A DNA stretch of 64,000 nt from Anseongella ginsenosidimutans. Lineage in GTDB: Bacteria; Bacteroidota; Bacteroidia; Sphingobacteriales; Sphingobacteriaceae. Both the position numbers and the translations under genes were made by a program. The stretch covers positions 1 through 64,000 of the forward strand of contig NZ_CP042432.1 of assembly GCF_008033235.1 (NCBI RefSeq). Reading direction: 5' to 3'. Shown one piece after another: positions 1 to 64,000 of this stretch. Within the stretch, counting starts at the first letter, position 1. Every line of letters begins with the position of its first letter. The notes below the pieces were generated by a model that searched no databases, was not told the origin of the DNA, and was given only the letters and a program-made list of their open reading frames with translations.

Positions 1-1038
1 GACCAAATGGCATGCGCCGGGGCTTTTCGACAAGATTACCGGCGAAATAAAAAAGTCAGCTGCCCCAAAGCCCAGGCACCTAAATACCAGGACGTTTTTG
101 GCCATACCCTGGTAGAACTCGCTCAACAGAACCCGAAAATCATGGGCATTACTCCTGCCATGCCTAGCGGCAGTTCCATGAATATCATGATGAATGCATT
201 TCCCGACCGCGCCTTTGACGTAGGTATTGCGGAGCAACATGCAGTTACCTTTTCGGCTGGCCTTGCAACCAGGGCCTGGTGCCTTTTTGTAATATCTATT
301 CCACGTTCATGCAGCGTGCCTACGATCAGGTGATCCATGACGTAGCTGTTCAGAACCTAAAGGTAGTATTCTGCCTGGACCGGGCCGGCATAGCGGGAGC
401 CGACGGAGCCACCACCACGGCGCCTACGACCTGGCCTATATGCGCTGCATTCCCAACATGATCGTAGCGGCTCCAATGAATGAAGAAGAATTAAGAAACC
501 TTATGTATACGGCGCAGCTGGACCAGGTCAAAGGACCTTTCGTTATCCGCTATCCCCGTGGTAAAGGTGTTATGGCGGATTGGCAGAAGCCGCTGAAGGA
601 AATTGCAGTCGGGAAAGGCCGAAAAATTTCAGACGGAGACGAGGTGGCTATTCTTTCCATCGCCACGTAGGAAACTTTGCCGGAAAGCTATCGGCCTGCT
701 TGAACAGGAAGGTATCCGGCCGGCGCATTACGATATGCGCTTTGTCAAGCCGCTTGACGAGACGCTGCTGCATGAGGTTTTTAAGGAATTTAAAAAGGTC
801 GTCACCGTAGAAGACGGCTGTATTATGGGAGGCATGGGCAGCGCGATCCTTGAATTCATGGCTGATCATAACTACCAGGCACAGGTAGTTCGCCTGGGAA
901 TTCCCGAACAAAGTAGTAGAACACGGAGAGCAGGCTGAGCTGTATGAAGAATGCCACTACGACGCGGCCGGTATCGCGAAAACCGCGAAGCGCTCTTTTC
1001 AGGCTCTTTCCGCTTCCAACCGGCTGATCGCTTCCTGA
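1..1038 (+). pseudogene. dxs: 1-deoxy-D-xylulose-5-phosphate synthase, C-terminal half, broken by several frameshifts
   Basis: Dxs condenses pyruvate and glyceraldehyde 3-phosphate, using thiamine diphosphate, in the first step of the MEP isoprenoid pathway. The 5' half lies outside the window. Joining frames gives a continuous Dxs sequence from about residue 310 to the end: the transketolase pyrimidine-binding domain ([47 protein letters not shown]) and the C-terminal domain ([23 protein letters not shown]). The frame changes near 70, 275, 410-440, 660 and 905, mostly in or near short homopolymers; the final frame stops at 1036-1038. No residues seem to be missing from the family signature, so I infer sequencing indels near a contig end and not a dead gene. 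Identity of the family is very sure; gene integrity is not. Confidence 0.88.
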
Positions 1039-1206
1039 AGCACTGCTAACCAGCTGACCACTTCGTGAAAGCAACTGCTCCCACAGACTGCTGCTCCCAC
1101 AAACTGCTGCATATGGGAATTATTACATATAGGAAACTGTTGCAATGCAGAATAACTGGCGGCACAGGAGCGTAACCTCATAGAAAACCACGGGATTGAG
1201 CATCTG
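1039..1206. other. intergenic region with short imperfect repeats
   Basis: This short gap lies between the convergent dxs and outer-membrane-protein ends. Around 1070-1110 it holds near-repeats of CTGCTCCCACA. I see no gene and no convincing terminator hairpin. Confidence 0.4.
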
Positions 1207-2791
1207 CTAGCGGAAAGGCTTGCTAAAATCGTAATATAAATTCCGGAACGAACTGCTCAGGCCAAAGCTGACCAGGTTTGATTCTGTCCTGACTCCCGCC
1301 GGACGGTAAGCCCGGTTTGCAGGCGCAGATTGTTTTTGGGATTTAACAGGTAAGCTACCTGCAGGTTTCCATAATACAGGTTCGTCTTTTCCCCTGAACC
1401 GTGTGATTACCGTAATCACTGACCCTTGTCTCGTACGACTTATAAATATCCTTGCCATAATTAAGGCTATCGGCGGGATCCAGTCCGTATTGGCTATACA
1501 CCAGCTGGCCCCGAAAACGCCACCGGTCCATGCTAAAGAAGCAATGGAAAGCAATTCCCTGAAGTTGGCTCCCTGGGATGCCCAAGCGGCTGGTTATAAT
1601 GCGCGTAGTTGATAAGCGGATCCCGCTGGGAATACGTATAAGGCCTTACGGTATTGAATTCCAGCAGCCAGTTCAGGTCCTTCACGCGAAAGAGATCGAA
1701 GGTCTTGAAACCCAGCTGGATGCCGTATTTATTCGCCACCATCCGTCGCCGCCGAATACTTCTTTAAATTTGAACTCGTCAAGGGGAAAGCTGGCCGTAT
1801 ATTGCCGCCTTGTCAAAAGGCTCTACCTTGATGTTCATCCCAATCAGCGCATTATCAGGGGAATTCCCCCGGAATATTCAACAGGCCGGAAAAAGATGAT
1901 CGGATTCAGGTATTTCACGTCAAAGCCCGCTTCCGGTAGAATCAGCGTTTTGCCCACATGATTGATTCAAAAAGCCCCAGGCTCACACGATTGGAAATAT
2001 TCCAGTCCAGGTAATGAATTACCCCCATTTCTTCCGGTGCCCTTGCTCGAAGGCAACTTCCGGCGCCTGCAGGTCCTGGAACTGCGCCCACATGATCATA
2101 TAACGGAGGGGGCCCAGCGATGTGGTGACTTTCAGCGAAGGATAATTGAAACCTACATCCGAAAGCACATGGAACGATAGCCATCACCTATGAATTGCTT
2201 ACTATGCCCAGTTGGAAATTAAAATGCGAGGACGGGCTATAGGAAACAAAACCCTGAGCGTAGGCCCAGTCAAATGCCTTCCCCCATTATAGGTTTATGC
2301 TTGCTTGCCCGGGAAGAATTGATGCTTCGGGCAAATTCGTCCAGGTAGCCCGGAAGGGCAGCCTGGTTCTCATAGAAATCCGTATAGAATATACTTCTCA
2401 CCTATCCTTCCCTGCAGGGACAGCCCACGGGTATTCAGCCAGGTTGTCTTATCACCGGAAAACTCTCTCCCAATCTGGAAATCGGGAAGAAGTCCAGATA
2501 AAGTGAATAATCCGGCTTGTCGATCTGGATCAGTGTTCGGTAAAAAGCTTCCTGTAGAGGAACGTTCCCTGTTATTAAAAAGGGAGAAAGCGAATCAGCG
2601 CGGCTTCCCCCAAGCGTATCTATTTCATCCTGAAATAGGAATGCAAGAACTGTGGAACTTATTCCCCAGGCTATAGATCGTCCGGCCGTGAGCGGATTCA
2701 AGTTCGTGTGATAAGGGGAGTAGCTGAGAAAAGGCAGACAGGGAGAAAGTGGCCAGAACGAGCCAGGAAGCCAGGAATAGAATAATCGCAT
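1207..2791 (-). pseudogene. Wzi/RemB-like outer-membrane beta-barrel protein, frameshifted
   Basis: Pieces in several frames read as one protein of about 525 residues resembling the capsule-assembly Wzi family, which in gliding Bacteroidota includes RemB. Recognisable family stretches in order are WLNTRGLSLQGRIGEKY (about 2450), YENQAALPGY, VSYSPSSHFNFQLG, WAQFQDLQAPE, YGQLSLDEF, IQLGFKTFDLF, VRPYTYSQRDP and NYAHYNQPLGHP (about 1600), ending in SSFRNLYYDF before a TAG at 1207-1209. The start codon at 2789-2791 lies just after the WecA stop, so the two are probably co-transcribed. Wzi proteins anchor or assemble surface polysaccharide, which fits the upstream genes. There are at least seven frame breaks, as in the rest of 1-4900, so I read these as sequence errors. 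Assignment rests on motif memory, not on a search. Confidence 0.62.
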
Positions 2792-2795
2792 ACGC

Positions 2796-3960
2796 TCAGT
2801 TTTTCCTTAGTATTCAATAACTCTTCCACAAAGGTCTTCCTTTCCGCAGCATTTTCATATTCGGCTTTTCTGAACGGCGTTATTTCCGGCAATCCAGGGT
2901 CTTTCTCGCGATTTTCCTTACCGTATATCGTATAACCAGAGGCTACGTTGATTGATTGTGCAAGCAGCAATACAATGATCACCAGCTCAAGAGTTCCTAT
3001 ATACTGAAGCTGAAACGCAAGCAATACAAAAAGATGTTAACACCTGAAAGCGCTAAAGTAGCCTGCGTATGCGACAAGCCTATATCGATAAGCCCGGTGA
3101 TGCAAATGGTTCCGGTCTGCAATAAAAGGAGACGTCCCTTTACAATCCGCATAAAAAACACCCGGATGGTATCAAAATAGGGATAATAAGTACTCCCAGC
3201 GCCACCGCCGGAACCGACTTCACGAAGGGTTGCGGATTAACGGTCAGGTCATATTTATTCAACTCACGAACAGGATAGCAAGGGTGGCAATGACGAATCC
3301 GATCGTATAAGAACCGGAATCGCCCATAAAGATCTTTGCGGGGGAAACGTTAAAACGCATAAATCCAAGGATAGCGCCGATCAGCGCAAACGCGATCAGT
3401 GCGAAACCCGTATCCCCCATCTGGTAGAAGACAATTCCAAAGGTACTGCAAACGATGATCCCGATACTTCCTGCCAGTCCGTCAATCCCGTCAATAAGGT
3501 TAAAGCGTTCGTCGTAATACAATGAAAAGTATAGAAACGGCATAGCTTAATTCCTTTGAAATGTCATATATGCCGAGCATTCCATAAAAACTGGTGATCC
3601 GTATATCGGCCAGGTACGCGATAATAAATGCCGCCAGTATCTGCGCTGCAAACTTCTTGTACGGGTCCATGCCCACCAGATCGTCCTTAAGTCCGATCGT
3701 AAATATGATCACGCCGCTGGCAAGCAGGTAATTGGCGTAAGGTGCCTGCGGAGACATAAAAAGGCCACAGGTAATGAGGAATGAAGTAAAGATGCCAATA
3801 CCCCTAAACTGGGTATTCTTCTTTTATGGATCTTCCTAAGCTCAATAGGTTCGTCATAGAGCTTCTTTATCCTCGCAACCCTGATTATTGGAGGAATTGC
3901 AAACCATGCAATAGCCATAGCCAATATTACAGCCGAAATAAGAGATACTTCGCCAATCAA
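2796..3960 (-). pseudogene. wecA: WecA/MraY-type undecaprenyl-phosphate phosphosugar transferase, frameshifted
   Basis: This family (glycosyltransferase 4) moves a HexNAc-1-phosphate from a UDP-sugar to undecaprenyl phosphate at the inner membrane and starts O-antigen, capsule or teichoic-type polymers. Joined frames show an N-terminal membrane helix, the DEP..RKIHKRRIPSLG segment typical of WecA/TagO (about 3830), IFTIGLKDDLVGM (DD motif, about 3690), NLIDGIDGLAGS (about 3490), ILGFMRFN, KIFMGDSGSYTIGF (about 3320) and the C-terminal LIDIGLSHTQATLAL helix region. Frame breaks fall near 3755, 3545, 3258, 3120, 3030 and a final A-run near 2803; one extra A there gives a TGA at 2796-2798, five bases before the next gene. 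The protein would be about 380 residues, normal for the family. Confidence 0.78.
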
Positions 3961-4057
3961 AGAGTATATGTTTAATTATGTCAAATAGAAGACACTTCAA
4001 AAGTAGAAAATAAAAGTTAAAAAACCAGAAGGAATATAAAAAAGAAAGCGCCCGCAA

Positions 4058-6030
4058 TCAGGGGATTAGATCAAATTCCTTATCCAGCTGTTCGTAAACA
4101 GAATTATTGCTGATGAATTCCGGAAGGATTTTTTTCATCTTCGCCACTACTGCTTCTCCGGCCCCTGGTTCGCGGCGGCGGCGATAAGCGAATCGATCTG
4201 CTTGGAAATCGTTTCAAAATCGTATTCCCTGACCGTAGCGATCATAATCTTTTCGTTGTAGGTAGGCAGGGAGTTTTCCTTGTTATTCAGTAATTCCTCA
4301 TAGAGTTTCTCTCCGGGCGAAGACCGGTAAACTCAATTTTAATGTCCTTGTCAGGGGTAAACCCGGCCAGGCGGATCATTTTCTTCGCCAGATCAACGAT
4401 CTTTACCGAGTCCCCCATATCAAAAACGAAGATCTCTCCGCCATTGCCCATGGACCCAGCTTCCAAAACCAGCTGACAGGCTTCCGGGATGGTCATAAAA
4501 TACCGCGTAATTTCCGGATGGGTGACCGTGAGAGGGCCGCCTTTTCCAGCTGTGCCTTAAATAAGGGGATCACCGACCCATTGGAACCCAGCACATTCCC
4601 AAACCTGGTAGTGATGAATCGTGTTGAAATGATGGGATCGATCAACACTTTCTTATCAATGCCGTTACTAAGTTCTTTGTTCAGGCCAGCGTTAAAAGAA
4701 TGCTCGCCCGCGTATTTGTTCAGTCCCTGAATGTAAATTTCCGCTATCCGCTTCGAGGCGCCCATGACATTCGTAGGGTTCACAGCCTTATCCGTTGAGA
4801 TCATTACAAATTTCTCAAGGCCGTATTGTACTGCAAGATCCGCTACATTCTTGGTACCCAGTACATTGGTAAGAATTGCCTCGGAAGGATGATGTTCCAT
4901 AATGGAACATGCTTGTAAGCCGCGGCGTGATAAACAAATTGGGGTCGAAATTTCTCAAAAAGACAGGTCAACCTGTTCTTGTCCCGGACGTCCGCAACAA
5001 AAGATTCAAAATTCACCTGGCGGAATTCCTCCCTTAACTCAAGCTCCAGCGAATTCAGCGGCGTTTCAGCCTGATCACAAAGGACGATCCTTTTGGGTTT
5101 ATATCTTGCCACCTGACGCACTATCTCACTTCCAATGGACCCGGCGGCACCCGTTACCAGCAAACACTGATCCTTTAGCTGATTTTCAATGGACTCGTTG
5201 TGGATCACAATGGCTTCACGCTCAAGCAGTTCCTCAATTTTTACGTCCCTAATCTGGGCTGTTTTAAGCCGGCCGTTTATCCATTGTTCAGGAGGAGGCA
5301 CGACCAGCACCTTCAGATTATGCGAAAGGCACCAATCCACAAATTCCACCTTACGTTCGGGACTTATTTTTTGAGAGGAGATAATGATCTGTTCAATCTT
5401 ATGTTTTTCGATAATGCGCTCCAGGCGGTCAAAACGGGTACTTAAAATGGGCAGGCCGTCCATTTTCTTTTGCGCCTTTACCGGATCATCGTCCAGAAAT
5501 CCCACTACTTTTAAACCCAGGCGGTCGTCATTATTGATCACCCGTTTTGAAATCAAACCGGATCGGCCTGCGCCGAAAATGAGTGCTTTACGTTTGGTAA
5601 TATTTTGATGCTGAAAGTAATCAAACACCTGCTTGATCAAGGTCCGGTAAGAAATCAGTAAAAGGGAGCTGCAGAGAAAGTGTATAACAATGATAGAATA
5701 CGGTATCAGGTTCCCATCCAGTTTGTTATAGGCATAAATGCCGTTGGCGACAAACAGAAGGATCGTGGCAAGGGTCGTTACTCGCAGTATCCGGATAGCG
5801 TCCTGGATCCCGGTATATCTCACGATGCCTGCGTAGGTGCGAAACAACAGGAAGAGAACAATGTTGACCGGCAGAATTACCTGAATAGCGCTGGAAAACC
5901 ACTCCGGCCGGATATCCGTAAGGTTAAAGTTAAATCTCAGCAGAAAAGAAAGCAGTACAGAAGCTGCACAAAGGGATACATCTATTACAAAGATGATCCA
6001 CCTGGGAGTGGTACGTAATTTCTTTAGCAA
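4058..6030 (-). pseudogene. CapD/FlaA1-type nucleotide-sugar dehydratase/epimerase with N-terminal membrane domain, frameshifted in its 3' third
   Basis: About 656 residues across frames. The first 395 codons are intact: four membrane segments (residues about 10-130), a CoA-binding-like Rossmann domain (ALIFGAGRSGL) and then the catalytic short-chain-dehydrogenase domain starting VTGAAGSIGSEIVRQ. After a break near 4895 the reading continues with [31 protein letters not shown] (catalytic TDK-type motif), [20 protein letters not shown] and [17 protein letters not shown]; further breaks lie near 4500, 4320 and 4180, and the protein ends LDKEFDLIP. Enzymes of this type (WbpM, CapD, FlaA1) make 4-keto-6-deoxy or epimerised UDP-HexNAc for surface glycans. 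It lies 97 bp upstream of the WecA gene on the same strand, consistent with one polysaccharide operon. Confidence 0.85.
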
Positions 6031-6293
6031 AGTCGTTATATTTACTTAAAAATAGCAATCTCCAACTCGCCCATCTCACTTAATCGCCGAATAACAAGCA
6101 AAAACTATGACAAAAAACATTTTCACCGGCTCTTTATAGAAAAAAAACTACAAGTAATTTAATACCAGGCTCAAACAAACCGGCGCCTCCGCGTTTGCGA
6201 AGTTAGTGAAATACTTTTCAATTTAGTTATCTTAAAATAGTTAACTAAAAAAATGCGCGGGCCGGATCGCAGCGACTGCGCATCGCCGGCGGC
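6031..6293. other. AT-rich intergenic region upstream of the CapD-type gene
   Basis: No gene is visible. It presumably holds the minus-strand promoter for the polysaccharide genes. A palindrome with 7-bp arms (TTAGTTA at 6223-6229 and TAACTAA at 6242-6248) could be an operator or the end of a transcript. Confidence 0.35.
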
Positions 6294-6432
6294 GGTAGGC
6301 CGTTGGCAATGGGCCGTTGGGTTGGTCGGGTTAGCAGGCCAGGGGTTGGCCGGTGAGCGGCGCCGGCGGGGGGTAGGCCGTTGGCAATGGGCCGTTGGGA
6401 TGGTCGGGTTAGCAGGCCAGGGGTTGGCCGGT
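6294..6432. repeat. two-copy 61-bp GC-rich direct repeat
   Basis: Copies at 6294-6354 and 6372-6432 are identical except for one base (t/a inside gggXtgg) and start 78 bp apart. They begin GGTAGGCCGTTGGCAATGGG and end GGTTGGCCGGT. The flanks to about 6530 are a degenerate GC-rich continuation of the same words. It lies between the CapD-type gene and the rRNA terminator. An open frame runs through it on the minus strand but is a proline/arginine-rich translation of the repeat, not a gene. Confidence 0.85.
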
Positions 6433-6540
6433 TGATTGGCTGATTAGTAGGCCGGGGTTCGGCGGCAGTGGGATGGTGGCGGCCCGTGGCAATGGCTGGT
6501 GCCCGGCCCCGCCCTGGCAGCGGCGGGCTATAGGGCGCTA

Positions 6541-6580
6541 TAAACAAGAAAAGGCTGTTGCCTTTGCAGCAACAGCCTTT
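6541..6580 (-). terminator. intrinsic terminator of the rRNA operon
   Basis: An 11-bp perfect stem (AAGGCTGTTGC at 6551-6561 with GCAACAGCCTT at 6569-6579, 7-nt loop) is followed in the minus-strand transcript by a U-rich run (complement of 6541-6550). It sits 12 bp past the 5S gene. Confidence 0.85.
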
Positions 6581-6591
6581 CTTCAATAATA

Positions 6592-6702
6592 TCCGGCACC
6601 GACCTACTCTCCCACGTGTTACCGCAGTACCATCGGCGCAGGCGGGCTTAACTTCTCTGTTCGGGATGGGAAGAGGTGGACACCGCCGCTGTAGGCACCT
6701 GA
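6592..6702 (-). rRNA. rrf: 5S ribosomal RNA
   Basis: The minus strand reads as a typical bacterial 5S: it opens TCAGGTGCC, carries the CACCUCUUCCCAUCCCGAAC-type loop region and GGUACUGCGG, and closes GGUCGGUGCCGGA, whose end pairs with the start. About 111 nt; the ends are estimated from this pairing. It is the last gene of the operon, with the terminator directly after it. Confidence 0.93.
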
Positions 6703-6874
6703 ATTTTTTTAGTTTGTAGTTGGTAGTTTCCAGTTTTTAGTGCCCAGCGCCTGCCAGGCACCAACTATAAACTTTCAACGCTGAACTATAAACTGTTCAA
6801 ATATCTTGACATGTACCGGAAGAAGTTGTTCAACTCAGTGTGCGACCATCATTCCCTGGCGTCGGTCTTCCTTC
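6703..6874 (-). other. 23S-5S spacer with degenerate TTTAGTTT/AAACTTT words
   Basis: About 170 bp of spacer. It contains runs such as AGTTTGTAGTTGGTAGTTT (6710-6730) and ACTATAAACTTTCAAC, which are of the same style as the dispersed repeats at 10141-10200 and 63388-63560. Confidence 0.5.
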
Positions 6875-9803
<2,929 letters not shown>

Positions 9804-10066
9804 TGTCCGCCGCCGCTAAGGATAGCAGCTGCGGACTCTCATCGTACGCTTTTGCTCGTACGATGAGCGTTTCTTTCGCTCGTACGCGCCGTCGTGCCGG
9901 ATGAATACCCCCGTAAGGGCCCATCGCCTGCAGACAGCACGCCGATGATCGTCGTACTCTTGTTTTAACAACTTCTTCCAGTATGTCAAAGAACTTTTCT
10001 TCAGTTTGTTTCCTTCTCTGTTGGCGGGGCTCGTCACCCCGGCCTGATAAAGGAAACCCTGAATCG

Positions 10067-10140
10067 TGGAGAATAACGGATTCGAACCGTTGACCCCCTG
10101 CGTGCAAGGCAGGTGCTCTAGCCAGCTGAGCTAATTCCCC
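10067..10140 (-). tRNA. tRNA-Ala (anticodon TGC)
   Basis: 74 nt on the minus strand: acceptor GGGGAAT pairs with ATTCTCC, D-arm GCTC..GAGC, anticodon stem CCTGC/GCAGG around loop CTTGCACG with TGC, T-arm with GTTCGAATC. CCA is not encoded. It is the downstream of two tRNAs in the 16S-23S spacer, the usual arrangement. Confidence 0.96.
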
Positions 10141-10283
10141 GTAGTTAGTTCAACGTTTAAGGTTTAAAGTTCAATGTTTAAGATTCATCTTTGAACTTTG
10201 AACGGTTGCCAAGGCAACCCTGAAACCTTGATCGGTTGCGCAGCAACCCTGAAACCTTGAACTGTTGCAAAGCAACTGATAAG
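10141..10283 (-). repeat. spacer between tRNA-Ile and tRNA-Ala with repeated GGTTGC...GCAACC hairpins
   Basis: Three short inverted repeats follow each other: GGTTGCCAAGGCAACC (10203-10218), GGTTGCGCAGCAACC (10233-10247) and GTTGCAAAGCAAC (10263-10275). The first two are each followed by CTGAAACCTTGA, giving a direct repeat of about 30 bp. The left part (10148-10200) is made of TTTAAGGTTTAAAGTTCAATG-like words. Confidence 0.75.
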
Positions 10284-10357
10284 TAGTCCCGAGCAGACTT
10301 GAACTGCTGACCCCTACATTATCAGTGTAGTGCTCTAACCAACTGAGCTACGGGACT
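10284..10357 (-). tRNA. tRNA-Ile (anticodon GAT)
   Basis: 74 nt on the minus strand: acceptor AGTCCCG pairs with CGGGACT, D-arm GCTC..GAGC, anticodon stem CTACA/TGTAG around CTGATAA with GAT, T-arm AGCAG TTCAAGT CTGCT. CCA is not encoded. It lies between 16S and tRNA-Ala. Confidence 0.96.
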
Positions 10358-10482
10358 CTGTTGAATGTGCTTCCGCCCCCCCAAAAGGGTAGCGGCAACA
10401 TTTAACAGGTTTCTCCTGTCTCGTTTCTTTAAAATGATCTTGAAAGGCAGCAGTTCCTGCTTGCTTGGGAGGGCTTCCCTCC

Positions 10483-12006
<1,524 letters not shown>

Positions 12007-12336
12007 TTTGCTCTTTTGTCACATCTCCCCTCCCGTTCCGTCTTGCGACCGCCCGGAAGTGAAGCTGACTGCGGCCGTCGCCCGAAAGCGACAGCCCCTT
12101 AATATCTGTACGGAAGCCCTTCCCTTGTAAGCACACTATCGATTTCTCGATAGCTCAGAACTGCTACCTTTTCTTAAGATCATTCTTTCAAAGAACTTTT
12201 TATCAGCTTTCCCGCTTTCCGCTTCCCCTTTTAAAAGGGACCGCTTCCGCAGCGCTGCCTGTTCGTCTTCTTCATTTTTTCATCCGCCGGACCATCCGTC
12301 TGGCGGAAACTCCCTCCCGGTTTCCCGTCGGGGCTG

Positions 12337-12367
12337 CAAAGGTAGGAAAAGTTTTTCTGATTACCAA
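12337..12367 (-). promoter_or_regulatory. rRNA operon promoter, proximal
   Basis: The minus strand has TACCTTTG (12337-12344) with TTG (12365-12367) exactly 20 bp upstream, matching the Bacteroidota housekeeping consensus TTG-N19/20-TAnnTTTG. Expected start of transcription is near 12330, about 325 bp before the 16S gene. Confidence 0.75.
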
Positions 12368-12441
12368 TGCTTTTTTTAAAATTTTATTTTCCCGTCTTTT
12401 TCGCTAAAACTCCCGAAGCAATGTTCGCTAAAAGCGGGCTA

Positions 12442-12472
12442 CAAAGGTAATAAAAAATCGATCAACTTAAAT
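12442..12472 (-). promoter_or_regulatory. possible second, distal rRNA promoter
   Basis: TACCTTTG recurs at 12442-12449 in the same local context (GGGCTACAAAGGTA on the plus strand). No TTG lies at the ideal distance; the nearest is 13 bp upstream (12463-12465). A tandem promoter is plausible because strong rRNA operons often have two, but the -33 part is weak. Confidence 0.4.
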
Positions 12473-12658
12473 GGTTTCGGCATAAAATATTTCCTGTTTT
12501 ATCGTATAAAACTCATAGTTGCCTCATTCTTAGGATCGACAACATAAATCCATTGCTTTAAACCACGGTTCTTTCTTCCGGCGACTTCAATCCGGCTTAG
12601 CGGAATCTGTTAAAAACCTCCCTTAACCCAGGCAGAGCAAAAGCGGCCCACTGTTTAT

Positions 12659-13033
12659 TTAATAACTACCGGTGGACAGCATCACCAGCGTGCAGCCTTC
12701 TTCCACGGCAATGCCCATTGACAGGGCGAGGTTTTTAAGAACCGGGTTTTCGGCGCCCGGATTAAAAATGATCCTTTTCGGCTTAGCAGCCAAAATCTGA
12801 TCATGATACATCTTTTGGTTGGCGGCGTTCAGGTACATCGTCACCGTATGAATATCTTTATCCGACGGGAATGCATTCAGAATGGGAACACCTGCTGCCT
12901 CCCCGGCCCTCCTGCCTACTGCCACAACGGGATGCCCGTGTGCAAGGAGCCGGCTGACGGCGAGAAAAGCGTACCTCCCGGGATTAGCCGTAGCCCCAAG
13001 TACCAGGGTTTTAATTTTTGATGCATCGCTCAT
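12659..13033 (-). CDS. CoA-binding domain protein (YccU-like)
   Basis: About 124 residues, single Rossmann-fold CoA-binding domain. The nucleotide-binding start is KIKTLVLGATANPGRYAF; later VVAVGRR, the TVTMYLNAANQ segment and RIIFNPGAENP, where this family usually carries its CoA-contacting residues. Such small proteins bind CoA in vitro but the role is unknown. I prefer the start at 13033 (MSDASK) because family members begin a few residues before the KTLVLGA strand; an ATG five codons upstream (13048) is also possible. Divergent from lemA. Confidence 0.75.
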   Translation of the reverse strand: MSDASKIKTLVLGATANPGRYAFLAVSRLLAHGHPVVAVGRRAGEAAGVPILNAFPSDKDIHTVTMYLNAANQKMYHDQILAAKPKRIIFNPGAENPVLKNLALSMGIAVEEGCTLVMLSTGSY

Positions 13034-13132
13034 TACTACCTTTAACATGGGCTGGGAAAATATGTTTATTCATCTTTTGGAAAACAATACGCGGATTTTC
13101 GTAGTTTAGCTATCGAACCGAAAAAAACGAAT

Positions 13133-13723
13133 ATGAAAAAAGGAATTATTGCGCTGATCGTTGTGGTTGTCCTTGGACTTGTCCTATACGGCTGCGGGAA
13201 AAGCACTTATAACAATATGGTCACCCTGGAACAGCAAACAGAGGCCCAGTGGGCCCAGGTGGAAAATGTTTACCAGCGCCGGGCCGACCTGATCCCTAAC
13301 CTGGTGGCCACGGTAAAAGGATATGCGGATTTTGAACAGGAAACGCTTACCCAGGTAATTGAAGCACGTTCAAAGGCGACTTCTGTTAACCTGGATGCTT
13401 CCAACTTAACGCCGGAGACGATGCAGCAGTTTCAGCAGGCTCAGGGAGAACTGAGTTCTGCGCTGAGCCGTTTGATGGTCGTGGTTGAAAAATATCCTGA
13501 CCTGAAAGCGAACCAAAACTTCCTGGCGCTTCAATCGCAGCTGGAAGGGACCGAAAACCGCATCAGTGTGGAACGAAACAAATTCAACGAAGTTACCCGC
13601 CAGTACAATACGACCATTAAAACTTTTCCCAACGTATTATTTGCCGGCATGTTCGGGTTTCAGGAAAGAGGTTATTTCCAGGCGGACGCAGGAGCAGAAA
13701 ATCCCCCGCAGGTAGAATTTTAA
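13133..13723 (+). CDS. lemA: LemA family protein
   Basis: 196 residues, the usual length. One N-terminal hydrophobic segment (residues 5-20) ends in LYGC, so Cys21 might be lipidated; otherwise it is a membrane anchor. The rest is the LemA helical bundle: YNNMVTLEQQTEAQWAQVENVYQRR, RADLIPNLVATVKGYA, an alanine/glutamine-rich coil and the C-terminal YNTTIKTFPNVLFAGMFGF motif. Function is unknown although LemA often pairs with TPM-domain or HtpX genes, as here: two TPM genes follow after 4 bp and with a 4-bp overlap, surely one operon. A weak promoter candidate, TAGTTTAG at 13102-13109 with TTTG 22 bp upstream, precedes it. Confidence 0.93.
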   Translation: MKKGIIALIVVVVLGLVLYGCGKSTYNNMVTLEQQTEAQWAQVENVYQRRADLIPNLVATVKGYADFEQETLTQVIEARSKATSVNLDASNLTPETMQQFQQAQGELSSALSRLMVVVEKYPDLKANQNFLALQSQLEGTENRISVERNKFNEVTRQYNTTIKTFPNVLFAGMFGFQERGYFQADAGAENPPQVEF

Positions 13724-13727
13724 CGAT

Positions 13728-14180
13728 ATGCCCTTATTTGAAAAGGAAAACCAGGAGCGGATCAAAGCCGCTATCCAGGAAGCAGAAAAAAAGACTTCGG
13801 GCGAAATAAGAGTTTGCGCTGAAAAGCATTGCCCCGAAGAAATACTTGACCGGGCAGCCTGGTACTTTGACCAGCTGAATATGCAAAAAACAGCCGCCAG
13901 GAACGGCGTGCTTATTTATATTGCCATTGCCGATCACCAGTTCGCCATTATTGGCGATGCCGGCATCAATGCAATAGTAGGGAATGAATTCTGGGACGAA
14001 ACCCGGGATACCATGATTCCTTATTTTAAGCGGGGGGAACTGACCGAAGGCCTTATTGCCGGCATTGAAAAAGCAGGTCTTGCCCTGGCCGAGCATTTCC
14101 CCGGCACTACAACAGACCGCAACGAATTACCGGACGATATCGTGCTGGGCGACGGTACTTCCGAGAACAACAACCAATGA
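13728..14180 (+). CDS. TPM-domain protein, cytoplasmic or short form
   Basis: 150 residues with a TPM (DUF477) fold but no signal peptide. Visible family features are the basic start (ENQERIKAAIQEAEKKTSGEIRV), the AARNGVLIYIAIADHQFAIIGD strand pair and the GIAGIEKAG-like helix near the end. TPM proteins have been linked to photosystem repair in plants and to acid phosphatase activity; the bacterial role is open. It is the middle gene of lemA-TPM-TPM, overlapping the next by ATGA. Confidence 0.85.
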   Translation: MPLFEKENQERIKAAIQEAEKKTSGEIRVCAEKHCPEEILDRAAWYFDQLNMQKTAARNGVLIYIAIADHQFAIIGDAGINAIVGNEFWDETRDTMIPYFKRGELTEGLIAGIEKAGLALAEHFPGTTTDRNELPDDIVLGDGTSENNNQ

Positions 14181-15010
14181 AAAGGATCCTTTTTAATTTC
14201 GTTCTTACTTTTTGCGGACTGACCGCTTCATCCATACTGGTTTCCGCGCAGGATTTTCCGGAACCTTCCACTCCGCCCAAACTTGTCAACGACTTCGCCG
14301 GCGTGTTGCAGGCAGATGAAGCGGCTCGCCTGGAACAAAAGCTGGTGGCTTTTGACGACAGTACTTCCACACAGATCGCTGTCGTGTTCATTCGCACGGT
14401 AGGAGGTTATGATATTGCCCAGTACGGGGCTCAGCTTGCAGAGAAATGGGGCATTGGCCAGGCAGATAAGCGTAACGGCGTTCTTATTCTTACTGCCGTC
14501 GATGACCGTAAGGTCGCGATCCAGGTTGGCTATGGACTGGAACCGGTAATTACCGATGCTATTTCCAGGCTGATTATAGAACAGGACCTGGCTCCTCATT
14601 ACCGGCAGCAGCAATACTATGAAGGCGTAAACCAGGCCACGAACAAGTTAATGCAGCTGGCCGTTGGAGAATTCCCGGCGGATATAAAACAAGCCCTGGC
14701 AAATAAAGAGAAGGGCGGCAAAGTAGGCGGCTTTATATTTCTGGCTATTTTCGTGGTGGCCATTCTCTTGCTTTTCAGCGGCCGGAAAAAACGCGCCCAG
14801 CATATCGGATCAGGACGCAGCGGTGTTCCACCGGTCATTTTCGGCGGATTTCTGGGCGGAATGCTTGGCGGAAGACACCACAGGGGTTACTGGGGCGATT
14901 TTCACGGCGGCGGCGGCAGCTTCGGCGGAGGAGGCGGATTTGGAGGCGGCGGGTTCGGAGGCTTCGGCGGAGGCAGTTTCGGAGGCGGCGGCGCCAGCGG
15001 AGGATGGTAA
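14177..15010 (+). CDS. TPM-domain membrane protein with glycine-rich tail
   Basis: 277 residues. Signal peptide (residues 1-24, ending VSAQ), a TPM domain (about 28-175: VNDFAGVLQADEAARLE, WGIGQADKRNGVLIL, RKVAIQVGYGLEPVITDA), one membrane helix (about 193-208), then a cytoplasmic tail of more than 40 residues made of GGGGFGG-type repeats ending ASGGW. This layout is common for the exported TPM protein beside lemA. The start overlaps the previous stop by 4 bp, so translation is probably coupled. Confidence 0.9.
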   Translation: MKRILFNFVLTFCGLTASSILVSAQDFPEPSTPPKLVNDFAGVLQADEAARLEQKLVAFDDSTSTQIAVVFIRTVGGYDIAQYGAQLAEKWGIGQADKRNGVLILTAVDDRKVAIQVGYGLEPVITDAISRLIIEQDLAPHYRQQQYYEGVNQATNKLMQLAVGEFPADIKQALANKEKGGKVGGFIFLAIFVVAILLLFSGRKKRAQHIGSGRSGVPPVIFGGFLGGMLGGRHHRGYWGDFHGGGGSFGGGGGFGGGGFGGFGGGSFGGGGASGGW

Positions 15011-15016
15011 ATCCTC

Positions 15017-15964
15017 TCAGGGCTTTATAAATTCCAGTTTAGGTAATTCCATCGCGTTTTCAATGAGCCGGATACCAATTTCTAAAATTGCTGCTTCGGA
15101 TTTTACATCTACTTTTTCCGTATCATCTCCTGGCATATGGTAATCTTCATGCCCCCCGGTATGTAAAAAAAGCACCGGCAGATCCTTTGCGTAAAAGGAA
15201 CCATGATCGGACCCGCCGCTTCCGGCAGGATCGGTAAAAAATTTCACCTTCCCTTCCGCGCCTTCAAAAATTTCCGGCCAGGAAGGACTGGTCCCGTATC
15301 CGCCGATGCCTACGCCCCGTTCAGGGTTATACCTCCCGATCATATCCATATTCAGCATAAAGTTAACGGAAGAGAGGGGAATCGTGGGATGGCCTGTAAA
15401 ATATTTTGATCCCAGCAGGCCCAGTTCTTCCGCTGAAAAGGCAATAAAGAGGAAGTTATACGGCTCTTTTAGTTTTCCGGACGAAAAATAATGGGCCATT
15501 TCAAGCAGGCCGGCAACGCCCGAGGCATTATCATCAGCTCCGTTATGGATCTTCCCTTCAGGATGCGGGTCCTTGGAACTCCCCTGCCTGCCTTCTCCCA
15601 GGTGATCGTAATGCGCTCCTATAATGATGGTATATTCCGCTCCGTTATCCAAAAAACCGATTACGTTCCGGGCAGTTCGCAGGCTATCGTCCACCTTTAC
15701 TCGCGTCACCTTTGCGGTAAAAGGCTGAAAATAGCCTTCCGTTCCTTTAGGTGCAAGACCGTAGTCTCCGAACCGCCCGGCAATGTAGGCTGCCGCACGA
15801 CGGGTTCCCTCCGAGCCGGTGCCCCGGCCTTTCATTTCATCGGAAGCCAGAAAATTTATATGCTCCGCAATCCGGGCCGGGTCAGGGCCGGTAGTTTCCT
15901 GCTGCGCGGAAGTGCAGCCGTATATCGTGAGACAGGCGAAGAAAAGAAGAAGTTTATATTGCAT
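15017..15964 (-). CDS. M28 family zinc aminopeptidase, lipoprotein
   Basis: 315 residues. A lipobox (IYGC, Cys17) predicts a lipid-anchored protein in the periplasm or at the outer membrane. The co-catalytic two-zinc site of family M28 is complete: His118 (GAHYDHLG), Asp144/145 (NGADDNASG), catalytic Glu179 and Glu180 (SAEELGLLG), Asp207 (NMDMIG) and His276 (GGHEDYHMP). Such enzymes take single residues off peptide N-termini. It converges on the TPM gene with only 6 bp between stops, so the ends of the two transcripts must overlap. Confidence 0.92.
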   Translation of the reverse strand: MQYKLLLFFACLTIYGCTSAQQETTGPDPARIAEHINFLASDEMKGRGTGSEGTRRAAAYIAGRFGDYGLAPKGTEGYFQPFTAKVTRVKVDDSLRTARNVIGFLDNGAEYTIIIGAHYDHLGEGRQGSSKDPHPEGKIHNGADDNASGVAGLLEMAHYFSSGKLKEPYNFLFIAFSAEELGLLGSKYFTGHPTIPLSSVNFMLNMDMIGRYNPERGVGIGGYGTSPSWPEIFEGAEGKVKFFTDPAGSGGSDHGSFYAKDLPVLFLHTGGHEDYHMPGDDTEKVDVKSEAAILEIGIRLIENAMELPKLEFIKP

Positions 15965-16091
15965 CCGGAAAGTTTTAGCGCAAAAATATCATTTTAGCAG
16001 GATTTTCAAACTGAAACTGACCGCGTCTACCTGCGGCAGCCCACCTGCAATGTAAACGGCATTTCGTATATTAGTGGCAAATCACAATTTT

Positions 16092-16241
16092 ATGGGAAAA
16101 GGAGATAAAAAAAGCAAAAGAGGGAAGATCATCCTTGGTAGTTACGGCGTAAGCCGGCCGCATAAAAAACAACAAAGCGCACAGGAAGCTGCGCCGGAGG
16201 AAAAAAAGGCAAAGGAACCGAAGAATAAAAAGTCGAAATAA
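16092..16241 (+). CDS. small ribosomal protein bTHX
   Basis: 49 residues: MGKGDKKSKRGKIILGSYG, then SRPHKK and a lysine/alanine/glutamate-rich tail. The opening is the diagnostic part: bTHX proteins of Thermus and Bacteroidota begin MGKGDKKTKRGKI. It binds in the head of the 30S subunit. Very basic and too short for common gene finders. It ends 7 bp before the next gene, which lacks an ATG, so translation of that gene is probably coupled. Confidence 0.88.
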   Translation: MGKGDKKSKRGKIILGSYGVSRPHKKQQSAQEAAPEEKKAKEPKNKKSK

Positions 16242-16248
16242 GAACGTA

Positions 16249-17022
16249 TTGAAAGCATTTCCACTGTATGAAGGCACCTATTCGGTTGACCAGAGTAAAA
16301 AATTCATTCCCTTTGATCCGGCCCTCCATTCGCATAGTGACCGGCCCGGCTCCCTGTTTATAAATGTGCAGCCATTCCTTGTTGATACAGGAAAAGATCT
16401 GCTGCTGCTGGATGCCGGACTCGGTTTTACCAATCCGCAAGGCGAGCTGATCCTCCACCGGAATATCCGCGACCTGGGTTACCAGCCGGGTGATGTAAAT
16501 AAGGTGCTGATGAGCCATTTGCATTTTGATCATTCAGGGGGAATGGTGCAGGACCGCTACGGCCGGTACGAACCCAGCTTTCCGCAGGCTGAATATTATG
16601 TGCAGCGGGAAGAATTTGAACATGCCCTGCTGAAGCCTTCCCGTTCCTATTACAAGCCCATGCTGGAAGCCATGCAGCGCTCCGGAAACATGGTGCTGCT
16701 GGAAGGTAGCGGAACCATCGGAAACGGCATACATTATGAACTGACCGGCGGGCATTCGGAGTTCCACCAGGTATTCCTGCTGGACCTTACCGGCGTTACT
16801 TATTTTTTTGGCGGTGACGTCCTACCGGAACCGGAACAGCTTCAACGAAAGTTCATTGCCAAATACGATTTTGATGGCCGGAAATCCATGCAATTACGGC
16901 AGGAATACGGGCTAAAAGCCGCAAAAGAAGGCTGGATCTGCCTTTTCTATCATTCCGACACCATTGCCAGCGGCCGGGTAAGGCACGAAAAAGAAGCCTT
17001 CCTTATCGACCAGGCCGGTTGA
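16249..17022 (+). CDS. MBL-fold metallo-hydrolase
   Basis: 257 residues. The zinc motif HLHFDH at residues 90-95 and a later GGHSEFHQ match the metallo-beta-lactamase fold; YHSDT near residue 228 supplies the last histidine. The N-terminal layout (PLYEGTYSVD, FLVDTGKDLLLLDAGLG) resembles lactonase or glyoxalase-II-like members, but the substrate is not clear. No ATG fits the frame; TTG at 16249 is the best start because it lies 7 bp after bTHX and gives a protein that begins just before the first strand. Confidence 0.85.
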   Translation: MKAFPLYEGTYSVDQSKKFIPFDPALHSHSDRPGSLFINVQPFLVDTGKDLLLLDAGLGFTNPQGELILHRNIRDLGYQPGDVNKVLMSHLHFDHSGGMVQDRYGRYEPSFPQAEYYVQREEFEHALLKPSRSYYKPMLEAMQRSGNMVLLEGSGTIGNGIHYELTGGHSEFHQVFLLDLTGVTYFFGGDVLPEPEQLQRKFIAKYDFDGRKSMQLRQEYGLKAAKEGWICLFYHSDTIASGRVRHEKEAFLIDQAG

Positions 17023-17157
17023 CCCTGAGGCTGCGCACCGGCCTTGCATCCGGATGCCGGCGTGCGAAAAGCGGCGGTGGCCCGCCAAAGCTGTGCTGGA
17101 AAGGGAAGGCCCTCAATAATCTGGTCTCAGCGCCGGGGGGTCCGGCTTTTCCCGGAG

Positions 17158-20019
17158 CTAGCTGTAGCTGTCCGGAGGCGGGCAGGTACACATCAGGTTC
17201 CTGTCCCCGTAAGTTTCGTTTATCCGGGAAACCGAGGGCCAGAATTTCCTGTCGCGAACCCAATCAAGCGGGAAAGCTGCTTTTTGCCTTGCGTACGGCC
17301 GGTCCCACTGGTCGGAAGCGATCACGTTTGCGGTATGAGGCGCCATCTTCAGCAAGTTGACCGTTTTATTACCTTCTGCTGCGATCTCGTCAATTTCCGC
17401 GCGGATGCCTATCATCGCTTCGCAAAACCTGTCCAATTCCTCCTGCGGTTCACTTTCAGTGGGTTCCACCATTAATGTACCTGCTACCGGGAAGGAAACG
17501 GTAGGCGCATGGAAGCCGTAATCCATTAAGCGTTTGGCTATATCGCTTACTTCCACACCCGAAGCCTTGAAGGCCCGGCAGTCCAGGATCATTTCATGTC
17601 CCACGCGGCCGTTCCTGCCGGCATATAAAATAGGATAATGCTTTTCCAGCCTTGCTTTCAGGTAGTTCGCGTTCAGGATCGCGTAGCGGGTGGCATCCGT
17701 CAGGCCGCCGGCTCCCATCATCCGGATATAAGCATGGGAAATAACCAGGATTCCGGCGCTGCCCCAGGGAGCGGCAGACACGGCATGAATGGCCTTTTCG
17801 CCGGCGGGAGGTAGCGCAGGATGGCCGGGAAGATAAGGTACCAGGTGTTCGGCCACGCCAATGGGGCCCATTCCCGGCCCTCCTCCCCCATGGGGGATGC
17901 AAAAGGTCTTATGAAGGTTAAGATGACACACATCCGCGCCGATCAGGCCCGGGCTGGTCAGCCCCACCTGCGCGTTCATATTCGCCCCATCCATATAAAC
18001 CTGGCCGCCATGCTCATGTATGACGGAACAGATCTCGATAATTCTTTCTTCGAAAACGCCGTGGGTAGACGGATAGGTAACCATCAGGGCGGCGAGGCTG
18101 TCGCTGTGTGCAGCCGCCTTTTCCTTCAGGTCAGGGACGTCAATATTGCCGTTCTCATCGCAACGGACCACCACCACCTTCAATCCGGCAATGGTCGCGC
18201 TGGCAGGATTGGTTCCATGCGCGGACGAAGGAATCAGCACGACGTCCCGGCCGGCTTCTCCCCGGTCGCGATGGTATTCGCGGATCACCATTAACCCCGC
18301 ATACTCCCCCTGCGCCCCTGAGTTGGGCTGAAAGCTGAAGGCCGCAAAGCCCGTGATCTCACATAAGGCTTTGTCCAGTTCACCAATCAATTGCATATAA
18401 CCGCCCACCTGGTCGGTAGGCGCAAAGGGATGAATATTACAGAATTCAGGCCAGGTAACCGGAAGCATTTCCGTGGTGGCATTCAGCTTCATGGTGCATG
18501 AGCCCAGGGGGATCATTGAGTGGGTCAGCGAAAGGTCCTTATTCTCCAGGCTTTTTATATAGCGCAGCATCTCATGTTCAGAATGATGCCTGCTGAAGAC
18601 CGGGTGTTCCAGGAGTTTTCCCGCACGCTGCAGGGAAGCGGGGATTCGCGCCTCCACTTCCGCGGCGGGAACCGCCTCTTCCGCCCGGCGTCCGGCTACA
18701 CGCGCAAAAATGGCAATGATCAGCTCCAGGTCTTCCCTCGTAGTTGTTTCATCAAGTGAAATGCTTACCAGGGAATTATCAAAATAGCGAAAGTTCAGTT
18801 CATTGTCTACCGCATCCTTATGGATACTCTCCTTCAGCTGGCCTGCATCAATGCATAAGGTGTCAAAAAACGAAGGATTGAGCTGCCGGTAGCCTAGCCT
18901 TTCGAGCGCTTCCGACAGGGCCGCCGCCAGGCCGTGGATCCTTAGGGCGATGGCCTTAATGCCATCCGGCCCGTGGTAAACAGCATACATGCCTGCCATG
19001 ATCGCCAGCAAGGCCTGAGCCGTACAAATATTGGAAGTTGCTTTCTCCCTCCTGATGTGCTGTTCCCTGGTTTGAAGGGCCATGCGCATGGCAGGCTTGC
19101 CTTCCGCGTCCACGGACACGCCAATAATACGGCCCGGAATAGCGCGCTTATAAGCTTCCCGGGTAGCGAAATATGCCGCATGCGGCCCTCCGAAATTCAT
19201 CGGTACTCCGAAACGCTGCGTACTTCCCACCACCACGTCCGCTCCAAATTCCGAAGGCGGACGAAGCACAGCGAGGCTCATTAAATCCGCTATCACGCTC
19301 AGTTTGATGCCCTCTTCATGACAGCGCGCTGAAAAATCGGAATAGTCATGTACTTCGCCGTTTCCCGCCGGGTATTGAACAACCGCTCCGAACATTCGGC
19401 CATGGAGTTCCGCCGACCGGTGATCCCCTTGCAACAGGGTAACACCCAGGGAAGCAGCGCGGGTTTTAAGCACGTCCAGGGTTTGCGGGAAAATATCGTC
19501 CGAAACAAAATAAGCGTTGGCCTCTTTATTGGTACGCAATGCAAATTGCATCGCCATTGCTTCGGCGGCCGCCGTACTCTCGTCCAGCAGGGAAGCATTG
19601 GCAATTTCCATCCCCGTGAGGTCCGTCACCATGGTCTGGAAATTCAGCAATGCTTCCAGCCGCCCCTGCGCAATTTCTGCCTGGTAAGGCGTATACTGGG
19701 TATACCATCCCGGGTTCTCCAGTATATTTCTCCGGATGACCCCGGGAACAATCGTATCATAGTATCCCTGCCCGATATAGGATTTGAAAACTTTATTCCG
19801 TGAAGCAATCTGCGCGGTGCGGCGAAGGTATTCATCTTCCGTTTGAGCCGGCGGAAGGTCCAGCGGCTTTTTTAGGCGGATAGCGGCAGGAATGGTTTCT
19901 TCGATTAAGCGGTCAAGGGAGGAAACGCCAATAGCTTCCAGCATGGCTGCCGTTTCCATTTCTCCCGGGCCGATATGCCGTTCAGCAAAGCCTCCCCGGG
20001 GGAGCGTGTTTATTTTCAT
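17158..20019 (-). CDS. gcvP: glycine dehydrogenase (aminomethyl-transferring), P-protein
   Basis: 953 residues, the normal length of the single-chain P-protein. It decarboxylates glycine with pyridoxal phosphate and passes the aminomethyl group to the lipoyl H-protein. The N-terminal half starts RHIGPGEME and has [19 protein letters not shown]; the C-terminal half carries [34 protein letters not shown] and the PLP lysine in [18 protein letters not shown] at about residue 700. It ends [10 protein letters not shown], a usual tail. pdxJ, which makes the PLP precursor, lies 6 bp upstream on the same strand, so both are probably co-expressed. Confidence 0.97.
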
Positions 20020-20025
20020 TAATAG

Positions 20026-20745
20026 TCAGACTAATTGTCTCAGATATAATTGAATGGTATTTTCAAGGCCAAAATAGAGGGCGTCGCAGATCAGGGCGTG
20101 ACCAATGGATACTTCCGCCAGCTCCGGCATATTTTCCCGGAGATACCGAAGATTATGCAAGTCAAGATCGTGCCCGGCATTGATTTCCAGGCCCAGGGAG
20201 GCACCCAGGCGGGCAGCCTCAAGATAGGGTTTAACAGCGGCTTCCCGGTTATCGGCGTAAGCTCTGGCATACCCTTCGGTATAAAGTTCCACGCGGTTGG
20301 TGCCTGTTTCGGCGGCATGAATAATCATCTCCGGAACAGGGTCGACGAAAATAGAAGTACGAATTCCCTGTGATTGCAGGAATGAAATAATTTCCTTCAG
20401 GTATTCCTTGTGTTTCAACGTATCCCATCCGGCATTAGACGTAATCGCATTGTCAGCATCCGGCACCAGGGTACACTGCGCCGGCTGTACCTTTTGAACC
20501 AATTCCAGGAAGCGGTCATTCGGTTTCCCTTCTATATTGAATTCCGTGGTCAGCAGCGGCTTCAGATCCAGTACATCCTGGTAGCGAATATGCCTTTCAT
20601 CGGGCCGCGGGTGTACAGTAATGCCCTGGGCGCCGAAGCGTTCGCAGTTCAGGGCTACGCTGACCAGGTTAGGATTATCTCCGCCCCGGGCATTTCGCAG
20701 GGTAGCGATCTTATTGATATTGACCGATAACTTGGGACTTGCCAT
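20026..20745 (-). CDS. pdxJ: pyridoxine 5'-phosphate synthase
   Basis: 239 residues, normal for PdxJ, a TIM barrel that joins 3-amino-2-oxopropyl phosphate and deoxyxylulose 5-phosphate. Landmarks: [17 protein letters not shown] at the N-terminus, [50 protein letters not shown] and [12 protein letters not shown]. Its substrate comes from Dxs. The stop is 6 bp before the gcvP start, and GcvP needs PLP, so the pair makes sense as an operon. Confidence 0.97.
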
Positions 20746-20768
20746 ATATCATGCAAACGCCTTAAAGC

Positions 20769-22730
20769 CTAGTTTCCGTCCGTCCAGGTATTATTTCCCG
20801 GGTTAATATCCGGTAAACGACTTTCAGGATCAATAACTACCGACTGCAAACTGGTTTTGGAATCCAGCTTAAAGGTCCATTCCCCGCCCCGCTGCCAGAT
20901 TTCCACCGGCAATTTCAGCGTATGTTCTTTTCCATTGCTTTCGGTAACGACCAGGGGGACCGGCATGGCCATCCTGTCCAGGTTCTCAATCGTGATCAAG
21001 GCGCCATTTGCAGGATCGCCGTCAACGTATGCTACGCCGCTTACGCCCTGGTCAAGGGTGTAATTATTATAGAGCCAGGATTTCCAGAACCAGCCCAGGT
21101 CCTCTCCTGCAGCATCTTCCATCGTCCTGAAAAAGTCAAACGGCGTGGGGTGCTTAAATGCCCATCTCTGCATGTAAGTCCTGAAAGCATAATCAAAGCG
21201 TTCTTCTCCCAATATCACGGTGCGAAGGATGCCCAGGCCCATGCCGGGTTTATAATAGGCTTCCCGGCCCAGGTTGCTTCGCTGAATTACGTCCGGAACG
21301 GTCATGATCGGGTCGGCAGTTTCAGGGAAGAGCCGGGGAGCAGTCCGCTGCATATCTATACGGCCCGGGTAATATTCGCCGTCATTAAAGGCCTGAGTGG
21401 AGAGGTCATTGATAAATGTATTAAAGCCTTCATCCATCCAGGCGAATTTGCGCTCGTTGCTGCCCACGATCATCGGGAACCAGATATGGCCAAATTCATG
21501 GTCGGTGACGCCCCACAGGCTCTTGTTCTGCGCCTTCCAGCTACAGAAAACTATTCCGGGATATTCCATTCCGCCAACAATGCCTGCGACGTTCGTAGCA
21601 GCCGGGTAGGGATATTTATAAAGGTAATCGGAATAAAATTCAATGGATGCTTTTACATATTCCGTGGAACGGTTCCAGGATGAATCAGTAGCCGATTCCA
21701 CCGGGTAAACGGATTGCGCAAGCGCCGTTTCGCCGCCGCCCAGGTTGATCCTTGCGGCATCCCATACAAATGCTTTGGAAGAAGCCCAGGCAATATCGCG
21801 GGCCTGTTCTATCCGGAATTTCCAGGTAAGGGTTCCTTGCCTCCCAGGCCGGCTGGCGGGATCGTTCACTTCTTCCGCCGAACGGATCAGCACGGTTTCA
21901 TCGCTTTTTGAAGCCTTTTCAAGACGGCTGAGCTGTTCTTTTGTCAGTACTTCTTCCGGGTTCAGCAATTCCCCGGACCCTACTACGATATGATCCCTGG
22001 GAACAGTTACATTGTATTCAAAATCACCGTATTCCAGGTAAAACTCTCCTGCTCCCATATAGGGAAGGACATTCCATCCTTCAATATCATCGTATACGCA
22101 CATCCTGGGATACCACTGTGCGAGTTCATAGATCACGCCGTTGCGGGTTTCCAGGTAACCCATTCTGTCCGACCCGTTGGACGGGATCGTCGCATTATAT
22201 TTCACGCTAATCGTCACCTGGCCGCCTTTGGCCTCCAGGGGCTCCTTCAGCCTTATCTGCATACGGGTGTCAGCGATGATATAATCAGCCTCGGCTTCAC
22301 GGCCCTTATGGGCAATTGTTACCGACCCGATCTCATACCCGCCGTCAAAACCGGTGTTGCCAAAGCGGCCGCCGCCGACAGGAGTTGCAGCAGTTGCCCT
22401 TGAATTAATATCAAACTGGTTCTGATCAAGCTGCAGCCACAGGAAGTCCAGCGCATCGGGACTGTTGTTGGTATAGCTGATTTGCACATCCCCGGTGATG
22501 GAGTGGCCGGAGGTATCCAGGCTAACGTTGATGGCGTAGTCGGCCCGGTTCTGCCAGTACGCAGGACCCGGTTTCCCGCTTGCGCTGCGGTATTGGTTGC
22601 CGTAATTATAATTAAAAAGAGGGTGGAATAAATCATGCTGATCGTAGGCTGAACCCTCCTGGGCAGTTGCCGTGTAGCAAAAACTTCCGCATAGGAAGAA
22701 GCTAAAAAGAAGTACTATTCCTTTCTTCAT
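20769..22730 (-). CDS. M1 family metallopeptidase (aminopeptidase), secreted
   Basis: 653 residues. A signal peptide covers residues 1-23 (cut after TATA). The aminopeptidase N-like beta-saddle domain precedes [10 protein letters not shown] (the GAMEN-like substrate motif) and the zinc site HEFGHIWF with the third ligand in DEGFNTF 18 residues on, near residue 410-435. A C-terminal domain follows. Bacteroidota encode many such exported M1 enzymes that trim peptides for uptake. It is 23 bp upstream of pdxJ on the same strand; the unrelated function suggests chance rather than a pathway link. Confidence 0.93.
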
Positions 22731-22754
22731 ATAACAGTTTATTTGATTGATTGA

Positions 22755-24065
22755 TTAATAACGATACCATTCCGATTTAAAAGGTCCTTCCTTGGAAACG
22801 CCGATATAGGCAGCCTGTTTTTCGCTAAGTTCATCCAGGTCTACCCCGATCTTAGCCAGGTGCAGGCGCGCTACCTGCTCATCAAGATGCTTTGGAAGCG
22901 TGTACACTTTATTTTCATAGGCTTCCCCGTTGGTCCAGAGTTCTATCTGAGCAAGCGTCTGGTTACTGAAGGAATTGGACATCACAAAGGAAGGATGCCC
23001 CATGGCGCAGCCCAGGTTTACCAGGCGGCCTTCGGCCAGCACAAGCAGGTCTTTCCCATCAAGGGTGTACTTATCCACCTGAGGCTTTATGTTGATCTTC
23101 GTATCTCCGTAATTCTTATTCAGCCAGGCCATGTCAATTTCATCGTCAAAATGCCCGATATTGCATAGCACAGCCTTGTCTTTCATCAACGGGAAATGTT
23201 CCCGGGTAATAATATCGCAGTTTCCGGTAGCGGTTACAATAATATCCGCTTCGGGAATGGCATTGCCCATTTTTTTTACTTCATACCCTTCCATTGCCGC
23301 CTGAAGCGCGCAAATAGGGTCAATTTCCGTTACGATTACCCGGACACCAGCGCTGCGGAGCGATTCAGCCGAGCCTTTCCCCACATCACCGTAACCGGCC
23401 ACTACTGCCACTTTTCCGGCAAGCATGAGATCAGTAGCCCGGCGGATAGCGTCAACCAGGGATTCCCGGCAGCCATATTTATTATCGAATTTGGATTTTG
23501 TGACCGAATCGTTCACATTGATGGCGGGCACCGGCAAGGTTCCTTTTTTTACGCGTTCATACAGGCGAAGTACCCCGGTAGTGGTCTCTTCGGAAATTCC
23601 TTTAAGTTCTTCCAGCAGTTCCGGGTGGTTATCCAGCACCAGGTTGGTAAGGTCACCCCCGTCATCAAGGATCATATTCAGGGGCTTGCGGTCCTCCCCG
23701 AAATACAGGGTTTGTTCAATGCACCAGTTGTACTCTTCCTCGCTCAGGCCCTTCCATGCGAATACGGAAATACCCCTTGCGGCAATCGCGGCGGCGGCAT
23801 GATCCTGCGTGGAAAAAATATTACAGGAAGACCAGTTCACTTCCGCACCAAGCTCCAGCAAGGTTTCAATCAAAACAGCGGTTTGGATGGTCATATGGAG
23901 GCATCCCGCAATACGCGCCCCTTTCAGCGGCTGGCTGGGGCCATATTCCTTTCGGATAGCCATAAGGCCCGGCATTTCCGCTTCGGCAAGTTCAATTTCC
24001 TTTCGGCCCCATTCGGCCAGTGAAATATCTTTTACTTTATACCTGGAGAAGGAGGTTTCGATCAT
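22755..24065 (-). CDS. ahcY: adenosylhomocysteinase
   Basis: 436 residues. The enzyme splits S-adenosylhomocysteine into adenosine and homocysteine with bound NAD, recycling the product of methyl transfer. Visible: [62 protein letters not shown] with the catalytic lysine, [20 protein letters not shown] (NAD Rossmann loop), the [11 protein letters not shown] segment and the C-terminal PFKSEWYRY that caps the NAD site. A clear promoter lies 44 bp upstream. I see no SAH or SAM riboswitch in the short leader. Confidence 0.97.
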
Positions 24066-24108
24066 GGGTTGTTGAATTTAAAAAAGCAAGTAAAACACAA
24101 ATAAAACA

Positions 24109-24139
24109 CAAAGGTACATAAGTTGTTTATTAATGGCAA
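24109..24139 (-). promoter_or_regulatory. ahcY promoter
   Basis: The minus strand has TACCTTTG (24109-24116) and TTG (24137-24139) with a 20-bp spacer, a full match to the Bacteroidota consensus. Transcription would start near 24103, giving a leader of about 38 nt. Confidence 0.75.
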
Positions 24140-24158
24140 TGAATCACGGGTTCATTAT

Positions 24159-24166
24159 TATATTTG
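24159..24166 (+). promoter_or_regulatory. -7 element of the bacilliredoxin gene
   Basis: TATATTTG matches TAnnTTTG, but no TTG stands 19-21 bp upstream. It is divergent from the ahcY promoter in the same 127-bp gap. An AAGGAG at 24178-24183 before the ATG at 24193 is an unusually good Shine-Dalgarno site for this phylum. Confidence 0.5.
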
Positions 24167-24192
24167 CAATTTATAATAAGGAGTAATAGAAA

Positions 24193-24612
24193 ATGGCAAC
24201 ATATCCAGAGTACATGGTAGCGCCAATGCGCGAAGAACTTACAAGTGCAGGTTTTCAGCAGCTGAACACGCCGGAAGAAGTGGAACAGGCAATCCAGTCT
24301 GAAGGGACTGTTTTTGTGGTAGTTAATTCCGTTTGCGGGTGCGCAGCCGGGACAGCAAGGCCAGGGGCCGTACAGGCAGTGGAGAAATCGGCAAAGCGCC
24401 CGGATAAAACGGTGACTGTATTTGCAGGAATGGAAAAAGACGCGGTAGATAAAGCCCGTTCTTTTATGCTGCCTTACCCTCCATCTTCACCCGCCATGGC
24501 ACTGTTCAAAGATGGAAAGCTGGTACACATGATTGAACGCCACCATATTGAAGGGCGCCCGGCAGACATGATCGCTGAGAACCTGAAAGCGGCGTTCGAA
24601 GAATATTGTTAA
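24193..24612 (+). CDS. BrxA/BrxB family bacilliredoxin
   Basis: 139 residues, full length for the YphP/YqiW family (DUF1094). The redox-active motif is CGC (Cys48-Gly-Cys50 in NSVCGCAAG), followed by ARPGAVQAV, FAGMEKDAVDKAR and HMIERHHIEGR, all family signatures. In Firmicutes these proteins remove bacillithiol from oxidised proteins; Bacteroidota of this type also make bacillithiol, so a de-bacillithiolation role is likely. It stands alone, divergent from ahcY. Confidence 0.93.
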   Translation: MATYPEYMVAPMREELTSAGFQQLNTPEEVEQAIQSEGTVFVVVNSVCGCAAGTARPGAVQAVEKSAKRPDKTVTVFAGMEKDAVDKARSFMLPYPPSSPAMALFKDGKLVHMIERHHIEGRPADMIAENLKAAFEEYC

Positions 24613-24673
24613 ACGCAGGTTGACCCGGTTGGGCTGGTTTCCGGTTACCCCGGATAGTAGAGTTGATATCTTA

Positions 24674-25468
24674 TTAGGACATATCCCGCTGGAGGAACTT
24701 CTCCAGCTCAAGCAGCGAAATATTGGTGCGTATGCGCCCGTATTTTGCGTAGGAAACCTCCCCTGTTTCTTCGGAAATAACTATGGCGGAAGAATCACTG
24801 ACCTCGGTAATGCCAATGGCCGCCCGGTGCCGCAAACCAAGGCGGGGCGGCAGTTCGGTATTGGAAGTTAGCGGCAGTACACAGCTCGCTGAAACAACCT
24901 GGCTATCCGCTATTACAACGGCCCCGTCATGAAGCGGGCCGTTTTTTGAAAAAATGGTTTCCAGCAAGCGTTTTGAGAGCGCCGCGTTCAGTATTTCCCC
25001 GTTATTGAAAAAATCCTGCCCGTCTATATTCCGGGCAAAGACAATGAGCGCGCCCGTTTTCGTGTTTTTCATGCTGCGGCAGGCCTCAATGATCGGCTTT
25101 ATTTTATCGTAGTTGACTCCTTCCAGCGTCTTTTGCCCAAAAACGAAGCGCAGCCAGCCCTTATTCCGGTTCAGCAGGCTGTTTCTGCCTATCATCAAAA
25201 GGAAGCGCCTTATTTCTTCCTGGAATACAATGATGAGCGCGATCACCCCTACACTAGCCACCTTATCAAAGATCCCTGTCATTAGCCGCATTTCCAGCGC
25301 CCTTACCAGGAGATAAAACAAAAAGATCAGGAAAAGCCCTATCAGGATATTCACGGCAATAGTGCCGCGCACCAGGCTAAAAAATAAATAGATCAGAAAG
25401 GCTACCAGGAGAATATCTATGACATCAAATATTCCAAAACCCGAAAAGAGATCACCAGCCGGCTCCAT
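24674..25468 (-). CDS. cdaA: diadenylate cyclase (c-di-AMP synthase), CdaA type
   Basis: 264 residues. Three membrane helices (about 15-30, 37-55, 68-82) precede a DisA_N catalytic domain with both key motifs: DGAVV at 181-185 and GLRHRAAIG with RHR at 213-215. It joins two ATP into c-di-AMP, a second messenger for potassium and cell-wall balance. There is no CdaR partner next to it; in Bacteroidota the usual neighbour is folP, as here, with only 4 bp between them, so the two are co-transcribed. Confidence 0.95.
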   Translation of the reverse strand: MEPAGDLFSGFGIFDVIDILLVAFLIYLFFSLVRGTIAVNILIGLFLIFLFYLLVRALEMRLMTGIFDKVASVGVIALIIVFQEEIRRFLLMIGRNSLLNRNKGWLRFVFGQKTLEGVNYDKIKPIIEACRSMKNTKTGALIVFARNIDGQDFFNNGEILNAALSKRLLETIFSKNGPLHDGAVVIADSQVVSASCVLPLTSNTELPPRLGLRHRAAIGITEVSDSSAIVISEETGEVSYAKYGRIRTNISLLELEKFLQRDMS

Positions 25469-25472
25469 ATAT

Positions 25473-26303
25473 TCAATTATGCTGTAAAGTTGAAAAAATT
25501 TTCACGGTTTCAAGGGCTTCTTTTACATCATGTACGCGTAATATCCTGGCGCCCCTTTCCAATGCAATCATTCCCGCCACATTAGTAGCGGTTAACGTTT
25601 CCTCCGGCCCTGTTCCCAGGGTCCGGTATAGCATGGATTTCCGGGAGAGCCCGGCAAGCAGCGGGCAGTCCAGTACCCGGAGTTCATCCAGGCGGCGAAG
25701 TAACTCAAAACTTTGTGCGGGATGTTTGGCAAAACCAAAACCCGGATCAATGATCAGGTCGTTCACTCCCAGGCTGCGCAGCCGGCGGATGGCTTTGCTG
25801 AAATAGGTGACAAGGTCCCCGCAAATATCCTGGTACTGATTCTCCCTCGCCATGGTTTGGGGTGTTCCGCGCATATGCATGATAATATAAGGCACTTGTA
25901 AGGAAGCCGCCGTTTCAAACATTTTCTCATCCAGCTGCCCGCCTGAAATATCATTGATCATCGCCGCACCTTCCGCCACCGCCCGGCGGGCCACCTCAGC
26001 CCGGAAGGTATCTACCGAAATAATAGCTTCCGGGAAGCGCTTTGCGATTGCTTTCAACACGGGGAGCAGCCGGGACGATTCCTCTTCCATGGAAATATCT
26101 TCCGCATCCGGACGGGAGGAATAGGCACCAAGGTCAAGGAAAGCCGCTCCCTGCTCCAACATTTCCCCGGCTTTGCGCAAGGCACTTTCAACCGGCATAT
26201 GCCGGCTTCCCTCGTAAAAGGAATCGGGCGTAAGATTAATGATCCCCATCACCCGCGGCACATCCAGGCTGAACAGCTTCCCCTTACAATTAATTGTGTA
26301 CAT
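25473..26303 (-). CDS. folP: dihydropteroate synthase
   Basis: 276 residues. It condenses p-aminobenzoate with dihydropterin pyrophosphate in folate synthesis and is the sulfonamide target. The pterin-site motif VMGIINLTPDSFYEG begins at residue 18; further DLGAYSSRPDA, ISVDTFRAEVARRAV, MINDISGG, YIIMHMRGTPQTM, IIDPGFGFAK, LAGLSRKSM and the RVHDVKEA end are all in place. First gene of folP-cdaA. Its start codon lies close to the start of the divergent DUF1599 gene. Confidence 0.97.
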   Translation of the reverse strand: MYTINCKGKLFSLDVPRVMGIINLTPDSFYEGSRHMPVESALRKAGEMLEQGAAFLDLGAYSSRPDAEDISMEEESSRLLPVLKAIAKRFPEAIISVDTFRAEVARRAVAEGAAMINDISGGQLDEKMFETAASLQVPYIIMHMRGTPQTMARENQYQDICGDLVTYFSKAIRRLRSLGVNDLIIDPGFGFAKHPAQSFELLRRLDELRVLDCPLLAGLSRKSMLYRTLGTGPEETLTATNVAGMIALERGARILRVHDVKEALETVKIFSTLQHN

Positions 26304-26327
26304 TTACGATTGAAACCCTTATTTTTG
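26294..26327 (+). promoter_or_regulatory. probable promoter of the DUF1599 gene cluster
   Basis: TATTTTTG at 26320-26327 matches TAnnTTTG. TTG at 26294-26296 lies 23 bp upstream, slightly long. If correct, transcription begins near 26333 and the TTG at 26294 cannot be the start codon. Confidence 0.5.
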
Positions 26328-26350
26328 TAAAGCTAAAGATACAATTCACC

Positions 26351-26893
26351 TTGCAAACCGCTGCCACTTCAACGCAATATGATGCTATTATCAGGAATTG
26401 CAAAGACTTGTTCCTGAAAAAAAACAAGGACTACGGAACGGCCTGGCGTATATTACGCCTTTCATCCATCACGGACCAGATATTTATTAAAGCCCGGCGC
26501 ATCCGAACTCTTGAAGCAAAAAAAGTGAACCGGGTAGGCGAAGGCATTGTCCCGGAATACACGGGCATTATCAATTATTGTATCATGGCCATTATCCAGA
26601 CGGAACTGGATGAAAACAGCCCGCTGGAGCTTGATACTAACACCCTGAACCGGCTTTATGATGAAGCCATTACCGAAACCAAGGACCTGATGGAGGCAAA
26701 GAACCATGATTATGGCGAAGCATGGAGGGAAATGCGCGTTAGCTCGCTGACCGACCTCATACTCATGAAGCTGCTGCGCATTAAGCAGATTGAAGATAAC
26801 GAGGGCAACACGCTGGTATCGGAAGGCATAAAAGCCAATTACCAGGACATCATCAACTATTCTGTCTTTGCTTTAATCAGACTGGAGGCCTGA
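26351..26893 (+). CDS. DUF1599 domain protein
   Basis: 180 residues from TTG at 26351. Two copies of the DUF1599 unit are visible: LFLKKNKDYGTAWRILRLSS with ITDQIFIKARRIR, and LMEAKNHDYGEAWREMRVSS with LTDLILMKLLRIKQIE. Function is unknown; the family is found in Bacteroidota, typically between folP and the DoxX-type gene as here. No ATG precedes the first unit. A longer open frame begins at another TTG (26294), but that overlaps both folP and the likely promoter, so I favour 26351. The stop is 1 bp from the next ATG. Confidence 0.85.
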   Translation: MQTAATSTQYDAIIRNCKDLFLKKNKDYGTAWRILRLSSITDQIFIKARRIRTLEAKKVNRVGEGIVPEYTGIINYCIMAIIQTELDENSPLELDTNTLNRLYDEAITETKDLMEAKNHDYGEAWREMRVSSLTDLILMKLLRIKQIEDNEGNTLVSEGIKANYQDIINYSVFALIRLEA

Positions 26894-26894
26894 T

Positions 26895-28036
26895 ATGCGA
26901 TTACTTACCTGGATCTGCAGGATACCTGTTGGACTGCTTTTTATCTTTTCCGGCCTCATTAAGGCTAATGACCCTATGGGATTCGGCTTTAAGCTGGAAG
27001 AATATTTCGTTGTTTTCGGCATTGAATGGCTGAGCCCACTGGCTGTGTCCCTTTCAATTCTTATCTGTTCCCTTGAAATTGTCCTGGGAGTAGCGGTATT
27101 GCTGGGCGCCCGTATCAGGCTTACTGCCTGGGGCCTCCTGCTGTTGATTCTCTTCTTTACCTGGCTCACCTTTTATTCGGCCTGGTTCAATAAGGTAACC
27201 GACTGCGGATGCTTCGGGGATGCAATTAAACTAACTCCGTGGCAATCGTTCACAAAAGACCTGATCCTGCTCGCCCTGATCCTTCCCATCTTTTTATACC
27301 GGCGCCGTATCCAGCCTGTGTTTTCAAAAACGGGCTCCAATCTGGCCCTGCTGCTGGCGGCAGTATTATCGCTCGGCTTTGGGCTTTACACCTATTTTTA
27401 CCTGCCGGTAGTTGATCTTCTTCCCTATAAAGTGGGCAATCATCTCCCGTCCCTGATGACCATGCCGCCGGACGCCGAACCTGATGTCTTCAAGGTGATC
27501 TATACCCTGAAGAATAAGAAAACCGGGGAGCTTCGCGAAATGGACGATAAGGAATACCTGTCTACCAAGATCTGGGAAAACCCGGATTGGGAATATGTAA
27601 AAGCGTCCGATCCCATTTTGGTAAAAAAAGGTTATACCCCCCTATTCATGATCTCAGTATCAGCAATGCAGACGGCGTGGCATTCACAGATGAATTGCTG
27701 AACAATCCTTTCTATAACCTTGTAATAGTCATGTATGATCTCAGGAAAACCGACAGGGGTGCGCAACCTGAACTGAATGCCATTGTAAAAAAAGCACAGG
27801 ACTATAATATACGCAGCGTAGGCCTGACTGCCGCATCGGAACAGGCTACCCGCGCATTCATCAGCGAAACCGGGGCTCTTTACGAGTTCTTTTATTGCGA
27901 CGCCACTCCCCTGAAAAGCATGGTCAGGTCAAATCCGGGGCTGCTTCTCCTGAAAGACGGGACCGTAATAGCGAAATGGTCGCACAGGGAACTGCCCGAT
28001 CCGGAAGAACTGGAACGTCTTTATTTTGCCGATTAA
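26895..28036 (+). pseudogene. BT_3928-type DoxX membrane protein with thioredoxin-like C-terminal part, one frameshift
   Basis: Joined, about 380 residues. The first part (26895 to about 27640) has a DoxX-like bundle of four helices (RIPVGLLFIFSGLIKANDP, then EIVLGVAVLLG, WFNKVTDCGCFGDAI) and a fifth helix. The second part (to 28036) continues in another frame with DLSISNADGVAFTDELLN and a thioredoxin-like end (LLLLKDGTVIAKW). The frame changes at a run of six C near 27641; a seventh C would restore it. The family is normally a single chain, so this is a homopolymer error or a real one-base lesion. CGCF may be a redox pair. Its position between DUF1599 and aroK is common in the phylum. Confidence 0.82.
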
Positions 28037-28038
28037 CA

Positions 28039-28545
28039 ATGAAGCTGTTTTTGATTGGCTACATGGGGGCCGGGAAAACAACCCTTGGAAAACCGCTGGC
28101 GCAGCAATTAGCGTTACCTTTCATTGACATGGATACTGTGCTGGAGGAACGCGAAGGGAAAACCATTACAAATCTGTTCGAAGAATTGGGAGAAAGCGGC
28201 TTTCGCGAAAAGGAGCGGGATATTCTCCGGAACGGCATTTTTCCGGATGCTTTTGTGATGGCGACAGGCGGCGGAGCCCCCTGTTTTTTCGATAATATGG
28301 ACTGGATGAACCACAAGGGTGTTACCATGTATTTACGCGCGCATCCGAAAGAAATAGCCCGCAGGCTTGAACATGAACGGGAACAGCGGCCCCTGCTGCG
28401 TTCAATAAAGAAAGAAGACCTGGAGGAAGTGATCGGGCAACGGCTCGCCGTTCGTGAAAAATTCTATTTGCAGGCGCAGCTGGTGATGGAAAACAATGAA
28501 TTAACGGTTGAACAGCTTTTGGAAGCCCTGCAAAGCTATCGTTAA
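28039..28545 (+). CDS. aroK: shikimate kinase
   Basis: 168 residues. It phosphorylates shikimate at O3 in aromatic amino acid synthesis. Walker A is GYMGAGKTT at residues 7-15; shikimate-binding D (FIDMD), GESGFREKE, TGGGAPCF and the lid arginine segment EREQRPLL are all present. I chose ATG at 28039, 2 bp after the previous stop, because the Walker A loop normally begins at about residue 7; the longer open frame upstream overlaps the DoxX-type gene. Confidence 0.95.
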   Translation: MKLFLIGYMGAGKTTLGKPLAQQLALPFIDMDTVLEEREGKTITNLFEELGESGFREKERDILRNGIFPDAFVMATGGGAPCFFDNMDWMNHKGVTMYLRAHPKEIARRLEHEREQRPLLRSIKKEDLEEVIGQRLAVREKFYLQAQLVMENNELTVEQLLEALQSYR

Positions 28546-28565
28546 CGTGGAACCTTTCAGGTGAG

Positions 28566-29069
28566 TCAGGTCAGGTAAACGGCTTCTTCTTCGCCGTCAA
28601 TAACCAGCTGTACATGTTCTTTTGCCACGGTAGATAGCTGCATCCCCGTGAAATCAATATGCACCGGGTAAGATTTATGGCTGCGATCAACCAGCACCAC
28701 CGTCCGGATCTTTTTCAGCGGCACATCTAAAAACACTCCCACCCCGTACACCAGCGTCCTTCCTGTATGTAATACGTCGTCCACAAGGATCACCACCTTA
28801 TTCCGGCATTTTTCAGGAGGAATATTTGTATTAGCTTTTAGCGAACGGCTGTCCTTTTCAATATCCAACTGGAGCAGCCGCACGTTTAAGCCCGAAATTT
28901 TTGAAAGGATCTCTTTAAGGCGGCCTGCCAGCATATACCCTCTGGGCATAATCCCCGCCAGGATAACCTCTTCTTCTTCAAAATTGTCTTCGAGTATCTG
29001 GTAGGCAATGCGGTTCAGTTTCTGGCTGATCTGCTTCCTGTCGAGTACCTGTATTTTTTTGGATGCCAT
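28566..29069 (-). CDS. pyrR: PyrR-like phosphoribosyltransferase
   Basis: 167 residues from ATG at 29069. The PRPP-binding motif is VDDVLHTGRT (96-105); GIMPRGYMLAGR supplies the second loop. In Bacillus PyrR is an RNA-binding attenuator of the pyr operon with weak uracil phosphoribosyltransferase activity. Bacteroidota homologs lie, as here, away from pyr genes, so RNA regulation is uncertain. It converges on aroK, 20 bp apart. The extra 21 codons upstream of 29069 do not look like the family. Confidence 0.88.
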   Translation of the reverse strand: MASKKIQVLDRKQISQKLNRIAYQILEDNFEEEEVILAGIMPRGYMLAGRLKEILSKISGLNVRLLQLDIEKDSRSLKANTNIPPEKCRNKVVILVDDVLHTGRTLVYGVGVFLDVPLKKIRTVVLVDRSHKSYPVHIDFTGMQLSTVAKEHVQLVIDGEEEAVYLT

Positions 29070-29116
29070 AGTGCTTATACCCGGGTAAAAATAAAAAAAT
29101 ATATCTTCGCTTGGAA

Positions 29117-29638
29117 ATGGACCTGCGATCACAACTACTGCAAAAGCACGATAAACAGAACATGCTGTCTATCAGGGAATACATTGCTGATGACGAAGAA
29201 CGTTTCGGCCGCCTGATGGAACTTTTCTTTTCCGAAGAATACCGCATTCAGCAGCGCGCCTCCTGGGCGGTAATGCATTGCGCCGACCGGCATCCTCACC
29301 TCGTTCGTCCTTACCTGGAAAGGATGATCGGCCTGCTTGATAAGCCTGTTCACGATTCCGTAAAAAGGAATACGGTACGTATCCTTCGTGATATTGATAT
29401 CCCGGAAGCGCTTTACGGAAAAACAGCCGATAATTGCTTCCGGCTGTTGACGGAACCGGCCGCACCCGCAGCAGTAAAGGCCTTTAGCATGTATGTACTG
29501 CTGAAGATCGTAAAGGAAGAACCGGAACTTGCCCCCGAGCTGAGACTCCTCATTCAAGAAACTCTGCCTACCGGCTCCGCGGCCATCCAGGCAGCAGCCG
29601 GGAAAGTATTACGGCAGCTAAACCGCCTGCGATTATGA
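29117..29638 (+). CDS. HEAT-repeat-like protein of unknown function
   Basis: 173 residues, all helical, with a repeating pattern of paired helices: RIQQRASWAVMHCADRHP, HDSVKRNTVRILRDID, APAAVKAFSMYVLLKIVKE, SAAIQAAAGKVLRQLNRL. No signal peptide or catalytic motif. HEAT folds bind proteins; I cannot name a partner. It starts 47 bp from divergent pyrR and overlaps the end of the OsmC gene by 6 bp. Confidence 0.72.
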   Translation: MDLRSQLLQKHDKQNMLSIREYIADDEERFGRLMELFFSEEYRIQQRASWAVMHCADRHPHLVRPYLERMIGLLDKPVHDSVKRNTVRILRDIDIPEALYGKTADNCFRLLTEPAAPAAVKAFSMYVLLKIVKEEPELAPELRLLIQETLPTGSAAIQAAAGKVLRQLNRLRL

Positions 29639-30046
29639 TATAAGCGTTGCGTCCATGGTGATGCTCAGATTCAGCGCCTTGCTTACCGGGCAATTTTCTT
29701 TTGCATCCGTCGCGCATTCGGAAAATTGCGCATCATCCATGCCCGGAACTTTTGCTTTGACCACCAGGTGCGCCGTTTTAATCCCGAGGTTTTCCATACC
29801 AATGGTACACGATGTTTCGATACTTTCGGGAGTAAACCCGGCTTCAGTAAGTACCCCGCTCAACTTCATGGAGAAACATCCTGCATGGGCGGCCGCGATG
29901 AGTTCTTCCGGATTCGTCTCGGCGCCATCGCCAAAACGGGAATTAAATGTGTAGGGAGTTTCTTTCAGCACTCCGGTGGCCGTGCTGAGCTGGCCCTTGC
30001 CTTCTTTAATGGTGCCGTTCCAAACGGCAGTAGCTGTACGTTTCAT
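29633..30046 (-). CDS. OsmC/Ohr family peroxiredoxin-like protein
   Basis: 137 residues, normal for OsmC. The two reactive cysteines are Cys57 (AAHAGCFSM) and Cys119 (KENCPVSKAL). The N-terminus TATAVWNGTIKEGKGQLST is typical of the OsmC branch, which reduces organic hydroperoxides. I place the start at 30046 because all family features lie after it; the open frame upstream is unrelated. Confidence 0.92.
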   Translation of the reverse strand: MKRTATAVWNGTIKEGKGQLSTATGVLKETPYTFNSRFGDGAETNPEELIAAAHAGCFSMKLSGVLTEAGFTPESIETSCTIGMENLGIKTAHLVVKAKVPGMDDAQFSECATDAKENCPVSKALNLSITMDATLIS

Positions 30047-30074
30047 ATTGACCGTGTTTTTGAATTCCCCTAAT

Positions 30075-30470
30075 TTAGCTATTACCTCCCGGTTTATATG
30101 GATAAAAAACGAAATTGGCTCCTTCGGGTACAATAACAAAGAGACACATATATTTCCGTGGATCCTTGTAACTTTTTTCGAAGTAATCCTTTCGTTCGGG
30201 TAACACCACTTTCTTTTCAATGAATTCCTCAAGCGTGGCGGCCTGGATGGTCCATTGCGTTCCCAGTTCCCGGTGATCAAGGATGATTTCGCCCAGCTTT
30301 ACCTCATGCTGATGCGCCACGAAAATCGGGTAACGGGTAAGCATGGCGTCCAGCATTTCATCCGACACCTCCTTAATAGGATCGTGATAGAGTTCCAGGT
30401 CCGCTTCCAGGCTTTTGAGCGGGCTTGCTTTTTTCCCGGTCCCTTGGTGGGCACTGTCTTTCATTTCCAT
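30075..30470 (-). CDS. conserved-looking hypothetical protein
   Basis: 131 residues, soluble, charged. The first 25 residues are low in structure; then SDEMLDAMLTRYPIFVAHQHEVKLGEIIL-like helix and strand pattern and a C-terminal strand pair KYMCLFVIVPEGANFVFYPY. I do not recognise the family. The stop of rlmD at 30471 directly abuts its start codon at 30470, so it is probably the second gene of an rlmD operon. Confidence 0.6.
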   Translation of the reverse strand: MEMKDSAHQGTGKKASPLKSLEADLELYHDPIKEVSDEMLDAMLTRYPIFVAHQHEVKLGEIILDHRELGTQWTIQAATLEEFIEKKVVLPERKDYFEKSYKDPRKYMCLFVIVPEGANFVFYPYKPGGNS

Positions 30471-31925
30471 TTAAATCAAATCATTATGTTCAAGCAATAG
30501 CACGTTTTCCACATGCGTGGTATGAGGGAACATGTCAACCGGCTGAATACGGCTTACCTTGTATAGCTCCTTCAGGATCAACAGGTCCCTGGCCTGGGTG
30601 GCCGGGTTGCAGCTAACATACACTATTTTCCGCGGAGCGATCTCCAGCAGGCGGCTCACCACCCCCGGATGCATGCCCGCCCTTGGCGGATCAGTAATGA
30701 TCACGTCGGGACGGCCGTTAGTGGCCACAAACTCTTCCGTAAGCACGTCTTTCATGTCGCCGGCGAAAAAGGCCGTGTTCCCGGCGCCGTTAAGAAGAGC
30801 GTTCTCCCGTGCATCCAGAATAGCAGGCTCCACGTATTCTATCCCAATCACCGAATCCACCTGTTTTGCAATAAAATTTGCAATAGTTCCCGCGCCCGTA
30901 TAGAGATCGTACACCTTTTCATTGCCGCTGAAGCCCGCAAGATCGGATACTACCTGGTAAAGCCGCTCCGCCTGCCGGGAATTGGTCTGATAAAAAGACT
31001 TAGGGCCAATTTTAAACCTTACCGCGCCGCCGGGGGCTTCCATCTGCTCAATGATATGGTCTCTTCCGTTCCATACCCGAACTTCCTGATCATATATCGT
31101 ATCGTTCAGCTTCCGGTTAATAATGTAAAGCAGGGAGGTGATCTCCGGGAACTCTTCCTTTATATGATCCAAAAGAGCGGAAACGGCCTGGGGCTGGTCA
31201 TCTGCGAATACAACGATCACCATGAGTTCACCTGTGGAAGTACTCCGGATGATCAGGTTCCGGAGAAGCCCGGTATGTCCCCTCAAATCATAGAATGTCA
31301 TTGCATTATCCAGGGCGAACTGCCTTACGGCGTTGCGTATGCGATCGGATAGCCCGCTTTGCAGGTGACAGGTATCGATGTTGATGATCTTGTCAAAGCG
31401 GCCCGGAACGTGAAAACCCAGCGCGTTGGCGGTGTTTTCCGGCGGGTTGGCTGTGCTTTCCTCCCCACCGCCAGACATTTCCGCCGCGGACAGCCAGCGG
31501 CGGTTGGAAAAAGTAAACTCCAGTTTATTCCGGTAATAAACCGTTTCGGGAGAAGGAATAATAGGCGAAATATGACTGGCATCGATTCCTGCCAGTCGTT
31601 GCAAGGCATCGCTTACCTGTTTTTGCTTGTAGATCAATTGCGCCTGGTAATCCAGGTGCTGCCATTTGCATCCGCCGCAGACGCCGAAATGCAGGCAGAA
31701 GGGGTCCCTTCTATGTTCCGACTCTTTTTCCAGCCGGCTGATGCGGCCTTCAAAGAGTGATTTCTTTCTGCGCAGCAGCTCCACATCAGCGACATCGCCC
31801 GGTATGGCTTTATCTATAAAAAGCACCCGTCCTTCCGATTTCCCAATGCCTCTTCCATCTTCCGTAATATCAATGATCTCCAGCCCTTTTACCTGTTCCG
31901 GCTGCTTTAACCTGCGAATTGCCAT
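30471..31925 (-). CDS. rlmD: 23S rRNA (uracil-C5)-methyltransferase, RumA/RlmD family
   Basis: 484 residues. A TRAM domain (about 1-60) precedes the iron-sulfur cysteines (CLHFGVCGGCKWQHL, plus Cys in NIDTCHLQ) and the SAM-binding methyltransferase domain: VYDLYTGAGTIANF, DPPRAGMHPGV, the catalytic cysteine in VSCNPATQARDL and the base VDMFPHTTHVE. Such enzymes methylate U1939 or U747 of 23S rRNA; which one cannot be told here. The start ATG at 31925 is preferred over one six codons upstream because TATCTTTG (31930-31937) lies just before it. Confidence 0.92.
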   Translation of the reverse strand: MAIRRLKQPEQVKGLEIIDITEDGRGIGKSEGRVLFIDKAIPGDVADVELLRRKKSLFEGRISRLEKESEHRRDPFCLHFGVCGGCKWQHLDYQAQLIYKQKQVSDALQRLAGIDASHISPIIPSPETVYYRNKLEFTFSNRRWLSAAEMSGGGEESTANPPENTANALGFHVPGRFDKIINIDTCHLQSGLSDRIRNAVRQFALDNAMTFYDLRGHTGLLRNLIIRSTSTGELMVIVVFADDQPQAVSALLDHIKEEFPEITSLLYIINRKLNDTIYDQEVRVWNGRDHIIEQMEAPGGAVRFKIGPKSFYQTNSRQAERLYQVVSDLAGFSGNEKVYDLYTGAGTIANFIAKQVDSVIGIEYVEPAILDARENALLNGAGNTAFFAGDMKDVLTEEFVATNGRPDVIITDPPRAGMHPGVVSRLLEIAPRKIVYVSCNPATQARDLLILKELYKVSRIQPVDMFPHTTHVENVLLLEHNDLI

Positions 31926-31929
31926 GTTG

Positions 31930-31937
31930 CAAAGATA
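31930..31937 (-). promoter_or_regulatory. -7-like element abutting the rlmD start
   Basis: TATCTTTG on the minus strand matches TAnnTTTG and ends 4 bp before the ATG at 31923-31925. No TTG stands at the right distance. If active, the transcript would begin at or next to the start codon. Confidence 0.4.
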
Positions 31938-31990
31938 GCGCAATTTGATGATTTACTGACCCGGCTTGTATCCCGCAAACCGGCGGGTAC

Positions 31991-32031
31991 AAAATTAAAA
32001 AACCCCGTCTCAACGGGCGTTGAGATCGGGG
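31991..32031 (-). terminator. intrinsic terminator
   Basis: The stem CCCCGTCTCAAC (32003-32014) with GTTGAGATCGGGG (32019-32031), one bulge, 4-nt loop, is followed on the minus strand by a T-rich run (complement of 31991-32002). It ends the candidate RNA unit at 32032-32212 and lies upstream of rlmD. Confidence 0.85.
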
Positions 32032-32212
32032 CTAACCTAAACCAATATATATGAAAACAAAAACCTTATATCAAACTAAACTATCTCAAAAACCTGTTTA
32101 TCTTAATAACGCCCAAACCTGCTAAATTGTTTTCTTTAATTTTATTTTTTCAGAAAATCACCCCTTGTTGCCTTTACTGACCTCTCAGGGTACTTCTTTA
32201 GTGGTTTTGGAG
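31991..32212 (-). ncRNA. candidate structured small RNA (6S-like) or attenuated leader
   Basis: A transcription unit of about 215 nt with its own consensus promoter (32216-32246) and terminator (31991-32031) but no open frame of note. It can fold: ATCTCCAAAAC (minus, 32214-32204) pairs with GTTTTTGAGAT (32093-32083) with one mismatch, closing a loop of about 110 nt; inside, CTGA-GAGG-UCAG makes a hairpin (about 32173-32184). Length, free-standing promoter and terminator, and a long closing stem resemble 6S RNA; alternatively it is an attenuator for rlmD. I do not recognise SRP RNA, RNase P RNA or tmRNA motifs in it. Confidence 0.55.
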
Positions 32213-32215
32213 ATG

Positions 32216-32246
32216 CAAAAATAATCAAAAACACACATTTTCCAAA
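32216..32246 (-). promoter_or_regulatory. consensus promoter of the candidate small RNA
   Basis: TATTTTTG (32216-32223) with TTTG (32243-32246) and exactly 19 bp between them on the minus strand: a perfect match to the phylum consensus. Transcription should start at about 32209-32212. Confidence 0.8.
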
Positions 32247-32363
32247 GCGAAACTTTAAATTTTGTGTAAAATAATTGTTAATAAGGCAGAGCCGCAACCA
32301 AATCAGGAAACATAAATTTCCCTATCATCAAGCTAATTAATGAAAAGGCAGCTAATATTATTA

Positions 32364-33401
32364 TTAAACAATCTCCGATTGGAATTGCGAGAGAAAGCGA
32401 ACGTCATTTTCAGAGAACAAGCGCAGGTCCGTTACCTGGTATTTCAGGTTTGTTATTCTTTCAATTCCCATGCCAAAGGCAAAGCCCGAATAACGTTCAG
32501 GATCGACCCCGCAATTTTTCAACACATTCGGGTCTACCATTCCACAGCCCAGTATTTCCACCCATCCGCTTTGCTTGCACATGGTGCAGCCGGAGCCCTT
32601 ACAGATAGTACAAGATATATCCATTTCCGCAGAAGGCTCTGTAAAAGGAAAATAGGAGGGTCGGAACCGTACGCCCGTACCTTCGCCGAAGAGTTCCTGC
32701 ACAAAGTAAAAAAGGGTTTGCTTCAGGTCGGCAAATGAAACATGTTCGTCTACATATAATCCTTCCACCTGGTGGAAAAAGCAATGTGCCCGGGCGGAAA
32801 TAGCCTCATTACGATAAACGCGGCCGGGCATAATGGCCCGGAAAGGTGGCTTGCCGTTCTCCATCAACCGAACCTGAACGGACGAGGTATGCGTGCGAAG
32901 GGCCATGTCTGCCTTGGGATCGGCCGGATCCCGCCGGATAAAAAAGGTGTCCTGCATGTCGCGGGCAGGGTGTTCCGCCGGAAAATTCAGCGCCGAAAAA
33001 TTATGCCAGTCATCCTCTATTTCCGGTCCCTCTGCTACATTAAACCCAAGGCGCGAAAAAATAGCGGTGATCTCCTTTTCCACCAGGGAAATAGGATGCC
33101 TTCCTCCCGTCGGAGAAGGTTCGCCCGGCAGGCTCAGGTCTTCCTGCTTCCCTTGCCCGGAAGCCCTTCCGGCGCCCGCTTTGAACGTTTCCACTTTTTC
33201 CGCTGCAGCCTGTTTCAGCACGTTCAGCGATTTCCCAAGGACTTTCTTTTCTTCCGGCGGAAGAGATTTAAATGTATCAAACAATGCAGGGATGATCCCT
33301 TTCCGGCCCAAAAACCGGATCCGGAACTGCTCGGCCTCTTCCCCGGAAGCAGGCACGAACGCATTGATCTCTTCTAGATAGGACTGAATTTTTTCCAGCA
33401 T
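32364..33401 (-). CDS. pheS: phenylalanine--tRNA ligase alpha subunit
   Basis: 345 residues, normal. An N-terminal coiled coil (about 1-85) is followed by the class II catalytic core: HPISLVEKEI, EGPEIEDDWHNFSALN, ARDMQDTFF, LRTHTSSVQVR, PGRVYRNEAISARAHCFFHQVEG in shortened form as motif 2, CTICKGSGCTMCKQSGWVEILGCGMV and motif 3 GFAFGMGIERI. The zinc-like CxxCxGxGCxxC segment is common in Bacteroidota PheS. Start at 33401; nine codons upstream do not fit. pheT is not nearby. Confidence 0.96.
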   Translation of the reverse strand: MLEKIQSYLEEINAFVPASGEEAEQFRIRFLGRKGIIPALFDTFKSLPPEEKKVLGKSLNVLKQAAAEKVETFKAGAGRASGQGKQEDLSLPGEPSPTGGRHPISLVEKEITAIFSRLGFNVAEGPEIEDDWHNFSALNFPAEHPARDMQDTFFIRRDPADPKADMALRTHTSSVQVRLMENGKPPFRAIMPGRVYRNEAISARAHCFFHQVEGLYVDEHVSFADLKQTLFYFVQELFGEGTGVRFRPSYFPFTEPSAEMDISCTICKGSGCTMCKQSGWVEILGCGMVDPNVLKNCGVDPERYSGFAFGMGIERITNLKYQVTDLRLFSENDVRFLSQFQSEIV

Positions 33402-33405
33402 GGCG

Positions 33406-33413
33406 CAAAGATA
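33406..33413 (-). promoter_or_regulatory. -7-like element abutting the pheS start
   Basis: TATCTTTG on the minus strand ends 4 bp before the pheS ATG (33399-33401), the same geometry as at rlmD. The nearest TTG is 25 bp upstream, too far for the ideal. Confidence 0.4.
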
Positions 33414-33471
33414 ATTAAACTGCATCACTCTGTTCAGCCAATCGCCTGCTTTTTCCTATTTTTACCCCTGA

Positions 33472-35196
33472 ATGGAAAAACGATGGGTACTTAACCAGTC
33501 ATTTGATGAAGCGGCGGCCCACCGCCTGGCGCAGGAACTCAATGTGAGCCCGGTGCTGGGCAGGTTATTGCAGAAAAGGGGGATATCCAACTTTGAAGGC
33601 GCCCGCTCATTTTTCCGGCCCCACCTGAACCAGCTACATGACCCCTTTCTGATGCAGGACATGGAAAAGGCGGTCAACCGGATCGAGCAGGCTATTTCAG
33701 GCAAAGAAAAGATCCTGGTGTACGGAGACTACGACGTGGACGGGACCACGGCTGTTTCCGTGGTTTATCTCTTCTTTAAAAGGTATTACAGCAACCTTGA
33801 TTTTTATATCCCTGACCGCTACAAGGAAGGATACGGCATTTCTCGGCAGGGAATTGACTGGGCCGCGGAACAGGATTTCTCCCTGATAATCGCCCTGGAT
33901 TGCGGCATTAAATCGGTGGAAGAAGTAACATATGCCCGCTCAAAGGGAATTGACTTTATTATATGCGACCACCATATGCCTTCCGCGGAGATCCCGCCGG
34001 CGGTAGCCGTACTGGATCCCAAACGCCCTACCTGCCCCTATCCTTATAAAGAGCTGTCCGGATGCGGGATCGGGCTCAAGCTGGTCCAGGCCTTTTTAAA
34101 AAAGAACAACCTTCCGCCTGAACACGCTTACGAGTTCCTGGACCTGGTCACGGTGAGTATTGCTTCGGACATTGTACCCATAACCGGCGAAAACCGCGTC
34201 CTGGCTTATTTCGGCTTGTTAAAACTGGGCTCCGATCCCAGTCCCGGATTAAAAGCCCTGATCAAAACCGCCGGCATCAATAAGAACATCCTTAATATCA
34301 GCGATATCGTATTCGGCATTGGTCCGCGTATTAACGCAGCAGGCAGAATGGACGATGCCCGCCATGCCGTACACCTGCTCACCGCCTTCAAGCCCGACCT
34401 GGCCATTGAAAAAAGCGAACTGATCAATTCAAAAAACGATCTCCGGAGGGAATTTGACAGCAATATCACCGGGGAAGCGCTGGCCATGATCGAAGGGGAC
34501 GAGCAATTGCAAAGCCGGAAGACTACCGTGTTGTTCCATCCGGCCTGGCACAAGGGCGTGATCGGGATCGTGGCTTCCCGCCTGATTGAGAAGCATTACC
34601 GCCCCACCGTGGTACTGACCCGCTCCGGCGACCTGGTAACCGGTTCGGCACGTTCCGTGAACGGCTTTGACCTTTACAGCGCCATCAGCGCCTGCAGCGA
34701 TCTGCTGGAACAATACGGCGGACATAAATATGCCGCAGGGCTTACTATGAAGGAAGCAAACCTGGAAGCTTTCATGGACCGCTTCGAAGAAGTTGTAAGC
34801 GCACAGATCACGGAAGACTCCCTTTCCCAGGCTATCCGCATCGATGAAGAGATAGGGCTGCAGGAAATTACTCCCAAGCTGATGCGCATTACCCGGCAGT
34901 TTGCCCCCTTCGGGCCGGGAAATATGCAGCCTCTGTTCATGAGCCGGGCCGTATGGTGCGCTGCCCGGCCGCAGCTGGTTGGAAATAATCACCTGAAATT
35001 TTTCGTACAGCAGAAGGGCAGCCATATTTATGACAGTATTGCCTTCGGCTTAGGGAATTTCTGCGAACGGATCCGGCCGGGTACGCCTTTTAATATCTGT
35101 TACTCGGTAGAAGAAAATACCTGGAACGGTAAAACGTCTATCCAATTAAACATAAAGGACATTAAACTGGATTACGATGGAATCAATACAACTTAA
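33472..35196 (+). CDS. recJ: single-stranded-DNA-specific exonuclease RecJ
   Basis: 574 residues. A 5'-3' nuclease in recombination and mismatch repair. The DHH phosphoesterase domain shows [12 protein letters not shown] (residues 84-95), [15 protein letters not shown] (about 161-168) and SIASDIVP; the DHHA1 domain has [32 protein letters not shown] and [12 protein letters not shown]; an OB-fold end follows (about 460-574). It overlaps lptB by 20 bp, so the two are translated from one message. Confidence 0.96.
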
Positions 35197-35935
35197 GGCG
35201 GAAAACCTTGTAAAAATATATAAAAGGCGTTCGGTAGTAAACCATGTTTCCTTTGATGTGCGGCAGGGAGAGATCGTGGGACTGCTGGGACCGAACGGCG
35301 CCGGAAAAACGACTTCCTTTTACATGATCGTGGGCCTGATAAAGCCTAACGAGGGGCATGTTTACATGGATGGGAAGGAAATAACCGAAGACCCCATGTA
35401 CCGCCGCGCTCAGAAAGGCATCAGCTACCTGGCCCAGGAAGCCTCTGTTTTCCGCAAGCTAAGCGTGGAAAACAATATCATGGCCATCCTGGAAATGACC
35501 GGGCTGAGCAAAGAGGAGCAGCGGGAAAAACTGGAAGAATTACTTACCGAATTCCACCTGCATAAAGTCCGGAAGAACCGGGGCGACCTTCTTTCCGGCG
35601 GGGAACGGCGGCGGACCGAAATAGCGCGGTGCCTGGCCGTTGACCCCAAATTCATCCTGCTGGACGAACCGTTTGCCGGGGTGGACCCTATCGCGGTGGA
35701 AGACATCCAGTCCATTGTTGCCCGGCTGAAGACAAAGAATATCGGCATTCTTATAACAGACCACAACGTGCAGGAAACGCTCTCCATCACTGACCGGGCC
35801 TACCTGCTGCATGAGGGCAGCATTTTAAAGTCCGGGCTTCCGGAAGACCTGGCAAGCGATGAGACGGTCCGCCGGGTATACCTGGGCCAGAACTTTATTT
35901 TCAGGAAAAAAACCTTCGATCTGAGTTCCCACTAA
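35177..35935 (+). CDS. lptB: LPS export ABC transporter ATP-binding protein
   Basis: 252 residues. ATPase of LptB2FG, which lifts lipopolysaccharide out of the inner membrane. Walker [10 protein letters not shown] (38-46), Q-loop [18 protein letters not shown] (the LptB-specific version), signature [14 protein letters not shown], Walker [18 protein letters not shown] and H-loop [12 protein letters not shown]. The tail (about residues 220-252) is typical. LptF/G are not adjacent; recJ-lptB-GH3 is the order here. Confidence 0.96.
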
Positions 35936-35994
35936 ATGCGCATCAAGGCATCATTACGGTACTGGTTAAAAATCTCTTTATAAATTGCTAAAGA

Positions 35995-37518
35995 ATGAGT
36001 CTGGTCAATAGCGTTATTTCCTGGATCATGAAAAAGCGGATCAGTCAGATCGAACTTTTCATGCAGTATCCTTTTGAAGTACAGGAAGCCTGGTTAAGCA
36101 ACCTGCTGAATATGGCCAGGGATACCGAATGGGGCAAGAAATACGATTACCGCAGTATTGAAAGTACCGAAGAGTTTAAAAAGCGGGTACCGCTGCAAAA
36201 CTACGATACGCTGAAGCCTTATATTGAACGGATGATGCAAGGGGAACAGAACATCCTCTGGCCGAGCCGCATCAGTTGGTTCGCCAAATCATCCGGTACC
36301 ACCAGCGATAAAAGTAAGTTCATTCCCGTAAGTGAGGAGTCCCTGGAGGAATGCCATTATAAATGCGGGAAGGACATGCTTTCCATTTACTGCCACAACC
36401 ACGAGGAAACCCAGATATTTACAGGAAAAGCCCTGGTAATGGGCGGAAGCCACCAGATCAACCAACTGAACAACGCTTCGTTTTACGGCGACCTCTCTGC
36501 GGTACTCATCAAAAACCTCCCCTTTTGGGCCGAATTCTATCGTACGCCCGACATGACCATTGCCCTCATGGACGAATGGGAAGAGAAAATAGAGCAAATG
36601 GCAAAGGCTACCATTCCGGTAAATGTGACCAATATTTCGGGCGTTCCTACCTGGACCATTGTCCTGGCAAGGCGGATCCTTGAAATAACCGGGAAAAACA
36701 ACCTGCTGGAAGTATGGCCTAACCTGGAACTATATATTCACGGAGCGGTTAATTTCGCTCCTTACCGGGAGACCTTCCGGCAGCTGATCCCCTCTGATGA
36801 CTTTCATTATCTGGAAACCTACAATGCCTCCGAAGGATTTTTCGGCATCCAGGACCGCAGCGATTCCAATGCCATGCTGCTGATGCTTGATTACGGCATT
36901 TACTATGAATTCATCCCCATGGAAGAACTGGGCAATGAACATCCCCGCACCCTGGATCTGTCACAGGTGGAATTAAATAAAAATTACGCCATCGTGATCT
37001 CCACTAACGGCGGATTGTGGCGCTACATGATCGGGGATACGGTGAAGTTTGCCTCTCTGAACCCGTTCAGGGTAACCATTACCGGGCGGACCCGTCATTT
37101 CATCAACGCATTCGGAGAAGAACTGATCATCGAAAATGCCGAGCAGGCGCTGATCGTGGCCTGCCGGGAAACAGGGGCAAGTATCCGGGATTATACGGCA
37201 GGCCCTGTTTACTTTTCCGGGAATGAAGCCGGCGCGCACGAATGGATCATTGAATTCGAGAAAGCTCCGGCAGATCTTGGCCGCTTTACCCTCCTGCTTG
37301 ATGAAAACCTGAAAAAACTGAACTCCGACTACGAAGCCAAGCGCTATAAAGACATGGCTTTGCGCCTGCCCCTGGTTCATCACGCACCGGAAGGCACGTT
37401 CTACCATTGGATGCGAAAACAAGGCAAACTCGGGGGGCAGCACAAGGTCCCCCGCCTGGCCAATGAGCGGAGTTACCTGGACAGTATTCTGGAATCCATG
37501 CGGCCGGCGGACTCCTGA
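35995..37518 (+). CDS. GH3 family protein (acyl-adenylating enzyme-like)
   Basis: 507 residues, typical for bacterial members of the family named after plant auxin-responsive GH3. The ATP/AMP motifs of the family are visible: WFAKSSGTTSDKSKFIPVS (motif 1), YNASEGFFGIQD (motif 2) and YMIGDTVKFA with ITGRTRHFINAFGEELI (motif 3). Plant GH3 enzymes join amino acids to acyl acids; the bacterial substrate is unknown. It follows lptB by 59 bp on the same strand, an arrangement I have seen in Bacteroidota, though the link is unexplained. Confidence 0.9.
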   Translation: MSLVNSVISWIMKKRISQIELFMQYPFEVQEAWLSNLLNMARDTEWGKKYDYRSIESTEEFKKRVPLQNYDTLKPYIERMMQGEQNILWPSRISWFAKSSGTTSDKSKFIPVSEESLEECHYKCGKDMLSIYCHNHEETQIFTGKALVMGGSHQINQLNNASFYGDLSAVLIKNLPFWAEFYRTPDMTIALMDEWEEKIEQMAKATIPVNVTNISGVPTWTIVLARRILEITGKNNLLEVWPNLELYIHGAVNFAPYRETFRQLIPSDDFHYLETYNASEGFFGIQDRSDSNAMLLMLDYGIYYEFIPMEELGNEHPRTLDLSQVELNKNYAIVISTNGGLWRYMIGDTVKFASLNPFRVTITGRTRHFINAFGEELIIENAEQALIVACRETGASIRDYTAGPVYFSGNEAGAHEWIIEFEKAPADLGRFTLLLDENLKKLNSDYEAKRYKDMALRLPLVHHAPEGTFYHWMRKQGKLGGQHKVPRLANERSYLDSILESMRPADS

Positions 37519-37663
37519 ACCGGTTCATTGCGGTTTCAGGCTTGCTTCAGCGCTGCTGCGGACCCCGTGTTACGGATTCGGGTTCGCCTCATCGCTGTTG
37601 CTGACCCTCGTTCTCTGCTGCGCTAACCATGTACCCCCCACCCATCGGCGGCTGGCCCGCCTT

Positions 37664-37703
37664 CGTTTTAATTTATTTTGCTAAATTGAAATAAATTAAA
37701 ACG
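37664..37703 (+). promoter_or_regulatory. perfect 15-bp inverted repeat before the DUF3185 gene
   Basis: CGTTTTAATTTATTT (37664-37678) and AAATAAATTAAAACG (37689-37703) are exact reverse complements separated by 10 bp; the right arm ends 2 bp before the ATG. TTATTTTG at 37673-37680 resembles a -7 element inside the left arm. It could be an operator over the promoter or, in RNA, a hairpin that hides the start. Confidence 0.7.
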
Positions 37704-37705
37704 AT

Positions 37706-37921
37706 ATGAAGACGATTGCCATCATTCTTATTGTCCTGGGAATTGCCGGACTTATTTATTCAGGCTTCAGCTACACGAAAAAGGAAAAGGTCCTGGACGT
37801 AGGCCCCCTGGAAGTACAAGCCGAAAAGGAAAAAACGATCTCATGGCCAACCATTGTCCCGGCCCTGGTGCTTGCCGGCGGGGTGGTACTGCTGCTGACA
37901 GGCAGAAAAAAAGGCGCCTGA
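37706..37921 (+). CDS. small DUF3185-like membrane protein
   Basis: 71 residues. Two membrane helices (about 3-22 and 49-64) flank a short loop with SYTKKEKVLDVGPLEVQAEKEK and a basic end TGRKKGA. The KEKVLDVGPL stretch is the mark of the DUF3185 family of small stress- or envelope-linked proteins of unknown function. The gene stands alone right behind the inverted repeat. Confidence 0.68.
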   Translation: MKTIAIILIVLGIAGLIYSGFSYTKKEKVLDVGPLEVQAEKEKTISWPTIVPALVLAGGVVLLLTGRKKGA

Positions 37922-38050
37922 ACAGGTTTATTACGGGACTTCAAAGTTTCCTGCGGTTCCCGGGGCCATGGCGGCGGAGTTCCCGGGGCCTTAGTTTCCG
38001 GAGTTTCCGGGGTTTCCTGACTGCGGGACTGCGGGCCGGAGGTTCCTGAC
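37922..38050. repeat. GC-rich degenerate short repeats
   Basis: Between the DUF3185 gene and the end of the TerC gene. Words such as TTCCCGGGGCC (37957 and 37980) and GTTTCCGG/GGTTTCC recur. Similar in style to 6294-6530 and 40195-40435. No gene. Confidence 0.5.
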
Positions 38051-38053
38051 TTT

Positions 38054-39151
38054 CTAAACTTCTTTATCTTCCCGCGTATTCCCGGGCTCCTTGTTTCCCT
38101 CGGGAACCTGCACATTTTTTACCGGAAACAGCAGCGAGGCCGCTACGCTCACCACGAGGATCCCGATTATCACATAGAGAGAATGCGCCGTGGTAAAGCC
38201 CCAGCTTTCAAGGTAATGGTGCGCCAGCATTTTCAGCCCGATAAAAACCAGGAGAAAAGACAGGCCCACTTTCAGGTAATGGAACTTATAAAGAATATTG
38301 ACCAGCAGGAAAAACATGGACCGCAAGCCGAGTATGGCAAAAATATTTGAAAAGAATACGATATAGGGATCTCTTGTAACGGCAAAGATAGCGGGGATGG
38401 AATCCACCGCAAAGATCACATCCGTAAATTCGATTACCAGCAGTACCAGGAATAGCGGAGTAACCATCCTTTTTCCGTCTATCCTTACGAAAAAATTATT
38501 GCCTTCGTAGCGTGGGTGTACCGCAAAAAACCTGGAAGCCAGCTTTACGACCTTATGGTTTTCCGGGTCAATGGATTCTTCCTGATTCCTGTTGACATAC
38601 ATCATAAAACCCGTGTAAACAAGGAAAACCCCGAAAACATACAGTATCCAGTCAAACTGGTTAATCAGCGCCGCTCCCAGGAAGATAAAAACAAAACGCA
38701 TGATCACCGCACCCAGGATTCCCCAGAACAGCACTCTGTGATAATATTTTTTATCCACTCCAAAAGCCGTGAAGATCATGACCATCACGAAAATATTGTC
38801 CACAGAAAGCGCATATTCCACCAGATAGCCGCTAATATATTCCAGGGCCAGGTTTTTACGATAGACTTCGAGGCTCGCGGCAAAATCTCCTGCAATAAGC
38901 TGAATATTATGCTTGTGTGCGACAACGGCCTCCTGCAGCTGCTCAAAATTTGTAATGCCGTGAATTAACTCCCCCTTGATAGTAAGAAACGCATAAAATG
39001 CCAGCGAACAGCTCACCCAGATGAGGCTCATAACGGCGGCCTCCCTGAAGCTGACGGCATGGTCCTTTTTGTTGAATATCCCCAGATCCAGGGCAAGCAT
39101 TAACGCGTTAAAAGCCAAAAAGCCGATGAAGAAAATTGTTTCCGTTGACAT
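38054..39151 (-). CDS. TerC family integral membrane protein
   Basis: 365 residues with about nine membrane helices. The TerC/Alx signature is clear: EYALSVDNIFVMVMIFTAFGV near residue 115-135 with the acidic residues thought to bind metal, and the second half EFTDVIFAVDSIPAIFAVTRDP, the mirrored motif. Family members export manganese or affect tellurite resistance; the length and the Alx-like N-terminal loop suggest the Alx branch. It follows the polyprenyl synthase gene by 9 bp on the same strand, so both may be in one transcript. Confidence 0.92.
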   Translation of the reverse strand: MSTETIFFIGFLAFNALMLALDLGIFNKKDHAVSFREAAVMSLIWVSCSLAFYAFLTIKGELIHGITNFEQLQEAVVAHKHNIQLIAGDFAASLEVYRKNLALEYISGYLVEYALSVDNIFVMVMIFTAFGVDKKYYHRVLFWGILGAVIMRFVFIFLGAALINQFDWILYVFGVFLVYTGFMMYVNRNQEESIDPENHKVVKLASRFFAVHPRYEGNNFFVRIDGKRMVTPLFLVLLVIEFTDVIFAVDSIPAIFAVTRDPYIVFFSNIFAILGLRSMFFLLVNILYKFHYLKVGLSFLLVFIGLKMLAHHYLESWGFTTAHSLYVIIGILVVSVAASLLFPVKNVQVPEGNKEPGNTREDKEV

Positions 39152-39160
39152 TCCTTAAAA

Positions 39161-40132
39161 TTATTTGTCTCTTTCCGTGGTAAATCTTACTAATTCCTCT
39201 AATGAATCCCGGCTTTCCGACACAGGGAACTGCCGTAATATTTCAAAAGCTTCCTCCTGGAACCTGCCCATTATTTCAGCAGCGTACCGCAGCCCTCCTG
39301 ATTCCCGCACAAAATCTATTACCTCCTGCACCTTTTCCGATTCTTCGGCATGATTTTTTACCAGGTGAATGATATGCTTTCTTTCCGACCTTCCCGCCTT
39401 ATTCAACGAATAAATCAGGGGAAGCGTGATTTTTTTTTCGCGGATGTCGATCCCCCGGGGCTTTCCCACATCATCGGAACCAAAATCGAACAAATCATCC
39501 TTGATCTGGAAAGCCATGCCTACTTTCTCTCCAAACTGGCTCATCCTCCGCACGTCTTCATCAGGCGCGCCCGCCGAGGCCGCCCCGCAGGCACAGCAAG
39601 AGGCGATCAGCGAGGCCGTCTTCTGACGGATCACCTCGAAATAAATCTCCTCGCTGATGTCCATGCGCCGGGCCTTTTCCACCTGCAGCAACTCTCCCTC
39701 ACTCATTTGCTTCACCGCTTCCGAAACAATCTTCAGCAGCTTGAAGTCATCATTGTCAAGCGACAGCAGTAATCCCCGTGCCAGCAGGTAATCGCCTACC
39801 AGTACTGCTATCTTATTCTTCCACAGGGCGTTGATGGAAAAAAAACCTCTGCGTTCGTATGCATTATCCACCACATCGTCATGCACCAGTGTAGCCGTAT
39901 GCAACAGCTCCACCAGCGCAGCTCCCCGGTGGGTCGCTTCCCCTATGCCCCCGCATAGCCTGGCCGAAAAGAAGACAAACATGGGCCTCATTTGCTTCCC
40001 CTTCCGCTTAATTACGTAATGGGTGATCCTGTCCAGGAGAGGCACCGTGCTTTTCATAGATTGCCTGAATTTTTGCTCAAACAACTCAAGTTCCGTATTT
40101 ATGGGTGCTTTGATCGCTTCCAGGCCTGACAT
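39161..40132 (-). CDS. all-trans polyprenyl diphosphate synthase
   Basis: 323 residues. Chain elongation from FPP with IPP, here probably for the menaquinone side chain. First aspartate-rich motif LVHDDVVDNA with the GKQMRPMFVFFSARL region before it, and the second motif IKDDLFDFGSDDVGKPRGID. The small residues before the first motif (ELLHTATLVHDD) suggest long chains. Upstream of TerC. The isoprenoid start gene dxs is elsewhere in the window, a coincidence I do not read as linkage. Confidence 0.93.
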   Translation of the reverse strand: MSGLEAIKAPINTELELFEQKFRQSMKSTVPLLDRITHYVIKRKGKQMRPMFVFFSARLCGGIGEATHRGAALVELLHTATLVHDDVVDNAYERRGFFSINALWKNKIAVLVGDYLLARGLLLSLDNDDFKLLKIVSEAVKQMSEGELLQVEKARRMDISEEIYFEVIRQKTASLIASCCACGAASAGAPDEDVRRMSQFGEKVGMAFQIKDDLFDFGSDDVGKPRGIDIREKKITLPLIYSLNKAGRSERKHIIHLVKNHAEESEKVQEVIDFVRESGGLRYAAEIMGRFQEEAFEILRQFPVSESRDSLEELVRFTTERDK

Positions 40133-40435
40133 CAGGGGTATTTTTATAGCATATTTCTGAAAGGCCGCAAATTACTACATTTTCGGCAAAATGACAGGAT
40201 GCCTGCCGGAGAAATAAGTTTTGAGGGGCGGGCAGGGACAGCCGGGAGACAGGGGCCTGACGCCAGGGAAGGTTCGGGCATATGGGTTCAGGAGCGGGGG
40301 TGCGAAGCCAGCGCCAGTGGGACCGGAGGTTGTCCAGGGTGAAGGTCGGGCAGGGGCTGAAGGTCGTTCAGAACCGGTGGCCGTTCAGAGCTAATGGCCG
40401 TTCGAAGCAGATGACCGTTCAGAGCGGGAGGCTGA
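40133..40435. repeat. GC-rich intergenic region with CCGTTCAGAGC-type repeats
   Basis: 303 bp with no gene. The right part has GGCCGTTCAGAGC (about 40379), GGCCGTTCGAAGC (about 40396) and GACCGTTCAGAGC (about 40411), spaced 15-17 bp. The left part is G-rich (GGGGCGGGCAGGGACAG). The promoter of the prenyl synthase must lie in 40133-40195 but I cannot point to a good match. Confidence 0.5.
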
Positions 40436-41593
40436 TCAGTACCGGAGGGTATTCAGCGCCTGCCGGAGATCTTCGGTAAGCACTTCCGGGTCCTCCAGCC
40501 CGATATAAAACCGCACCAGATTATATCCCTCCTGCGTTGAACCCGGCGGCATGCCCAGGCAGCGCGGCATTACCAGCGACTCATGCCCGCCCCAGGAAAC
40601 CGCCAGCAGAAAGCGCTTCAGGGAATCGCAAAAACGTTCCACTTGCTCAACAGACGCCGCCCGGAGCGCAACCGTGAACAAGCCGCCTGCTTTTGTCATC
40701 TGGCGCCGCGCCAGCTCATACTGCGGATTTCCTTTGTACAATGGATAATAAATCTTCTCCACCTCCGGCTGCTTTTCCAGGAAGCCAATGATCTTCGCTG
40801 TGCTGTCAGAAGAACGTTCCATGCGCAGGGCAAGCGTACGAAGTCCCCGCAGCAAAAGCCATGCATTGAAAGGCGCGGCAACCCCTCCCAGGGTCATGTA
40901 CCCTGAATCGAATATCCGCCGCATCATTTCCCGCGAGCCGCAGACAACGCCCCCCATCGTATCGCTGTGCCCTCCGATATATTTAGTAGCGGAATGAATG
41001 CTGAGAGCAATTCCCATTTTCAAAGGCTGCTGATATAAAGGGCCGGAATAACTATTATCGATCATGGTCAGCACCCCGCGCCTCCTGGCAATTTCGCTCA
41101 CCGCCCCCAGGTCCTGCAGCTCAAAAGTGAAAGAATTTGGCGATTCCAGGTAAAGAATCCGTGTATTAGCCTTAATCGCCTTCTCAAAGTTAGCCGGATC
41201 GCATCCGTCTATAAACGTTGTTTCCACGCCAAAGCCCGGAAGCAATTTCGAAAAAAGTATATTGGTCCAGGTATACGGATCCCGGACCGAAACAATATGA
41301 TCACCGCTGTTCACGTTCGACATTACCGCAGATGCGATGGCCCCGCTCCCGCTCGCAAAAACCAACGCGTCTTCCGCTCCCTCCAGGGCCGCCATTTTTT
41401 CGCGGAGCATTTCTACTGTCGGATTCACTCCCCGCGTATAAGCCGGATAAGAAAACTCCTCCCTCAGCCCCCGCCGCATTGCCTCCACCGTTGGAAACGC
41501 AAAGTTACTGGTTTGCACCACCGGCGGCGCCACCGCATTAAAATAACCCTCCCTGTCTTCCCCCAGGTGGTTTAAAATATAAGACAGATCCAT
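40436..41593 (-). CDS. trans-sulfuration family PLP enzyme (cystathionine gamma-synthase/lyase-like)
   Basis: 385 residues. Cys/Met-metabolism PLP fold: SNFAFPTVEAM, YTRGVNPTVEMLREKMAALEGAEDALVFASGSGAI (PLP phosphate loop), YLESPNSFTFELQD, MIDNSYSGPLYQQPL and the lysine in HSATKYIGGHSDTMGG. The C-terminal VSWGGHESLVMPR and GLEDPEVLTEDLRQAL are typical. Which reaction (synthase, beta- or gamma-lyase) cannot be told from motifs. Start at 41593 (MDLSYILNHLGED) because family proteins begin just there. Alone on its strand. Confidence 0.88.
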   Translation of the reverse strand: MDLSYILNHLGEDREGYFNAVAPPVVQTSNFAFPTVEAMRRGLREEFSYPAYTRGVNPTVEMLREKMAALEGAEDALVFASGSGAIASAVMSNVNSGDHIVSVRDPYTWTNILFSKLLPGFGVETTFIDGCDPANFEKAIKANTRILYLESPNSFTFELQDLGAVSEIARRRGVLTMIDNSYSGPLYQQPLKMGIALSIHSATKYIGGHSDTMGGVVCGSREMMRRIFDSGYMTLGGVAAPFNAWLLLRGLRTLALRMERSSDSTAKIIGFLEKQPEVEKIYYPLYKGNPQYELARRQMTKAGGLFTVALRAASVEQVERFCDSLKRFLLAVSWGGHESLVMPRCLGMPPGSTQEGYNLVRFYIGLEDPEVLTEDLRQALNTLRY

Positions 41594-41695
41594 TGTCAGG
41601 TATTGAAACTTAAATATAGGCAATCGCTGGTTATGACGGTAGAAATTGTAAATTCGGACAGAAAAAAAACGCGGATTTATTAACGAATCGAAATT

Positions 41696-42571
41696 ATGAT
41701 TAACCTTCCGTCCGGCATCCTGATGAGCATCATGGCAGCTTCCTGCTTAATAAACAGCGGCTGCACCACCGCTCAGAGCAACAACGTTCCCGGCACCTCC
41801 CAAAGCAGCAATGCCCCCGGCACCACCCATGACACCACCGCCCAAAACACCAGGCCGGGCAATAAATGGATAAAATTGTTCAACGGCAAGGACCTCAAGG
41901 ACTGGACCGTCAAAATCAATCATCACGAGGCAGGAGAAAATTTCGGTAATACCTTCCGGGTGGAAGACGGGATCATAAAAGTTCGTTATGACCAGTACAA
42001 CGCGTTCAATGAACAATACGGCCACCTCTATTACAATCAGCCGTTCTCTCATTTTCACCTGGTAGTGGAATACCGCATTACCGGGGAGTGGAAAACCGAC
42101 GCACCAGGCTATACTATTCGCAACAGCGGCATTATGTACCATTCTCAGGATCCCAGAACAATGCTTAAGGACCAGGACTGGCCCATTTCGGTAGAGTGCC
42201 AGCTGCTCGCCGCCCTGGACGACGGCCAGCCAAGGCCGACCGGGAATATGTGTTCCCCGGGTACCGACGTTGTCTATAACGGCAAAATCGACGACCGCCA
42301 TTGCATAGAATCTACTTCTAAGACCTATAAAGTTGATGAATGGGTAAGGGCCGAACTGATTGTGCTGGGAGACTCGCTCATCACCCATATCATCAATGGA
42401 GATACCGTGTTAAGGTATTCCAAGCCTCAGATAGGCGGCGGAGTGGTAAATAATTATGACGAAGCGATCAAAATAGATAAAACCCCTTTGACCGAGGGGT
42501 TTATCGCCTTGCAAAGCGAAGGCCAGCCGGTTGATTTCCGGAAGATCGAATTACTTAATCTGGAAGAATAA
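41696..42571 (+). CDS. DUF1080 (3-keto-disaccharide hydrolase domain) lipoprotein
   Basis: 291 residues. A lipobox (LINSGC, Cys23) predicts a lipoprotein; a Ser/Thr/Asn/Gly-rich linker (about 24-60) with a repeated SNxPGT follows. The DUF1080 concanavalin-like domain starts at WIKLFNGKDLKDWTVKI and has NSGIMYHSQDP, ISVECQLL and EGFIALQSEGQPVDFRKIELLNL. Some family members cleave 3-keto-glycosides; others only bind sugar. No oxidoreductase gene lies beside it. Confidence 0.85.
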   Translation: MINLPSGILMSIMAASCLINSGCTTAQSNNVPGTSQSSNAPGTTHDTTAQNTRPGNKWIKLFNGKDLKDWTVKINHHEAGENFGNTFRVEDGIIKVRYDQYNAFNEQYGHLYYNQPFSHFHLVVEYRITGEWKTDAPGYTIRNSGIMYHSQDPRTMLKDQDWPISVECQLLAALDDGQPRPTGNMCSPGTDVVYNGKIDDRHCIESTSKTYKVDEWVRAELIVLGDSLITHIINGDTVLRYSKPQIGGGVVNNYDEAIKIDKTPLTEGFIALQSEGQPVDFRKIELLNLEE

Positions 42572-42653
42572 GTTTGACGCCGGATCTTCTGTCGGCGATC
42601 ATCGAGTTCCCACCCGGTAATGTATTCAGCGGCATACTTAGCCTTCACGTAGG

Positions 42654-42962
42654 CTAATATCGAAGCAGGGATGATGAGTCCGGCAGCTGCTGAGCGCTTT
42701 TGACGCTCTCCGCTTCGCCCTTGCGGTTAAATTCAAGGAAAATCTGCTTTTCAAGGACGACTTCGTATGCATTGCGCAGCCCCTCCCTGTCTTTTACCAC
42801 CTTAATGACGGCGGCATCCTGAAAATGGGAATCCAGATAATTTTGAGCGGCTTCCGGCAGTTTGTTTTCTTCTATAATAACATCCTCTTTCTCTTCGCAG
42901 CGTGCTAATGCTAAAGCCAAAACCACAGCGGGTAAAACACGTTTAAGAATATTCATGATCAT
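42654..42962 (-). CDS. PepSY-like small secreted protein
   Basis: 102 residues. Signal with a lipobox-like LARC (Cys22), then a single domain with AAQNYLDSHFQDAAVIKVVKDREGL and YEVVLEKQIFLEFNRKGEAESV, the layout of the PepSY-like (putative beta-lactamase-inhibitor-like) proteins common in Bacteroidota. Role unknown; many are induced by metal or envelope stress. The start could be at MNIL two codons in. The gap to 43228 shows nothing more. Confidence 0.7.
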   Translation of the reverse strand: MIMNILKRVLPAVVLALALARCEEKEDVIIEENKLPEAAQNYLDSHFQDAAVIKVVKDREGLRNAYEVVLEKQIFLEFNRKGEAESVKSAQQLPDSSSLLRY

Positions 42963-43228
42963 TATTTTTCCGTTTTCAGGGATTAATCAACCGAACCAGC
43001 ATAAATTCCGTCGCCCGCCAAACATCGGAATGCCGCCTATCGTAATAATCCAGCAATTTTAAATCTTTGGATCACCAGTCGCGGTTGAAAAAGCCACAGG
43101 AAATAATTACCTTTGCCCGCCCAAGCGGCAACAGGTACTCCGCGAAAGCAAGTACCCACAGCAGTAAAGCATTTAAATTCCGGCATCGGCCCCACCGCCA
43201 GCCAGGAAGCAAAACTGCCACCCATTAT

Positions 43229-43323
<95 letters not shown>

Positions 43324-43330
43324 ATCGAAA

Positions 43331-43356
43331 TCCCGGCTTTTGGCCGGGATTTTTTC
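43331..43356 (+). terminator. intrinsic terminator of tRNA-Ser
   Basis: TCCCGGC (43331-43337) pairs with GCCGGGA (43343-43349) around TTTTG, followed by TTTTTT. The same GCCGGGATTTTTTC right arm recurs in each of the tandem units downstream, where AATCCCG supplies a left arm. Confidence 0.8.
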
Positions 43357-44006
43357 ATTTATGGAGCTTTGGTGGAGCTTGCTTCAGCAAAGCGGAAAAA
43401 ATGAAAAAAGTAATGAGCGAAGCGAATGGATTTCGATTGCTTGAACCGCTTCCACACTTCGGGATCAATGAAGGCGAGCGAAGCGACGCCGGAATTAATC
43501 CCGCCCACCCCAAGCCGGGATTTTTTCATTTATGGAGCTTTGGTGGAGCTTGCTTCAGCAAAGCGGAAAAAATGAAAAAAGTAATGAGCGAAGCGAATGG
43601 ATTTCGATTGCTTGAACCGCTTCCACACTTCGGGATCAATGAAGGCGAGCGAAGCGACGCCGGAATTAATCCCGCCCACCCCAAGCCGGGATTTTTTCAT
43701 TTATGGAGCTTTGGTGGAGCAAGCTTCAGCAAAGCGGAAAAAATGAAAAAAGTAATGAGCGAAGCGAATGGATTTCGATTGCTTGAACCGCTTCCACACT
43801 TCGGGATCAATGAAGGCGAGCGAAGCGACGCCGGAATTAATCCCGCCCACCCCAAGCCGGGATTTTTTCATTTATGGAGCTTTGGTGGAGCAAGCTTCAG
43901 CAAAGCGGAAAAAATGAAAAAAGTAATGAGCGAAGCGAATGGATTTCGATTGCTTGAACCGCTTCCACACTTCGGGATCAATGAAGGCGAGCGAAGCGAC
44001 GCCGGA
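43344..44006. repeat. four tandem 171-bp units after tRNA-Ser
   Basis: Copies start at 43344, 43515, 43686 and 43857; the last is cut at about 44006 (150 bp). Copies 1 and 2 read GGAGCTTGCTTC where copies 3 and 4 read GGAGCAAGCTTC; otherwise they are almost identical. Each holds a terminator-like CCGGGATTTTTTC, two GAGCGAAGCGA words and AATCCCGCCCACCCCAAG, whose AATCCCGCC matches the end of the tRNA T-arm. 171 is divisible by 3, so a long open frame runs through on the plus strand, but it also crosses the tRNA and is not a credible gene. Confidence 0.92.
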
Positions 44007-44029
44007 GTACCGGGGTAAACGGTAGCAGA

Positions 44030-45235
44030 TCAGGGCTTAATGATAAGGTCAGCCTTGCCTATAATCAGGGTTTTTATTTCATCACTGCGCTTTACTTCAA
44101 GGCAGATTTCCTTGTCCTCTCTCAAAAGCCGTCTGATGTAGAAATAGAAATCGCAATACGGATAATCGTTGATATCCTGCCCGTTTACCGTTAGGACGCT
44201 ATCCTTTACCCTAAGCCCTGCCTGATCGGCTGGAAGATCATTATAGATCTTGCTTACATAAACGGTATTTTCGTTCCGGTTGAGGTCAAAGCCGAATGAT
44301 TTCCCGCTCCCGTTGCTATCAGCACCTTCAAGAGGTGTTAGATATAATTCACTTTTCTGAAAATTTAAAGTTACGATGAAGTATTTTGTTAATTCTGTAC
44401 CAATGAGATTGTAATTGTTGGACTTTGAATAATAGGCTATCGGGTTAGGGATGGCTATCTCGCTGATTTCAAAGCTCTCCAGCGCGGTCACAAAAGTACT
44501 TTCCTGAAGAATGCCGTTAGCCCCGATCGCGCCTTCACCAATGATTTCGGTAACGTTTTCCGCAGCGTATTTTTTTCCGTCTTTCTCTGTCAATGAAATA
44601 AATCCGCCATAACCAAAATCGAGCAAAAAGGATTCAGTTTTACCATTGATTTTGACCTTTATGAAGGGATTTAATGTTTTATCTACACGCACCTTAATTT
44701 TTAAAGCATTATCAAGATTGTCCAGATTTGCAATATTGTCTGTTAAAATGATTTTGTTCTCCGCGGCATTAATTTGCCACACAGCGTTTCCAATAATGCT
44801 TTTCCCAATCAGGCCTCCATTGGTATAACACTTAATTTGAGGAGAAGCATCGAAATCGAAATTAAAAGCGCCAACATCCTTAAAATCGATACCATTAATA
44901 GTTACTGCAGGAACTTTGGTGATTGCAATTTTTGATTTCATCTGGTTGGAGCTGCCAACCTGTACTTCCATTAACCTGGGAAGTTCGTTCTTTTCCAAAA
45001 TTTCAGAAGTAAGCGTATTATAACCGCCCGTATCAAAAATATACTGGTAAACATCATTTCCGATCTTTACCGGGATCACAAAGTAGCCGAAGCGGTTCTC
45101 AAACGTAATTTCTTTGTAAAAGTTTTTATTGCTTAGCTGCGCAGCATTGGCAAGCGCCAACTGTTCTTTGGCTGACTGGCCATATACCGAAACAAACAGA
45201 AATTGAATTACAATTAGAATAGTTATTTTTTTCAT
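44030..45235 (-). CDS. PDZ-containing aspartyl protease-like protein, secreted
   Basis: 401 residues from ATG at 45235. Signal peptide 1-19 (cut after VYG). A retropepsin-like pair of lobes: the first has FDTGG with Asp68; the second has LLDFGYGGF, where the family's DT/SG is DFG (Asp206). A PDZ domain ends the protein (about 300-395: VSKIYNDLPADQAGLRVKDS, TVNGQDINDY). Family members act in the periplasm; the odd second motif could lower or abolish activity. Base composition is more AT-rich than its neighbours. Confidence 0.8.
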   Translation of the reverse strand: MKKITILIVIQFLFVSVYGQSAKEQLALANAAQLSNKNFYKEITFENRFGYFVIPVKIGNDVYQYIFDTGGYNTLTSEILEKNELPRLMEVQVGSSNQMKSKIAITKVPAVTINGIDFKDVGAFNFDFDASPQIKCYTNGGLIGKSIIGNAVWQINAAENKIILTDNIANLDNLDNALKIKVRVDKTLNPFIKVKINGKTESFLLDFGYGGFISLTEKDGKKYAAENVTEIIGEGAIGANGILQESTFVTALESFEISEIAIPNPIAYYSKSNNYNLIGTELTKYFIVTLNFQKSELYLTPLEGADSNGSGKSFGFDLNRNENTVYVSKIYNDLPADQAGLRVKDSVLTVNGQDINDYPYCDFYFYIRRLLREDKEICLEVKRSDEIKTLIIGKADLIIKP

Positions 45236-45870
45236 GCGAATAGGCACTTTCTATACAGACGAAAAAAAAGTCACCATGGTTGTATGCGAGTACAATGGGA
45301 AAATGATAGGATTTGTCAGTACACTTTCGAACTGCTGCTTCTGATAAGCATACCGGATCGGTCGAAAACCTTCGGCAATTACCTCAAGGAAACCCGCCGC
45401 ATCCCCCGAAACAGCCTAACAAAGCGAAGAAGCGTTTTGAACAAAAAAAAATGACTGCCTTCTTCGTTGGAAAGCAAACGATGGAACACCTTTCAGAAGA
45501 TGTTGACTCAGGGGATGGCGGGTGGGGGAACTAAGCCTCCCCGAGTAAACAACAAGGATTTTCAGCAGCTTCTCACCCGGATATTTCTCACAACTTTCTC
45601 TTCCACTCCCGCCAGTGCTGCAATCTTTGCTTTACTCCTTTCTGTTAGCTTTTATCAAATTCTTTCTCCAGTTTCTCGTTCTTGAATGGCTGGTAGGTCG
45701 GAAGAAAAACTGCAGGAAATCTTCCGGCAGGTCCTCGATGATCGTCTTCCAGAGCAATCCTTACGAAGCGGGTAAAGTTTGACCGCCTTAGCCGGTTCTT
45801 CGGCATCAGCAGGCGGTGTCCCGCAGTTGTAGCCGAATGGCGGTTCCCTGAGATAAATCTGCCCGCGGAA
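45236..45870. other. decayed region without a credible gene
   Basis: 635 bp. Short open frames on both strands lack family features; one plus-strand frame continues without an ATG into the DinB fragment (RVKFDRLSRFFGISRRCPAVVAEWRF). Another piece near 45470-45660 (KRWNTFQKML...) is not recognisable. Looks like remnants of one or more genes. Confidence 0.45.
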
Positions 45871-46224
45871 ATGCGATCTTTCGCGGAGCAACTATTACAC
45901 CTGGCAGACGCCAACTACGGTTTTGCTTCGCCGGCAACAGGCATAAAGAGTCCGTTTGCTCAGCGTGAATTGGAAAAAACGGCCGACAAATCCAAATCCA
46001 ATGTGAGTAGAATAGTGCTTGCCAGCTATGATTTTGTGATCGATAATATAAAAAAGATGTCTGAAGAACAACTCGATGAGGCCATCAAGTTATTTGGAAG
46101 CTTCGACATGACTAAAAGAATGGCATTGATCAAAGTTTTTGAGCATCAGGTACACCACCGGGGCCAAACAACCGTATACCTTCGCCTGGCAGGCGTGAAA
46201 CCGCCCGAAGAAAAACTCTTTTAG
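45871..46224 (+). pseudogene. DinB-family protein, C-terminal fragment
   Basis: 117 residues. MRSFAEQLLHLADANYGF followed by the helix with FEHQVHHRGQTTVYLRLAGV is the DinB/DfsB four-helix fold; the two histidines of HQVHHRGQ and the first-helix histidine (LLHLAD) would bind a metal. Whole proteins have about 160 residues; the first helix region is missing or replaced by unrelated codons upstream. It may be a remnant or start at an undetected non-ATG codon. Confidence 0.6.
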
Positions 46225-46266
46225 TAATCCGCTATTCCAAACCAGAATATTTCGCTTGACGTATTC

Positions 46267-46658
46267 TTATAGCCCACCGTGCAATTTGAAATTGTTTAGA
46301 CGACGCTGTATTTTCCTGATACGGAGCCGAAGCTGCATAATCCAGATACTCATTAATACCCAGCCGATAATTGCAGGATAAAATACAGCTAATAACCGGG
46401 AATCGGTATCGTAAGTACTGAAGCCAGGGTTCCCCCGTTGCCGGGGTGAAGGGAATCGGTCATCCTGGAAAGGATGTAAATAAGGGCGATCATGATCGGA
46501 TAAGCAAAGATATTATAGACTGCCGAAATACGACCCCCTTGCTGATCCTCATTAATAGACCCGCGTAAAACCATATAGGCAAAATATACGAGCATCGCAA
46601 TGGCCGCACTATTAAGCTTGGGATCACTCGGCCAAGCCTCTCCCCAAGTGTATCCCAT
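46267..46658 (-). pseudogene. CcmC/CcsA-type cytochrome c assembly protein, truncated and frameshifted remnant
   Basis: The minus strand first reads WPSDPKLNSAAIAMLVYFAY, then VLRGSINEDQQGGRISAVYN and MIALIYILSRMTDSLHPGNGG; after a shift at a run of five G (46434-46438) it goes on with NPGFSTYDTDSRLLAVFYPA and IIGWVLMSIWIMQLRLRIRK, stop at 46267-46269. This is the last 130 residues or so of a haem-handling membrane protein of the CcmC family. The N-terminal 90 or more residues, with the WWD/haem histidines of the first half, are absent; the VOC gene begins right after. One G more would restore the end, but the truncation makes it a pseudogene. Confidence 0.75.
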
Positions 46659-46695
46659 TTTTCGGTCCCAAAGCTGACTACTTAGCTACATATCG

Positions 46696-47073
46696 TCAAC
46701 TATCAGCCTCCGCCCTATTAAGAATAAAGACGGTTCCGGCCGGGTCTGTGATCCAATGGGTGCCTTCGGGGATTTTTTCCAGTTCATCGCAGGTATTGGT
46801 TCCCTGTTGGCGTAAGTAAGCGGCCGCCGCTTCCACGTCCGGTGTTTTTATTTCCAGCCAGGTTTCCGAATGCGTATAATTATCCACGCAGTCCAGCCAG
46901 ACGGTATTACCGCCGAAGCGTACCTTGTGCGTCCTGGAAACGGTCGGATTGTCAATGGGTTTTTCCTCCACTTCCAGTTTGAGGGTATCCCGGTAAAAGG
47001 ACACAGTGGCCTCATACTTGCTTTTCGGGATTTTAATGGCAATGTTGACGCCGCCTTGAAAGTCAATTTCCAT
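46696..47073 (-). CDS. VOC (glyoxalase/bleomycin resistance) family protein
   Basis: 125 residues, one pair of beta-alpha-beta-beta-beta units. It begins GGVNIAIKIPKSKYEATVSFYRDTL and ends GTHWITDPAGTVFILNRA. Of the usual metal ligands, glutamates and histidines are not clear, so it may bind rather than catalyse. It overlaps the SRPBCC gene by 11 bp and is the last of ArsR-SRPBCC-VOC. Confidence 0.82.
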   Translation of the reverse strand: MEIDFQGGVNIAIKIPKSKYEATVSFYRDTLKLEVEEKPIDNPTVSRTHKVRFGGNTVWLDCVDNYTHSETWLEIKTPDVEAAAAYLRQQGTNTCDELEKIPEGTHWITDPAGTVFILNRAEADS

Positions 47074-47917
47074 TGTTTTCTGCTTTTTCTTTAATCATCC
47101 GGAGCGCTTTCTCCCACATTTCGTCATGCATTGACTGGTACATTTTTCCCAGCCCCTCTATTTCAATCGTCAACAGCGTCCGGCCGTCTTCCTCGGTTCT
47201 TAGTTTAAAACGCTCCACGTATTCGCCCAGCGAAGCATCGGGCTCCGGATCCACATCGTCATAATAAGTAAACTCCAGCGTTTCCCCGTCCTTATAAGTT
47301 GTCAAAATTCCGTTGGCGCCGGGATTTCCTTCCAGGTCTGTCCAGGTAACCGGCGATCCTTCCTGCCATCCGGTCTCCTTAACCAGCGCTCCGCCGCCGA
47401 AAGCGTTGCCCCAGTGGCCGTTTGGATTCAAAAGGATCTTCCACACGTCGTTAAGGCTTGCCTTGATGGCCTCAGACCGTTCAAATGAGGTGGTTTCCAC
47501 AAAATTCCGGAGCGATTCCCCAAGGATAAAGTTCCAGCCTTCGCTGAAGCTTGAAGGTGCGAAAAGGTCGTTGTCGGCCGGGAATGTGTCAGTGTCACGA
47601 TGGGTCAGGGTCAGCCTGGTTTTCCGGGGAGCCGGCTCATCCAGTTCGAATGTCACCAGCGACTGCCCCGGATATCCTTCGTAACTCCAGGTGTAGGATA
47701 ACTTATTCGGAGGGCTGACTTCCACGATGCGGCAATGATGCACAAACTTCTCGTCATCGGTTCCGCCCGTAAAAGAAAACTCAAAACCCGGTTCGGGCTT
47801 GAAATCAGCGATATCGAAATACCAGGCCTTCATGTGGTCCTTGTCGGTCAGCGCCTTCCATACACGTTCAATGGGGGCGTCATAAATGCGCTCGAATTCC
47901 AGTTGTCTTGTATTCAT
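47063..47917 (-). CDS. SRPBCC (AHSA1-like) protein with two domains
   Basis: 284 residues: two START-like ligand-binding domains in tandem, at about 1-140 (FERIYDAPIERVWKALTD, WSYEGYPGQSLVTFEL) and 145-280 (SFERSEAIKASLNDVWKILLNP, LEFTYYDDVDPEPD). Single-domain AHSA1 proteins beside an ArsR gene are frequent; the double form is less so. Ligand unknown. It follows the regulator by 5 bp. Confidence 0.87.
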   Translation of the reverse strand: MNTRQLEFERIYDAPIERVWKALTDKDHMKAWYFDIADFKPEPGFEFSFTGGTDDEKFVHHCRIVEVSPPNKLSYTWSYEGYPGQSLVTFELDEPAPRKTRLTLTHRDTDTFPADNDLFAPSSFSEGWNFILGESLRNFVETTSFERSEAIKASLNDVWKILLNPNGHWGNAFGGGALVKETGWQEGSPVTWTDLEGNPGANGILTTYKDGETLEFTYYDDVDPEPDASLGEYVERFKLRTEEDGRTLLTIEIEGLGKMYQSMHDEMWEKALRMIKEKAENNGN

Positions 47918-47922
47918 AACGA

Positions 47923-48243
47923 TTATTTATTATTATTTGCTTCTTCATCCAGAAAGACCTGCAAAGCATCCAATTTCCGGTTCCAGAAATCCCGGTAATG
48001 CTGCAGCCATTGATCTACCTCTTCTAGTTTTCGAAGGTCCACGGAACAAAATTTTTCCCTGCCCTCCTTTTTCACCGCCACCAGGCCGCACTCCCTTAAT
48101 ATCTTAACGTGCTTGGATATCGCCGGGCGGCTAATGTCAAAATGTTCAGCTACTGCGTTCAGGTTCATTGTCCGTTTCGTAAGGAGTCCGATGATCTCCC
48201 TCCTCCTTGGATCAGCAATAGCCTGAAATACGTCTCTTCTCAT
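47923..48243 (-). CDS. ArsR-type transcriptional regulator
   Basis: 106 residues. Winged helix: FQAIADPRRREIIGLL, then MNLNAVAEHFDISRPAISKH as recognition helix and VKKEGREKFCSVD as wing. It lacks the CxC metal site of true ArsR/SmtB sensors, as usual for the group that sits with AHSA1 genes. It heads the operon and probably controls it. Its C-terminal LQHYRDFWNRKLDALQVFL is the typical dimer helix of this group. Confidence 0.9.
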   Translation of the reverse strand: MRRDVFQAIADPRRREIIGLLTKRTMNLNAVAEHFDISRPAISKHVKILRECGLVAVKKEGREKFCSVDLRKLEEVDQWLQHYRDFWNRKLDALQVFLDEEANNNK

Positions 48244-48384
48244 GTATTTTATTTATGAAACCGTTTGGTTACGAATGTAAGAATAACTAATCGATTATGC
48301 AAATTATGGTTTGTAGAATAACGCGGAAAAGCCGGGCAGCTTGAAAGGAATGATTATTGCCTCCCTAATGATTATAACTGACAG

Positions 48385-48912
48385 ATGATGCCTGCAAAGA
48401 TTTTATGGACAATCGGCCATTCCACGCGGACGATAGAAGAGTTCACAGCGCTCCTGCTGCAAAACGGGATTCGCATGCTGGCAGATGTCCGACTTCTGCC
48501 AGGTTCGCGAAAATATCCGCACTTTAATCAGGATGTGCTTGAACGTTCCCTGGAAAAGCAAGGTATTGATTATCTGCATATCTTGGGGCTGGGCGGCAGG
48601 CGAAAGAAAGTAAAGGATTCCCGGAATACCGTATGGCGGAATGCTTCCTTCCGGGCCTACGCCGACTATATGGAAACCCCGGAATTTGAAGAAAGCGCAA
48701 AAAACCTAATGCACCTTGCATTGGAAAAGAACACTTGTATCATGTGTTCGGAGGCTGTCTGGTGGCGCTGCCACCGCAGTATGATAGCTGATTACCTTAA
48801 AAGTAAGGGCTGGAAGGTGTTGCATATTCTATCTGAAAAAAAAACCGAAGAACATCCTTATACCAAAGCCGCCAGCATTATCGACGATCAGCTGGAATAT
48901 GGCGCCGGATAA
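48385..48912 (+). CDS. DUF488 family protein
   Basis: 175 residues. WTIGHSTRTIEEFTALL, ADVRLLPGSRKYPHFN, the GLGGRR segment, FEESAKNLMHLA and CIMCSEAVWWRCHRSMIADYL are the family's marks, the last with conserved cysteine and histidine. Function unknown; genes often sit in stress islands. Its last 35 bp overlap the 3' end of arsC on the other strand. Confidence 0.88.
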   Translation: MMPAKILWTIGHSTRTIEEFTALLLQNGIRMLADVRLLPGSRKYPHFNQDVLERSLEKQGIDYLHILGLGGRRKKVKDSRNTVWRNASFRAYADYMETPEFEESAKNLMHLALEKNTCIMCSEAVWWRCHRSMIADYLKSKGWKVLHILSEKKTEEHPYTKAASIIDDQLEYGAG

Positions 48913-49306
48913 AATTCCGGCTGTAGTGCTTGATCTTTTCCCGCACGGCCCGGAACTGCTCCATGATTTCTTCTTCGCTCCCTTTTGCTTTGGCGGGGTC
49001 AGGAAAGTTATGATGGAATTTCAACGCCCCGCCAGGAAAATTCGGACAGCTTTCCCGGGCATTGTCGCAGACGGTGATCACAAAATCGAAGGTGATACCG
49101 AGGTATTCCTCAACATGGTTGGAGGTATGGCCGGATATGTCCAGACCGTCTTCCTTCATGATCCGGATTGCCCTGGGATTAACCCCATGTTTTTCTACAC
49201 CGGCGCTGTAAATTTCCGCCGCACTCCCGGCAAAATGCCGGAGATAACCTTCTGCTATCTGGCTCCGGCAACTATTGCCAGTACACAATATCAGTATTTT
49301 CTTCAT
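48878..49306 (-). CDS. arsC: arsenate reductase, low-molecular-weight phosphatase type
   Basis: 142 residues. The P-loop CTGNSCR (Cys8 to Arg14) and the later pair (FDFVITVCDNARESCP with Cys near 80-87) match thioredoxin-coupled ArsC, which reduces arsenate to arsenite. The final DPAKAKGSEEEIMEQFRAVREKI helix is typical. It shares one base with the DUF6428 stop codon and is the last gene of the ars operon. No arsenite exporter follows. Confidence 0.92.
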   Translation of the reverse strand: MKKILILCTGNSCRSQIAEGYLRHFAGSAAEIYSAGVEKHGVNPRAIRIMKEDGLDISGHTSNHVEEYLGITFDFVITVCDNARESCPNFPGGALKFHHNFPDPAKAKGSEEEIMEQFRAVREKIKHYSRNFIRRHIPADRR

Positions 49307-49869
49307 TAGCAGCAGCCGGATCCGGGAACGCAGCTGGGAGCAACAGCCAGATTCGCTAATTGAACCTTAGGTTTTACAGCAGCTCCCGGCGCACAGCATT
49401 CTTCACCATCGGCGGTGGTTCCGCAGTTTCCTCCGCGGCTGATCGCTTTGCATTGCGTGAAGTCAGGCACCAGGTCAATAATTAAATTCTCCCCTTCGGA
49501 AATGAATTGTCCCGGGTACATTTGCCGGGTGTCGAAGCGGGAATTGCCGAATTCTATTTTAACGGTTCCCTTTGGATTCAGCGGTAATGACTTTTCCACT
49601 ACATCGATAATAGCAAGCGCCTTGCTTACTTTCATGGCGCGTTCCGCCTGTTTCATTCCGGGTTCCCATAATTGGATTATGATCTCCGTCCAGGAATTCA
49701 TCACACCGCCGCAATCTACGGAAACAATAGGCGCTTGCTTTATTTCTGTAATATGGTAGGAAGCTTCTACCCACTTTCCATCTCCATATTGGAATTGCAG
49801 TACCTGATCGGCGTCCTGTTGCAGCCTTTCCTTGAAAGCCTGCCAGCCCATTGCTTGAAGGGTATTCAT
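49306..49869 (-). CDS. DUF6428-like protein with cysteine-rich tail
   Basis: 187 residues. The first 135 form an alpha/beta domain: VLQFQYGDGKWVEASYHITE, SVDCGGVMNSWTEIIIQL, VKIEFGNSRFDTRQMYPG. From about residue 137 the chain has cysteines in CKAISRGGNCG, GEECCAPG and a final SCVPGSGCC, apt for binding arsenite or other soft metals. Proteins of this kind lie between arsR and arsC in Bacteroidota. I infer metalloid handling; no activity is known to me. Confidence 0.68.
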   Translation of the reverse strand: MNTLQAMGWQAFKERLQQDADQVLQFQYGDGKWVEASYHITEIKQAPIVSVDCGGVMNSWTEIIIQLWEPGMKQAERAMKVSKALAIIDVVEKSLPLNPKGTVKIEFGNSRFDTRQMYPGQFISEGENLIIDLVPDFTQCKAISRGGNCGTTADGEECCAPGAAVKPKVQLANLAVAPSCVPGSGCC

Positions 49870-49898
49870 CGTTTTATAATTTTACGTTCTATAGTTTT

Positions 49899-49914
49899 AT
49901 TGCAATATTACGTT
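49899..49914. promoter_or_regulatory. second, degenerate ArsR operator
   Basis: ATTGCAATATTACGTT resembles the palindrome at 50264-50279 (ATCGTAAAATTACGAT), with an intact right half TTACG. It lies between arsR and the DUF6428 gene and could give the downstream genes an extra control point. Confidence 0.5.
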
Positions 49915-49931
49915 TAACTAGTTCAAATTTT

Positions 49932-50261
49932 TTAGCAGCAGCCGCTAATTCCTTTGTAGGATTGAATAAAGCCGGCCACTTCCTTTTCCAGCAATTTCCA
50001 GTTTTCAGGATGGATACAGTAGCAGACGCTTACACCTTCAATAGTACCTTGTATAAGCCCGGCATTTTTTAGCTCTTTCAGGTGCTGGGAAATGGTTGCC
50101 TGTGCAAGGCCGAGTTCTTCCACCAGGTCGCCGCAGATGCAGGTATTTGCCCTCATAATGTGCTGCAGAATAGCAACCCGCGCCGGATGAGCCAGTGCTT
50201 TCAGTAGCTGGGCAAGGCGGTTCTGTTCCACACTGAATATTTCTGTTTTTGTCAATCCCAT
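49932..50261 (-). CDS. arsR: ArsR family arsenic-responsive repressor
   Basis: 109 residues. Winged helix with [16 protein letters not shown], then the metal site Cys41 and Cys43 (NTCICGDLV) in front of the recognition helix [14 protein letters not shown]. Further cysteines: Cys80 and Cys82 in the wing and a CC end (108-109). Release from DNA upon arsenite is expected. It is first in the operon arsR-DUF6428-arsC and has a palindrome 3 bp upstream of its start. Confidence 0.93.
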
Positions 50262-50263
50262 TG

Positions 50264-50279
50264 ATCGTAAAATTACGAT
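50264..50279. promoter_or_regulatory. probable ArsR operator
   Basis: ATCGTAA-AA-TTACGAT, perfect 7-bp arms, 3 bp in front of the arsR start codon. Typical length and place for autoregulation by an ArsR repressor. Confidence 0.75.
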
Positions 50280-50420
50280 TAATTTCGAAATTTCAAAAAA
50301 CTCCGCCAGTTATTTAAATGGATCAGACCGGGAATCGGGCATGATTCGATCTGCTATTTAATTTGGGTATATCTGACTCCCTCCTAACGAGCCACTCCGC
50401 ACTCGTAATAACTGGATCTG

Positions 50421-50579
50421 TTATTTAATTTGGCTGGGGTCTATGTACAGCTTGTCCCTTGAAGGATATTCTTCCGTCTCTTCCGCCTTTGCAGAAGGCG
50501 CGGATTTTGGCTTAATACTTTTCTTCTGTTTAGGTTCTGTTTTTTCTGAACTCACAAACTTAAACAACGGCAGCAGCAT
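50421..50579 (-). CDS. possible 52-residue protein
   Basis: A short frame from ATG at 50579 to TAA at 50421: it starts MLLPLFKFVSSEK, is rich in Lys, Glu, Pro and Ala, and ends KLYIDPSQIK. Codon use looks like real coding sequence, and the lysine-rich centre with a conserved-looking end suggests either a small protein or the tail of a lost gene. Nearby (about 50348 and 50414) GATCTG(C/T)TATTTAATTTGG is repeated. The rest of 50280-50736 shows nothing else. Confidence 0.35.
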   Translation of the reverse strand: MLLPLFKFVSSEKTEPKQKKSIKPKSAPSAKAEETEEYPSRDKLYIDPSQIK

Positions 50580-50736
50580 GATGATACTATTTAAGGTTTC
50601 ATCCTACGTGCATTAAAAACCTTGCCTAAAGAAAATGTAGTTAATTGGCGGGCACGCTGCTTTCCACACTGCGAAATCAGTGAATTTTATTACTCAGCTG
50701 TAGACGATCTTGGCAACCGGAACACGGAAAATACAG

Positions 50737-51204
50737 CTAAATCTCCGCCTCCGGTCCGCGCCGGGACGATTCCGCCTCCCCTGCCCCATAAAGATCTTTC
50801 CGGCTGATCTCGAGGAATCTTTCGGGTTTATCAAGCGGAACAAACCCGTATTGCTGGTAAAGCCCATGTGCGTCAATGGTGGCCAGCATGAGCCTTCGCA
50901 GATTTTTGACCCAGGGCTCCTGCATGATGTATTCCATCATAGTTTTGGAAATTCCCTGCCCGCGGTGGGTTTCCAGCACAAACACGTCGGCAAGATAGGC
51001 AAAGGTCGTATAGTCTGTGATCAGGCGGGCGAACCCGGCCTGCCGGCCATTTTGGTCGAAAGCACCCAGGCACCAGGAATTTTTAAGCGACTCCTCCACC
51101 AGCCTGAGGGGGATATCCTTCGCCCAGTAACTTTCCCTGCTTAAAAATTCATGAACGGCCTGCACGTCCATTTGCTCAAAGCCGGCTTTCAACTGGTATT
51201 CCAT
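50737..51204 (-). CDS. GNAT family acetyltransferase
   Basis: 155 residues. The acetyl-CoA site is VFVLETHRGQGISKTMMEYI (V/I-x-x-x-x-Q/RGxG/A), after the strand YTTFAYLADVFV; ATIDAHGLYQQYGF is motif B. Bacterial relatives act on small molecules or proteins; substrate unknown. Alone. Confidence 0.9.
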   Translation of the reverse strand: MEYQLKAGFEQMDVQAVHEFLSRESYWAKDIPLRLVEESLKNSWCLGAFDQNGRQAGFARLITDYTTFAYLADVFVLETHRGQGISKTMMEYIMQEPWVKNLRRLMLATIDAHGLYQQYGFVPLDKPERFLEISRKDLYGAGEAESSRRGPEAEI

Positions 51205-51361
51205 ATTTGTGATTACGGCGCCCTATACTACACTATCACAGCGCCAAGGTAAAAGTATCCAAAAAAAGACAATTTTAATCTTAACGTGGAATTATTACAT
51301 TTACCGCCTGCTTTTCAAGTCCTTGCCCTGAGGCCGGGACGCTACAATTTAAGAATTAGAA

Positions 51362-54010
51362 ATGACCAAACTTGCCTTAAGCCTTAGCTGCGCCTGTCTT
51401 GTTTTTGCGGGATGCGGCAATTCACAGAAGCCATGTACTCCTGCTGAAAGAAACCCAGCATTACAATCCATTGACTCCCTGGGGGCCAGCCTGAAATGGC
51501 CGGAGGAACTGGAAATCACCGGTTTCGCCGGGCCGGACCTTACGCCCAGCCCCGCCTGCCTTGCAGTAGCGCCTACGGGCGAAGTTTTCGTCGGAGTGGA
51601 TATGATCGGCTCCCTGGGAAAGGACCCGGGCCGGGGCGCCATCGTGCGCCTGGTGGATTGCAATAATGACGGCATCATGGACAGTCATACGGAATTTGCC
51701 GCGGTAGATAATCCCCGGGGTATTTTTCCGCTTGGCGACCAGCTTTTCGTACTTCATACCGTGTTTGAAGACGGCTTCGCCACCGGGATGGACCTGGTGG
51801 TTTTTGAAGACAAGGACCAGGACGGCATAGCGGACGGCCCTTCGAAACCTATTATTCAACATATCAGCAACCCCAAATTCCTTCAAAGCCGCGGCACCGA
51901 CCACGCAACCAACGGCATTCGTATGGGCATAGACGGCTGGATCTACATTGCAGTTGGCGATTTCGGTTTTCATAACGCCACGGACCAGGAAGGGAACAAG
52001 CTTACCATGCTTGGCGGAGGCGTCGTAAGGGTTCGCCCGGACGGTACCGAAATGGAAGTTTACAGTCATGGCATGCGCAATATTTATGATGTGGCCATTG
52101 ACCCGTTCATGAATATTTTCGCACGCGGCAATACCAATGACGGCGGCGGCTGGAACATCCGGTTCAGCCACCAGATACAATCCGGCGAATACGGCTATCC
52201 GGTGCTGTTCAAGCATTTCACCGAAGAGATCATCCCTGCTATGGTGGACCTCGGCGGAGGTTCCGGCACCGGCGCTCTGTTTATGGATGAACCTGCCTGG
52301 CCGGAAAAATATAACGAAGTACCCATGATGGCAGACTGGGGCAGAAGCCAGCTGTATATCCACCGGGTAACGCCTTCCGGCGCCAGCTTCAGCCAGGAAG
52401 AAGAAGAATTTCTCAAGTTGCCGCAGATCACTGACCTGGACGTGGACGCTTCCGGCCGCCTGTATCTTTCGGCATGGGACGGCGCAGGCTATTCCGGCGA
52501 TTCCACCAAAGGCTTTGTGGTAAGAGCGGTTCCCAAAGATTGGAAATACGAGGCTTTCCCTGACCTGGAGGAAGCTTCCATAGCGGAACTGAAAACGCTT
52601 CTGAAGTCGGAAAGCAGTGTCAGACGGCTGTATGCCCAACAGGAATTGCTTAAGCGCTCCGGAGACAAAGCAGCGGAAGCCGCATGGGAAGTGGCCAGTG
52701 ATAAAACCCTTCCGCTGGACGTGCGGGTAGCCGGTATCTTCACGTATGCACAGGCTGGAAAAGAGGCCGCCGTTGACAAGCTGGTAAAGCTGGCTTCGGA
52801 AGAAGAAGTTCGGGAATTTGCCTTGCGCGCCCTTGCCGACAGAAAGCCTTTCCTTGAAAATGTGCCTGTTGAACCTTTCCTGAGTGCGGTGAAAGACCCT
52901 TCTGCACGCGTGCAGGTAGCCGCTATTGTAGGCCTGGGCCGCCTGGGACATAAGGAAGCGGCGCAAACCCTGCTGGAGGTTCCCGTTCCTGCTTCCTTTA
53001 AAGCGCCCGCAAAAGGCGAGGAAGGCCCGCATGCCACCCCGAACCCTGAAATTATCCCGGCCCATGTGGCCATGCAGTCGTTGGTTCGCCTGAACGCGGT
53101 AAATGCCTGTATTGAAGCAATCGGTACAGAAAATTCAACGCTTGCCTTGTGGGCCCTGCGTTACATGCACGATCCGGGCGCCGTGGACGGCTTGATCGCC
53201 GCTTATGAAAACGCAGGCACTGATAGCCTGAAAAACCAGATAATTACTACCCTGGCCCGTCTTTACCAAAAGGAAGCTCCTTACGATGGTTCCTGGTGGT
53301 GGAGTACCCGGCCTGATACGCATGGCCCCTACTATCAACCCGTCACCTGGGAATCCTCCGGGAAGATCAAGTCCTTCCTGATGGAACAATGGAGCCAGTC
53401 TCCTGCCTCCGGAAAGGAATTCTATGCCAACCTGAACGGCAAATTCCGCATGGGGATCACTGAATTCGGCGGTGATGAACCCAGGGAAGTCGCCATAGAA
53501 GAACCCAAAATAGACCTGGAAAAGATCAGGAATCAAAAAGGGCAGATCGGGAAGACATCCATTGAAGATATTATGCTGGCGATGTCTGAACTCAAAGGCA
53601 CCCCTGACCTGGGTAAAAAACTTTTTGTTCAGCAGGGCTGTGTAGCCTGTCACAGCGTTGAAAAAGGCGAAACCATGAAAGGCCCCTTCATGGGCCAGAT
53701 AGGTTCTATCATGAACCGGAAGCAAATCGCAGAATCCATCCTGAAGCCTAACGCTTCTATTTCCCAGGGCTTTGCTACCGTACAGATCACCACCAAAGAC
53801 GATAAAAGCTATATGGGCTTTGTCACCGGCGAATCGGCGGGGCAGCTTATCCTGCGCGATATTACCGGGACGGCGCATACGATCAAGACCAGTGATATAA
53901 AGGAACGGAAAGAGCTGGAAACATCCATGATGCCCGAAGGGCTTGCAAACTCGCTCTCCTACGAGGAATTTGCTTCCCTGATCACCTACCTGTCGCAGCA
54001 AAAGGAATAA
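51362..54010 (+). CDS. lipoprotein with dehydrogenase-like beta-propeller, HEAT repeats and cytochrome c domain
   Basis: 882 residues. Lipobox FAGC (Cys18). Residues about 45-410 form a propeller of the kind called putative membrane-bound dehydrogenase (VAPTGEVFVGVD, DHATNGIRMGIDGWIYIAVGDFGFH, HGMRNIYDVAIDPF, DASGRLYLSAWDG). About 420-640 are HEAT-like helices (VRRLYAQQELLKR, VQVAAIVGLGRLGHKEAA). The C-terminal domain from about 745 has the haem site CVACH (Cys760) and a late methionine pair (MMPEG) for the axial ligand. It would oxidise a sugar or alcohol in the periplasm and pass electrons to the respiratory chain; PVC bacteria and Bacteroidota have many. Next to a SusC/SusD pair but convergent with it. 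Confidence 0.85.
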   Translation: MTKLALSLSCACLVFAGCGNSQKPCTPAERNPALQSIDSLGASLKWPEELEITGFAGPDLTPSPACLAVAPTGEVFVGVDMIGSLGKDPGRGAIVRLVDCNNDGIMDSHTEFAAVDNPRGIFPLGDQLFVLHTVFEDGFATGMDLVVFEDKDQDGIADGPSKPIIQHISNPKFLQSRGTDHATNGIRMGIDGWIYIAVGDFGFHNATDQEGNKLTMLGGGVVRVRPDGTEMEVYSHGMRNIYDVAIDPFMNIFARGNTNDGGGWNIRFSHQIQSGEYGYPVLFKHFTEEIIPAMVDLGGGSGTGALFMDEPAWPEKYNEVPMMADWGRSQLYIHRVTPSGASFSQEEEEFLKLPQITDLDVDASGRLYLSAWDGAGYSGDSTKGFVVRAVPKDWKYEAFPDLEEASIAELKTLLKSESSVRRLYAQQELLKRSGDKAAEAAWEVASDKTLPLDVRVAGIFTYAQAGKEAAVDKLVKLASEEEVREFALRALADRKPFLENVPVEPFLSAVKDPSARVQVAAIVGLGRLGHKEAAQTLLEVPVPASFKAPAKGEEGPHATPNPEIIPAHVAMQSLVRLNAVNACIEAIGTENSTLALWALRYMHDPGAVDGLIAAYENAGTDSLKNQIITTLARLYQKEAPYDGSWWWSTRPDTHGPYYQPVTWESSGKIKSFLMEQWSQSPASGKEFYANLNGKFRMGITEFGGDEPREVAIEEPKIDLEKIRNQKGQIGKTSIEDIMLAMSELKGTPDLGKKLFVQQGCVACHSVEKGETMKGPFMGQIGSIMNRKQIAESILKPNASISQGFATVQITTKDDKSYMGFVTGESAGQLILRDITGTAHTIKTSDIKERKELETSMMPEGLANSLSYEEFASLITYLSQQKE

Positions 54011-54012
54011 GC

Positions 54013-54056
54013 AAAAGGAGCCCTCCCGTTCAAAGACAGGAGGGCTCCTTTTTTAT
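54013..54056. terminator. bidirectional intrinsic terminator
   Basis: AAAAGGAGCCCTCC (54013-54026) pairs with GGAGGGCTCCTTTT (54039-54052), followed by more T; the A-run on the left serves the minus strand. It separates the cytochrome gene from the convergent susD. Confidence 0.88.
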
Positions 54057-54157
54057 TGACCACCCTTTCCGCGTAAGATCCCTGATTCTACGCAGCTCCG
54101 GGGGGGCTTTTACCAGCAACACCACTGTTCACAGCGTTTGCAGGTTCAGGCTTAACA

Positions 54158-55846
54158 CTAATAACCGCTGTTCTGTTCCAGGTTATTATTTCCGGAAATA
54201 GCTTCCTGAGGAATGGGGAACCTGTTCAGGTGTTCCGAACCCGAGGGTTCATGATCCCACCAGGCTTCCGTGGTAAACTTATTCCACCTGACCAGGTCGG
54301 TACGCCTTCTGCCCTCGCCAAGAAATTCGATTCCCCACTCGTCCAGCATGCGGTACTCGTCAAGGTTCGCTGCCGTTGCGGGATCCGGGTCGGCGCCGTC
54401 TGCGAAATTACGGGACCTCACCTGGTTGATCAGTTCAGCTGCGCTTTCCCTGTCCCCGGCTCTCCAATTGCATTCCGCCAGCATATAATAAATTTCGGCC
54501 AGGCGGATCACTGCGTGGTCGGCGCCCCAGCGAAGGGTATTATCGTTCATAGAAGGAACCGGCGCCTTCACCAGGCGAATCCCCGTATTTTCCTCCCCTT
54601 CCGACATTTTCGAGGGAAGCTCACTTACCGAACTATAAGTTTTTCCGGGGCCTATTTCGGAAAAGCGTCCTACGCGGTCATCCAGTACGATCAGCTGATC
54701 CTTATATTCCTGGGTGCCCAGGCTCCTTTCGCCGGTTACCGGGGATATTTGTTTACCAACCAGGAACATGCCCTCGTAACGTCCCCCGCCCTGGTATTTA
54801 TAGGCCTGTTTTCTCAGGTCGGCATCATTGAATTTTTCATAAGGCGAGCCTAGTTCAAACTCGTTCATATACAGGGAACTATCGGGTTTCCGTGAAGGCT
54901 GCAGGTGTCCGCCGTTGTTCGCGCCCAGGTCCACGTCAAAATACACCCTGGAATTATAATGGTAAAAATCCGCGTAATACCAGTCATACTGCAGTTTGTT
55001 AAACTCTGAAGGCATGGACCAGATCACCTCGGGTGACTCGTTATTGTAAAAATCGAAGGGGCCAAACCAATCCGGGTCCAGAGAATATTCCCCGTATTCA
55101 CCTGCGATGATATCCCGGCATAAGGCCGCGGCTTCTTCGTACATGGGGCTTCCGGTGTAGGCTTCGGCATTAAAATAGAGCCGTGCAAGCATCGCAGCCG
55201 CCGCGCCTTTTTTTAGCACCCCTTCTTCCGGTTCACCGGCTTTCTTTACAGGAAGCTTATCCAGGGCATCCAAAAGAAGGCTTTCAATGTGATTAAAGGT
55301 TTCCTGGTCCGTACTCCGGGGTACATTTTCGGCTTCAAGATCGGTAAAGACCGGCAATCCGCCGAAATAGTCCAGGCCATTCAGGTAGAAGAAAGCGATC
55401 AGTGTGTTTAACTGGCTGATATGGCTATCCTTATCTTCCTGGGTAAGGGTAAACTTTGTGTAGTCCAGTTTTTCAAGATCCTGCTTGGTATCAAGCGCAA
55501 GGGCAACGCCCATCAGCGTGCCCCGCCAGGTTTGCCAGATCCAGTTGTCCTCCACCGTCCAGCGATGATAATGATAACGCTCATTCTCCCCGCCGTTGTA
55601 CCAGTGCGGGCCTTTGGTGGTAATGGCGAAATGGTCGGCAGTATATTCCTGAACCTTCCAGCGGTCACCGGTAACGTACCAGCGGGCATGAGTAAAGGGC
55701 CGGTAAAGGGCGGACATGATATTTTCTTTGCTCTTGTAGAAAGTTTCCGGCACGACCTTGTCATACCAAACTTCATCCAGATCGGTGCATCCTACGAAAA
55801 AGAGGGTGACAAATGCCGAAATCAATATGATGGATCTTCTCTTCAT
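54158..55846 (-). CDS. SusD/RagB family nutrient-binding outer-membrane lipoprotein
   Basis: 562 residues. Lipobox VGC (Cys20) followed by TDLDEVWYDKVVPETFYKSKENIMSALY, the usual SusD opening. TPR-like helices (FFYLNGLDYFGGLPVF, KGAAAAMLARLYFNAEAY) and the C-terminal RLAEIYYMLAECNWRAGDRESA with EFLGEGRRRTDLVRW. It forms the lid of the SusCD pump with the next gene (17 bp upstream). No glycoside hydrolase lies nearby, so the ligand is open. Confidence 0.95.
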   Translation of the reverse strand: MKRRSIILISAFVTLFFVGCTDLDEVWYDKVVPETFYKSKENIMSALYRPFTHARWYVTGDRWKVQEYTADHFAITTKGPHWYNGGENERYHYHRWTVEDNWIWQTWRGTLMGVALALDTKQDLEKLDYTKFTLTQEDKDSHISQLNTLIAFFYLNGLDYFGGLPVFTDLEAENVPRSTDQETFNHIESLLLDALDKLPVKKAGEPEEGVLKKGAAAAMLARLYFNAEAYTGSPMYEEAAALCRDIIAGEYGEYSLDPDWFGPFDFYNNESPEVIWSMPSEFNKLQYDWYYADFYHYNSRVYFDVDLGANNGGHLQPSRKPDSSLYMNEFELGSPYEKFNDADLRKQAYKYQGGGRYEGMFLVGKQISPVTGERSLGTQEYKDQLIVLDDRVGRFSEIGPGKTYSSVSELPSKMSEGEENTGIRLVKAPVPSMNDNTLRWGADHAVIRLAEIYYMLAECNWRAGDRESAAELINQVRSRNFADGADPDPATAANLDEYRMLDEWGIEFLGEGRRRTDLVRWNKFTTEAWWDHEPSGSEHLNRFPIPQEAISGNNNLEQNSGY

Positions 55847-55863
55847 GATATGTGTTTCTTATT

Positions 55864-58806
55864 TTAAAAATTAGCCTGAACGCCAAGAGTGAAGCTCCTT
55901 GTCTGCGGATAAACGCTCAACTCCTCAAATCCGGGTTCCAGCCCGTTGATATTTACTTCGGGATTAAGCCCGGAATACCCGGTAATGGTGAACAGGTCCC
56001 TGCCGGTAAGGTACACCCGCAGGTTCTTCACGTGCTTAATAGCCTTGGTGTTAAACGTGTAGCCCAGGGTTACTGCATCCAGCTTCACGAAATCGCCTTT
56101 TTCCAGCCAGTAGTCGCTAAGCTCTTTTTCCCCGGTAATATTCCGGTGTTCTTCAAAAGCGGACTTCAATACATTCTGACCGGTCACATTGGGAAGGCTA
56201 TAATACATATTGATCATGTTGAATACATCGTGCCCGAACCAGCCCCGCATGTACACATTCAGATCAAAGTTCCTCCATTCCAGTGAATGGTTCCAGGATA
56301 AGATCACGTCCGGAATAGCATTGCCGATAAACTGCTTATCGTCAATAGACTTAGACCTTTCGCTAACATCAAAGGCATTCCCGTCCTTATCGTACAGCAT
56401 CCAGTTCCCTTCCTCGGTGAAACCCGCAAATTTCCAGATAAAAAAACTCCCGATATCCCGGCCAGGGTAAAGCCGCACGGCGCTGCCCGGAGATCCCGGC
56501 GCAGGGAAAGATTTGCGGTCCCAGAATGTCTGGCTGCCCCAGAGCGACACCAGCGTATTCCGGTTATGCGACATTTTTACCGTCGTGGAATAATTCAGGT
56601 CGGATTTATTGATCGCGTTCCAGGTCAGGTCCACTTCCACTCCCCTGTTCCGGAGGCTGCCGACGTTCATCGTTGTTTTATTATGAATAGCAGGCGGCTG
56701 GGGAACAGAAATATCGTAGATCAGGTTATCGCTGTTCCTTTCGTAAACATCGATCTTTCCCGTTAACTTATAATCGAAAAGCGAAAAATCGAGCCCGATA
56801 TTGTACTCTTTTTTCGTTTCCCACTGCAGGTTCACGTTCTGATTATGCGCCAGGCCATACGTCCTTACCCATTCTCCGTTTACCAGCCACCAGGTATCGG
56901 CGCCGTACATTCTCATGGCAACACCGGGATCAAAACCTTCATTCCCGGTCACGCCGTATCCTCCCCTGATCTTCAGGTCATCCACAAATGCCAGGGAACT
57001 CATGAAGGGCTCTTCCGAAATGCGCCAGCCGGCGGAAATAGCCGGGAAAGATCCCCAGCGGTTACCCGGGGCGAACTTGGAAGACCCTTCCCTGCGGAAA
57101 CTCGCTGACAGCAGGTAGCGGTCTTTGAATGAATAATTGACACGCCCGAAGAAAGCAATCAGCCGTTCCCGGGGGTCTTTCCAGGAATCCATATTTGCCC
57201 TTCCGTCCGTCAGAAAAGAACCGGTGTTCAGATCATGCTCTTCCAGGCCGTCAACCGGGAAATCGGAATTTTCCGCCCAGAACCCCTGGCCATTGAATTG
57301 CTGGAAGCTGTAACCTCCTACCGCTTTTACGGAGTGATCCCCGAACTGATTATTATAGTTGACAAGCCACTCGAAGGTCTGATCAAACCATTTCTTATAT
57401 TCTTGTTTCGCATAGCCGTCCACTCCCTGGTCCCGTGAGGTCTTATGCTGGGCGGAACGCCAGTAAGTAGGATGTTCCGTATTATTCTTGGTGGCCACCA
57501 TGGCCGAAGTATTCAGGTTATCGGTAATATTTACTTTGAGCCTCACATCGGCCAGCAGGTATTTGTACTGGTTTTGATCGGTTCTCAGGTTAATATCAGC
57601 TACCGGGTTATAGTATTCCCATCCTCCTGTCCAGACATTATAGCCGGTAATATCCGTGGCATCGTAGGGTGTTTCAGTAGGATTAAGTTTCAGCGCCATA
57701 TTATAAATGCCGTTATTGGTAAAGTCAGCATCCGCGCTTGAATAACTGGCATGGCTGATGATCTCGGCCTTTCCGTCAAAAAGTGAAAAGTGCGTGTTCA
57801 GCCGGCCGCCAAATTCCTCCCTTTTGGAACCAATGCCGATTCCCTGCGCATTATTACTGTACAAAGAAGCGTAAATCTTTGCCGATTCGCTCCCTCCCCT
57901 AAGGGTAAGGGTATGCCGCTGATTAAAGGGAAAATCCCGGGTGACCTCATCGAACCAGTCTGTTCTATGGCCCAGGTCGTCTCCAAGTCCGGCTGCCACA
58001 AATTCTTCCGCGGATAAAACCTCGGCCTTTCTCCGGGTCGTTTCCGTGGACAGTTCGCCCGAATAAGAAACGCTCAAAGGGCCGGCCTGCGCGCTTTTGG
58101 TAGTGATCAGGATGACGCCGCCGGAAGCCCTGGTCCCGTAAATGGCGCCTGCGGAAGCATCCTTCAGGATATCGATGGATTTAATATCGTCTCTTGCGAC
58201 CGAATTGATATCCGCACCGGGCACTCCGTCTATGACAACGAGCGGTCCCTGAGACGCGTTCACTGAATTTGCTCCCCGCAGTTGTATGGAAGTTCCGGCA
58301 TTGGGATCCGTTCCGTTCTCAGAAGCGATGTTCAAACCGGAAACCTTGCCCTGTAATGACCTGAGCGGGTTGTTGGACATGCCCGGGATAATATCCTCCG
58401 CTGTTAGTGAGGTAACCGAGCTGGTCACCTCACTTTTCTCCAGGGTGCCATAGCCGATCACCACCACCTGGTCAAGCGTGGATAAGCTCTGGCTCAGCGC
58501 GGCATTTATCACGCTTTGGCTGCCAACCCTTATTTCTTTTGTTGCATAACCAAGAAAGGAAAAAACGAGAACGTTTTCCGGGCTTACCTGTATGCTGAAA
58601 TTACCGTCAAGGTCTGTCTGCACTCCCTTGTTCGTCCCTTTCACCTGGACGCTTACGCCCGGTACCGGGGTTTGCGAAAGACTGTCTGTCACAGTGCCGG
58701 TTACTTCTCTTAACTCCTGCGCCCAAAGCTTCCCTGAAGCCGGGAGGATCAGCACAAACAGCCATATCGCGGCCCATTTGTACAACGTAGTGTTTCTATA
58801 TCTCAT
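55864..58806 (-). CDS. SusC/RagA family TonB-linked outer-membrane transporter
   Basis: 980 residues from ATG at 58806. Signal peptide (1-29, ending LWAQ), a carboxypeptidase-D-like repeat (VTGTVTDSLSQTPVPGVSVQVKG), the plug with SLQGKVSGLNI, VVIDGVPGADINSVARDDIK and SAGAIYGTRASGGVILITTK, and the 22-strand barrel ending LGVQANF. No N-terminal STN domain, so it is not tied to an anti-sigma factor directly. It imports a ligand caught by SusD. A consensus promoter lies 164 bp upstream; the longer open frame before 58806 has no signal peptide and is discounted. Confidence 0.95.
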   Translation of the reverse strand: MRYRNTTLYKWAAIWLFVLILPASGKLWAQELREVTGTVTDSLSQTPVPGVSVQVKGTNKGVQTDLDGNFSIQVSPENVLVFSFLGYATKEIRVGSQSVINAALSQSLSTLDQVVVIGYGTLEKSEVTSSVTSLTAEDIIPGMSNNPLRSLQGKVSGLNIASENGTDPNAGTSIQLRGANSVNASQGPLVVIDGVPGADINSVARDDIKSIDILKDASAGAIYGTRASGGVILITTKSAQAGPLSVSYSGELSTETTRRKAEVLSAEEFVAAGLGDDLGHRTDWFDEVTRDFPFNQRHTLTLRGGSESAKIYASLYSNNAQGIGIGSKREEFGGRLNTHFSLFDGKAEIISHASYSSADADFTNNGIYNMALKLNPTETPYDATDITGYNVWTGGWEYYNPVADINLRTDQNQYKYLLADVRLKVNITDNLNTSAMVATKNNTEHPTYWRSAQHKTSRDQGVDGYAKQEYKKWFDQTFEWLVNYNNQFGDHSVKAVGGYSFQQFNGQGFWAENSDFPVDGLEEHDLNTGSFLTDGRANMDSWKDPRERLIAFFGRVNYSFKDRYLLSASFRREGSSKFAPGNRWGSFPAISAGWRISEEPFMSSLAFVDDLKIRGGYGVTGNEGFDPGVAMRMYGADTWWLVNGEWVRTYGLAHNQNVNLQWETKKEYNIGLDFSLFDYKLTGKIDVYERNSDNLIYDISVPQPPAIHNKTTMNVGSLRNRGVEVDLTWNAINKSDLNYSTTVKMSHNRNTLVSLWGSQTFWDRKSFPAPGSPGSAVRLYPGRDIGSFFIWKFAGFTEEGNWMLYDKDGNAFDVSERSKSIDDKQFIGNAIPDVILSWNHSLEWRNFDLNVYMRGWFGHDVFNMINMYYSLPNVTGQNVLKSAFEEHRNITGEKELSDYWLEKGDFVKLDAVTLGYTFNTKAIKHVKNLRVYLTGRDLFTITGYSGLNPEVNINGLEPGFEELSVYPQTRSFTLGVQANF

Positions 58807-58969
58807 GAAATTTAATTGTTGTTTTAATAAGGTAAATAGATGAAAAAAAGAGAAAGGCAGATCCTCCCTGCAGCACCGGCAAGTGAAGCAGCTAGTTGAA
58901 CTGGCGGAATTAAACGGAAATAGCACGCCCCCGCTCGGAACCCTTTCTCGCAATATCATCATGGGGCTC

Positions 58970-59000
58970 CAAAACTAGGTAATTAGATTATTAATCCAAA
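58970..59000 (-). promoter_or_regulatory. susCD promoter
   Basis: TAGTTTTG (58970-58977) with TTTG (58997-59000), 19-bp spacer, minus strand: consensus. It predicts a leader of about 160 nt, long for the phylum and rich in A/G near its end. The 58807-59103 gap holds nothing else but AT-rich sequence. Confidence 0.75.
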
Positions 59001-59103
59001 TTTTATGTGGGTTTTGGATAATTACTACAAATTCTGTAGGGTTTGTGGGGATTTTTTATATACTTTCCCTTATTAAATTTCAAGAAAGGCTTAAATTATT
59101 TTC

Positions 59104-59994
59104 CTATGCGCCAAACGGATCATATAAGAGAGGAAAAAATTGACCCTCCATTTTTTTTCCGCTGGGAACCGGGGGAACTCCCGCCAGCAACTCCCCGTCA
59201 GAACCGGACCGGGTACCATCGGCGAATACGTTCAGCACGAATGCACGGCGGGAACGTGCTGACCGGTTCTCATAGGAACCATGTACGAGCAAAGGATGAT
59301 GGAAAGCGGCATAGCCCTTTTTCATTTCAATGGGCACCGGCTTGAATTCGGCCTTTTGTTCTTCCGTAAGGTACTCCATCAGTCCCTCCATATCGCCGGC
59401 GAGTTCAGGTTTGTCCAGCAATCCCCAGCGGTGGCTTCCGGGCGCATAGTACAAACAGCCATTTTCCGTATCGGCATCATCCAATCCTGCCCAGCAGGTA
59501 AGGTGCTGCATAGGGGAAGTTCGGGTCCAGTAAGAATAATCCTGGTGCCAGGCCACTACCCCGCCATGCCGGGCCGGTTTGCAAAACAACTGATCGTGCC
59601 AGAAGCGCACCGGTTGCCCGCCGAGCAGCTGGCTTGCCGCCATCACGAATGCCGGGTTCCATAATACATCATGAAAACCGCCGGTTACCCTCCAGGCGCC
59701 CAAAGCATGAAAAAGAACTGCATTAGGATCCGATGATTCATTGGAATGGAATTCATAGAATAACCCGTTTCCCGGGTGACCGGGATCAGTAATGTCCGCG
59801 AGTTCTTCATTCAACCGCTCTACCTGCCAGTCTTCCAGCAGCTTAACATTGGCCAGGTAGCCATATTCATTGAAAAAATTTACCTGCTCTTCGCTAAGCC
59901 TGTATTGTTCCCATGCTTCGGTAGTTGCAGGCCATTTAAACAGGTCTGATACCAGCTCGTGGTATGTGGACAAGTCTTTTATTTCTGTATTCAT
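59104..59994 (-). CDS. phytanoyl-CoA dioxygenase (PhyH) family protein
   Basis: 296 residues. Iron/2-oxoglutarate oxygenase with HxD at His150-Asp152 (AWHQDYSYW) and the distal His238 (LLVHGSYENRS); an arginine a few residues on would bind 2-oxoglutarate. N-terminal EEQVNFFNEYGYLANVKLL is typical. Substrates of this family range from fatty acyl-CoA to ectoine and small natural products. Part of the run NCS1-small protein-VOC-PhyH; 15 bp after the VOC gene. Confidence 0.9.
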   Translation of the reverse strand: MNTEIKDLSTYHELVSDLFKWPATTEAWEQYRLSEEQVNFFNEYGYLANVKLLEDWQVERLNEELADITDPGHPGNGLFYEFHSNESSDPNAVLFHALGAWRVTGGFHDVLWNPAFVMAASQLLGGQPVRFWHDQLFCKPARHGGVVAWHQDYSYWTRTSPMQHLTCWAGLDDADTENGCLYYAPGSHRWGLLDKPELAGDMEGLMEYLTEEQKAEFKPVPIEMKKGYAAFHHPLLVHGSYENRSARSRRAFVLNVFADGTRSGSDGELLAGVPPVPSGKKMEGQFFPLLYDPFGA

Positions 59995-60009
59995 TTCCTG
60001 TTGTTTAGA

Positions 60010-60507
60010 TCATTCCGCATGAAGTTCATTTAGCAGGCCAGCCAGGTCAAGCGGCTGCGTATACATTTCCAGGGAACCGTCCGCCTTCTGCGGCCAGTCT
60101 TCCCGGGGCCGGTCCCAGTAAAGCTCTACACCGTTCTCATCCGGATCATTAAGATAGATGGCTTCTGAAACACCGTGATCGGAAGCGCCTGTAAGCGGGT
60201 ATTTTGCCTTCCGGAGCCGGTCAAAAATAACGGCCAGGTCCCTTCTTTCCGGGTAAACAATGGCGGTATGAAAAAGCCCGGCCGAGTTCAGGGAAGCCGG
60301 CGGCCCGTTCTTACTGTACCAGGTATTCAGGCCAATATGGTGATGATAGCCGCCTGCAGAGATAAATACCGCGTCAGCTCCATACCTGGTGGTTATCTCA
60401 AAACCTAATAAATCACAATAGAAGGCAATCGAACGCGTTAAATCGGCTACTTTCAGATGCACATGGCCGATCCGCGTCAAAGAAGGCATTTTATAATCCG
60501 CGTCCAT
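60010..60507 (-). CDS. VOC family protein (catechol 2,3-dioxygenase-like)
   Basis: 165 residues. Two beta-alpha-beta modules: RIGHVHLKVADLTRSIAFYCDLLGFEI and LFHTAIVYPERRDLAVIFDRL, with metal-ligand candidates His in GHVHLKV, His in GLFHTAIV and Glu in NGVELYWDRP. This is the extradiol dioxygenase pattern, although BLAST-type assignment often is only VOC. Start at 60507 or 60489 (both ATG). It stands just before PhyH in the same operon, so both may modify one substrate. Confidence 0.85.
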   Translation of the reverse strand: MDADYKMPSLTRIGHVHLKVADLTRSIAFYCDLLGFEITTRYGADAVFISAGGYHHHIGLNTWYSKNGPPASLNSAGLFHTAIVYPERRDLAVIFDRLRKAKYPLTGASDHGVSEAIYLNDPDENGVELYWDRPREDWPQKADGSLEMYTQPLDLAGLLNELHAE

Positions 60508-60671
60508 ACTGAACAAATTACGCAAATCCTGCGAGATCCGGGAACTATAAGATCCGGAAATTGATTGTCTGCGATGCGATCACATTGCGTTAAGCCGGAA
60601 CCTGCGGCGGCCGGGCCGATACCCGCTACCGCGCTTCCGCGTCCTTTAACGCCGTGTCCCACACGATGCAT

Positions 60672-60854
60672 TTATCCTTCCGCTTTCTTTTTCCTGTCAA
60701 TCCAGAAAGGGGCCGTGGCAAACCAAAGGACGGTTCCGGCCAGCGTCCAATGATAATGCGTTTCCAGCTCCATGCGGCCACTCAGGACAAGTAAAGGGGG
60801 CAGGATCGTAAGTATCAACCCGCCGTAAGAAAGTATTTTGAGGAATGTTTTCAT
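60672..60854 (-). CDS. small membrane protein
   Basis: 60 residues with two membrane helices (about 5-25 and 35-52) and a basic end IDRKKKAEG. It matches no family I know but its place, 19 bp after the NCS1 permease, and hydrophobic pattern argue for a real gene. Perhaps an accessory subunit. The 60526-60671 spacer is bare. Confidence 0.6.
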   Translation of the reverse strand: MKTFLKILSYGGLILTILPPLLVLSGRMELETHYHWTLAGTVLWFATAPFWIDRKKKAEG

Positions 60855-60873
60855 TATTTGACAGGGTTAAATT

Positions 60874-62337
60874 TTAAATAGTCCTTACAGCTGGCTGTAT
60901 AGAACTCTTTTTCTGAAGAAGCTTACTGAAAATCACATAAAGCGCGGCGGCCAAAAACCAGCCTGGCAAACCCAGGAAGAATATTTCCACCCCCGCAAAA
61001 ATATTCAGCGCTACGGCAGCAACCAGGGTAATGAACCAGGTCAACCCTGCAGCCCAGTTAAAGCTGCTGTTTTGCTGTTCCGCGTAATCGGTGGAAAGCC
61101 GGAGTTTCGGGAACAGGTGATAATCCATAAAAATGACAGCGCCCATGGGCATTAAGATAAGGCCGTACAGGGCCACAAAATCAAGCAGCTTCATCACAAG
61201 CGCAGGGAAGCAGGCTGCGACTGTTGTAAACAAACCCACTGCAAGAGTGACCTTCCAGCGCTTCACCCTGGGTATCATGGCCTGGATAGCCAGGCCGGCC
61301 CGGTAAATCGTGGGGTTGGCAGTTGTCCATCCCGCCACAATCACACAAAGAGCCCCGCTGATCCCGATCGCATAAGTGGCCAGGGGACCGGGGGCAACCG
61401 AGGGCATCTGGTCGCTGCCAATGGTGGGCAAATAGCCGGCAAGTGTCATCCCCGGAGGCACAATCTGTACAAGCACCACCGCGTAAAGGATACCGGCGGC
61501 CATCCATGCAAAGAAATGACCAAGGTAAACACCCGCCGCCGAAGCGAATCCGTGCTGCCACTTTTTGGCATAGCGCAAAATGCTCATGTCCGACATCCCT
61601 ATATGCATGGCCATATTGGCGAACCAGCTAAAAAACATCACATGCCAGAAAGAAAACCGGCTCACGTTTTCCGCGGTAGCCCCTACCCATATCTTCTCAT
61701 TGGCCACCCGCCAGAAATCAGCAAAGGAGTTCACACCCAATTCCGGCAGCACGGCCAAACCGGCGCCAAAAAAGATCAGGATCATCCAGGGAGCGGCAAT
61801 ATTAGAAAAACGCGCAATCTGATCATATCCCAGCACAGCCACCACGGTAATCACCAGGCCTACTGCAAAAACGGCCACTATCCAACCAACGCTGGAGGGA
61901 AACCAGTCTCCGAGGCCGGGCATCTCAATCCCGAAGGGAATTCCAACCGCGGTCGCCGAGACAGCGATCATTGATCCCGCCAGGAAACAAAACATGATCC
62001 CGTTCACCAGGTTATAAATACGGGTAAGATTACGCCCACAGATCTTTTCCAGTTTATTATACAGGGTAAGCCGTGTTCCTGTAGCGATAGGGGCACATAA
62101 GAAGGCCCAGCTCAATACTGCCAGCAGGTTGCCTACCAGCAGCCCGGTAACCAGATCAACGGCCGTTACCCCGTGAACCACGAACAAGGGGCCGATAACA
62201 AACTCGGTTCCCGCGGTATGCTCCCCCGCGTACATGCCGAGAAAACTCTTCCAGCCCTTTAACTTTGAGGCCGGCACCGGCTGGGATTCGTACTCTTCTA
62301 TTGAATCAAGATTCGACTTGAATTTTTCCAGTTTCAT
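60874..62337 (-). CDS. NCS1 family nucleobase/cation permease
   Basis: 487 residues, 12 membrane helices. The family pattern is visible in GWKSFLGMYAGEHTAGTEFVIGPLFV and further in WTTANPTIYRAGL near helix 8 and in ARFSNIAAPWMILIF. NCS1 proteins take up cytosine, allantoin, hydantoin or thiamine precursors; the ligand is not evident. It is the first gene in the minus run to 59104, so the compound it brings in is a candidate substrate of the two putative dioxygenases. It diverges from the kinase gene at 62523. Confidence 0.88.
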   Translation of the reverse strand: MKLEKFKSNLDSIEEYESQPVPASKLKGWKSFLGMYAGEHTAGTEFVIGPLFVVHGVTAVDLVTGLLVGNLLAVLSWAFLCAPIATGTRLTLYNKLEKICGRNLTRIYNLVNGIMFCFLAGSMIAVSATAVGIPFGIEMPGLGDWFPSSVGWIVAVFAVGLVITVVAVLGYDQIARFSNIAAPWMILIFFGAGLAVLPELGVNSFADFWRVANEKIWVGATAENVSRFSFWHVMFFSWFANMAMHIGMSDMSILRYAKKWQHGFASAAGVYLGHFFAWMAAGILYAVVLVQIVPPGMTLAGYLPTIGSDQMPSVAPGPLATYAIGISGALCVIVAGWTTANPTIYRAGLAIQAMIPRVKRWKVTLAVGLFTTVAACFPALVMKLLDFVALYGLILMPMGAVIFMDYHLFPKLRLSTDYAEQQNSSFNWAAGLTWFITLVAAVALNIFAGVEIFFLGLPGWFLAAALYVIFSKLLQKKSSIQPAVRTI

Positions 62338-62522
62338 ATAATGTCCAGGTTAGCGGCCTAAATATAGTTGCATGAAAACGCAGCGCTATCCTGTATTATC
62401 CTGCCTGGCCTGGAAAAACATGGAATTTTGTTAACATTCCAATAATAATATCGTGTTTATTTTTTATTATTACCGGCCAAAACCGTCCGGGCATATTTCC
62501 GGCAAAAAAATAAAAGAATATT

Positions 62523-63386
62523 ATGATCATTATTGCAGACGGAGGGTCCACGAAAACCAATTGGTGCCTGATTGATGATAATCAAAAACGGATCAATTTT
62601 AATACCGAAGGATACAACCCTTATTTCATCGATACCGAAAGCATTGTCAAATCCTTGCAAACCTCCCTGCCCGCCAACCTGGCCCTGGATAAGATCACCG
62701 AGGTGAATTACTACGGAGCCGGCGTTCATAACGAGGAAAAAGCTTCCATTGTGGAAAAGGCCCTGCGTGCTGTTTTCACCCGCGCCCAACTGCATGTAGG
62801 ACATGACCTGCTGGCAGCTGCAAGAGCCTTGCTGGGAACTGAAGCCGGTTTTGCCGCCATTTTAGGCACGGGAACAAACAGCTGTTTGTATGACGGAGAC
62901 AAGATCACGCTCAACATTGATTCCCTTGGTTATTTCCTGGGAGATGAAGGAAGTGGCTCTTCCATCGGCAAGCGCCTGCTTCGCGATTATATGCGCGGCT
63001 TTATGCCCGGTTCCCTCTCGGAAATATTTTACAATACTTATAAACTCAACAGCGAGGACATCCTGGATAACCTGCTCAACAAGCCGCTTCCCAACCGCTT
63101 CCTGGCCAGCTTCAGCAAATTCATTTACGATAATAACAACTTCGTGGAATATGCCCGCGACGTCGTAAAGGAGTCATTCACACTGTTCTTCCAAAACCTT
63201 GTTTCCAGGTACCCAAATTACCAGCAGTACAGCTTCAACTGCATCGGCTCGGTAGGATACAATTTCCGGGACATCCTGCGCGAGGTCTGCACCGAATACG
63301 GCATGTCCGTAGGAAAAATCATCCGCTCCCCCATCGACGACCTTGTAGAATACCACATTAAAATGGCTGGACAGACGCAGGCTTAG
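62523..63386 (+). CDS. BadF/BadG/BcrA/BcrD-type ATPase, N-acetylglucosamine kinase-like
   Basis: 287 residues. The ASKHA fold opens IIIADGGSTKTNWCLID (phosphate 1), has AILGTGTNSCLYDGD (phosphate 2) and GDEGSGSSIGKRLLRDYMRG, the typical NAGK segment, and ends in NCIGSVGYNFRDIL. It probably phosphorylates an amino sugar such as GlcNAc or an anhydro-sugar. Family members in Bacteroidota stand near murein-recycling genes; that context is missing here. Starts 186 bp from the divergent permease. Confidence 0.87.
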   Translation: MIIIADGGSTKTNWCLIDDNQKRINFNTEGYNPYFIDTESIVKSLQTSLPANLALDKITEVNYYGAGVHNEEKASIVEKALRAVFTRAQLHVGHDLLAAARALLGTEAGFAAILGTGTNSCLYDGDKITLNIDSLGYFLGDEGSGSSIGKRLLRDYMRGFMPGSLSEIFYNTYKLNSEDILDNLLNKPLPNRFLASFSKFIYDNNNFVEYARDVVKESFTLFFQNLVSRYPNYQQYSFNCIGSVGYNFRDILREVCTEYGMSVGKIIRSPIDDLVEYHIKMAGQTQA

Positions 63387-63387
63387 T

Positions 63388-63560
63388 TTTTAGTTTTTAG
63401 TTTAAAGTTCAAGGTTCAAGGTTTAAGGTTTAAATTTTTTGGGGTTGGGTTTGATGTTTGAAGAGTTTTTAGTTTCGAGTTTTTAGTTTAAAGTTCAAGG
63501 GTTCAAGGTTCAAAGAATTTCGAGTTTTTAGTTTTTAGTTCAAGGTTTAAGGTTCAAAGG
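63388..63560. repeat. AGTTTTTAGTTTAAAGTTCAAGG-type dispersed repeat
   Basis: The words AGTTTTTAGTTT, AAAGTTCAAGG, TTCAAGGTTTAAGG recur at least three times. A similar string lies in the tRNA spacer (10148-10200) and looser words in the 23S-5S spacer. Typical of Bacteroidota intergenic DNA; no gene. Confidence 0.75.
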
Positions 63561-63612
63561 GTTTTTGCTGTTTGAAAATGTATTTTGATCTGGGAATTTA
63601 AACTGTTTGACT

Positions 63613-64000
63613 ATGTTCCGTGTCGCGTTGCTGTTTTGCTTTATAGCGGTTGCCCCGGCGGCAAATTCTCAGGGACCTTCCCGGCTAAATAAAGCGTTTG
63701 AAAAAAGATCGGTCAAACTTTTAAAGGAATTCGTTCACCAGGTCGATGGTTTGTCTAAAATACGGCCTTCAAATGATACCATTGCAAATGTTAATGCACT
63801 TCTAAATGCGTTCATCCATCATTTATGCAATGAATCAGAAGCGGTGAATTTCAGAGCATATCGGCACGCATCAAAACAAAGGCCCCAGTATCTTGTCCTC
63901 CAACCAAAGGTGGAAGTCGGCTTTGCAGAAGGTCAGGAATTTGATTTTGCTGCATCGTTTAAGTATAGCGATAAGAGAGGAGGCTTAGCATCTCCAATGT
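63613..64000 (+). CDS. secreted protein of unknown function, 5' part
   Basis: 129 codons from ATG at 63613 to the window edge, no stop. A signal peptide (MFRVALLFCFIAVAPAANSQ) is followed by KAFEKRSVKLLKEFVHQVD, helical and charged, and LVLQPKVEVGFAEGQEFD. I do not recognise a family. The repeats just upstream suggest that the promoter is within 63560-63612. Confidence 0.65.
   Translation, partial: MFRVALLFCFIAVAPAANSQGPSRLNKAFEKRSVKLLKEFVHQVDGLSKIRPSNDTIANVNALLNAFIHHLCNESEAVNFRAYRHASKQRPQYLVLQPKVEVGFAEGQEFDFAASFKYSDKRGGLASPM

Follow-up and report, generated by a model that had tools for sequence, protein, structure and literature searches.

The locus under study lies on the minus strand of the window, by which we mean the whole 64,000-nucleotide stretch of DNA analyzed here, between pheS (32364..33428, minus strand), which we take, from recognition of its sequence, to encode phenylalanyl-tRNA synthetase alpha and of which all 61 family genomes searched have a homologue, and the downstream neighbor rlmD (30471..31925, minus strand), whose name is carried over from a preliminary description of this DNA and for which 75 of 76 family genomes have a homologue. 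Reading from pheS toward rlmD, a conserved A/T-rich block, ATTTTACACAAAATTTAAAG (32253..32272), possibly an UP-like element or a regulator site, directly precedes a consensus match to the Bacteroidota-type promoter, TTTG-N19-TATTTTTG (32216..32246, with TTTG from 32246 and TATTTTTG ending at 32216). The block is identical in the second genome of the same genus (hereafter G001, the genome of the window being G000; all comparisons within the genus concern these two). With its start placed from the promoter, a putative ORF-free small RNA of about 214 nt would span 31997..32210. Its parts, all on the minus strand, are the 5' end CCAAAACCA (32202..32210), predicted from pair probabilities to be the partner of the seed (UGGUUUAGG); a hairpin, P2 (GAAG.ACCCU ... 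AGGGGUGAUUUUC; 32153..32196), whose pairs are kept relative to G001; a 3' block, UUUUUGUUUUCAUAUAUAUUGGUUUAGGUUAG (32032..32063), which is complementary to a translation start and is the same in G001 save for the first base; the seed UUGGUUUAGGUUAG (32032..32045), whose core, GGUUUAGGUUAG, is found again before hairpins elsewhere in the genome; and a strong intrinsic terminator, CCCCGAUCUCAACGCCCGUUGAGACGGGGUUUUUU (31997..32031). The sequence thus bears out the promoter, the ORF-free stretch of 200 nt and the terminator where the preliminary description had placed them.

Its characterization of the promoter requires revision on two points. The promoter is not unique in the window, being one of four matches to the pattern TTTG-N18-20-TAnnTTTG, and its class is that of the Bacteroidota and not sigma-70, for which a scan returned only a weak site (32281-32252). 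Since the shuffles of the window themselves reach up to four matches (30 shuffles, mean 1.1, largest 4), the motif count is by itself not significant.

An equivalent unit was found in the same place in G001 (75% identity over 297 bases, E 1.1e-47), where the promoter (TTTG-N19-TAATTTTG at the equivalent position), the terminator, the upstream A/T-rich block, the hairpin, the pairing of the 5' end with the seed and the 3' block are all kept. It is this preservation at the same place, promoter and terminator included, that speaks for more than a chance arrangement. The terminator of G001 differs by one compensatory change, from U-A to C-G; indels of 1, 2 and 7 nt between the two genomes break the reading frames across the small RNA, the 5' half of which is poorly conserved. 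The window RNA folded better than most of its shuffles (z -2.78, 2 of 200 being equally good), and a 211-nt piece of the G001 RNA, taken without the first few nucleotides, better than all of them (z -3.36, 0 of 200). All ten outer pairs of hairpin P2 are kept between the two genomes, four of them having changed on one side and one on both sides, with none broken. When the two RNAs were folded separately, the 5' end was predicted to pair, its AACCA meeting a UGGUU close to the 3' end, with probabilities of 0.65-0.78 in the window and 0.66-0.90 in G001. This is the pairing of the 5' segment with an inner 3' segment noted beforehand, a stem that extends over nine positions, with eight pairs and one mismatch between CCAAAACCA and UGGUUUAGG, and not eleven. 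The 3' side of this stem is invariant in the two species, hence its lack of covariation; the covariance in relatives that had been proposed as a check is thin, coming from two genomes of the genus, with 5 of the 10 kept pairs of P2 changed and none in the closing stem. A DNA search with the whole RNA across 41 genomes returned G001 alone, apart from weak short matches. When the two homologues were made into a covariance model (R1) and 76 family genomes were searched with it, it recovered the two source genomes, plus two weak hits of E 0.05 and 0.065 that we take as noise.

The unit thus has its own promoter and terminator, no ORF, conservation within the genus and no Rfam match at the gathering score, the combination expected from sequence of a stand-alone small RNA, and the locus is likely a free-standing non-coding RNA gene, for which the earlier label of an unnamed small RNA remains apt. 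The preliminary description had also compared it with 6S RNA and had offered a regulated leader of rlmD instead; the RNA is probably neither. The likeness to 6S RNA (RF00013, RF01685) resides in the length of about 200 nt and in the pairing of a 5' with a 3' segment into a long closing stem, and no 6S RNA was found in the genome. However, the suggested search with the 6S covariance model gave no match at the site, RF00013 being found in 0 of 21 genomes (its control matched in 5 of 14 known genomes); the search with RF01685 (6S-Flavo; 0 of 41 genomes) says little, since its control was silent everywhere. Relaxing the Rfam search to E 10 produced four chance-level matches at the RNA (E 0.41 to 9.1), all far below the cut-offs and none of them 6S. 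The ends of the RNA are also not predicted to pair into a single rod that opens in a central bubble: the closing stem is formed by the 5' end and the conserved seed-like stretch, and so contains the seed, further hairpins lie inside it, the separate terminator hairpin stands outside it, and no central promoter-like bubble was recognized. Together with the poor conservation of the 5' half, these features make a 6S RNA of this lineage very unlikely. As to a leader, the RNA does lie on the same strand as rlmD and upstream of it, at a distance of 71 bp (31925 versus 31997) in place of the 66 bp given before. Against this reading, the strong terminator stands between the RNA and rlmD, and rlmD has a promoter box of its own, the -7 box TATCTTTG of the TAnnTTTG type (31930..31937, minus strand), 4 nt 5' of its ATG. 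The same holds across relatives, with a TAnnTTTG box 4-8 nt before the next ATG at 30 of 34 rlmD loci (L139-L168, L023, L024, L029 and L030, of which L023 and L156 are apparently one genome), and we consider a regulated rlmD leader very unlikely.

The family, which includes Hufsiella and Parapedobacter (their sequences agree with G002 and G060), was examined for what occupies the same place. Out of 80 pheS loci searched for rlmD, five contained it, and 12 loci (L023-L034) were inspected further; in the relatives inspected, pheS is followed by other genes, with rlmD at a greater distance. In the four genomes of genus g5, the region running from a gene that we take to be TetR-like to rlmD contains a promoter, a gene of 36 amino acids (41 in G005) and then ATAAATTGGTTTAGGTTGAGCCCC with a terminator, the 3' module that the window RNA also has. 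Here and below, the names TetR, SusC-like, lipoprotein, RND efflux, metX and LacI were assigned by recognition of the sequences and are presumptive. With a cut-off of E 0.1 the microprotein (35-37 amino acids, MSRExxxFSxxIDExFD...GFxxFIxRLF) was detected in 37 of 76 family genomes, and with E 0.001 in 35; in 31 of these 35 it is encoded at most 1.2 kb upstream of rlmD; L148, L165, L156, L154 and L158 are among the loci with this arrangement. Pfam returned nothing for it at E 0.1, and no NCBIfam model came near its cut-off. Its promoter carries, over the -33 region (L148, L158, L162, L165), an imperfect palindrome such as ATACCGTTTTGGTTTTTGGTAT, which may be the operator of the TetR-like gene located upstream in g5 and Hufsiella.

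In neither G000 nor G001 did the microprotein profile (A4) find a match, and for the TetR of g5 and Hufsiella there were only distant ones (best 33% over residues 4-84). Since these two genomes are without the microprotein, the place that holds a coding unit in relatives is taken in the window by a non-coding RNA. We also considered that the window RNA might be a microprotein gene whose start had been overlooked, and rejected this, as the predicted transcript contains no ATG, indels break the frame and profile A4 remains silent. It could instead be the degenerate remnant of a TetR-microprotein unit, of which the gene was lost in this genus and the promoter and terminator were left. The silent profile and the distant TetR matches are consistent with such a loss, and so is the element TTGGTTTAGGTT-AGCCCC: 6 of 301 family genomes carry a single copy of the pattern TTGGTTTAGGTTN{0,2}AGCCCC, always upstream of rlmD (no more than 0.3 kb away in four, at about 1 kb in G005 and G073), with no occurrence of the reversed control. 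A remnant would, however, hardly be expected to keep a promoter, the pairs of a hairpin and an invariant block of 31 nt between species whose pheS proteins are 87% identical, and we regard this origin as improbable.

The longest invariant stretch within the RNA consists of UUUUGUUUUCAUAUAUAUUGGUUUAGGUUAG and the start of the terminator. The complement of UUUUGUUUUCAUAUAUAUUGGUUUAGGUUAG is CUAACCUAAACCAAUAUAU-AUG-AAA-ACA-AAA and resembles a start region, and in the first 464 kb of G000 sequences of this kind were observed 5' of start codons, many of them of exported proteins. To this were later added 400 kb more of G000 and 400 kb of G001, with 400 kb each of G016, which is without the module, and of G045, a member of g5, as controls. 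Genes were defined as the longest ATG ORFs of at least 100 amino acids, some starts being therefore wrong, and start regions as -35..+12; the tested seed, AUUGGUUUAGGUUAG (without CAU), was compared with permuted seeds of matched composition, and exported-like proteins were designated by a crude hydrophobicity test.

Exact 8-nt matches to the complement of AUUGGUUUAGGUUAG were present in 15 of 648 start regions of G000 (4.67 expected; 21 of 1000 permutations reach 15) and in 9 of 299 of G001 (2.12 expected; 6 of 1000), compared with 5 of 304 in the control G016 (3.44 expected; 265 of 1000) and 9 of 305 in G045 (3.56 expected; 68 of 1000). An earlier run of 500 permutations, made without G001, had given 5 for G000, 134 for G016 and 27 for G045, the reversed seed having 7 matches in G000. 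Matches of 9 nt numbered 7 in G000 (4 of 1000 permutations), 2 in G001 (102), 2 in G016 (195) and 3 in G045 (84). Exported-like proteins accounted for 12 of the 15 8-nt matches of G000 (mean of the permutations 2.15; 3 of 1000) and for 3 of the 9 of G001 (36 of 1000). The first half of G000, with 9 matches in 350 start regions (17 of 1000 permutations), had itself suggested the idea of pairing and is not an independent test of it, so the independent support comes from G001 and, weakly, from the later half, where 6 of 298 matched (2.19 expected; 71 of 1000), four of them exported (42 of 1000), and the reversed seed gave 5. When all windows of 15 nt along the whole RNA were scored against the start regions, with permutations of matched composition, the best 12 of 199 in G000 and the best 12 of 206 in G001 all overlapped the 3' block, with the proviso that windows containing CAU are favored by the ATG present in every start region.

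The difference in duplex energy between exported and other genes was matched by 0 of 200 shuffles in G000, 3 in G001, 0 in G016 and 14 in G045; because exported leaders match the seed equally well in G016, a genome without the RNA, part of the seed signal reflects the general composition of leaders. SusC-like genes were few (7 in G000, 4 in G001, 2 each in G016 and G045), and 12, 0, 104 and 53 of 200 shuffles, respectively, reached their value. The number of strong duplexes was reached by 4 of 60 shuffles in G000, 12 in G001, 6 in G016 and 13 in G045 (for the exported subset by 0, 4, 6 and 24 of 60), and these counts do not separate the RNA-bearing genomes from G016 and G045. Complementarity to start regions is enriched in G000 and G001, and it is in part a general property of leaders.

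From the anatomy of the locus, its conservation in two species, the absence of an Rfam family and the statistical complementarity, we infer transcription, pairing in the cell, repression and the targets as follows. A stand-alone minus-strand RNA would be made from the Bacteroidota-type promoter and ended by its own terminator; its 3' block would cover, in several mRNAs of the CUAACCUAAACCAAUAUAU-AUG-AAA-ACA-AAA type, mostly for exported proteins, both the leader and the start codon, and would thereby keep ribosomes from starting on them. In the predicted fold the seed is partly paired; the 5' end of the RNA itself would sequester it in part, through AACCA and UGGUU, and this might set how readily targets are found. 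A base-pairing small RNA that blocks the translation of several, mostly exported, proteins is the mechanism that the sequence supports best, and we advance it tentatively, at somewhat below an even chance. The RNA might alternatively be a stand-alone structured RNA that binds a protein, in which case its 3' block would resemble start regions through a shared bias of A/C-rich leaders. Folding better than shuffles, the preservation of hairpin P2, the presence of the leader bias in the control genome G016 and the weak enrichment in the later half of G000 all fit such an RNA; its longest invariant part, however, is the 3' block and not P2, and the core of that block is found again before other hairpins, which leaves protein binding a somewhat unlikely explanation. 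There is little likelihood, in our view, that the region is a short gene of the plus strand with the hairpin in its leader. Here AACCTAAACCAATATAT-ATG opens an ORF of 24 amino acids (32051-32125, plus strand; MKTKTLYQTKLSQKPVYLNNAQTC), which reads as 26 amino acids in the alignment with G001 and ends at the same TAA, so that the start, the first four codons and the position of the stop are kept while indels of 7 nt and 1 nt compensate. Yet the protein is not conserved past MKTK, a strict promoter scan returned zero plus-strand matches in the window, the T-run lies on the minus side, and it is the minus-strand promoter that is conserved.

The base-pairing mechanism has a counterpart in the FopS RNAs of Bacteroides, which, as outlined in PMC11697453, bind the start regions of SusC mRNAs and block their translation. 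According to the same outline, FopS/GibS of Bacteroides thetaiotaomicron are likewise small RNAs of Bacteroidota, FopS with a canonical Bacteroidota promoter, a seed and a terminator; there are several paralogues per genome, one of them derived from a 3' UTR, and the seed is complementary to the start regions of SusC-like and other mRNAs (PMC11697453). FopS is described as being about 65-70 nt long with its seed (R1/R1') at the 5' end, whereas the window RNA is about 214 nt long and its seed is 3'-proximal, beside the terminator, and partly held by the 5' end. FopS was not among the four chance-level Rfam matches at E 10, a result that would count only if this Rfam copy includes FopS. By description, the window RNA can also be likened to Rfp18 and other small RNAs of Flavobacterium psychrophilum, presented in PMC9723704 as independent, genus-conserved transcripts of Bacteroidota with predicted mRNA pairing. 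Pedo-repair, the published Pedobacter RNA introduced in PMC2864571, was absent among the Rfam matches of the window RNA. Searches of the open-access literature yielded studies of small RNAs in Bacteroides and Flavobacterium and none in Sphingobacteriaceae. Bacteroidota ribosomes are described as initiating without Shine-Dalgarno pairing (PMC6847099, PMC9976891). If the proposed role of the seed is right, many exported and outer-membrane proteins would be tuned at their start codons by this RNA or by a few such RNAs, in a lineage without Shine-Dalgarno pairing; CUAACCUAAACC is the start motif concerned. The 1063-aa gene of L247 and the 1132-aa gene of L248 are among the leading candidate targets.

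Genome-wide, the 13-nt complement of the seed with at most one mismatch had 13 sites in G000 and 12 in G001, where the controls had 3 and 4, and 27, 39, 33 and 33 sites in the g5 genomes G005, G045, G061 and G073 (controls 27, 29, 9 and 22). Inspection covered all 12 non-window sites of G000 and, in G001, 8 of the 11 further sites. The seed complement lies 1-14 nt before an ATG at L240, L238, L230, L225, L229 and the second L222 site. Other sites show the core GGTTTAGGTTAG when the opposite strand is read: at L232/L234 and L233/L235 it stands 5' of a hairpin, with CAT just upstream, and is kept in both genomes; a third conserved GGTTTAGGTTAG locus, L226/L227, likewise before a hairpin, has a conserved TACCTTTG box at 102-111 nt on the upstream side and, farther downstream, a terminator with a T-run. 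A stretch of 144 nt at L232 folds with z -4.24 and is predicted to leave the seed open, the seed being only 0.36-0.40 unpaired with other flanks; L233/L235 follows the end of an efflux-type gene, in its 3' UTR, with the seed predicted to be 0.14-0.35 unpaired. L232/L234 (about 1171305 of contig C1 in G000) and L226/L227 (about 808587) are highly conserved and combine the GGTTTAGGTTAG core with hairpin terminators, and from their sequence both are candidate small RNA genes.

In sampled stretches, GGTTTAGGTT with at most one mismatch was followed by a terminator in 4 of 44 cases in G000, 3 of 24 in G001, 0 of 36 in G016 and 2 of 64 in G045. The corresponding figures were 3 of 54, 3 of 35, 0 of 97 and 0 of 67 for the motif reversed, and 1 of 35, 1 of 22, 1 of 35 and 0 of 31 for a third motif. 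Any family therefore rests on single conserved loci and not on these counts. It would be a family at the level of the genus, comprising the window RNA, L232/L234, L226/L227 and the 3' UTR L233/L235, that carries a generic complement of the start consensus of exported genes, partly an anti-start codon, and acts on a class of starts and not on single mRNAs, one member having arisen at, or been exchanged with, the microprotein gene; we find this extended reading rather doubtful. Rfam at E 0.1 assigned nothing at eight sister loci, L221 and L222 included, except pieces of group II intron in L226. These are matches to intron domains (RF02001 and RF01998) at L226 690-1002, minus strand, close to the candidate RNA in G000. 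At L221/L222 the core is present, though not 5' of a terminator. These two loci share a conserved TGGTCTAACCTAAACCAGT and a hairpin with a T-run, upstream of a presumably metX-like gene.
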